A stretch of DNA of 28,159 nt from a virus: the IMG/VR virus record IMGVR_UViG_3300007512_001606, positions 1 to 28,159 of that record. One strand, given 5' to 3'. The position numbers and the translations under genes were made by a program. Below are positions 1 to 28,159 of this stretch, one piece after another (the stretch's first letter is position 1; the number at the start of each line of letters is the position of its first letter). The notes under the pieces were generated by a model that worked only from the letters and a program-made list of their open reading frames with translations, did not search any database and was not told the origin of the DNA.

Positions 1-502
1 TGCGGAGCACGTCGATGCTCCGGTGGAAGTAGGGCAGGGCGTCTTCGTGGTCCGGGCCGCAGAGGACGTAGCTCTCGCCGGGGTGGTCGCGGTCCATCAT
101 CACGGAGCGGTAGTAGCCGATGCCCGGCTCGCCGTCGTCGAGGATCTCGTGGCCGATGAAGTAGCGCACGAACTCCATCAGGGCGACCGCGCTGTAGCCC
201 ACCTCGCCCGTGTAGCTGTTCATCTGGAGGCCGAAGCCGTGGCCCAGTCCGCCGAACGCCTTGAACCGGGTCTGCCCGCACACGCTGAACATGAGGCGGG
301 CGAACTCGCGGACCTTCGCGTCGTGCGCGTCGGTGGCCTCGGTGGCCTGGAAGCTGGGGTAGGTGCGGCGGTCGTAGCAGAGGAACCGGCGGGCGTCCTC
401 GATGGCGGCTTCCCACCGTTCGTCGGCAGCCTGCATGTGGGCGGCCTTGAGCTTGTCGCGAGTCGTGGGGCGGTCATCGGGTCGTCCTTCCGTCGTCCGC
501 AT
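1..502 (-). CDS. Hypothetical phage protein, 3' end outside the window; doubtful start
   Basis: The minus strand is open from 502 to the window edge and reads like a real protein: a charged helical start (RDKLKAAHMQAADERWEAAI), then RRFLCYDRRTYPSF and aromatic/Gly-rich segments such as GGLGHGFGLQMNSYTGEVGY and IGHEILDDGEPGIGYYRS. I do not recognise the family. The start is uncertain. ATG at 502 is in frame but lies inside the -10-like box of the promoter at 501-532. A better site (GGAAGG, 7-8 nt, then ATGACC at 479) is one base out of frame; one extra C in the CCCC run at 467-470 would join it to the protein as MTAPTTRDKLK. So this is either a sequencing indel, a true frameshift, or an unusual start. 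ATG near 436 is another in-frame choice. Confidence 0.6.
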   Translation of the reverse strand, partial: MRTTEGRPDDRPTTRDKLKAAHMQAADERWEAAIEDARRFLCYDRRTYPSFQATEATDAHDAKVREFARLMFSVCGQTRFKAFGGLGHGFGLQMNSYTGEVGYSAVALMEFVRYFIGHEILDDGEPGIGYYRSVMMDRDHPGESYVLCGPDHEDALPYFHRSIDVLR

Positions 503-532
503 CTACAACTGCCGGACGCGGGGTTCTGAGCC
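501..532 (-). promoter_or_regulatory. Phage-type promoter (GGCTCAGAAC-12-AGTTGTAGAT)
   Basis: On the minus strand GGCTCAGAAC (532-523) is followed by exactly 12 nt and AGTTGTAGAT (510-501). It is one of nine sites of the same shape in this window. The upstream box sits in the loop of the hairpin at 514-540. It points at the partial gene that runs off the left edge. Confidence 0.6.
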
Positions 533-540
533 CCGCGTCC
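514..540 (-). terminator. Perfect hairpin after the 551-1354 gene
   Basis: GGACGCGGGG (514-523) pairs perfectly with CCCCGCGTCC (531-540) around a 7-nt loop. It lies directly downstream of the stop of the 551-1354 gene, so a terminator role is likely, although no U-run follows. The loop on the minus strand is CTCAGAA, the core of the promoter box, so terminator and promoter are physically merged. Confidence 0.55.
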
Positions 541-550
541 GGGGGACGGG

Positions 551-1354
551 TCAGGCGGCCTGGCTGTTGCGGATGGCGTCGCGCATGTCGTTGGTGAAGA
601 CGATGCCGTCCTTCTCGGCCGCCACCTGGGCGGTTCCGCCGACGCGGAGCAGGAAGTCGGTGCCCGGCTCCAGGCGGTAGCTGACGTACCGGCTGATGGG
701 CAGGCGGCTGCGGAGCAGGCGCTTCGCGACCGACTTCGGGGCCGACTTGCTCGGGGGCAGCGGGCCGTTCGGGGCCGGGGTGATGACCCGGCTGCTGACC
801 TTGAGGCCCTGCACGTTGATGGTGCCGGGGCGCGGGGCCTTGCGGTCGCCCGTGCAGTCGCGGCACTTGCACTCGTGGGCCGGGTCGTCGGCGACGCACT
901 GGTAGACGCGGCCACCGCGCACCGGCTTGCCCTTGACGACCAGCGGCTCGAAGACGTGGTCGTTGGAGGACTCGTTGGTCCCCGCCAGGGTGCTCTCGAA
1001 GCTCGCGACCATCTCGGCGCGGGCGGCCTGGATGTCGGCCAGGGTCAGGTCGATCTGGACCGCCTTTTTGCCGCGACCGGACCACGCCTTGACGCCGTCC
1101 TCCAGGGCATCGGCGAGTACGTCGGCGTCGTCGATCTCGGCCAGGGCCTCCAGGCTGCGCTCGACCAGCCCGGCGTACTTGAAGCCGGTGAAGAGGCAGA
1201 CGTGGACGGTGTCGTTGCCGTAGGTGACCTTGTTGCCCTTGGGGCCGCGCTCGGCTCCCCGCTTGGTGGTCACGAGGCCGGTGAAGGTGCCGACCTTGCC
1301 GCTCGCCAGCATGGCGGCGATGAGGGCGGAGTTGGCGTTGGTGCTGCGGCTCAT
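551..1354 (-). CDS. Unknown protein, paralog A of a phage family (267 aa)
   Basis: Function is not recognised. The protein is clearly homologous to the one at 3254-4033. Shared blocks, in order, are FTGLV/FTAIV near residue 25, GNKVTYGNDTVHV (GSKVIYGDDQVHV in B) followed by a W/F-TGF motif, VFEPLVVKGKPVRGGRVY, PGTINVQGLK, VITPAPNG, and LPISRYVSYRLEP near the C-terminus. Paralog A has an inserted Cys/His motif (HECKCRDCTGD, near residue 155) in the centre, possibly zinc binding, that B lacks. Start: ATG at 1354 has GGAG 5 nt upstream; an in-frame start at 1402 would lack a ribosome site and adds an unnatural N-terminus. It is transcribed from the promoter at 1416-1447, with a leader of roughly 60 nt, and followed by the hairpin at 514-540. 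Stop is TGA. Confidence 0.85.
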   Translation of the reverse strand: MSRSTNANSALIAAMLASGKVGTFTGLVTTKRGAERGPKGNKVTYGNDTVHVCLFTGFKYAGLVERSLEALAEIDDADVLADALEDGVKAWSGRGKKAVQIDLTLADIQAARAEMVASFESTLAGTNESSNDHVFEPLVVKGKPVRGGRVYQCVADDPAHECKCRDCTGDRKAPRPGTINVQGLKVSSRVITPAPNGPLPPSKSAPKSVAKRLLRSRLPISRYVSYRLEPGTDFLLRVGGTAQVAAEKDGIVFTNDMRDAIRNSQAA

Positions 1355-1415
1355 GTCGTCTCCGAGGCGGGCTGTCTCTCCCGCGTTCCAGTGGACGGTC
1401 AATCCCGTCCTGCAT

Positions 1416-1447
1416 CCCCACTACTGGCAGGCGTTTCGTTCTGAGCC
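1416..1447 (-). promoter_or_regulatory. Phage-type promoter (GGCTCAGAAC-12-AGTAGTGGGG)
   Basis: GGCTCAGAAC (1447-1438), 12 nt, then AGTAGTGGGG (1425-1416) on the minus strand. It drives the gene at 551-1354 and lies back to back with the plus-strand promoter at 1470-1501, leaving 22 nt between the two upstream boxes. Confidence 0.75.
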
Positions 1448-1469
1448 CTGGCAGCGAAAAATCGACAGG

Positions 1470-1501
1470 GGCTCAGAACCGGGGCACCACCAGTAGTAGG
1501 G
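1470..1501 (+). promoter_or_regulatory. Phage-type promoter (GGCTCAGAAC-12-AGTAGTAGGG)
   Basis: Perfect match to the window's consensus: GGCTCAGAAC (1470-1479), 12 nt, AGTAGTAGGG (1492-1501). It lies 25 nt before the start of the gene at 1527 and diverges from the promoter at 1416-1447. Confidence 0.78.
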
Positions 1502-1526
1502 GCAGACACGAACCGAGGACGACCAC

Positions 1527-1940
1527 ATGGCCCGCACCATCCGCAGCTTCAAGACCAAGCCCGCCCGCCAGACCGTGGGCGACGCCGCCCTCGCCGCCCT
1601 CCAGGCGGTCGCGGCCGAGCACAACATCAGCGTCGAGCGCCTGTCCGGCTCCTACGACCGGGACGGCAACAGCCTCTCGCTGCGGTTCGCGTTCAAGGTG
1701 CAGGCGGGCGACGGCTCCGGCATCCCCGCCGACTTCGCCGCGAAGGCCGCGCGGTTCAACCTCCCCGCCGACTGCTGGGGCAAGGTCGTCAACATCGGCG
1801 GCGAGGACATGAAGATCACGGGCATCAACACCCGCCGTCGCCGCTACCCCGTCAGCCTCACCCGCGTCCGCGACGGCTCCGGCCGCAAGTGCGACGCCTT
1901 CACCATCAAGATCGCCCTCCAGGCCGCGAAGGCCGCGTAG
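1527..1940 (+). CDS. Small conserved-type phage protein (137 aa)
   Basis: No enzymatic motif. Residues 1-75 are basic then helical with a beta stretch (SGSYDRDGNSLSLRFAFKVQ). The C-terminal half has NLPADCWGKVVNIGGEDMKI, then TGINTRRRRYPVSLTRV, a beta-rich pattern. It resembles a widespread unnamed family of small phage proteins whose C-terminal half reads roughly 'G.KY.I.GL..R..KYPV'; this is recollection, not a search. ATG at 1527 is preceded by GAGGA, 8 nt upstream. First gene after the promoter at 1470-1501. The stop (TAG) is followed within 3 nt by the next promoter, so each small gene may have its own transcript. Confidence 0.85.
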   Translation: MARTIRSFKTKPARQTVGDAALAALQAVAAEHNISVERLSGSYDRDGNSLSLRFAFKVQAGDGSGIPADFAAKAARFNLPADCWGKVVNIGGEDMKITGINTRRRRYPVSLTRVRDGSGRKCDAFTIKIALQAAKAA

Positions 1941-1942
1941 GG

Positions 1943-1974
1943 GGCTCAGAACGGAGAAGTCGCCAGTAGTAGGG
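1943..1974 (+). promoter_or_regulatory. Phage-type promoter (GGCTCAGAAC-12-AGTAGTAGGG)
   Basis: GGCTCAGAAC (1943-1952), 12 nt, AGTAGTAGGG (1965-1974), identical in both boxes to the site at 1470-1501 while the spacer differs completely. It starts 3 nt after the previous stop codon and leads into the genes at 1994-3270. Confidence 0.78.
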
Positions 1975-1993
1975 GTGGACGACGGAGAACACG

Positions 1994-2182
1994 ATGACCG
2001 CCTACCAGATCCAGAAGCGACTCGAAGAACTCCGACGCGAGCAGAACCCGCAGAAGTACAACCCGCAGCGACCCTGCCTGCGGCTCCCGGTCCCCCAGCC
2101 GCCCCCCGGCTGGACCCCGCAGCCGGAGCAGGACGACGAGGACGACGAGAGCAACCGAGGCGTGGTCGTCATCGACCTGTAG
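1994..2182 (+). CDS. Small unknown protein, charged with Pro- and Asp/Glu-rich tail (62 aa)
   Basis: A 62-residue protein: a short charged helix (QIQKRLEELRREQNPQKY), a Pro-rich centre (LPVPQPPPGWTPQP), an acidic run (EQDDEDDES) and the hydrophobic end GVVVIDL. No known family. It is taken as real because it lies 20 nt after a consensus promoter and has GGAG 8-9 nt before ATG. Stop is TAG. First of a run of small plus-strand genes; could be a host-takeover peptide, but nothing in it shows that. Confidence 0.7.
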   Translation: MTAYQIQKRLEELRREQNPQKYNPQRPCLRLPVPQPPPGWTPQPEQDDEDDESNRGVVVIDL

Positions 2183-2226
2183 CGCCCGCAGCACCGGCCG
2201 AACGGCCTGGAACGATGGAGCCGAAC

Positions 2227-2490
2227 GTGAGCACCGCCCGAGTCATCAGCCTGCCCTTCCAGACGACCGCGACCCCGGAGCGGCGCAAGCGGCCCGCCGA
2301 GAACGACGCCTACCGGGTCCTCTTCGAGAACCTGCACCCCTCGCGGGAGTCCACCCTGACCATCGAGCAGCAGTTCGAGGTCCTCGACATGGCCGGGGGC
2401 TGGGGCTGGGACAACGTCATCAACGCCTCCGACTCCACCGTCCTCGCGATGGCCGACCGGGTCACCGAGTTCCTGGCCGAGGCCCACTGA
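2227..2490 (+). CDS. Small unknown protein (87 aa)
   Basis: Unrecognised. A mixed N-terminus (ARVISLPFQTTATPERRKRP) is followed by a helical region, YRVLFENLHPSRESTLTIEQ, the motif MAGGWGWDNVIN and an amphipathic C-terminal helix (TVLAMADRVTEFLAEA). The start chosen is GTG at 2227, with GGAG 6 nt upstream; the in-frame ATG at 2215 has no proper ribosome site because GGAG begins inside that codon. Stop is TGA. It sits 44 nt after the previous gene, probably on the same transcript from 1943-1974. Confidence 0.75.
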   Translation: MSTARVISLPFQTTATPERRKRPAENDAYRVLFENLHPSRESTLTIEQQFEVLDMAGGWGWDNVINASDSTVLAMADRVTEFLAEAH

Positions 2491-2546
2491 CGATGGAGGG
2501 ACGAGCCAACTAGAACCTCTCGCTGTCCCCCTACGCCATCAGCATC

Positions 2547-2915
2547 ATGGTGGCGGCCCTCCAGGGCCTCAAGGTCACGGGCCTTGTCTGGGAGATCGTG
2601 GACATCTACACCGGCTGTGCGCAGGACGGCTGCAAGGCCAAGGCGACCATCAAGGACCGGCCCAACGGCGGCCACTTCTGGTTCAAGGATCTGAAGGTGC
2701 TCCACCTGATCGCCAAGGAGGCGAAGGGCGACCAGCCCGCCGCAGAGGCGGTCTGGCAGTTCGGGTGCGACGTGTTCGGGAAGGAGTGCAAGGGGGACAA
2801 GCACCCCACACCCGAGGCCGCCTACGCCGCCCTCCACCAGGCCATCAAGGACCGGACCGCCGAGCAGCTCGCCTTCGTCGCGACCACCTTCGCCACGGTC
2901 CCGACCCCGGAGTAG
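2547..2915 (+). CDS. Unknown Cys-containing protein; native start unclear (122 aa from first ATG)
   Basis: Not recognised. It has a predicted beta-type N-terminus (GLKVTGLVWEIVDIYTGCAQ), a C-x4-C pair (CAQDGC), HFWFKDLKVLHLIAKEA, a later C-x8-C pair and a helical tail. ATG at 2547 has no ribosome site. Upstream in frame lies NLSLSPYAISI preceded by TAG at 2511, and before that ATG 2493 in the same frame (MEGRAN-stop). GGAGGGA ends about 9 nt before the TAG, where a start codon would be expected. So either the start has mutated, CTG at 2523 is used, or the TAG is read through. Stop is TAG; the next gene follows after 4 nt. Confidence 0.7.
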   Translation: MVAALQGLKVTGLVWEIVDIYTGCAQDGCKAKATIKDRPNGGHFWFKDLKVLHLIAKEAKGDQPAAEAVWQFGCDVFGKECKGDKHPTPEAAYAALHQAIKDRTAEQLAFVATTFATVPTPE

Positions 2916-2919
2916 GACG

Positions 2920-3270
2920 ATGGCCGTCGAGGCCCACGAGACGGAACCGGGCAAGGTCTACCGCCGGACCCGGCGAGGGACTCCGGGCACCTACTTCAAG
3001 CGGCCGAAGACCCTGACGGCTGCGAAGTTCGTCAAGCGGCTGCGCCGCAAGGTCCACCTCTACAGCCGGGATGTCTGGCTGCTGCATCTGGCGAAGGCGC
3101 ACCCCGAGTACATCCTGCTCATCCGCTACTCGCGGGGGACGTGCTCGGTGTCGGGCCGCTTCGAGGTGAAGGCGTACATCCTGGTCCCGCCGGACATGCG
3201 CCTGCGAGTCGTCAAGAGCCCGCCCGGCTACAAGGAGCGGTGGAACGCGGTCGCTACGGAGCGATCTTGA
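2920..3270 (+). CDS. Unknown basic protein (116 aa)
   Basis: Unrecognised basic protein. The N-terminal third is Arg/Lys-rich (KVYRRTRRGTPGTYFKRP, then KFVKRLRRKVHLYSRDVWLL), which would suit nucleic-acid binding. The rest looks beta-rich (YILLIRYSRGTCSVSGRFEV, AYILVPPDMRLRVVKSPP). ATG at 2920 follows the previous TAG by 4 nt, with TAGGA just before it. The 3' end overlaps the convergent gene at 3254-4033 by 17 bp, so the two terminate inside each other. Stop is TGA. Confidence 0.75.
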   Translation: MAVEAHETEPGKVYRRTRRGTPGTYFKRPKTLTAAKFVKRLRRKVHLYSRDVWLLHLAKAHPEYILLIRYSRGTCSVSGRFEVKAYILVPPDMRLRVVKSPPGYKERWNAVATERS

Positions 3271-4033
3271 ACAGGGAGCGCAGGGCGTCCGGGTCGATGC
3301 CGATGCGAGCTTCCTTCGCCGCCTTCGCTGCCGCCCCACCGACCGCCACCTCGGACACGCGCTCCGGCTCCAGCCGGTACTGGCAGTAGAGGCCGATCGG
3401 CAGCGACTCCTTGATGATGTTCTTCGCCAGGGTCTTCGGCTTGCTGTTGGGCCGCCACTTCCCGTTCGGGGCCGGGGTCACCACCTTCTCGCCGAGCTTC
3501 ACGCCCTGGACGTAGATGGTCCCCGGCTTCGGGGAGCGAGGCACCTCCGGCCGAGCCGGGCCGGTGTAGACGCGGCTCCCCCGGACCTTCACGCCGTCGA
3601 TCTCCAGCGGCTCCCACACGACCCCGAGCGGAGGGGCACCGTTCGGCGGGTGGCACCCGCCCCCGTCCGCCATGATGCGGCGGAACCACTCGCGGACCTC
3701 CTGAAGCGCGTGGCACACGTCCTCGATGGTCGTGCCCTCGTGCTCCTCCAGGGTCGCTCGGGCCAGCCGCTCGATGTAGCCGCCCTTGGCGAGCTGCTGG
3801 TTGAGCATCTTCTGCGACCGGGCGATGAGCGCCCGGTAGGAGAAGCCCGTCCAGACGAGGACGTGGACCTGGTCGTCGCCGTAGATGACCTTGGACCCGG
3901 CCGAACCACGGGCGTCGCCCATCTTCTGGACGATGGCCGTGAACAGCGTCCCCTGGTCCATCTCGGCGAGCGTGGAGAGGGACGAAGCGGTCTTCGTGTC
4001 GGTCGCGTTGGTCTGCATGGCGGTCGCTGACAT
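3254..4033 (-). CDS. Unknown protein, paralog B of a phage family (259 aa)
   Basis: Second member of the family seen at 551-1354. Shared blocks are GSKVIYGDDQVHVLVWTGFS (about residue 46), SYRALIARSQ, VVWEPLEIDGVKVRGSRVY (about 135), PGTIYVQGVK, VVTPAPNG and LPIGLYCQYRLEP. B lacks the Cys-rich insert of A and instead has GGGCHPPNG. No catalytic motif is recognised; the repeated conserved central block suggests a folded beta-rich domain. ATG at 4033 has AGGAGG 5 nt upstream, so the N-terminus is secure. It is convergent with 2920-3270 (17-bp overlap) and divergent from 4120-4653. Stop is TAG. Confidence 0.85.
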   Translation of the reverse strand: MSATAMQTNATDTKTASSLSTLAEMDQGTLFTAIVQKMGDARGSAGSKVIYGDDQVHVLVWTGFSYRALIARSQKMLNQQLAKGGYIERLARATLEEHEGTTIEDVCHALQEVREWFRRIMADGGGCHPPNGAPPLGVVWEPLEIDGVKVRGSRVYTGPARPEVPRSPKPGTIYVQGVKLGEKVVTPAPNGKWRPNSKPKTLAKNIIKESLPIGLYCQYRLEPERVSEVAVGGAAAKAAKEARIGIDPDALRSLFKIAP

Positions 4034-4046
4034 GACTACCTCCTGG

Positions 4047-4097
4047 CCCGTCTACCCGCTGGGGGGCTCTACAAATCCCCCTGCTCGGGTACTATCG
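4047..4097. promoter_or_regulatory. Divergent promoter region, weak variants
   Basis: Between the divergent genes, the minus strand reads CGGGTAGACGGG (-10-like, 4058-4047) and the plus strand reads GGCTCTACAA (4065-4074), 13 nt, then GGTACTATCG (4088-4097). The downstream boxes resemble the GGTAG family, but the upstream boxes match poorly. The location between divergent starts supports a promoter role for both. Confidence 0.45.
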
Positions 4098-4119
4098 GGA
4101 GTTGCACAGGAGGCATTCC

Positions 4120-4653
4120 ATGAGGCCCCGATTCGCCAGCAAGGTCGTGAAGCGCGTGAAGGACGGAACCGTCCAGGCATCCTCGTATCCGCGAGCCACC
4201 GTGGTCGCGGCGTTCACGCAGCAGGGCGAGGATCTCTCCCCCGACCTGCTCCGCCCCTGGGACGACGAGGCCGCCGCGAAGCAGGCCCGCCGGGACGAGT
4301 CCGAGGCCCGCAAGAACAAGGCGAAGGAGGAGAAGGCCGCCCGCAAGGCCGCGCAGGCCGCCCGCCTCAAGGAGCGGGAGGACCGCCGCAAGGCCGCCAA
4401 CGCCGCCGGGGTCGCCGCCCGTCAGGCCGCCGCCGAGGCTGCTGGCCGGGCCACCTTCGAGGCCGCCATGTCCGAGGACGAGGCGGAGCCGACCCCCGAC
4501 CCCGAGCCGACCCCCGAGCCGACCCCGGAGGCCACCCCCGACTACGAGTCGATGAAGGTCTCCGAGCTGAAGGCCCTCGCCAAGGAGCAGGGCCACACCG
4601 GCTACTCCAGCATGAAGAAGGCCGAGCTGATCGCCCTCCTCTCCGGCCTGTAG
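4120..4653 (+). CDS. Coiled-coil protein with C-terminal SAP/HeH-like domain (177 aa)
   Basis: Three parts are visible. Residues 1-45 are a short unrecognised domain with a Pro-Trp end (LLRPWDDEAAAKQARRDESE). About 46-115 is a long Ala/Lys/Arg/Glu helix, probably coiled coil. Next comes a Pro/Glu linker (TPDPEPTPEPTPEATPD). The last 36 residues (YESMKVSELKALAKEQGHTG, then YSSMKKAELIALLSGL) match the helix-extension-helix pattern of SAP/HeH/Rho-N domains, which often bind nucleic acid. The start at 4120 has AGGAGG 6 nt upstream; TTG at 4102 has no such site. A similar linker plus domain ends the partial gene at 27956-28159. A DNA- or RNA-binding accessory role is inferred. Stop is TAG. Confidence 0.8.
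   Translation: MRPRFASKVVKRVKDGTVQASSYPRATVVAAFTQQGEDLSPDLLRPWDDEAAAKQARRDESEARKNKAKEEKAARKAAQAARLKEREDRRKAANAAGVAARQAAAEAAGRATFEAAMSEDEAEPTPDPEPTPEPTPEATPDYESMKVSELKALAKEQGHTGYSSMKKAELIALLSGL
4493..4540 (+). repeat. Pro-Glu coding repeat
   Basis: Imperfect tandem copies of a 12-base unit resembling GAGCCGACCCCC encode the PEPTPEPTPEATP linker between the helical region and the SAP/HeH-like domain of the 4120-4653 gene. Confidence 0.6.
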
Positions 4654-4705
4654 CCTTCGTCAGAGCGGCACCATGACCACGATCCACGTCCAGCACTTCA
4701 CAACC

Positions 4706-4724
4706 GAGCGGGTAGCGCCCGCTC
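4706..4724 (+). promoter_or_regulatory. Hairpin with GGTAG in the loop, before 4740
   Basis: GAGCGGG (4706-4712) pairs with CCCGCTC (4718-4724) around TAGCG. It lies in the 86-bp gap between the 4120 and 4740 genes. CGGGTAG here resembles the downstream box of the window's promoters but no upstream GGCTCA box is present, so it may be a terminator, a weak promoter, or both. Confidence 0.4.
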
Positions 4725-4739
4725 ATCGTGGAGAGCCGC

Positions 4740-5090
4740 ATGGACATCGAATCGCGTCGTGGCCGCCGTCGCCGTCTCACCGAGACGGTCGCAAGGCGTC
4801 GCCGCTCTGACTTCATCCGCCAGTGGTACGACGGGGAGCTTCCCGAGGGCCACAAGGCGGAACACTCCCTGAACTACTGGGCCGGGACCCTCGGCTGCAC
4901 CTGCTCGAAGCGTCGCCACGGCGCTCCTCGGCGTGACCGGGGCATGTGCAACTGGGGCGCTCGCAACCGGATCTACCGGCTGCGGGCTTCGGTCCGCGAA
5001 CTCAACCGGCTCGTCCGCCGTGGTGCGGACCTGCTCGGGGACGAGGTGTCGATCCTGTCGCACGCCCGGCCCCGCAACAACCTGTGGTAG
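4740..5090 (+). CDS. Small basic protein with Cys/His cluster (116 aa)
   Basis: Strongly basic N-terminus (RRGRRRRLTETVARRRRSDF), then WYDGELPEGHKAEHSLNYW and a possible metal site, C53-x-C55, H60 and C70 (GCTCSKRRHG...GMC), followed by a helical Arg-rich tail. Not assigned to a family; the pattern would suit a small zinc-binding RNA- or DNA-binding protein (inference). The ATG at 4740 has GGAG 6-7 nt upstream; the GTG at 4728 overlaps that ribosome site. It lies 12 nt before the release factor gene, so the two are probably co-transcribed. Stop is TAG. Confidence 0.75.
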   Translation: MDIESRRGRRRRLTETVARRRRSDFIRQWYDGELPEGHKAEHSLNYWAGTLGCTCSKRRHGAPRRDRGMCNWGARNRIYRLRASVRELNRLVRRGADLLGDEVSILSHARPRNNLW

Positions 5091-5102
5091 CGGAGCAAGA
5101 AC

Positions 5103-5787
5103 ATGGACAAGGTGATCATCGAGATTCGAGCCGCTGAAGGCGGCCAGGACGCGAAGTTGCTCGTGCGCGAGCAGCTCGCCCTCTACACGAAGTTCTGCCA
5201 GCGGAGGTGTCTTTGACCTCGAACTCGTCGAGGCCCTCGCTTCGCAGGTGACCCTCATCGTCACCGGCAAGAACGCCCAGCACGCCTTCCGGCACGAGGC
5301 CGGGGGCCACCGATGGCAGCGCGTCCCGCCGACCGAGAAGCGGGGCCGGGTCCACACGTCCACCGTGACGGTCGCCGTCCTGGCTGTGCCCGAACGCCGA
5401 GCGTTGGACATCAACCCCCGCGACCTGGAGTGGAAGACCTGTCGGGGGTCAGGGGCAGGCGGTCAGCACCGGAACACCACCGACTCTGCCGTCCAGCTCA
5501 CCCACAAGCCCAGCGGCTTGACCGTCCGCTGCGAGAACGAGAGGAGCCAGCACCAGAACAAGGCCGCTGCCCTCGACGTGCTCCGCTCCCGCCTGGCGGC
5601 CAACCAGGCCGACCGGGCTCGTGGTGCAAGAAACTCGCGGCGAAGAGCACAGGTGGGCAGCGGGATGCGCGGCGACAAGCGGAGGACCATCGCCCTCCAG
5701 CGGGACCAGGTGACCGACCACCAGACCGGCCGGAAGATGCGGGCGAAGGCCTACCTGCGGGGCTCATTGGAGCCGCTCTGGGGGTAG
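5103..5787 (+). CDS. Short RF1-type peptide chain release factor, expressed by +1 frameshift
   Basis: Codes for a class I release factor of about 227 residues if a +1 shift joins 5103-5213 to 5215-5787. Residues 5-30 (IEIRAAEGGQDAKLL) begin the PCRF domain; after the shift come HEAGGHRWQRVPPTEKRGRV with the P75-P-T77 recognition motif (RF1 uses PxT for UAA/UAG; RF2 uses SPF), HTST, then GSGAGGQHRNTTDSAV with the catalytic GGQ at 119-121, and a basic C-terminal tail (VTDHQTGRKMRAKAYL). The usual N-terminal helical domain, which contacts RF3, is missing. Zero-frame reading ends at UGA 5214-5216 after 37 codons. The junction is GGAGG-TGT-CTT-TGA-C (5203-5217), with an internal Shine-Dalgarno 3 nt before CTT, matching the E. 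coli prfB site. ATG at 5103 has GGAG 7 nt upstream. Stop is TAG. Confidence 0.88.
5203..5217 (+). promoter_or_regulatory. Programmed +1 ribosomal frameshift site (prfB-like)
   Basis: GGAGG (5203-5207), TGT, the slippery CTT (5211-5213) and TGAC (5214-5217). In prfB, tRNA-Leu on CUU slips onto UUU when UGA is read slowly, helped by the nearby Shine-Dalgarno element. All elements and their spacing are the same here: the Leu-Asp junction, the 3-nt gap and the C after UGA. The downstream frame carries the whole rest of the protein, so shifting is needed for function. Confidence 0.85.
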
Positions 5788-5794
5788 TCGAAGC

Positions 5795-6094
5795 ATGGAG
5801 CCACTCTGCTGCCAGCGATGGCGAGCCGCGAAGAACCATGTGGAGGTCACCCTCAAGATCCTCCACGTCTTCGGGGCGAGGACGCCCCGACACGCCGTCA
5901 TGGCCTACGAGGGCATGGACAAGACCGTCGTCGCCATCGGGACGATGGAGCGGTGCCCCTGCCAGGATGCGCCCCACCCGGAGGCGTTCAGGGAGCTGGT
6001 GCGCAGGGTCGGCAACCGCCGAGAGGAACTCGGGCTGAACGGCGTCAACGAGATCGCCGAGCAGGTGATGAAGGAGTTCGGGATCGAGGGCTAG
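5795..6094 (+). CDS. Small unknown protein (99 aa)
   Basis: Unrecognised. The N-terminus contains EPLCCQRWRAAK, then a beta-like stretch (HVEVTLKILHVFGARTPRHA), VVAIGTMERCPCQDAPHPEA and a helical C-terminal half (FRELVRRVGNRREELGLNGV). The four cysteines (two CC/CxC pairs) could bind metal. It begins 7 nt after the release factor stop, with no clear ribosome site, so it may be translated by reinitiation. Its TAG stop overlaps the TAG of the convergent gene at 6091 within one CTAG. Confidence 0.65.
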   Translation: MEPLCCQRWRAAKNHVEVTLKILHVFGARTPRHAVMAYEGMDKTVVAIGTMERCPCQDAPHPEAFRELVRRVGNRREELGLNGVNEIAEQVMKEFGIEG

Positions 6095-7002
6095 CGGTGT
6101 GAAGCCGCCCCGTGGCAGAACGCCCGGCGGCCTTCCTGCCGGATGTGCCACCCCTGCTCGATCTCCGAGTAGGCCAGCCTGCTGGGGACGAGCCACCCGA
6201 GGCCCTCGGCCGGGTAGTCCATCATCCAGTCGGTGTTGCCGTCGTCGTAGTCGTCATCGTCGTCGTAGTCATCGTCGTAGTAGTCGTCATCGTCGTCCCA
6301 CGCGGTCTTCGAGGCGTAGCGCGACGGGGCACCGGCAGGCCGGGGCGTCTTCGAGGGGGCGAGAGCCTGGACCTGGCTCCAGTTGTCCTTGAGCCACTTC
6401 TCGATGAGCTTGGCGGGCACCTTCTTCGCCGTCCGCATCATCAGCGTGACTTCGAGCTTGGTGAAGTGCCACTCGTCCACGACCTCGAACCGGGCCTCGA
6501 CCTTCAGAGCCCGGTTCACCACCGCCTCCGGGGTCAGCTTGCCCGCGAAGAAGGCAGCCTCGCCCTTGTCGATGGTTCGCAGGCCCTTGCGGATGAGCGT
6601 CGTGACCTTGGCCGCGTTGCCCATGAACGCGATGGCCCCGGCCATGTTGCGGAACTTCTGCTCGGCGTTGAAGGAGGTCGCCTTGTAGGTCTTGCGCGGC
6701 ACGTCCCAGTAGACCTGGAGCGGGATCTTGGGGGTCGTGAAGACGCCCATGAACACGCCCGTATCGGGGAGCTGGTAGCGGAGGTAGGCCGCCTCGGGGG
6801 CCGGGCTGAACTTGTAGCTCCCGTAGCTCGGGTAGGTCTTTGAACTCCGGCTCTCCAGGTCATAGTGGATGCCGGGCAGGGCCTTGCGGAGAGCCATCAC
6901 CGCGACGTGCCCCGCGTCCTGCACGTCTCCCACGGTGATCGACGGCCCCTTCCGGGCAGCCTGGACGAACCTGCGGGCGAGTCGTTCGACGCTCGGGTGC
7001 AT
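6091..7002 (-). CDS. Putative virion-associated protein with poly-Asp tract (303 aa)
   Basis: N-terminus MHPSVERLARRFVQAARKG is an amphipathic basic helix; the same 'A-R-F-(L/V)-x-A' start occurs in the 1382-residue neighbour (EELAIRFLLAEDDIEQ), which suggests a shared family trait of virion or packaged proteins. The middle (residues 40-200) is beta-rich (SYGSYKFSPAPEAAYLRYQL, VYWDVPRKTYKAT, VVDEWHFTKLEVTLMMR). About residue 227, ASKTA precedes an extreme Asp/Tyr tract (WDDDDDYYDDDYDDDDDYDD). The last 45 residues contain WMMDYPAEGLGWLVPSRLAY. ATG at 7002 has GGAGG 6 nt upstream and is 1 nt from the preceding stop. Exact function is unknown; I recall similar architectures in metagenomic phage sequences but cannot check. 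Confidence 0.75.
   Translation of the reverse strand: MHPSVERLARRFVQAARKGPSITVGDVQDAGHVAVMALRKALPGIHYDLESRSSKTYPSYGSYKFSPAPEAAYLRYQLPDTGVFMGVFTTPKIPLQVYWDVPRKTYKATSFNAEQKFRNMAGAIAFMGNAAKVTTLIRKGLRTIDKGEAAFFAGKLTPEAVVNRALKVEARFEVVDEWHFTKLEVTLMMRTAKKVPAKLIEKWLKDNWSQVQALAPSKTPRPAGAPSRYASKTAWDDDDDYYDDDYDDDDDYDDGNTDWMMDYPAEGLGWLVPSRLAYSEIEQGWHIRQEGRRAFCHGAASHR
6241..6300 (-). repeat. Trinucleotide-rich tract coding poly-Asp/Tyr
   Basis: Runs of GTC/GTA/ATC on the plus strand (GAC/TAC/GAT on the minus) code the Asp/Tyr tract of the 6091-7002 protein. Such tracts change length easily by slippage. Confidence 0.75.
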
Positions 7003-7003
7003 G

Positions 7004-10000
7004 TCAGACCTCCAGGGCCGCCTTGAAGTCGATGTTCCCGCGCTCGGAGTTGAGCAGGGCGTCCCGCACCTTCTTGTCGAAGGCGGTGAGCGACTGCGGG
7101 GTGAAGTAGGAGTCCGGGTTGTCGTACCCGCGAGGCCGGTTCGAGGGCGAGTTGCGCAGATCGATGTCCGCCTGCTTCATCGCCATCAGGGCCTCCCAGT
7201 CGGCCGACACCAGGTCGGCCTCGGACATCCCCATCCGCTCCGCCGCGAAGGGGACCCACCCGTTCATCTGGATGGTGCCGTCCTTGCGGGGGTTCGCGCA
7301 GAAGTCGAAGACCCCGTCGATCTCCTTCGGCTTGATGCCCCGGCCCCACGACTGCCGGTACAGCAGGTCGATGTCGGCCAGAGCCGCGTCCATCACGTCC
7401 GCCGGGCCGTCACCGCCGTACAGCTCCTCGTCCTCGTGGTGGCCGGGGATGGCGTTCATCAGGCCACCCTCGTAGTCGGGGGGGGCGTGAATGCCGCCGC
7501 CGGAGTCCCCGTCGCCGATGCTCCACCAGCCCGCCGTCTTGATGACCTCGGAGGCCAGCTTCTCGATGGCCTCGGCGAAGCCCGCCGTGCCGTAGGGGGC
7601 CAGGAATCCCTTGCCCGGCTGGGCCGACCCCTCGACCTCCACGTCGAACGAGCCGTCCGCCCCGGTGTGCCAGACCGCCCCACCGTGCTGCCGGAGCAGG
7701 GTGTCGGCGTCCTCGAACTTGCCGTCCGCCCACCGCTCGGCCCACTTGCCGCCGCCGATGAGCCGCTGGAGCTGCTCGGGAGCGATGGCGTAGATGCTGG
7801 CCGTGTCCGTGCCGACCTGCGCGGCCAGGCGGATGAGGCACCGGGCCATGAAGGCCCTCTGCTTGCGCCTCTCGGCCATCTTGCCCCGACCCAGGGCCGA
7901 GGCCATCTTGACGCCGCCCTGACGCTGCTGGAGCAGGTACAGGTGCGTCTCGTGGTCGTTCGCCATCGTGCGCAGGAAGTCGTCCATGCCCAGCGAGAGC
8001 TGGCCGATGTCCTCCATCGCGTCGAGGGCGTCCTTGATGTTGACCATCAGGGTGTTCTCGACCAGGAGCCCCCGCTCGAACGGGCAGCCGATGTCCCACT
8101 GGTGCAGGGTGAAGGCCATGAGCTTCGCCTGCTCGCGGGCGTCCACCGCCGCGATGCCGTAGGATCCCACGAGCTTCTCGGCGAAGATGTCGGTCTCCTT
8201 GACGACCTGGTCGTACATCCGCTCGAACAGCAGGTGGTCGCCGTAGCTGGAGTCGCCGCCGATCTGCCAGTGGCTCGTCAGGTGGTTCCACTGCACGGCC
8301 CGGAGCATCGCCAGGAGGTTGCTGAGCACGACCTTCGCCGCGTTGATGGCACCGGGCTTGCCCTCGGCGTAGCCCTTGATGTCGTTCCAGTTGATGCGGG
8401 CCGCCGTCTTGCCCATCGGCTTGAACAGGCTCTTCTGGAACTGGAAGACCCGGTCGTACTTGAGATCCTCGTAGAAGGTCGAGCCGTCGTAGGGGCTGCT
8501 GCCCGGAGCCGTGCCGTTCTTCGGCAGAGCACGGGCGTTCGGCTTGAACCACCGGACGTGGTCGAGCAGGTCGTACTCGGGCGGCTCGGGGTACGGCTTG
8601 CGGGTGAACAGCCACTTCGGGTTCCAGACGCCGTCCGCCGCCTTCTCGTAGACCGTCCACCGCCAGTCGCCCGAGACGTTCCGCATCGGCTTCAGGATGA
8701 CCTGTGCCCCTGCCTTCGCCTTGTCGATCCAGTCCGCCTTCGCGATCCGGGCTCGGCGAAGGTCGAGCAGGTAGGTCCGGCCCGCCGTCTTCGAGGCGAG
8801 CTTGCCCTCGGGGCTCTCGCCCAGCTCCTCGGCGGAGATCCGGTCGGCCTCCGGCTTCATCTTGTTGCCGAGCGCGACCGCGTCGCGCAGGGCGGACTTG
8901 CCCTCGAAGTTCTTCGACTCCCAGCGACGGCCGGGGACGCCCGTGTACCAGGTCACCTCGACGTACTCGCCCGCCCCGCCCGTGTGCCGCCAGTGGGTGA
9001 AGCTCACCGCGTAGAAGCGGGCGTCCCGCCGCTGGTACGCCTTGTTGCGGTAGTCCAGGCTCCAGCCGTCCTGCTTGAACCGCTTGCGGACCTCGCCCAT
9101 CGTGATGCGCAGCACTCGGGCCACCCGCCCGGCGCTCTCACGCCAGGCGGCCAGGGCCGCCACGTCCATGAGGTAGACGTTGGCCTTGCCGATGTCCTTC
9201 TGCTCGCGGGGAGAGAGCGGGTCATCCCCCCTGCCCGCCAGGCGTCGCCACCAGGTCGAGGCGATCTGCTGCGTCGCCGCCGTGACGACGTGCTTGCGGT
9301 CCTCGATGAGTTGCCGGTGGAGCCGGTTCATCTCCCGCTCGTCTTCGGCCAGGATGGCCTTGCCTTCCCCGGTGACGCCGACGAAGTACCAGATGTTCCC
9401 CTTGCGGTCCTGGATGCCGTCACCCAGGTAGACCATCGGGCGGCGGTGCTCTCGGGCCTGACCGAAGAACACGTCCACGGGAGTCAACCCCTGCCGCTTG
9501 AGCATGGCGGCGGAGCCCGTCTCGCTGGGCGGGCCACGGCGGCCCCCGGTGACCTTCTTGCCCTTCTTCTTGCCGTCCTTGACCCACCGCCAGAACTGGC
9601 CGATGGGCATCTCGGTGTACTCGTCCTCGACGTAGAAGCCAGGCCGGTCGTACTGCTTCTTGTAGGCCCCGATGGCTTCCTCGATGGAGTCGAAGCCGAT
9701 CATCACCTTGTCCTCGTCGTACTTCCCGGTGGCCGGGTTGTGCTGGTGGATGACGACGACGATGGAGCTGTCGTGGTTGTCGCCGACGTACACGTCGAGC
9801 TTGTCGCCGTCCGTCCCCTCGGTCCCCCGGATCTCGCCGTAGTGGGCGTGCATGTACGTGGACCAGTCCCCCTCGGGGCCGGTGCCTGACCTGGTCGAGC
9901 CCTTGACGTTCTCCACGTCGATCTTGAGGCCCTGGAAGTCGATGTAGCCCTCGAAGGGGAACTCCTTGCGCTTCGCCTTCGGCGGCTCGACGACCACCTT

Positions 10001-11152
10001 GTGGAAGGTGTTCGGCACCTCGACGACCTTCGCGTTCGACTTCGCCCGCTTCGTGAGCCTCGCCTTGGTCTTGATCTGGACCCAGATCGAGTACCAGCCG
10101 CCGTCGCCGTAGCTCACCTCCACCTGCTTGATGCCGCCCATCAGCCCGCCGAGCCGCTTCTTGAGCGCGGCGGTGTACCTGGCCTCCACATCATGCTGGT
10201 CCGTCTCGCGACGGCCGAGGTCCTCATCCTCCCAGCGCACCCCGCCGCTGCGGAAGCTGTGGCTCACCGTCAGACCGGAGTCCTCGATCTGCCCGTCCCG
10301 GCCGTAGAGGTCCCCCTGCCTCCAGGCCCAGCCATGCACCACCGACAACACATGGCGGGCCACCGCCATGCGGTCGTCCGTGGCCGCGCCCTCGCCCTTG
10401 AGGCCAGGCCAGCCGAGGAGCTGCTTCAGGAAGTGGTCGGCGGCGTTCGCAGGAGTGGCCGCCGACCTCATGCCCATCTGCGCCAGGTAGGGGGGCTCCC
10501 GCCGGATCGTGCTCTCCTGCACGATGGTCTCGGCCTTCTTGCCGTTGCCCTTGTCGATGCGGAACACCGCCTGGAAGGCCGCCCCCTTCGTGTCTCGGCC
10601 GTAGTGGCCGTAGACGGTGTCCTCCACCGTCCACGGGAGCACCTGGAGCGTCTTCGGGTCTTCGAGCTTCGCCTTGATCTTCCGGGTGATCTTCGGGACC
10701 AGGGCCTTGAGGGCGGCGGGCCAGGCCTTCTTCGAGAGGCCCCGGATCATCTTCGCCGCGTTCGCCGCCGCCTTCTCGAACCGCCGGACCATCACGTCGG
10801 CGTCCTTCGCGGCCCGTGCTGCGGTCTTGTCCTCGGGGAACAGCTCGATGATGGAGGCCACCTGCTCCTTGAGCTTCTTCGCCGCCGCCAGGCCGTTGCG
10901 GGCCTTCGCCACCGCGTCGATCTGCGACTTGATGTCGGTCGGGATGCCCGCCGCCGTGCGGACGTGCATGTTGAACGTCTCGACGACACCCTCGATGTTG
11001 CCCGCCAGCTCGTCGAGAGCTGCCAGGTCGGTCAGGACGCCCCGCATCGCCGGGGACATCGCCTGCTTCTGGCGAGCCTGCTCGATGTCGTCCTCGGCGA
11101 GGAGGAACCGGATCGCCAGTTCCTCACGCGGGTCTGTATTCGCTGTCGTCAT
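7004..11152 (-). CDS. Giant polyvalent/virion-type protein with InPase-like and ferritin-like regions (1382 aa)
   Basis: Regions by residue. 1-190: helical, with a repeated Lys/Ala pattern. About 395-525: GYIDFQGLKIDVENVKGS, then GDWSTYMHAHYGEIRGTEGT, DGDKLDVYVGD, YDEDKVMIGF, which matches the inorganic-pyrophosphatase-like domain known from phage and plasmid 'polyvalent proteins'. About 600-780: mixed alpha/beta with the segment VYLMDVAALAAWRESAGRVA. About 920-1075: four-helix ferritin/Dps-like pattern (LRAVQWNHLTSHWQ, YGDHLLFERMYDQVVKETDI, FAEKLVGSYG, MANDHETHLYLLQQRQ). About 1205-1290: WWSIGDGDSGG and GDGPADVMDAALADIDLLYR. KTA motifs occur four times. ATG at 11152 has GAGG 8 nt upstream. 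Probably carried in the virion or injected (inference); no portal or protease domain is recognised. Confidence 0.8.
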   Translation of the reverse strand: MTTANTDPREELAIRFLLAEDDIEQARQKQAMSPAMRGVLTDLAALDELAGNIEGVVETFNMHVRTAAGIPTDIKSQIDAVAKARNGLAAAKKLKEQVASIIELFPEDKTAARAAKDADVMVRRFEKAAANAAKMIRGLSKKAWPAALKALVPKITRKIKAKLEDPKTLQVLPWTVEDTVYGHYGRDTKGAAFQAVFRIDKGNGKKAETIVQESTIRREPPYLAQMGMRSAATPANAADHFLKQLLGWPGLKGEGAATDDRMAVARHVLSVVHGWAWRQGDLYGRDGQIEDSGLTVSHSFRSGGVRWEDEDLGRRETDQHDVEARYTAALKKRLGGLMGGIKQVEVSYGDGGWYSIWVQIKTKARLTKRAKSNAKVVEVPNTFHKVVVEPPKAKRKEFPFEGYIDFQGLKIDVENVKGSTRSGTGPEGDWSTYMHAHYGEIRGTEGTDGDKLDVYVGDNHDSSIVVVIHQHNPATGKYDEDKVMIGFDSIEEAIGAYKKQYDRPGFYVEDEYTEMPIGQFWRWVKDGKKKGKKVTGGRRGPPSETGSAAMLKRQGLTPVDVFFGQAREHRRPMVYLGDGIQDRKGNIWYFVGVTGEGKAILAEDEREMNRLHRQLIEDRKHVVTAATQQIASTWWRRLAGRGDDPLSPREQKDIGKANVYLMDVAALAAWRESAGRVARVLRITMGEVRKRFKQDGWSLDYRNKAYQRRDARFYAVSFTHWRHTGGAGEYVEVTWYTGVPGRRWESKNFEGKSALRDAVALGNKMKPEADRISAEELGESPEGKLASKTAGRTYLLDLRRARIAKADWIDKAKAGAQVILKPMRNVSGDWRWTVYEKAADGVWNPKWLFTRKPYPEPPEYDLLDHVRWFKPNARALPKNGTAPGSSPYDGSTFYEDLKYDRVFQFQKSLFKPMGKTAARINWNDIKGYAEGKPGAINAAKVVLSNLLAMLRAVQWNHLTSHWQIGGDSSYGDHLLFERMYDQVVKETDIFAEKLVGSYGIAAVDAREQAKLMAFTLHQWDIGCPFERGLLVENTLMVNIKDALDAMEDIGQLSLGMDDFLRTMANDHETHLYLLQQRQGGVKMASALGRGKMAERRKQRAFMARCLIRLAAQVGTDTASIYAIAPEQLQRLIGGGKWAERWADGKFEDADTLLRQHGGAVWHTGADGSFDVEVEGSAQPGKGFLAPYGTAGFAEAIEKLASEVIKTAGWWSIGDGDSGGGIHAPPDYEGGLMNAIPGHHEDEELYGGDGPADVMDAALADIDLLYRQSWGRGIKPKEIDGVFDFCANPRKDGTIQMNGWVPFAAERMGMSEADLVSADWEALMAMKQADIDLRNSPSNRPRGYDNPDSYFTPQSLTAFDKKVRDALLNSERGNIDFKAALEV

Positions 11153-11173
11153 CGCGTCCGCCTCACGTCACCA

Positions 11174-11833
11174 TCAGGTGTAGAAGTCGTTGACCTTGTT
11201 CTTCGTCGGGATACCCGTGCTCTGGTAGTGGATGTCCACGAAGTGAACGAACGGGTCCTGGTCGAGGGTATCCGCGCCACCGTTCGACCGCTTCACCAGG
11301 ACGACGAAGTTCCCGTCCACCTCCAGGTCGTCCGTGTCGAGCTGGTCGGCCGCCGGAGCTGCCGCCGAGAGCTGCACCTCGGCGATCATGTGCTGGTACT
11401 GCGTCCCGCTCGCCGTCTGCGTGACGGACGGCGTGACGTTCGTGCCGAAGGCCGCCTGGTTGTGGCCCTTCGCCCACGTCACCTCGAACAACCACTCCAC
11501 GTCGCCGGGGGACCCCCCGCCGCCTCCAGTGTCCACCACGATCTGCGACCAGTGGACGTGGATGTAGACATCCGTGCCCGGAGCATAGTCGTGGGGCATG
11601 TGGAAGACGTGCGTCGTCTCGTCGTTGGCGCTGTACTGGTACTGCCGGATGTTCCCCTTCCAGACAGCCCAGACGGGGTCGTTGCCGCCCGCCCCGCGAA
11701 TCGTCGGGGCAGGGAGGTAGACGAACTCCGGCGTCAGCCCACGCCGCGAGGGCTCCGAGCGGATGTCGTCGAGCATCAGGTTCGACGCACTGACCCCGGT
11801 GTGCGTCAGGCGAAGCTGGATTCCCTCGGCCAC
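11174..11833 (-). CDS. Putative virion structural protein, beta-rich (219 aa)
   Basis: The sequence is beta-rich with a characteristic motif HMPHDYAPGTDVYIHVHW near residue 80, followed by a Gly-rich turn (VDTGGGGGSPGDVEWLFEV) and FVHFVDIHYQSTGIPTKNK near the C-terminus. Proteins with this 'pGTD-y-HvHW' pattern occur in phage structural clusters (decoration, fibre or head-associated), from memory. Start: GTG at 11833 with AGGAGG 7 nt upstream, a strong site. It precedes the 1382-residue gene by 21 nt and follows 11886-12221 by 52 nt. Stop is TGA. Confidence 0.75.
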   Translation of the reverse strand: MAEGIQLRLTHTGVSASNLMLDDIRSEPSRRGLTPEFVYLPAPTIRGAGGNDPVWAVWKGNIRQYQYSANDETTHVFHMPHDYAPGTDVYIHVHWSQIVVDTGGGGGSPGDVEWLFEVTWAKGHNQAAFGTNVTPSVTQTASGTQYQHMIAEVQLSAAAPAADQLDTDDLEVDGNFVVLVKRSNGGADTLDQDPFVHFVDIHYQSTGIPTKNKVNDFYT

Positions 11834-11885
11834 GGGCAGACCTCCTGCGAGCGGCAGGCTCTACCTCCGGGCCGGGATAGAAGGA

Positions 11886-12221
11886 TCAGCGTCGGAAGCC
11901 GGGCGGCCTCCCTCGCTTGATGTCGTACATCATCCGGGCGGTGCTGGTGGGCTTGTTGCGGGAGATGAGGCTCTCCATCCGCAGGCAACGCTGGATGGCC
12001 GTGCGGTACTCCTGCACCGTGAACTCCTTCTCGCCCTCGCCCTTGGCCGTGGCCCGAAGGAACGCGGGGTCGGGAAGCTGGTCGCGGTGCAGCACGCGGT
12101 CGCTGGGAAGCTGCCGCTTGAACTCCATCCCGTCGCCGGGCATCCAGTCGTGGGTGCGGGTGCGCTGGAGTCGCTCGATGCGGCTCGCGAGTCGTTCCAG
12201 GTCGAGGGGGCTGATGCTCAT
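11886..12221 (-). CDS. Small helical unknown protein (111 aa)
   Basis: Unrecognised; mostly helical and charged. It starts MSISPLDLERLASRIERLQR, contains WMPGDGMEFKRQLPSDRVLH and LPDPAFLRATAKGEGEKE, and ends with the basic KRGRPPGFRR. The ATG at 12221 has CGGAGA 4-5 nt upstream. It is the first gene after the promoter at 12239-12270 and probably heads the transcript that reads on into the putative virion genes to 6091. That position would suit a small head or assembly protein; this is inference from context only. Confidence 0.75.
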   Translation of the reverse strand: MSISPLDLERLASRIERLQRTRTHDWMPGDGMEFKRQLPSDRVLHRDQLPDPAFLRATAKGEGEKEFTVQEYRTAIQRCLRMESLISRNKPTSTARMMYDIKRGRPPGFRR

Positions 12222-12238
12222 GGTGTCTCCGTCGTCCC

Positions 12239-12270
12239 CTCTACCACTGGCGAGATCAGGGCACTGAGCC
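12239..12270 (-). promoter_or_regulatory. Phage-type promoter (GGCTCAGTGC-12-AGTGGTAGAG)
   Basis: GGCTCAGTGC (12270-12261), 12 nt, AGTGGTAGAG (12248-12239) on the minus strand. It overlaps the 3' end of the 12256-12576 gene and lies about 18 nt upstream of the start at 12221, so it separates the metabolic run from the putative virion run. Confidence 0.7.
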
Positions 12271-12576
12271 CCACGTCCCGTGCTTCATCTTGCGGATCAT
12301 CCCCCTACGCCACAGCGAGCTGAGAGGCCCCCACGCCTTGTTGCGGTTCGTGTCGTCGCAGAAGCCGAACATGGCGATGGCGACCCCCTGCGTCGTGATC
12401 GTCTCGCCGGGGCCGAGCTTGTTGATGATGTCGAGCACCTGCTGTTGGACCCGGCCGGGCTTGCGGTGCTTCTTCGGCTTCACGGGCGACGGCAGGAGGC
12501 CCTGGAGGTGGGCGATGGCCTCGCGAACCTCCTGCTCGAAGTTCGGCCCGAACTCGATCTCGATGTGGACCTTCAT
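12256..12576 (-). CDS. Winged-helix-like small protein (106 aa)
   Basis: N-terminus MKVHIEIEFGPNFEQEVREA is a beta strand plus helix. After a basic linker (KPKKHRKPGR), residues 45-106 read as a winged-helix-like DNA-binding fold: helix VQQQVLDIINKLGPGE, turn, GVAIAMFGFCDDTNRNKAWG, recognition-like helix PLSSLWRRGMIRKMKHGTWG with a final strand. It might regulate transcription, but no close family is recognised. ATG at 12576 overlaps the previous gene's TGA (ATGA), so it is translationally coupled to the ADP-ribosylglycohydrolase gene. Its end contains the upstream box of the promoter at 12239-12270. Stop is TGA. Confidence 0.75.
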   Translation of the reverse strand: MKVHIEIEFGPNFEQEVREAIAHLQGLLPSPVKPKKHRKPGRVQQQVLDIINKLGPGETITTQGVAIAMFGFCDDTNRNKAWGPLSSLWRRGMIRKMKHGTWGSVP

Positions 12577-13601
12577 TCGTCGTCGTCCGCGAACAGCCAG
12601 TCGAGCGCACCAGGGGCGTCGTCCTCGTCGTCTTCCGCCTCGACGGCGGGAACGGGAGCGGCCCGCTTGGCGGCTCGTGCTTGCCGCTTCGCCTCGCGGG
12701 CGGCCTCCATCTGGGCCTCCCGGTCGGTCTTGCGGGGGAAGTCCGTCGCCAGCTTGCGGTCGATCTCGATGAGGTAGTCGCGGCCGAAGGGGCCGTTCTC
12801 CAGGCCGTCGATGAGCTTCTGCGGGAAGTTCTGCGGGAGGTCCCGGCAGACGGCGGCGATGGGCATCGCGATGGCCGCCACGGTGTCCACGTCGCCCGTG
12901 AAGGCCACGGAGAGCCGCAGGACGTGTGCCAGGTCCCGGCCGTTCATCAGGGCCGTCAGAGCCGCCCTGACCGTGTTCACGCCGTCCGCCTTCACCTGAC
13001 CCTTCCAGGGTCGCGCGAAGTCGAAGCCGGGAAGCTGTGCGTCCAGCCAGAGCGGAAGCTCGTCGCGCGAACCGACCTGGTGGTAGCAGTAGTGGAAGGC
13101 CAACGCAGCGGCGGCGGCTGCCGCCATGCCGCGAGCCGTCGCGTGGGTGATGGACGCCTGGAGCATCGCCCGGTCGCGGACGATGGCCGGGTCGTCGAAG
13201 TAGCCGAGGGGGAAGGCCCGCATCGCCCCGCCGTTCTTCGACGAGTGGGGCAGCAGCTTGCCCAGCAGGGCGACGCCGTCCGGCACCTCGCAGAGCAGCT
13301 TGTAGAAGCCCCCGGCGTAGCCGGTCCGGTGGTCCCGCTTGAAGGCGACGACGAACCGGGTCGCCACCTGGATGTGGTTGATCAGCCCCTTGTCGAGCAG
13401 GTGCTCGGCCAGGGCGAGGGCCATCTGCGTGTCGTCGGTGTACTGGCCGGGCTGGATGCCGCCCTTCACCTTCGACCACTTCGGGTGCGGCCGATAGGTC
13501 GAAAGGTCGTTGCCCGCCCGGACGGCCTTCGGATGCACGTACTCGAACCCCGCCCCGTAGGCGTCTCCGATGGCGCAAGCCAGCATGGGGCCGATGGTCA
13601 T
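12573..13601 (-). CDS. ADP-ribosylglycohydrolase (ARH/DraG family, 342 aa)
   Basis: The DraG/ARH fold uses two Mg ions to release ADP-ribose from proteins or nucleic acids. Family motifs are visible: IGDAYGAGFEYVHP (11-24), YTDDTQMALA (54-63) with metal ligands D56 and D57, SKNGGAMRAFPLGYF (121-135), and TGDVDTVAAIAMPI (235-248) with the second metal pair D237 and D239. The last 50 residues are a charged Ala/Arg then acidic tail (AEDDEDDAPGALDWLFADDD) not typical of the family. ATG at 13601 overlaps the upstream TGA (ATGA) and has GAGG 7-8 nt upstream, which favours it over the in-frame ATG at 13616. In a phage it may reverse ADP-ribosylation used by host defence or process NAD-derived marks (inference). 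Confidence 0.93.
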   Translation of the reverse strand: MTIGPMLACAIGDAYGAGFEYVHPKAVRAGNDLSTYRPHPKWSKVKGGIQPGQYTDDTQMALALAEHLLDKGLINHIQVATRFVVAFKRDHRTGYAGGFYKLLCEVPDGVALLGKLLPHSSKNGGAMRAFPLGYFDDPAIVRDRAMLQASITHATARGMAAAAAAALAFHYCYHQVGSRDELPLWLDAQLPGFDFARPWKGQVKADGVNTVRAALTALMNGRDLAHVLRLSVAFTGDVDTVAAIAMPIAAVCRDLPQNFPQKLIDGLENGPFGRDYLIEIDRKLATDFPRKTDREAQMEAAREAKRQARAAKRAAPVPAVEAEDDEDDAPGALDWLFADDDE

Positions 13602-13966
13602 TCGCTCACCTCGCACTCGATGGTGTTGGCGTCGGCCAGCTTCACCCAGAAGCGGCCGAGGCCCTTCGGCTTGCCCTTCTCCTGCGGAGCCCAGGCGTGG
13701 AAGGACAGGGACGAGTAGCCGGACGCCTTCGACCCCTGCCGGACGTAGATGCGGCTGACCGACAGGATGGTCCCGGCGGGCAGGGTCACCTGCTCGCTGT
13801 CATCCGAGTTGAGCCTCCACCAGGAGTCCTCGCCGCAGGCTCCCCGCTTGACGCCCACGCGCAGCTTCCGCCCGAACTTCTCGTTCCGGTACTCGAAGTG
13901 GAGCGCGAAGGTCCAGTCGGCCAACAGCGTGAGCCGGGTGCCAATCTCGGGGATGAACAGCCTCAT
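13598..13966 (-). CDS. Unknown beta-rich small protein (122 aa)
   Basis: Unrecognised, beta-rich. Sequence features: FALHFEYRNEKFGRKLRVGV, then a Cys/Trp segment (ACGEDSWWRLNSDD), TLPAGTILSVSRIYVRQGSK, and SGYSSLSFHAWAPQ, ending in AAN-like acidic residues (ANTIECEVSE). ATG at 13966 overlaps the upstream HD gene's TGA (ATGA) and has no Shine-Dalgarno. It lies only 2 nt below the 10-base promoter box at 13969-13978, so the transcript from that promoter would start at or inside the ATG (leaderless), while read-through from the HD gene would give coupled translation. Confidence 0.75.
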   Translation of the reverse strand: MRLFIPEIGTRLTLLADWTFALHFEYRNEKFGRKLRVGVKRGACGEDSWWRLNSDDSEQVTLPAGTILSVSRIYVRQGSKASGYSSLSFHAWAPQEKGKPKGLGRFWVKLADANTIECEVSE

Positions 13967-14634
13967 GCCTCTACTACTGGTCCACGGTCGATTCTGAGCC
14001 CCCTACCCGGCAGCGGCCTCGTGGATTGCCCGGATGAGCCGCACTGCGAGAGCAGGAAGATCTTGAGGTTCTCGTAGGCGGGGTACTGGCGGGGGAACTT
14101 GCGCCGGGCCACCCGGAGCATCGGGTGGAACCAGTCGGCGACCTCGTCGGCGTACCGGGCCTGCTTCTCGAAGGTGAAGACGCCCTGCATCGTCTGGAGG
14201 TTGTGCGCCCGGTCCGTCAGCTTGACGATGCTCGCGATGGGGCACTCGCCCATGTCGCGGAAGTACCGCTCGTAGTCCTTGACCAGCCCATCGGACTTCT
14301 TCGAGAGCCGCCAGACCGCGTCGGCGATCTGCGTGCCGAACTGCATCTCCAGCTTCTCCCGCGTCCACACGTCGCCGTGGTCCTCCAGCAGGTCATGCAG
14401 GAAGGCCGCCGCGATCACCTCCTCGGGGTAGAGGAAGTGCGGGGTCAGGGTCGAGAGGAACCGAGCCACCGAGAGCTGGTGGTCGAACTTCGGGGTGACG
14501 CCGTCCTTGCGGGTGCCCTGCTCCAGGCCACGGACCAGCTCCAAGGCGTTGGCCGCGACGTAGTAGCCCTTGCCTTCCAGCCAGCCACGCATCACGGCGA
14601 GCTGCTTCTTGTGGTGTGCTTCGACCTTGGGCAT
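13963..14634 (-). CDS. HD-domain (p)ppGpp-hydrolase-like protein (SpoT/MESH1 type, 223 aa)
   Basis: Matches the hydrolase half of RelA/SpoT and the stand-alone MESH1 type: H52 (FDHQLSVARFL), H80-D81 in FLHDLLEDH with E84/D85, and D141/N145 in VKLTDRAHNLQTM. Those residues hold Mn and remove the 3'-diphosphate of (p)ppGpp. No synthetase or TGS/ACT domain follows; about 220 residues is the size of a single-domain enzyme. The last 25 residues (from about 199) cross the next promoter and look like a non-conserved tail. ATG at 14634 has GGAGG 8 nt upstream. Promoter at 14656-14687. Other HD phosphohydrolases acting on nucleotides cannot be excluded. Confidence 0.85.
   Translation of the reverse strand: MPKVEAHHKKQLAVMRGWLEGKGYYVAANALELVRGLEQGTRKDGVTPKFDHQLSVARFLSTLTPHFLYPEEVIAAAFLHDLLEDHGDVWTREKLEMQFGTQIADAVWRLSKKSDGLVKDYERYFRDMGECPIASIVKLTDRAHNLQTMQGVFTFEKQARYADEVADWFHPMLRVARRKFPRQYPAYENLKIFLLSQCGSSGQSTRPLPGRGLRIDRGPVVEA
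13969..14000 (-). promoter_or_regulatory. Phage-type promoter (GGCTCAGAAT-12-AGTAGTAGAG)
   Basis: GGCTCAGAAT (14000-13991), 12 nt, AGTAGTAGAG (13978-13969) on the minus strand, inside the 3' end of the HD gene. The start codon ATG of the 13598-13966 gene follows after 2 nt, so this would give a leaderless or near-leaderless transcript. Confidence 0.7.
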
Positions 14635-14655
14635 GGGCGATACCTCCGCTGCTGT

Positions 14656-14687
14656 CTCCACTACTACTCGGAGACGCCCCCTGAGCC
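14656..14687 (-). promoter_or_regulatory. Phage-type promoter (GGCTCAGGGG-12-AGTAGTGGAG)
   Basis: GGCTCAGGGG (14687-14678), 12 nt, AGTAGTGGAG (14665-14656), overlapping the stop of the HAD gene. It leads to the HD gene start at 14634, leaving room for a short leader with GGAGG. Confidence 0.65.
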
Positions 14688-15107
14688 GCCGACCGGCCCG
14701 GTAGCACTCGCCCCGTTCTGCTCGTAGAAGTGGTGCCAGCGGTCCACCGCCTCGACGACCATCGGCCCGTATCGGTCCCAGTCGATGTTCATGTCGTCGT
14801 CCACCGGAGTCCCGGCGGCCCGGTCCTCGATGTAGATGTGGCAGTGGACCTTCGGCGACGCCGTCCACTCGTGCTGCGTCGGGTGCGCGTTCAGGCCGCC
14901 CACCTCGATGCCACGTTCGGTGAGCCACTTCACCGCCAGCTCCAGGCTGGCCCCGCTCCGCATCGTGTTCGTCAAGAACACCACGGGGTACTCGGCCTGG
15001 AGCTTCAGCAGCCAGGGGACGGCCCCGAGGTCCCGCCCGTTCATGTGCGGGTAGCAGTGCGAGATCACGGTGCTGTCGATGTCGAGCCCGACGAACAAGG
15101 TCTTCAA
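14664..15107 (-). CDS. HAD-superfamily phosphatase (147 aa)
   Basis: HAD motifs are all present: motif I GLDIDSTVI (D9 nucleophile, D11), motif II FLTNTM (T46), motif III lysine near SPKVH (K86) and motif IV IYIEDRAAG (E94/D95), with a later acidic TPVDDDMNIDWD. Size and pattern resemble phage nucleotidase- or polynucleotide-phosphatase-like HADs; the substrate is unknown, perhaps a (deoxy)nucleotide given the neighbours. Start is TTG at 15107 with AGGAG 6 nt upstream; no ATG fits. It begins 3 nt after the CoaB/aldolase-like gene. The final 20 residues are Gly/Ser-rich. Stop TAG, within the promoter for the HD gene. Confidence 0.85.
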   Translation of the reverse strand: MKTLFVGLDIDSTVISHCYPHMNGRDLGAVPWLLKLQAEYPVVFLTNTMRSGASLELAVKWLTERGIEVGGLNAHPTQHEWTASPKVHCHIYIEDRAAGTPVDDDMNIDWDRYGPMVVEAVDRWHHFYEQNGASATGPVGGSGGVSE

Positions 15108-15110
15108 CGG

Positions 15111-16253
15111 CTACTCCTTGAGGGGCAGCACGCAGCCGTGGCCCTCGATGTTGAACCCACCCTCCATCCAGTCGTAGATGGTGCGCTCGTTGTCCCTCAC
15201 CGTACCCGGCGGAGCGTAGGGGATGGTGGGCAGACCTTCCACCTGGTCGTGGAAGTGGACGACGGCCTCGTGCATGAAGGAGGCGGCCCACCGGATGAGC
15301 AGCGGGGCGTTGAGCGACGCCTTGTTCCAGCCCTCCGGCACCCGGACCTCCCGCTTGTTCCAGTCCACGAGGCTGACCAGGGTCGCATTGGCCGCCGTGA
15401 ACGCTTCACCCTTCTCGCGAGGCGAGACGAGCCAGCCCTGGTTCTTGACGCTGACGGCGACGGCTCCGAAGACCCGGCCGCCTTCGACCGGGCAGAAGCG
15501 GTCGCGGTACTGCTCGACGATGCGGTCGAACTTCTTGCGGGCGGCTGAGCAGCTCGTGCGCAACGCCACGTTGCCGTTGCTGGGGGTCCAACGGACGGTC
15601 TTGAAGTGCTCGTCCTCGATGACGGCCGTGAGGGCGTCGTAGAACCCATCGAAGTCGTTGTCGTACTCGTGGGCGGAGCGGTCCTTGTAGACCAGGAGCT
15701 TGCGCTTGAGGCCGTGCCCCATGTCGTTCGCGATGACGACGTTGCAGCGGCTCCGCAGCAGCACACCGTAGGCGGCCTCGATCAGGTCGTCCTCGGTCGA
15801 GCCGACCAGCATCTTGCAGCCGATGAGCGTGAGGTTCGGGTTCGCCTGCTTCATGTCCTCGATCACCCGAGGGGCGAGGACGAAGGGGACCTGGATGATG
15901 TCGCCCGCCTTGTAGCCCTTGGTCGTCATCTTGCCGACGTAGGGGCTGGCCGGAATCCAGTTGACCACGGCCGCCGCCATGATGGCCGCGTCGTGCTGGG
16001 GAGCCATCACGACGCACTGGAAGTGGTAGCTCCTGAACCCGCCGTGCTTGATGACCGTGAGGTTCTCCGGCCGCCCGCAGTACGTGCTCGCGTCCATCTT
16101 CGGGGTGTCGGGGATGAACAGGGTGACCTGGTGCCCGCGCTCGACCAGGTGCAAGGCGTAGCGCATCGCCCAGATGCCCCGGACACGGTTGCCCACCAGC
16201 TTGTTGTCGTCGAGCGGCCCGTAGACGCCACCTGCCGTGATCAGAACTCTCAT
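15111..16253 (-). CDS. CoaB-like (Dfp C-terminal) / class II aldolase-like fusion protein (380 aa)
   Basis: Residues 1-215 follow the phosphopantothenate-cysteine ligase (CoaB/Dfp C-terminal) plan: VLITAGGVYGPLDDNKLVGN (3-22), HQVTLFIP, IMAAAVVNWIP (91-101), KMTTKGYK, and NVVIANDM (171-178). Residues 240-380 resemble a class II aldolase/adducin domain: GAVAVSVKNQGWLVSPRE (263-280), WNKASLNAPLL (309-319), VVHFH with candidate zinc ligands H333 and H335, and EGHG with H372. CoaB activates a carboxylate with CTP or ATP and joins it to an amine; class II aldolases cleave or isomerise sugar phosphates. The substrate here is unknown. ATG at 16253 overlaps the SDR stop (ATGA) and has GGAGGG 7 nt upstream. 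Stop is TAG. Confidence 0.78.
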   Translation of the reverse strand: MRVLITAGGVYGPLDDNKLVGNRVRGIWAMRYALHLVERGHQVTLFIPDTPKMDASTYCGRPENLTVIKHGGFRSYHFQCVVMAPQHDAAIMAAAVVNWIPASPYVGKMTTKGYKAGDIIQVPFVLAPRVIEDMKQANPNLTLIGCKMLVGSTEDDLIEAAYGVLLRSRCNVVIANDMGHGLKRKLLVYKDRSAHEYDNDFDGFYDALTAVIEDEHFKTVRWTPSNGNVALRTSCSAARKKFDRIVEQYRDRFCPVEGGRVFGAVAVSVKNQGWLVSPREKGEAFTAANATLVSLVDWNKREVRVPEGWNKASLNAPLLIRWAASFMHEAVVHFHDQVEGLPTIPYAPPGTVRDNERTIYDWMEGGFNIEGHGCVLPLKE

Positions 16254-17038
16254 CGCACACCCTCCACCAGGCGGAGCCACAGGTCTGCCGACACCGCCGA
16301 CGCCTTGTCCACCAGACGATTGATCTTGTACTGCCCCTGCAAGTCCAGCTTGCCCAGCTTCGCCCCGAGGCCAGGATACGAGACGGGCCGCTTGAGCGCG
16401 GCGTCTCGCAGGATTCGCCGCGTCCACCAGCGGGGGCCGGGGACGGGCAGCTTCTTGACGAGCCACTCGCTTCGGCCCCGGCTGCCCTGGAGGCGGATCG
16501 GCGTGCTGATCAGGCCCATCGAGATGAGCATCAGGTTCACGCCGTGCGACTCGAAGTAGAAGTCCCGGCTGGTCGCCCACCACTCGACCATCTCCCGCTT
16601 CACCGTCTGGTAGGTGAGCAGGCGAGGCACGTCCCGCATCGCAGCGGACGCCGACGTGTTCACCGCCACCGTGCCCGAGGACATCCGCCGCACCAGCCCG
16701 TCCAGCAGCCGCGTCGGCCCGATGAAGTCGGACTCCCGCAGACGACGCACCTGGTCCGGGTGGTGCCCGGTCATGGAGTTGCCCGCCATGTGGAAGACGA
16801 AGTCGATGTGACCCGGCAGGTGGGACAGCAGGAACGCGATGTCCTCGGGGTCGGAGAGGTCGGCCCGGTAGGCCCTGATGCGACGCCGACAGAGGGCTTC
16901 GAGCTTCTCGCGGTTGCGGCCGATCCCGTGGACATCCGCCCCGAGCCGATGGAGGTGGTGGGCCAGGGCCTCGCCGTTGCCGGATGTCGCCCCGGTCACC
17001 ACGCACACGGCCCCGTCGTACTCGTCGCGCAGCTTCAT
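16250..17038 (-). CDS. Short-chain dehydrogenase/reductase (262 aa)
   Basis: Classical SDR: cofactor motif VTGATSGNGEAL (14-25), R41-x-REKLEAL favouring NADP, D60 in RADLSDPEDI, the NNAG-equivalent FHMAGN (82-87), catalytic serine region NTSAS (127-131), and YQTVK (143-147) with Tyr143 and Lys147. The final 60 residues are basic and unusual, perhaps peripheral-membrane (WLVKKLPVPGPRWWTRRIL). It oxidises or reduces an alcohol/ketone on an unknown substrate. ATG at 17038 has GGGAGAGG just upstream, so the longer N-terminus to 17104 is rejected. It overlaps the genes before and after by ATGA, so the run 18163-15111 is one tightly coupled unit. Confidence 0.92.
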   Translation of the reverse strand: MKLRDEYDGAVCVVTGATSGNGEALAHHLHRLGADVHGIGRNREKLEALCRRRIRAYRADLSDPEDIAFLLSHLPGHIDFVFHMAGNSMTGHHPDQVRRLRESDFIGPTRLLDGLVRRMSSGTVAVNTSASAAMRDVPRLLTYQTVKREMVEWWATSRDFYFESHGVNLMLISMGLISTPIRLQGSRGRSEWLVKKLPVPGPRWWTRRILRDAALKRPVSYPGLGAKLGKLDLQGQYKINRLVDKASAVSADLWLRLVEGVR

Positions 17039-17142
17039 CCTCTCCCCCTGTGGGTCCAGGCGGTCTTCAACAGGAAGACGCCCAGGATCGCGGCGCTCAA
17101 CCACAACCCGCCGATGAGCGAGAACACGATGCGTTCGAGCAT
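17035..17142 (-). CDS. Tiny single-span membrane protein (35 aa)
   Basis: MLERIVFSLIGGLWLSAAIL then GVFLLKTAWTHRGRG: one hydrophobic helix of about 22 residues with a positive tail, so probably an inner-membrane protein with the C-terminus inside. Too short for a family call. It is supported by its position: its ATG overlaps the upstream TGA (TGATG) and its TGA overlaps the SDR ATG (ATGA). It could anchor the neighbouring enzymes, or be unrelated; the sequence does not say. Confidence 0.65.
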   Translation of the reverse strand: MLERIVFSLIGGLWLSAAILGVFLLKTAWTHRGRG

Positions 17143-17792
17143 CAGCGAGCCCGCCGGACGCACGTCCACGTCTGCGAGCGGCCCCGCGTCTCGATGGTCA
17201 CCTCGAACAGGCCCGAGAGACGCTGCTTCAGCTTCTCCTCGTCGTGCCAGTGGAACCGGGTCACGTCGTAGCCGAGGCCGGGCGACGCCTGGACGTGGAC
17301 TACCTGGCGGAGCAGGTGGCCGGACGCCTCGAAGAAGCGACGGCCCTCGTGCTTGTAGGTCTTCACCGACCAGCGGGGGCGGACGAAGGTGTTGAACACC
17401 AGCTTCCCGCCCGGCTTGATGAGCGCGTAGAGCCAGGAGACCATGTAGATGTGCCAGCTCAGGTAGGCCGCCGCCTGTCGGCAGATGACCAGGTCGTACC
17501 GACCGTGGCATCCGGGCTGATCGTCGCCGAAGATCGCCCCGAGGTTCTGGGCGTCGCCCTGGAACACCGTGATGCGGTCGTCCTCGCAGCGGGGGTTCAG
17601 GTCGAGCAGGTGGATCGTCGAGGGGTCCGCCCCCCGCCAGATGCACTCGCGCGAGATCGCCCCCGTGCCGCCGCAGAAGTCGAGCACCATCTGACCGGGC
17701 TCGTACCCCGCCGCGTCCAGCAGCTTGCCGGGGTTCGCGAGCCAGCGGGCGTACAGGGCCTCGTAGGCGTCGGTGGTGCAGCGGGTGTCCAT
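17142..17792 (-). CDS. SAM-dependent methyltransferase, class I (216 aa)
   Basis: Rossmann-type small-molecule methyltransferase: motif I MVLDFCGGTGAISREC (35-50), an acidic end of strand 2 (IHLLDLNPR), ITVFQGDAQNLG (motif II), YDLVICRQAAAYLS (motif IV) and LIKPGGKLVFNTFVRPRW (post-motif hairpin). Together with the SDR and CoaB/aldolase-like genes it suggests tailoring of a small molecule or nucleotide rather than DNA methylation (inference). ATG at 17792 overlaps the upstream TGA (TGATG), with GGGGAGA close by; GTG at 17795 is an alternative. The C-terminal end is basic and Trp/Arg-rich. Confidence 0.88.
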   Translation of the reverse strand: MDTRCTTDAYEALYARWLANPGKLLDAAGYEPGQMVLDFCGGTGAISRECIWRGADPSTIHLLDLNPRCEDDRITVFQGDAQNLGAIFGDDQPGCHGRYDLVICRQAAAYLSWHIYMVSWLYALIKPGGKLVFNTFVRPRWSVKTYKHEGRRFFEASGHLLRQVVHVQASPGLGYDVTRFHWHDEEKLKQRLSGLFEVTIETRGRSQTWTCVRRAR

Positions 17793-18163
17793 CACTCTCC
17801 CCAGAAGGACGCGCCGAGGGCTTTGCAGACGGGCATCCCCACGGTCAGGGCTTGGAAGGCGGCGAACCTCTCCAGGTCCAGGGCCTCGGCGGCCTTGCGG
17901 GCGAGGAACCGGCGATCCAGCTCGTCTTCGAGCGGTTCGAGGAGGATCTGCTCCAGCGCACCCTCTCGAACGCCCCTCACCGTCACGAGGTGCTCAACCA
18001 CCGTGAGGTACTTCGTGCCCGCCCAGATGTCGATGAAGCGCCTGTTTCCACGTCCCGTGACGCGGAACTGGATGGGCTGAAGCGGGTTCAACCACACGTA
18101 GTTCTCCGCGACGACCTGGTCGCAGGCCTGCACCACCATTTCCTTCGACGGGAGTCGGCCCAC
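17792..18163 (-). CDS. Unknown protein, first gene of the enzyme run (123 aa)
   Basis: Unrecognised. It has EMVVQACDQVVAENYVWL, then NPLQPIQFRVTGRGNRRFID, IWAGTKYLTVVEHLVTVRGV, and helical LEQILLEPLEDELDRRFLAR. The pattern is alpha/beta and probably soluble. Start GTG at 18163 has GGAGAC just upstream and lies roughly 20 nt below the promoter at 18185-18216; the longer frame to 18256 would run through that promoter and is rejected. It overlaps the methyltransferase gene by TGATG, so its product probably belongs with that enzyme set. Confidence 0.75.
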   Translation of the reverse strand: MGRLPSKEMVVQACDQVVAENYVWLNPLQPIQFRVTGRGNRRFIDIWAGTKYLTVVEHLVTVRGVREGALEQILLEPLEDELDRRFLARKAAEALDLERFAAFQALTVGMPVCKALGASFWGE

Positions 18164-18184
18164 GGGGTCTCCAGCAGTTTCTTC

Positions 18185-18216
18185 CACAACTACCCGAGGT
18201 GCCCCCGCTCTGAGCC
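18185..18216 (-). promoter_or_regulatory. Phage-type promoter (GGCTCAGAGC-12-GGTAGTTGTG)
   Basis: GGCTCAGAGC (18216-18207), 12 nt, GGTAGTTGTG (18194-18185) on the minus strand. It drives the run 18163-15111 or further. The upstream box is nearly a palindrome (GCTCTGAGC) shared with the plus-strand promoter at 18206-18237. Confidence 0.7.
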
Positions 18217-18237
18217 CCGCCCAGGCGGGTAGTGTGG
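18206..18237 (+). promoter_or_regulatory. Divergent partner promoter (CGCTCTGAGC-12-GGTAGTGTGG)
   Basis: The plus strand reads the same palindromic GCTCTGAGC as an upstream box, then 12 nt and GGTAGTGTGG (18228-18237), giving the standard spacing, although the upstream box matches the consensus only in part. The CCCGCC-CA-GGCGGG hairpin (18216-18229) overlaps the spacer and the start of the downstream box. It leads to the GS-like gene at 18255. Confidence 0.55.
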
Positions 18238-18254
18238 GCGACAGGAGGCTGGTC

Positions 18255-19187
18255 ATGTCGCACTTGCAGGTGGTTCAGGGTGGCGAGGTCATGGGGATGG
18301 GCCTCGCCGACTACGTCTGGTTCGACGGCGACGACCTGAACTTCAAGAAGAAGTCGATCCTCATCGGGAAGAACGGCAAGGGCGAGCCCATCCCGCTCGT
18401 GGACCGCTGGACCTTCAGCCACACCAACCACGAGGACGACTGCGAGCAGGGGTGGGCCTGCGAGTGCTCCGAGGTGCGGCACATCCTGGTGCCCTGCTTC
18501 TACCTGCCCGACCCGACCCGCCCGCAGCCGAACTACATCGTGCTGTGCGAGGTTCGTGACGAGCACGACGAGTGCATCGAGGAGAACTGGCGGGCGAAGC
18601 TCCGCCAGGCCCTCGAACTCCGTGGGCCGAACCACAAGCTCGTCTGGTTCGGCTTCGAGCAGGACTACACCCTCGTCGATGCGGACGAGAGCGAAGGCTC
18701 CGCCGGGCAGAAGTTCGAGGCGGCCGAGCGGCACATCGGGGCCTGCTTCGACGCCGGGCTCCTGTTCCACTCCGCCTGGAACCCGCTCGGGGCGGACTGC
18801 TGGGACTTCAAGGTCGGCTACCGGGGCTTCCCGCAGGATCTCGACCCGGACCCGCCGAGCGCCCTGGTCGTGGCCGACCATGTGGCGGTCGCCCGCTACC
18901 TGATGGAGAAGATCGGCGGCAGCAAGGGCCTGATCCCGCAGTGGGACGACCTGACGCCCTTCGTCTCGACCCCGGCGTTGCGGGAGCCCGGCGGCGACCA
19001 CGACGCCGAGCGCAAGCGGATGTTCGAGGCCCTCGGTAGCCTCGGCCAGCCGCAGCATCTCCCCCACCCCGCCAGGGGCGGATTTCAGTGCATCGAGGTC
19101 GTCCGCGACGAGCCCGAGAACCCCTACAAGTTGGCCCTCGGCGTGCTGGACGCCGTGTGGCCCGTACATGAGCAGGAGCCACAGTGA
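18255..19187 (+). CDS. Glutamine-synthetase-like (GSII-type) ligase homolog (310 aa)
   Basis: Follows the eukaryotic-type GS (GSII) plan: LADYVWFDGDDLNFKKKSIL (16-35, beta-grasp start), VDRWTF (near 50), DPTRPQPNYIVLCEV (85-99), NWRAKLRQALEL, WFGFEQDYTL (131-140), HIGACFDAGLLFHSAWNPL (about 159-177) and CWDFKVGYRGFP (181-192), then ADHVAVARYLMEKIG. GS activates a carboxylate with ATP and joins ammonia or an amine. Two metal-site segments are altered: where GSII has NAEVMPxQWEF this protein has NPLGADCWDF, and a Cys-rich stretch (DDCEQGWACEC) replaces DGSST. So the substrate may differ or activity may be lost. ATG at 18255 has AGGAGG 6 nt upstream. Stop overlaps the kinase start (GTGA). Confidence 0.8.
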   Translation: MSHLQVVQGGEVMGMGLADYVWFDGDDLNFKKKSILIGKNGKGEPIPLVDRWTFSHTNHEDDCEQGWACECSEVRHILVPCFYLPDPTRPQPNYIVLCEVRDEHDECIEENWRAKLRQALELRGPNHKLVWFGFEQDYTLVDADESEGSAGQKFEAAERHIGACFDAGLLFHSAWNPLGADCWDFKVGYRGFPQDLDPDPPSALVVADHVAVARYLMEKIGGSKGLIPQWDDLTPFVSTPALREPGGDHDAERKRMFEALGSLGQPQHLPHPARGGFQCIEVVRDEPENPYKLALGVLDAVWPVHEQEPQ

Positions 19188-19900
19188 AGCCGAAGCACAA
19201 AGTCGTCATCGTCGAGGGACTCATCGGATCGGGGAAGACGACCCTGAGCCGTGAACTCGGACAGGCGCTCAACGCCCTCACCCTGTTCGAGCCAGACGAG
19301 AAGGGGGCGGACGGCAAGAACGTCGGCAACCCCTACCTCGCCGACTACTACGAGGACCCCAAGCGGTGGTCCTTCGTGCTCCAGGTTCACCAGCTCCAGG
19401 CCCGATACCGGATGCACCTCCAGGCCCAGTGGCACGCGATGCAGGGGATGGGCCACGCCGTCCTCGACCGCAGCTACTTCGGCGACACGGCCTTCGCTCG
19501 GCTCCAGCTCAAGGGCGGGATGATGAGCCAGCGGGAGTTCGACACCTACTCCAGCATCTACCACGCCATGACCGCCGGAGTGCTCCTGCCCTCCGTCTGC
19601 GTGCGGGTGCTGGCGTCGCCCGAGATCTGCGAGCGTCGCGTCGCCAAGCGGATGGAGAAGGAGACGGGCCGCAAGTGCGAGCAGGCCATCGACATCGGCT
19701 ACCTGCGCGGCCTGGAGACGGAGATCGATCACATGGTCGGCGTCCTGCGCAACATGGGCGTCACCGTCATCGACATGGCCTGGGACGTGGACCGCGACTC
19801 CCCCGAGATGCGTCGTGGAGCCGTCGAGGCGCTCGCCTCGCGCATCACCGCCCTGAAGGCCCCCGACTTCTTCCTCGACATGCACCGCCGCACCGTCTGA
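19184..19900 (+). CDS. Deoxynucleoside kinase (dNK family, 238 aa)
   Basis: P-loop GLIGSGKTT (12-20), FEPDEKG (35-41, the base-side Glu-Pro), NPYLADYYEDPKRWSFVLQV (49-68) and LDRSYFGDTAF (94-104) with DRS in place of the usual ERS, plus a C-terminal lid region (VAKRMEKETGRK). dNKs phosphorylate deoxynucleosides with ATP. The start is GTG at 19184, overlapping the GS-like stop (GTGA), so the two are translated together. With thymidine kinase also encoded, this may serve other bases or a modified nucleoside made by the neighbouring enzymes (inference). Stop is TGA. Confidence 0.9.
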   Translation: MKPKHKVVIVEGLIGSGKTTLSRELGQALNALTLFEPDEKGADGKNVGNPYLADYYEDPKRWSFVLQVHQLQARYRMHLQAQWHAMQGMGHAVLDRSYFGDTAFARLQLKGGMMSQREFDTYSSIYHAMTAGVLLPSVCVRVLASPEICERRVAKRMEKETGRKCEQAIDIGYLRGLETEIDHMVGVLRNMGVTVIDMAWDVDRDSPEMRRGAVEALASRITALKAPDFFLDMHRRTV

Positions 19901-19909
19901 CCCCCGATA

Positions 19910-19925
19910 ACCCCCCAATGGGGGT
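19910..19925 (+). terminator. Hairpin after the kinase gene
   Basis: ACCCCC (19910-19915) pairs with GGGGGT (19920-19925) around CAAT, starting 9 nt after the kinase stop. A longer alternative pairs GACCCCC (19899-19905) with GGGGGTC (19920-19926). There is no U-run, so termination strength is uncertain. Confidence 0.45.
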
Positions 19926-19959
19926 CCGCGTCACGAATCCCTTACGGGCCAAGGACTTG

Positions 19960-20107
19960 CGGTTTTTCGAGAACACGTTTCTCACGCCCAGCGGCCCTTG
20001 TAGGGGAGAACAACCTGGCGAAGCGAGAAACGGGACTTTCCGGCTGCACAAAAGACCTCTAGGACCCCGCCGAAAGAAAATCGGCGGGGCTCCAGACGGT
20101 TTTTCGA
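19960..20107 (+). repeat. Direct repeat CGGTTTTTCGA (two copies)
   Basis: Copies at 19960-19970 and 20097-20107 in the non-coding region, unusual T-rich sequence for this window. A related AGACGGTTT occurs at 20094-20102 and 20125-20133. Confidence 0.6.
20065..20089. terminator. Strong hairpin, likely bidirectional terminator
   Basis: CCCCGCCGA (20065-20073) pairs perfectly with TCGGCGGGG (20081-20089) around AAGAAAA. A T-run (TTTTT) begins 11 nt downstream on the plus strand, and CTTTTG lies downstream on the minus strand. It sits between convergent gene runs. Confidence 0.65.
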
Positions 20108-20236
20108 CGCACAGAGCCGCAGTTAGACGGTTTCTCTAGCTCCTCCAACGAGTTTCTCTCGGGGCTCTGCACGAGCTGCCGGAGACAGAAACCTGGCGTG
20201 AGAGGGTCGCGAGAGCGTCACCCCTTTCTCCGGCAA

Positions 20237-20252
20237 GGGGGGTCTACCCCCC
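20237..20252. other. Inverted repeat GGGGGGT-CT-ACCCCCC
   Basis: Seven-base arms nearly touch (20237-20243 and 20246-20252), giving a dyad rather than a normal stem-loop. It could be a protein-binding palindrome or, in RNA, part of a hairpin with fewer paired bases. Confidence 0.5.
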
Positions 20253-20301
20253 GAGAAACGCCCGGTGAAGGACAAGGATGTCCAGATCCACCCCGAGTTT
20301 C

Positions 20302-20330
20302 GGGGCGAGGGGTTGGGGGGGATAAGGGGG
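20302..20330 (+). other. Four-run G motif (possible G-quadruplex)
   Basis: G4-CGA-G4-TT-G7-ATAA-G5: four runs of at least four G with loops of 3, 2 and 4 bases, which fits the usual G-quadruplex pattern. It lies just past the stop of the methyltransferase gene at 20335, on the opposite strand. Confidence 0.6.
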
Positions 20331-20334
20331 TGGA

Positions 20335-21594
20335 TCAGCCGAACAGGTCGCCGATCAGGTCGGGCTCGTCGTCGCCCTTCGCGGGGGCCTTGCGGCCCTG
20401 AAGACGAGCCTCCGCCAGGTCGAGGTAGTCGGGCTGGAGGTCGCAGCCGATGTAGTGACGCCCCAATCGCAGCGCGACAGCTCCCGTCGTCGCGGATCCG
20501 CTGAATGGGTCGAGGACCGTGTGCCCTTCGGCGGACCCCGCCTTCACCATGACCTCGACCAGCTCTTCAGGCCATGTCGCAAAGTGAGCGCCCCTGTACG
20601 GCTTGGGGTTGATGGACCAGACACTGCGCTTGTTCCGCCCTTGCGGGTTGCCCCACACCCTGTCGGGATCTGCACTGGGGTCCGTGGAGATCCCTTGATT
20701 CCAGCGTTCCTGCATCAGAACGCCATCGCGCTCCTTGTTGCCCGGAGCGTGCGGCTCCCCTGCGAGAGGTTCCCGGATGGCGTCTTGGTCGTAGAAGTAC
20801 CGGGCGTTCTTCGTGAGCAAGAAGATGTACTCGTGATTCTTGGTCGGCCGATCTCGAACGCTGGACGGCATACACGAGGGCTTCGCCCAAACGATGTCGC
20901 TGCGCAGATACCAGCCGTCCGCTCGAAGCGCGAACGCCACCATCCACGGGATGCCGACGAGATCCTTCGGCTTCAGGTGCCAGTACGCCTCCGGGTTCGC
21001 CTTGGCAGCAGGCCACGCCGTGTTCTTGTGGTTGGGGTTCGAGCCGCCCGCCGATTTGTCCTTCGGCCAGCGACCGTCCTCCACCATGTCGCGGCCGAGG
21101 TTCTTGTGCTTCGAGGCGGAGGTGCTTGAACCGAAGTAGCTATCGCCGAGGTTCAGGAACAGCGCCCCGTCATCTCGAAGCACCCGGCGGACCTCGCGGA
21201 AGATCAGCACGAGGTTGTCCACGAACATCTGCGGGGTCGGTTCGAGGCCGAGATGCCCCCGCCATGCTCCGCAGGCACAGAAACCGGACGTGGTCCACCG
21301 CTGCGTTTTGGTCGTCTCGGCGTCGTGGAACCCCGTCTTCTCCGACCCTGACCGAACCGGGCTGTCCTTGTACTGCCGATGCTCCTGCCATTCGTGGTCG
21401 TGGCTCGGATCGCCACCCCACACCGCAGGCTCACCGCCGTAATCACGGAGGCCCCAGTACGGCGGAGATGTCGCGGCCATCTGCACAGAGGCGTCCGGCA
21501 GGTCGGCCAGCGTCTGCAACACGTTCTGGCCGTAGTAGAGCCGGGCTGAAGGAGGGTCGTCCCCGAGCGGATGTTCAACGATGACCGGCTTCAC
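20335..21594 (-). CDS. DNA methyltransferase 1, beta class (419 aa)
   Basis: Amino-methyltransferase (N4-cytosine or N6-adenine) with circularly permuted beta-class order: catalytic TSPPYWGLRDYGG (43-55), then target-recognition regions, and SAM motif I LDPFSGSATTGAVALRLGRH near the C-terminus. SPPYW favours N4-cytosine but does not prove it. Other family blocks: LGLEPTPQMFVDNLVLIFRE, DGALFLNLGDSYFGSS, CMPSSVRDRPTKNHEYIFLL. The protein ends DLIGDLFG, as do its two paralogs. Unlike them it lacks the Cys insertion before motif I, having only a CACG pair in the variable part. Start GTG at 21594 overlaps the previous stop (GTGA). Last gene of the methyltransferase operon; stop TGA. Confidence 0.95.
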   Translation of the reverse strand: MKPVIVEHPLGDDPPSARLYYGQNVLQTLADLPDASVQMAATSPPYWGLRDYGGEPAVWGGDPSHDHEWQEHRQYKDSPVRSGSEKTGFHDAETTKTQRWTTSGFCACGAWRGHLGLEPTPQMFVDNLVLIFREVRRVLRDDGALFLNLGDSYFGSSTSASKHKNLGRDMVEDGRWPKDKSAGGSNPNHKNTAWPAAKANPEAYWHLKPKDLVGIPWMVAFALRADGWYLRSDIVWAKPSCMPSSVRDRPTKNHEYIFLLTKNARYFYDQDAIREPLAGEPHAPGNKERDGVLMQERWNQGISTDPSADPDRVWGNPQGRNKRSVWSINPKPYRGAHFATWPEELVEVMVKAGSAEGHTVLDPFSGSATTGAVALRLGRHYIGCDLQPDYLDLAEARLQGRKAPAKGDDEPDLIGDLFG

Positions 21595-23000
21595 CCGAAC
21601 AACTCCCCGATGAGATCAGGGCCGTCGTCCGCCTCGCTCTTCTTCGAGGGAGCCTTGCGGCCTTGGAGCCGCGCCTCCGCCAGGTCGAGGTAGTCGGGCT
21701 GGAGGTCCGTGCCGACGTAGTCCCGGCCGAACCGCATCGCCACGGCCCCGGTGGTCGCCGAGCCGGAGAACGGGTCGAGCACGCGGCAGTGAACCACCTC
21801 GGCGTCCTCGCACTTGCAGGTGGCCTCCCACCCGACCGTCTTCTTGATCTTCATCGTCGCGCCCATGTCGTTCGACATGCCGCCGGTCATCGTCGCCAGG
21901 CGGGCGTCCCGCGTCTCCTGGTTGTTCGTCCCCCACTTCGTCGAGATCGTCTCGACGACTTCGAGGACCCGCCGGTAGGGAGCACGGCACTTCGAGCAGC
22001 AGCCGTGCTCCGAGCTGCCCGCCTTGATCATCGGCTCGACGAGGGCCTCCGGCCAGGTCGCGAAGTGCGCTCCGGGGTACGGCTTCGGGTTCACGGTCCA
22101 GACGTTGCGCTTGTTGCGGGTTGCCCCTGTCACGAACCCCCCCGACCTGTGCTCGCCTCCGTCGTTCCTACCACTGGCCGCCGAGTAGTCGCCGGACGTT
22201 GCCCGGTCTGCCGACACTTGATACGTCGCCTGCTCCGCAATCGCCCCAGCATCGAACCAGTACCGCGCCGACTTCGTGAGCAGGAACACGGCCTCATGCG
22301 CCGAAGTGCAGCGGTCCGTGACGCTCGACGGCATGGGGTTCGGCTTGTGCCACACGATGTTGTCGCGGAGCCACCAGCCATCAGCCTGGAGCGCGAGGGC
22401 GACGCGGTAGGGGACGAGGCAGAGGTCTTTGGGCTTGAGGCCGGGGGCGTTCACCCCCGACTGGCCGGGGTGCTTCTGCTGGTCCGGGTTCCACTGCTTC
22501 TTGCCGCCGGGGTGGCCCCCGTTGCGGGCCGCGTTGTAGCTGTCGCCGATGTTCAGCCAGACCACGCCGTCCGGGCGGAGCACCCGGCGGATGCCCTCGA
22601 AGATCTCGACCAGGTGCGCGACGTAGAGCTGCGGGGTGGGCTCCAGCCCGAACTTGCCGAGCCAGGCCGCGCACTTCCCGCAGAACTGCCCGCTGCCCGC
22701 CGTCTGGCCCGCCACGTTCGCCGTCGCAGCCGCCCCGAGCTTCTTCCACGGCACCTGGCCGGGATGGTGGGCCGGGCCGACCTCACCCCACTCGTGGTCG
22801 CAGTCGGGGTCCCCGCCCCACACGCCCGCCTCCCCGCCGTAGTCGCGGAGGCCCCAGTACGGAGGCGATGTGCAGACCACCTGGATGCTGTTGGACTCGA
22901 TGAGCTTGAGGCTCTCCCGCACGTCCTGGCCGTACAGCAGCCGGGCCTGTGGCGGGTTGTCTCCGAGGGGGTGGAACACCAGGCGGTCGATCACGCTCAT
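21591..23000 (-). CDS. DNA methyltransferase 2, beta class with zinc-finger-like insert (469 aa)
   Basis: Paralog of the flanking enzymes: TSPPYWGLRDYGG (44-56), LGLEPTPQLYVAHLVEIFEG, DGVVWLNIGDSYNAARN, PMPSSVTDRCTSAHEAVFLL, and motif I LDPFSGSATTGAVAMRFGRD. Before motif I it has a Cys insertion (EHGCCSKCRAPYRRVLEVVE ... CKCED) typical of zinc-binding inserts in phage beta-class methyltransferases. The variable centre differs from paralogs 1 and 3, so the target sequence probably differs. It ends DLIGELFG. ATG at 23000 overlaps the stop of methyltransferase 3 (ATGA) and its own stop overlaps the next start, so all three are translated as a coupled series. Confidence 0.95.
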   Translation of the reverse strand: MSVIDRLVFHPLGDNPPQARLLYGQDVRESLKLIESNSIQVVCTSPPYWGLRDYGGEAGVWGGDPDCDHEWGEVGPAHHPGQVPWKKLGAAATANVAGQTAGSGQFCGKCAAWLGKFGLEPTPQLYVAHLVEIFEGIRRVLRPDGVVWLNIGDSYNAARNGGHPGGKKQWNPDQQKHPGQSGVNAPGLKPKDLCLVPYRVALALQADGWWLRDNIVWHKPNPMPSSVTDRCTSAHEAVFLLTKSARYWFDAGAIAEQATYQVSADRATSGDYSAASGRNDGGEHRSGGFVTGATRNKRNVWTVNPKPYPGAHFATWPEALVEPMIKAGSSEHGCCSKCRAPYRRVLEVVETISTKWGTNNQETRDARLATMTGGMSNDMGATMKIKKTVGWEATCKCEDAEVVHCRVLDPFSGSATTGAVAMRFGRDYVGTDLQPDYLDLAEARLQGRKAPSKKSEADDGPDLIGELFG

Positions 23001-24529
23001 CCGAACAGCTCCCCGATCAAGTCAGGCTCGTCGTCCTCGGTCGGGGCCTTGCGGCCTTCGAGCCGGGCCTGAGCCAGAGGCAGGTACTCGTGGTTGAGGT
23101 CCAGGCCGACGTAGTTGCGGCCGAGCTTCATCGCCACCTCGCCCGTCGTCCCTGAACCGCTGAAGGTGTCGAGGACCACGCACGGCTCGACCTCCTGCGT
23201 ATCACACCCGCAGGTAGGTGCCCAGCCCACCGTGACGGTCTTGCGCAGCGGGACATCCCCGCCTGCCCCCGCCCCCAGCGTGCTGTGGGCCGTCCCCCCG
23301 CCTTCCTGCGAGAGGCGGACATCCGACGTGGCGTACTGGGCCAGGTTCCGGCGGCGGTCCGTCATCGGGATGTCGCCCACCTTCTCGGTGAGCCGCTTCC
23401 AGGGGGCCTTGCAGGCGACGCAGCGGCCGTGCTCGCTCGAACCTGCCCGGATGAACCGCTCGACCAGGTGCCGGGGCCACACGGCGAAGTGCGCCCCCTT
23501 GTAGCCGCCCGTCGAGAGCTTCCACACGTCGCCGGGGTTCTTCCCGGCCGCGTCGAAGAGCCCGCGACCGACACGACGAGGGCTCGCGGCCAGGTGGCCG
23601 AGCTGCCCGTCCGTCTGGTCCATCTTCCGCTGGCCCTCGCCGGACTCGAACCACTGCTGGTTCGGCTCGAAGTTGCCCTCCTCGTCGTAGGTCCCGCTGG
23701 TGTGGGGGACCTTCACCGCGTCGAGGTCGAAGAAGTAGCGGGCCTGCTTCGCGAACATGAAGACGTGCTCGTACTTGCACGAGAAGCGGTCGCGGACGCT
23801 GCTCGGCATCGCGTTGGCCTTGTGCCAGATGATGTCGTTGCGCAACCACCAGCCGTCCGCCTGCAACGCCAGGGCAGCTCGCCACGGCACGCCCACGAGG
23901 TCCTTGTCCTTCAGGCCGGGCACCTTCGAGGGCTTCCCGATGATGGCCGCCTCGCGGTAGCCGTCCTCCTGCTTCTGCCGCTCCCCCTCGAAGCCGCCCA
24001 CCTGCGCCCCGGCCGAGGCCGAGTGGCTCATGTACGAGTCGCCGAGGTTGAGCCAGAAGGTCCCGCTCGGGTGCAGCACCCGGCGGATCTCCCGGCCGAT
24101 GAGGACCAGGTGCTTCACGAACAAGTTCGGCGTCGGTTCCAGGCCCAGACAGCCCCGCCAGGCCCAACACTTCGAGCAGAAGGACGACCGCTTCGGGGCC
24201 GCGTGGGAACGCTCCAGGGACCGCTGCACGCCCTCTGGGCTGATGCTGTTGCCCCCGCTGGCCGCCCCGAGCGTCGAGGCTCCGGTGCCCCCGCTCTGAC
24301 TCCGCCCGGCGATCTCATCGCCCCACTCGTGATCACACTCCGGGTCGCCGCCCCATACCTGGTGGCCGACGCCGTAGTCCCGCAGCGCCCAGTAGGGCGG
24401 GGACGTGGCGACCATGTTGATCGACTCGTCCGGCAGGAGCCGGAGCGCGTCGAGGACGTTCTTGCCGTAGAAGAGGCGGGCCTCGGTGGGGTCGTCCCCC
24501 AAGGCCCCGACCACGATGGTCGGGTTCAT
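22997..24529 (-). CDS. DNA methyltransferase 3, beta class with zinc-finger-like insert (510 aa)
   Basis: Largest of the three: ATSPPYWALRDYG (42-54), LGLEPTPNLFVKHLVLIGRE, SGTFWLNLGDSYMSHSAS, AMPSSVRDRFSCKYEHVFMF, Cys insert (EHGRCVACKAPWKRL ... CGCD), and motif I LDTFSGSGTTGEVAMKLGRN, where D-T-F replaces D-P-F. It has a long Ser/Gly-rich insert near residue 80-110 and another before the Cys insert. It ends DEPDLIGELFG. ATG at 24529 has AAGGAG 5 nt upstream, the only strong ribosome site of the three, so it heads the coupled series. It follows the MazG-like gene by 10 nt. Confidence 0.95.
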   Translation of the reverse strand: MNPTIVVGALGDDPTEARLFYGKNVLDALRLLPDESINMVATSPPYWALRDYGVGHQVWGGDPECDHEWGDEIAGRSQSGGTGASTLGAASGGNSISPEGVQRSLERSHAAPKRSSFCSKCWAWRGCLGLEPTPNLFVKHLVLIGREIRRVLHPSGTFWLNLGDSYMSHSASAGAQVGGFEGERQKQEDGYREAAIIGKPSKVPGLKDKDLVGVPWRAALALQADGWWLRNDIIWHKANAMPSSVRDRFSCKYEHVFMFAKQARYFFDLDAVKVPHTSGTYDEEGNFEPNQQWFESGEGQRKMDQTDGQLGHLAASPRRVGRGLFDAAGKNPGDVWKLSTGGYKGAHFAVWPRHLVERFIRAGSSEHGRCVACKAPWKRLTEKVGDIPMTDRRRNLAQYATSDVRLSQEGGGTAHSTLGAGAGGDVPLRKTVTVGWAPTCGCDTQEVEPCVVLDTFSGSGTTGEVAMKLGRNYVGLDLNHEYLPLAQARLEGRKAPTEDDEPDLIGELFG

Positions 24530-24539
24530 GGGGGCTCCT

Positions 24540-24980
24540 TCAGACTCGCTTGCCGCCGTGCCGGTGCTCTCGGGTCAGGTTGTAGGCGTGCTTCTCGGCC
24601 ATGATGGCCTGGAGGTCGATCCCCGCCCACTCGCAGAAGTCCAGCACCCGGATGACCACGTCGGCCAGCTCGGTCGGCACGCCCTCCGGCTTCGTCGGCT
24701 TGTCGGCCTCGTAGTACGTCTCGTCGAGCCCCCGGTTGTTCCGCCACTCCTCGAACGCCTCGTGGACCTCCGTCGCCATCAGCATCAGCTTGGCGGACAC
24801 GTCCGGCACGCCCTCCCACCAGCCCTTGTCCAGGGCGTACTTGTGGATGGCCTTCTGCCAGCCCGCGATGGTGGTCGGGGGGCCTGCGCCCTCCAGCCTA
24901 GCCGTGAGCTGGGCGATCAGGGCGTCGCGGTCGTGGATGTCCTGCCAGGTGGGGTCGTCGATCTGTTCGGTCGGGCGCAT
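24540..24980 (-). CDS. MazG-like nucleotide pyrophosphohydrolase (146 aa)
   Basis: Residues 64-146 show the MazG-type helical motif: LMATEVHEAFEEW with E71, E74 and E78 as Mg ligands, then GVPTELADVVIRVLDF with E104 and D107, and MAEKHAYNLTREHRHGGK with K130 and N134. Such enzymes hydrolyse (d)NTPs to monophosphates, cleaning the pool or, in phages, lowering alarmone levels. The N-terminal 60 residues are less conserved (a helix with WQKAIHKYALDKGWW). ATG at 24980 has GGAGG 4 nt upstream. It lies between thymidine kinase and the methyltransferases, in one direction with both. Stop is TGA. Confidence 0.88.
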   Translation of the reverse strand: MRPTEQIDDPTWQDIHDRDALIAQLTARLEGAGPPTTIAGWQKAIHKYALDKGWWEGVPDVSAKLMLMATEVHEAFEEWRNNRGLDETYYEADKPTKPEGVPTELADVVIRVLDFCEWAGIDLQAIMAEKHAYNLTREHRHGGKRV

Positions 24981-25038
24981 CGGTCCTCCGTGAGGGGCAC
25001 GGTACGCTCTACCCGGAGAAGTGGGGCTGCGGGTCGCC

Positions 25039-25575
25039 CTACTCGCCTTGCCAGCAGCTCCGGCAGCGGGCTTCGTACTGGGTGGCCCCCACCTGGACCT
25101 GCTCGGTCTTGCCCGAGAGGTGATAGCTGCGGGTGGCGGGCTCGCCACACTGGATGCAGATCGCCGACAGCTTCGTCACGTCCTCGGCGATGACCATCAG
25201 GTGCGGCACCGGCCCGAACGGCTTGGCGTCCGAGTCCATGTCCAGCCCAGCCACGATGACCCGCACGCCGAGGTTCGCCCACCGCTCGCAGAAGTCCACC
25301 AGGTCGGGGCCGAAGAACTGCGCCTCGTCGATGCCCACCACCTCCGCCCCACGAGCGGCTTCCTCGATGGCCTCGATGCCCGCCATCGGGTGCGCGTCGA
25401 AGGTCGCTCCCGTGTGGCACCCGATCTTCACCGGGTCGTAGCGGTCGTCGCTGGCGTGCTTGACCGCGAACACGGCTCGCTTGGCGATCTTCGCCCTGCG
25501 CAAGCGCCTGACCAGCTCCTCGGACTTGCCGCTGAACATGCAGCCGGTGATGACTTCGATGCGACCCTGGGACAT
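25039..25575 (-). CDS. tdk: Thymidine kinase, class II (178 aa)
   Basis: Classic type II TK: Walker A GCMFSGKSEEL (11-21), KHASDDRY (39-46), IDEAQFF (82-88) with catalytic E84, AGLDMDSDAKPFGPV (109-123, lid/lasso), and a four-Cys zinc site C140-x2-C143, C171-x2-C174, with the thymidine-binding Tyr region (VGATQYEARC). It converts thymidine (or deoxyuridine) to the monophosphate. ATG at 25575 with GAGG 9 nt upstream is preferred over the in-frame start at 25590. Length equals the usual family size. Upstream on the minus strand is CGGGTAG near 25610, a -10-like motif without an upstream box. Stop is TAG. Confidence 0.96.
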   Translation of the reverse strand: MSQGRIEVITGCMFSGKSEELVRRLRRAKIAKRAVFAVKHASDDRYDPVKIGCHTGATFDAHPMAGIEAIEEAARGAEVVGIDEAQFFGPDLVDFCERWANLGVRVIVAGLDMDSDAKPFGPVPHLMVIAEDVTKLSAICIQCGEPATRSYHLSGKTEQVQVGATQYEARCRSCWQGE

Positions 25576-25609
25576 GGACGACGACCTCACAGGTTGGAGC
25601 CGTCCGACC

Positions 25610-26080
25610 CTACCCGCTGAGGTCCACTCGACGGTGGGGGCAGGGGGTCGTGGCGGCGATGAATCGGGCTGCGACGCGGGTGGCCCCGTCGCGGGGGTCG
25701 GCTACCAGCTCGACCAGGTTCTTGCGGACGCTGCGGACCCGCTGCGCGATCTCCGCCAGGTCGTCCCCGCTCTCGAACCCCTCCAACCACTCCCGGCAGT
25801 GCTCCGCCAGACCCTCGGCCAGGTCGCGGTAGATGCCCACCTTGTCCAGGGTGGTCGCCTCCTCTGAGAAGGCTTCCGCCGTCATCAGGTGCTTGCGGAT
25901 GCAGTCGGGGCAGTGCTTGTACGGGTGCAGCAGGTGGTCTTCGAGCAGGAGGAACTGCTTCGCGACCTCGCGCAGGTTGAAGCGGGGGTGCATCAGCGAC
26001 AGCCGCTCTCCGGCCCCTTCGCCGCACGCCTGCTTGAACTTGAGGGCCGCCTGGCGGCGATGTCGTACTCGCTCGTCCAT
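25610..26080 (-). CDS. Unknown helical protein with Cys/His cluster (156 aa)
   Basis: Mostly helical. A cluster H49, H52, H56, C57, C60, H64 (HLLHPYKHCPDCIRKHLMTA) looks like a metal site; it is followed by EAFSEEATTLDKVGIYRDLA. I recall the CPDCIRKH motif in unannotated phage proteins but know no function. The C-terminal region has RVRSVRKNLVELVADPR and ends with CPHRRVDLSG. ATG at 26080 is chosen; GTG at 26083 is an alternative with AGAAGG just upstream. It diverges from the RNA ligase gene. Stop TAG. Confidence 0.75.
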   Translation of the reverse strand: MDERVRHRRQAALKFKQACGEGAGERLSLMHPRFNLREVAKQFLLLEDHLLHPYKHCPDCIRKHLMTAEAFSEEATTLDKVGIYRDLAEGLAEHCREWLEGFESGDDLAEIAQRVRSVRKNLVELVADPRDGATRVAARFIAATTPCPHRRVDLSG

Positions 26081-26110
26081 CACCTTCTGCTGGGGATAGG
26101 CGAAGTAGCG

Positions 26111-26142
26111 GGCTCAGAACACCGAATCAGCCGGTAGTAGAG
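26111..26142 (+). promoter_or_regulatory. Phage-type promoter (GGCTCAGAAC-12-GGTAGTAGAG)
   Basis: GGCTCAGAAC (26111-26120), 12 nt, GGTAGTAGAG (26133-26142), 24 nt before the RNA ligase start at 26166, which has GAAAGG upstream. Confidence 0.75.
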
Positions 26143-26165
26143 TCAGAACGGCACGAAAGGCCACC

Positions 26166-26807
26166 ATGACCACCCGCATCAAGTACCCCCGCAGCTTCCA
26201 CCTTCCGTGGAGCCTCGGGGCCACCGACGACGACAAGACCCTCGGGTCGGTCGAGCACTTCGTCGGCCAGGACGTGGTCGTGACCGAGAAGCTGGACGGT
26301 GAGAACACCACCATCTACGCGGGCGGCTACATGCACGCCCGATCAGTAGATGGGCGCTCGCACGAGTCGCAGGCGTGGGTTCGCGCCCTGGCAGCCACCA
26401 TCGGCCACGATCTGCCCGAGGGCTGGCGGGTCTGCGGCGAGAACGTCTTCGCCACCCACAGCCTCGGCTACGACCGGCTGGCGAGCTACTTCTACGTCTT
26501 CGCCATCTACGACGAGAACAACGTGTGCTTGTCGTGGGACGAGACGGTCGAGTGGGCTGCCCTGCTCGGCCTGGAGGTTGTGCCCGTCCTCTACCGGGGC
26601 GAGTGGGACCAGAAGGCCGTCGAGGCCTGCTACGACGGCTCCAGCCGCGTCGGCAACGAGGGTGAGGGCTACGTGGTCCGCGTGGCCGACGCCTTCGGCT
26701 ACGACGCCTTCAGCCGCTCCCTGGCGAAGTTTGTCCGGGCCAACCACGTCCAGACCGGGGCGAAGCACTGGCGCTCCTGCGCGGTGGTCGCTAACGGTCT
26801 GGCCTAG
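26166..26807 (+). CDS. RNA ligase (nucleotidyltransferase family, 213 aa)
   Basis: Nucleotidyltransferase motifs of ATP-dependent RNA ligases: motif I EKLDGENTTIY (41-51) with the adenylated K42, motif III VCGENVFATHSLGYDRL (89-105), motif IV GEGYVVR (166-172) and motif V AKFVR (187-191). It joins 5'-phosphate and 3'-hydroxyl RNA ends, typically to repair tRNA cut by host nucleases. At 213 residues it is a minimal catalytic domain without a C-terminal specificity domain. ATG at 26166 has GAAAGG 4-5 nt upstream. It has its own promoter at 26111-26142, and its TAG overlaps the stop of the convergent gene within CTAG (26804-26807). Confidence 0.92.
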   Translation: MTTRIKYPRSFHLPWSLGATDDDKTLGSVEHFVGQDVVVTEKLDGENTTIYAGGYMHARSVDGRSHESQAWVRALAATIGHDLPEGWRVCGENVFATHSLGYDRLASYFYVFAIYDENNVCLSWDETVEWAALLGLEVVPVLYRGEWDQKAVEACYDGSSRVGNEGEGYVVRVADAFGYDAFSRSLAKFVRANHVQTGAKHWRSCAVVANGLA

Positions 26808-27454
26808 TCCAGGTCGGGTGCCTCGAAGCCCTTGTCGGTCTTCTTCACCTCGTAGCCCGCGTCCTTCGTGAGCTTCACGATCTTCCGGGCGTCCTCCGCC
26901 CGGTTCGCCGCCTGCGCCTGCTCCAGCTCGCCCAGGGTCTTCTTCTGTGCGGACGTGAGCTGCATGTTGCCCTCGGCCGTCATCTGGCCGGTGTCGCGGT
27001 CCTGGCGGCGAGACGTGAGGCCGATGGCCCCCGGCTTGAGCAGCTTCACCAGGCGGGGGTCGATGCTGTGCATCGCGATGTCCCACTGCATGTCGAGGTA
27101 CATCCCCGCCATCACCTTGACCGGCTGGCCGTTGTAGATGGTCGGCAGCCGCTCCTTCACCAGGCAGATGCCCGTCCGCGTCTGAAGCTCCAGGTCGAAG
27201 AAGTAGACCGGCGTGGGGGCGGCGGGCCGGTTGAACGTGATCTTGAACTGGACGCCGATGCGGTGGTCGCCCACCAGGAACCTCGGCCGCTCCAGCACGC
27301 CCCACCCGTGGATGATCAGCCGGATGTCCTCGGCCTCGACCAGCCGGTGGATGACCTCTTGCTCGTCTTCGGACATCGGGACGTAGAGCCCACGGCTGTT
27401 CGACCCGCCGAAGACGTTCTTGCCGCCGTGCTTCCCGATCTTCTTCTTGCTCAT
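26804..27454 (-). CDS. Unknown protein (216 aa)
   Basis: Unrecognised. Basic N-terminus (SKKKIGKHGGKNVFGGSNSR), a probable folded domain 30-150 with IIHGWGVLERPRFLVGDHRI, VYFFDLELQTRTGICLVKER and YLDMQWDIAMHSIDPRLVKL, then a helical charged tail (KKTLGELEQAQAANRAEDAR). ATG at 27454 has AAGG 7 nt upstream and overlaps the cold-shock-like gene's TGA (ATGA), so the two are coupled. Stop TAG in the shared CTAG with the RNA ligase. Could be nucleic-acid associated given the neighbour, but there is no motif to prove it. Confidence 0.75.
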   Translation of the reverse strand: MSKKKIGKHGGKNVFGGSNSRGLYVPMSEDEQEVIHRLVEAEDIRLIIHGWGVLERPRFLVGDHRIGVQFKITFNRPAAPTPVYFFDLELQTRTGICLVKERLPTIYNGQPVKVMAGMYLDMQWDIAMHSIDPRLVKLLKPGAIGLTSRRQDRDTGQMTAEGNMQLTSAQKKTLGELEQAQAANRAEDARKIVKLTKDAGYEVKKTDKGFEAPDLD

Positions 27455-27939
27455 CGGCACACCTTCACATGGCAGGCTCGGGGGCGACCTTCCCGCAGAC
27501 CAGCGAAGAACACGACGCGGTTGCCCGCCAGGGGCAGACGGCCGCCGATGATCTCGCTCTCGTGCAGGTGGTAGCTCACCTGGTCATCACCCATCGCGAA
27601 ACCGTACCGACGTTGCGGGTCGAACGACTCAACCACCCCGAGGATCATCCGAGGAGTGGTCACCCGCTCAACACGCGAGGCACGGGGGGCTCTTCCCCCC
27701 GTGCTGCCCTGCTCGCACTCGACATCAACGACCTCGCCCAAGATCGGGGCGGGCGGATCGTCGGTCAACTGGCAGTGAGGGCTCCCCGGACAGGCGGAGC
27801 ACCGAGCCACTTCCACAGGGCCGCCCGGCTGGAACGACGCCATGTGGAAGAACGCCTCGAAGTGGTGCTGGTCGCTGTGACAGAAGCCGTAGAGCTTCTC
27901 GGGGATGTACTTCACCACCCGCATCCTGAAAATGGGCAC
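27451..27939 (-). CDS. Tandem cold-shock-domain-like protein (162 aa)
   Basis: Residues 99-160 read as a cold-shock (OB-fold) domain: LGVVESFDPQRRYGFAMGDD, SYHLHESEI, LAGNRVVFFAGLREGRPRAC, HVKV; these correspond to the G-x-V, RNP1 (YGF) and RNP2-like strands. Residues 8-45 repeat the start of such a fold (VVKYIPEKLYGFCHSDQHHF, EAFFHMASFQPGG), followed by a Cys insert (CSACPGSPHC) that may bind zinc. CSD proteins bind single-stranded RNA or DNA and unwind structured RNA. The linker contains the strong DNA hairpin at 27680-27704. Start GTG at 27939 has GGGGAGG 6 nt upstream. Stop overlaps the next ATG (ATGA). Confidence 0.78.
   Translation of the reverse strand: MPIFRMRVVKYIPEKLYGFCHSDQHHFEAFFHMASFQPGGPVEVARCSACPGSPHCQLTDDPPAPILGEVVDVECEQGSTGGRAPRASRVERVTTPRMILGVVESFDPQRRYGFAMGDDQVSYHLHESEIIGGRLPLAGNRVVFFAGLREGRPRACHVKVCR
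27680..27704 (-). other. Strong hairpin inside the cold-shock-like gene
   Basis: GCACGGGGGG (27680-27689) pairs perfectly with CCCCCCGTGC (27695-27704) around CTCTT, within the linker between the two domains. It resembles the terminator-like hairpins elsewhere in the window but is inside an open frame. Confidence 0.6.
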
Positions 27940-27955
27940 GGGTGACCTCCCCCGG

Positions 27956-28159
27956 CTACTCGCCGAAGTGCGCGTCCAGGGCGGCGATGATCTGGGCCTT
28001 CGTCCCGCTGGAGTCCACCCCGTGCTCGTCCGCCAGGGCGACCAGGTCGGCCTTCTTCAGCTCCATGTCGTAGTCGGGCTTGACCACGGCCTCCGGCTCC
28101 GGGTCGGCCTCCGCCTCCGGCTCCGGGTCGGCGACGGCCTCGGGCTCCGGGTCGGCGAC
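27956..28159 (-). CDS. Acidic-repeat protein with C-terminal SAP/HeH-like domain (5' end outside the window)
   Basis: The visible 67 residues are three copies of an (E/V)ADPEPEA-type unit, then VVKPDYDMELKKADLVALAD, EHGVDSSGTKAQIIAALDAH and FGE. The last 38 residues have the helix-turn-helix spacing of SAP/HeH domains (L-K-K-x-x-L, then G-x-K-A-x-L/I-I-x-A-L). Architecture, but not sequence detail, matches the 4120-4653 protein: Pro/Glu linker plus SAP-like end. Nucleic-acid binding is the usual role of the domain. The gene continues beyond the right edge. TAG stop lies 16 nt before the cold-shock-like start, so both are probably on one transcript. Confidence 0.75.
   Translation of the reverse strand, partial: VADPEPEAVADPEPEAEADPEPEAVVKPDYDMELKKADLVALADEHGVDSSGTKAQIIAALDAHFGE
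28088..28159 (-). repeat. 24-bp tandem repeat coding (E/V)ADPEPEA
   Basis: Three consecutive 24-bp units run to the window edge and encode an eight-residue acidic repeat; the array may continue outside. Confidence 0.8.

Follow-up and report, generated by a model that had tools for sequence, protein, structure and literature searches.

Background

Phage polyvalent proteins are believed to bring activities on which the phage depends in the opening minutes of an infection, and Dps is the iron-oxidising, DNA-protection protein of bacteria. The polyvalent proteins surveyed in 2017 by Iyer et al. each hold several unrelated domains, InPase being among those named, and phage InPase proteins were argued in the same survey to be packaged (PMC5512222). 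A search of its main text for ferritin or Dps found no mention of either. Phages also encode solo Dps proteins of 145-220 amino acids, represented by PHROG 3636, by proteins of gut phages (PMC8008677) and by DUF5856-like proteins of jumbo phages; here too, the main text of a jumbo-phage review (PMC7824862) was searched and mentions neither Dps nor ferritin. The InPase domain, for its part, is carried by the portal proteins of Pseudomonas phage Pa193 (gp19; 9b41) and phage BcepF1.

P0001, the product of one gene in the 28,159-base stretch of viral DNA analysed here (the window), is like the surveyed proteins in joining unrelated domains, InPase and Dps, within one polypeptide, and the polyvalent-type architecture proposed for it in a first-pass annotation is upheld. 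To the surveyed proteins, P0001 and its relatives add a recurrent Dps ferroxidase module. This domain is of the same family as the solo phage Dps proteins but is fused to InPase, and InPase, which has a portal as its partner in Pa193 and BcepF1, is partnered in P0001 by Dps. Solo Dps of phages, InPase and polyvalent proteins have all been described before; what we rate as a novel variation on them is the recurrent fusion of a ligand-complete Dps into such proteins, because the main texts of the survey and the review are without Dps or ferritin. Literature searches that combined polyvalent protein, ferritin and phage returned nothing relevant, in a scope that excluded preprints and most subscription journals, and earlier reports are possible; a search of the same scope for Dps in jumbo phages found nothing.

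The P0001 gene and its surroundings

The gene lies on the minus strand at 7004-11152 (coding 7007-11152), where the first-pass annotation had put it, as a single open frame of 1382 amino acids. GC at the third codon position is uniformly 0.94-0.97 in each 200-residue block of this frame, and for this reason P0001 is regarded as one real, uninterrupted gene. The window is the entire virus record, which is probably a fragment, and at the DNA level no similarity to known phages was found in it. Approximately 1000 of the 1382 residues have no detectable relative. The N-terminal region (residues 1-380; 10013-11152, minus strand), which opens with the motif ELAIRFL, had no match in phages or in viral contigs, and searches found no relatives of the middle region (residues 540-935; 8348-9535, minus), for which the structural model is of low confidence, or of the C-terminal region (residues 1086-1382; 7007-7897, minus). 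PADLOC found no defence family in P0001. Immediately upstream, on the same strand (11174-11833), is a gene of 219 amino acids with an N-terminal LRLTHTG segment; downstream (6091-7002, minus) is one of 303 amino acids, which has RLARRFV close to the N-terminus and ends in a tail rich in Asp. Family searches matched neither of these two genes.

A short motif, [VIL]A.R[YFW][LIVM], recurs near the N-termini or between the modules of large modular proteins, in forms such as RVASRYL, RVARRYM and KRVARRYL, and turns up as well in a solo Dps protein and in a UvrD helicase. It occurs at residue 12 of P0001, at residue 8 of the 6094-7002 gene, and at loci L008, L004, L049, L076 and L080 of other phages; in its strict form it was observed seven times, against 0.57 expected by shuffling. 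At L080 (24-4487) the N-terminus of a UvrD-like helicase, which seems to contain an intein, bears the motif as KRVARRYLA. At L008 (926-1126) an InPase is broken off after about 65 residues, and VRRVARRYM and then a complete InPase copy follow directly. The motif may be a tag for sorting, packaging or processing.

The InPase domain

A pyrophosphatase-like region had been noted at about residues 395-525, and the phage InPase family PF18823 indeed matches residues 402-525 (9578-9949, minus strand) with an E value of 2e-37 and 128.5 bits, against a curated cut-off of 26.8. In an alignment of 24 InPase domains, the acidic triad D448/D450/D453 and the loop K477-YDED-K482 are invariant or nearly so, with conservation at D448, D450, D453, D479, D481 and K482. 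The active site presumably resembles that of E. coli pyrophosphatase. The core has a predicted fold with pLDDT of about 89 or more, for which the best Foldseek match is a family I pyrophosphatase (E 4.5e-3); pyrophosphatases are also numerous in the VIA list, at modest Z values of 5.3-6.6 in a 568-residue model. The sole PDB match of the InPase profile is the C-terminus of the Pa193 portal (9b41; 8e-30), in which residues 529-765, InPase included, are not visible in the density (PMC11042391).

The Dps domain

The ferritin-like part of P0001 had been proposed at about residues 920-1075 from four motifs, SHW, FERMYDQ, DIFAEKL and DHETHLYL, which are located at residues 960, 976, 988 and 1066. 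From P0001 alone the ferritin-like signal is weak and suggestive only: phrog_3636 was matched at E 2.9e-7 and Dps chains at E 0.2 or worse, and DUF5856 (PF19174) was matched over the ligand-bearing half of the domain at E 0.0012 and 20.3 bits, under its 34.6-bit gathering threshold, with relatives scoring up to 31.8 bits. The first homologues of the domain were those of L008 and of the uncultured 485-kb phage LR745208, and their alignment reached 14 further loci. The resulting 15-member phage profile matched 69 distinct PDB sequences (best E 1.3e-9), and the 60 of these that were listed are all Dps-type proteins or Dps-based constructs.

Structure prediction by domain, which the first-pass annotation had recommended, returned a ferritin-like fold. 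The AlphaFold2 model (pLDDT 93.7) is a four-helix bundle with a short BC helix, its helices spanning model residues 2-29, 35-64, 66-69, 71-83, 90-115 and 120-143. The top Foldseek matches are Dps chains, with TM scores to Dps of 0.73-0.83, and VIA gave Z values of 17-19 for Dps matches, in whose company a few chains of bacterioferritin type are listed. On profile and model together, residues of about 939-1080 (7913-8338, minus strand) are assigned to the Dps branch and not merely to the ferritin-like proteins at large. A reading of the ferritin part as chance motifs was ruled out by the profile, the fold and the ligand invariance.

P0001 holds all five Dps ferroxidase ligands, H961, H973, E977, D988 and E992, in the 12-4-11-4 spacing of Dps; the equivalents of these residues are the established ferroxidase ligands of bacterial Dps. 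In 59 of 59 distinct homologues from phages, H961, H973, D988 and E992 never change; position 977 carries E in 37 of them, Q in 15 and D in 4 (56 of the 59). Such constancy is that of a metal site under selection; some homologues may be less active, because position 977 varies among E, Q and D. Iron oxidation by the P0001 domain is a prediction that the sequence supports well. In fold, ligand set and spacing the domain is the same as bacterial Dps, including Streptomyces DpsC (4cyb), Thermosynechococcus DpsA (2vxx) and Mycobacterium Dps; it differs from them in being embedded in a 1382-residue protein and in having no lysine-rich tail, and the phage family has conserved motifs of its own, YGDHLL and HE(T).YLL.QR. 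The same ligand chemistry would also suit a domain that withholds or stores iron against an iron-dependent host response or against competing phages, but none of the neighbouring genes suggests iron uptake, and we consider such a role very improbable.

Of the two ligands, iron or DNA, between which the earlier annotation had left the choice, iron stands as the likely, predicted chemistry on the full ligand set, and DNA falls on charge. The P0001 core has a net charge of -9 and its flanks +3 and +6 per 80 residues; beside the bundle there is no lysine/arginine-rich tail of the kind that marks the DNA-condensing subset of Dps. DNA binding by this copy is unlikely because the core is acidic and the flanks are weakly basic, and a DNA-binding Dps reading of P0001 was ruled out on the same ground. 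Such a tail is not a defining feature of Dps in general, and A. tumefaciens Dps is described, under 1o9r, as protecting DNA without binding it. Some relatives are differently charged: L053 has a strongly basic segment beside its Dps (net +21 in 80 residues), and L049 and L085 have long basic stretches. These features would fit a fold that serves as an oligomerisation or DNA-compaction scaffold in the head, with iron chemistry minor. A scaffold of this kind is hard to square with four metal ligands kept in every distinct sequence, or with the charge of the P0001 core and flanks, and we judge it quite improbable.

Dps as a module in other phages

A second scan for the Dps domain, after the one that reached the 14 further loci, yielded 65 loci; a scan of genome contigs yielded a single 46-residue fragment only. 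At 25 of 68 Dps loci examined the domain lies in a frame of more than 230 residues, a count in which near-duplicate loci are included and start codons are uncertain. The clear fusions are built in different ways. In L008 the order is swapped relative to P0001, Dps being followed by a partial and then a full InPase. In L049 and L085-L088 the Dps domain is C-terminal in proteins that have an HELVHAVQ (HExxH) metallopeptidase-like motif along with long basic stretches. The L053 fusion places Dps after its basic segment, and that of L096, in which the Pfam Ferritin family is matched above cut-off, places it after two modules common to L076 and L008. In L089, L090, L098 and L075, Dps is combined with a common FSTL.RY module. 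At most of the other loci, many on contigs of more than 200 kb, Dps is solo, and the phages with a solo Dps are mostly jumbo phages. The Dps domain is a recurrent module, reused in differently built phage fusions.

Gene order in the window is matched by that of contig G004 (L076), which has orthologues of the window genes for a cold-shock protein, thymidine kinase, a DNA methylase, an HD hydrolase and ADP-ribosylglycohydrolase and of the 3257-4033 gene; those of 12576-13616, 11889-12221 and 3257-4033 were found in collinear order. At the position of P0001, G004 has a gene that starts with LRLTHTG, a protein of 516 residues in which a WLM metallopeptidase domain is recognised (E 2.8e-16), and a Dps gene on its own, whose product is 50% identical to the P0001 Dps domain. 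The LRLTHTG segment of the 219-amino acid window gene is common to the gene preceding the syntenic locus in L050 and L076 (blastp 1e-4 over 22 residues). The syntenic place is conserved, and its modules are fused, split or exchanged. P0001 comes from one record and is largely without relatives, as might be expected of a chimeric assembly or of unrelated genes joined by chance, but its codon signature is uniform, synteny with relatives is kept and an independent Dps-InPase fusion is found in L008, so that an artefact is scarcely credible.

Several other genes of the window deserve mention. Three tandem paralogous N4/N6 DNA methyltransferase genes are present at 20335-24529, versus one in the collinear L076. 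The minus-strand genes at 551-1402 and 3254-4033 both match the same stretches of L076 and L008 and are apparent paralogues of an uncharacterised family (RKKGVARGP...YGDD) kept in relatives. The minus-strand gene at 13963-14550 encodes a hydrolase of the HD-domain type that is similar to (p)ppGpp hydrolases (phrog_990, metal-dependent phosphohydrolase) and adjoins the ADP-ribosylglycohydrolase gene at 12573-13616. To judge by eye from its sequence, the minus-strand frame at about 15111-16200 looks like CoaB/phosphopantothenoylcysteine synthetase.

Possible virion association and proposed role

P0001 had been described as lying beside putative virion genes. In the window, PHROGs found no virion family among the neighbours tested, and support for the description comes only through relatives: at least seven phages have the Dps gene near that of the major head protein or the portal. 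The distance is no more than about 6 kb to the gene for the major head protein in L053 (head protein match 2.2e-51), L056, L058, L091 and L093-L095, and to the portal gene in L090 and L098. The L004 phage has separate InPase and Dps proteins, with the Dps gene about 8 kb from the portal gene and with a large protein that carries the ART-PolyVal domain PF18760 adjoining the InPase gene. Head or portal proximity in relatives supports, without proving, late expression and packaging.

A purely intracellular use, in which the protein would be an auxiliary of iron and peroxide detoxification by which the host survives while phages are being made, without delivery in the virion, has several points in its favor. 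Most Dps homologues are solo genes; solo phage Dps proteins and catalases have been interpreted in this way, as a means of host oxidative-stress tolerance (PMC8008677); and the neighbours in the window and in L076 include metabolic genes, e.g., thymidine kinase and ADP-ribosylglycohydrolase. The Dps genes near head genes, and the fusion to InPase, a domain known on portal proteins, speak against it, and we hold it to be somewhat unlikely.

Our favored reading, to which we give an even chance, is that P0001 is a polyvalent-type protein in which InPase is joined to a ligand-complete Dps, with predicted iron oxidation that would limit Fenton chemistry around phage DNA. The Dps domain is probably a phage-carried antioxidant module so far uncatalogued as such, because it is reused in differently built fusions, often beside head genes. 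Since Dps ferroxidase sites sit between subunits, the domain would be expected to dimerise or oligomerise. It would then bind Fe2+ and oxidise it, with H2O2 the preferred oxidant, and phage DNA, still in the capsid or newly entered, would be exposed to less Fenton chemistry. At this early stage too, InPase might hydrolyse pyrophosphate or a signal that resembles a nucleotide. A Dps dodecamer with a 1382-residue chain on each subunit would be bulky unless processed. P0001 may be cleaved into modules, because in relatives the Dps protein contains, or has next to it, modules that resemble metallopeptidases; a domain search of P0001 itself recognised no metallopeptidase module. A broader proposal would make Dps ferroxidase one of the regular modules that are shuffled among phage polyvalent proteins. 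It would travel in the capsid and leave it together with the genome, so that some phages would bring an antioxidant of their own against Fenton damage to the incoming DNA or against an oxidative defence of the host. We regard this proposal as rather unlikely.

Some proteins of jumbo phages match DUF5856, a family without a name, under its cut-off, and for these the comparisons provide a likely function. A conserved iron-oxidising Dps among the modules of polyvalent proteins would suggest that phage DNA is at risk early on from oxidation or iron.
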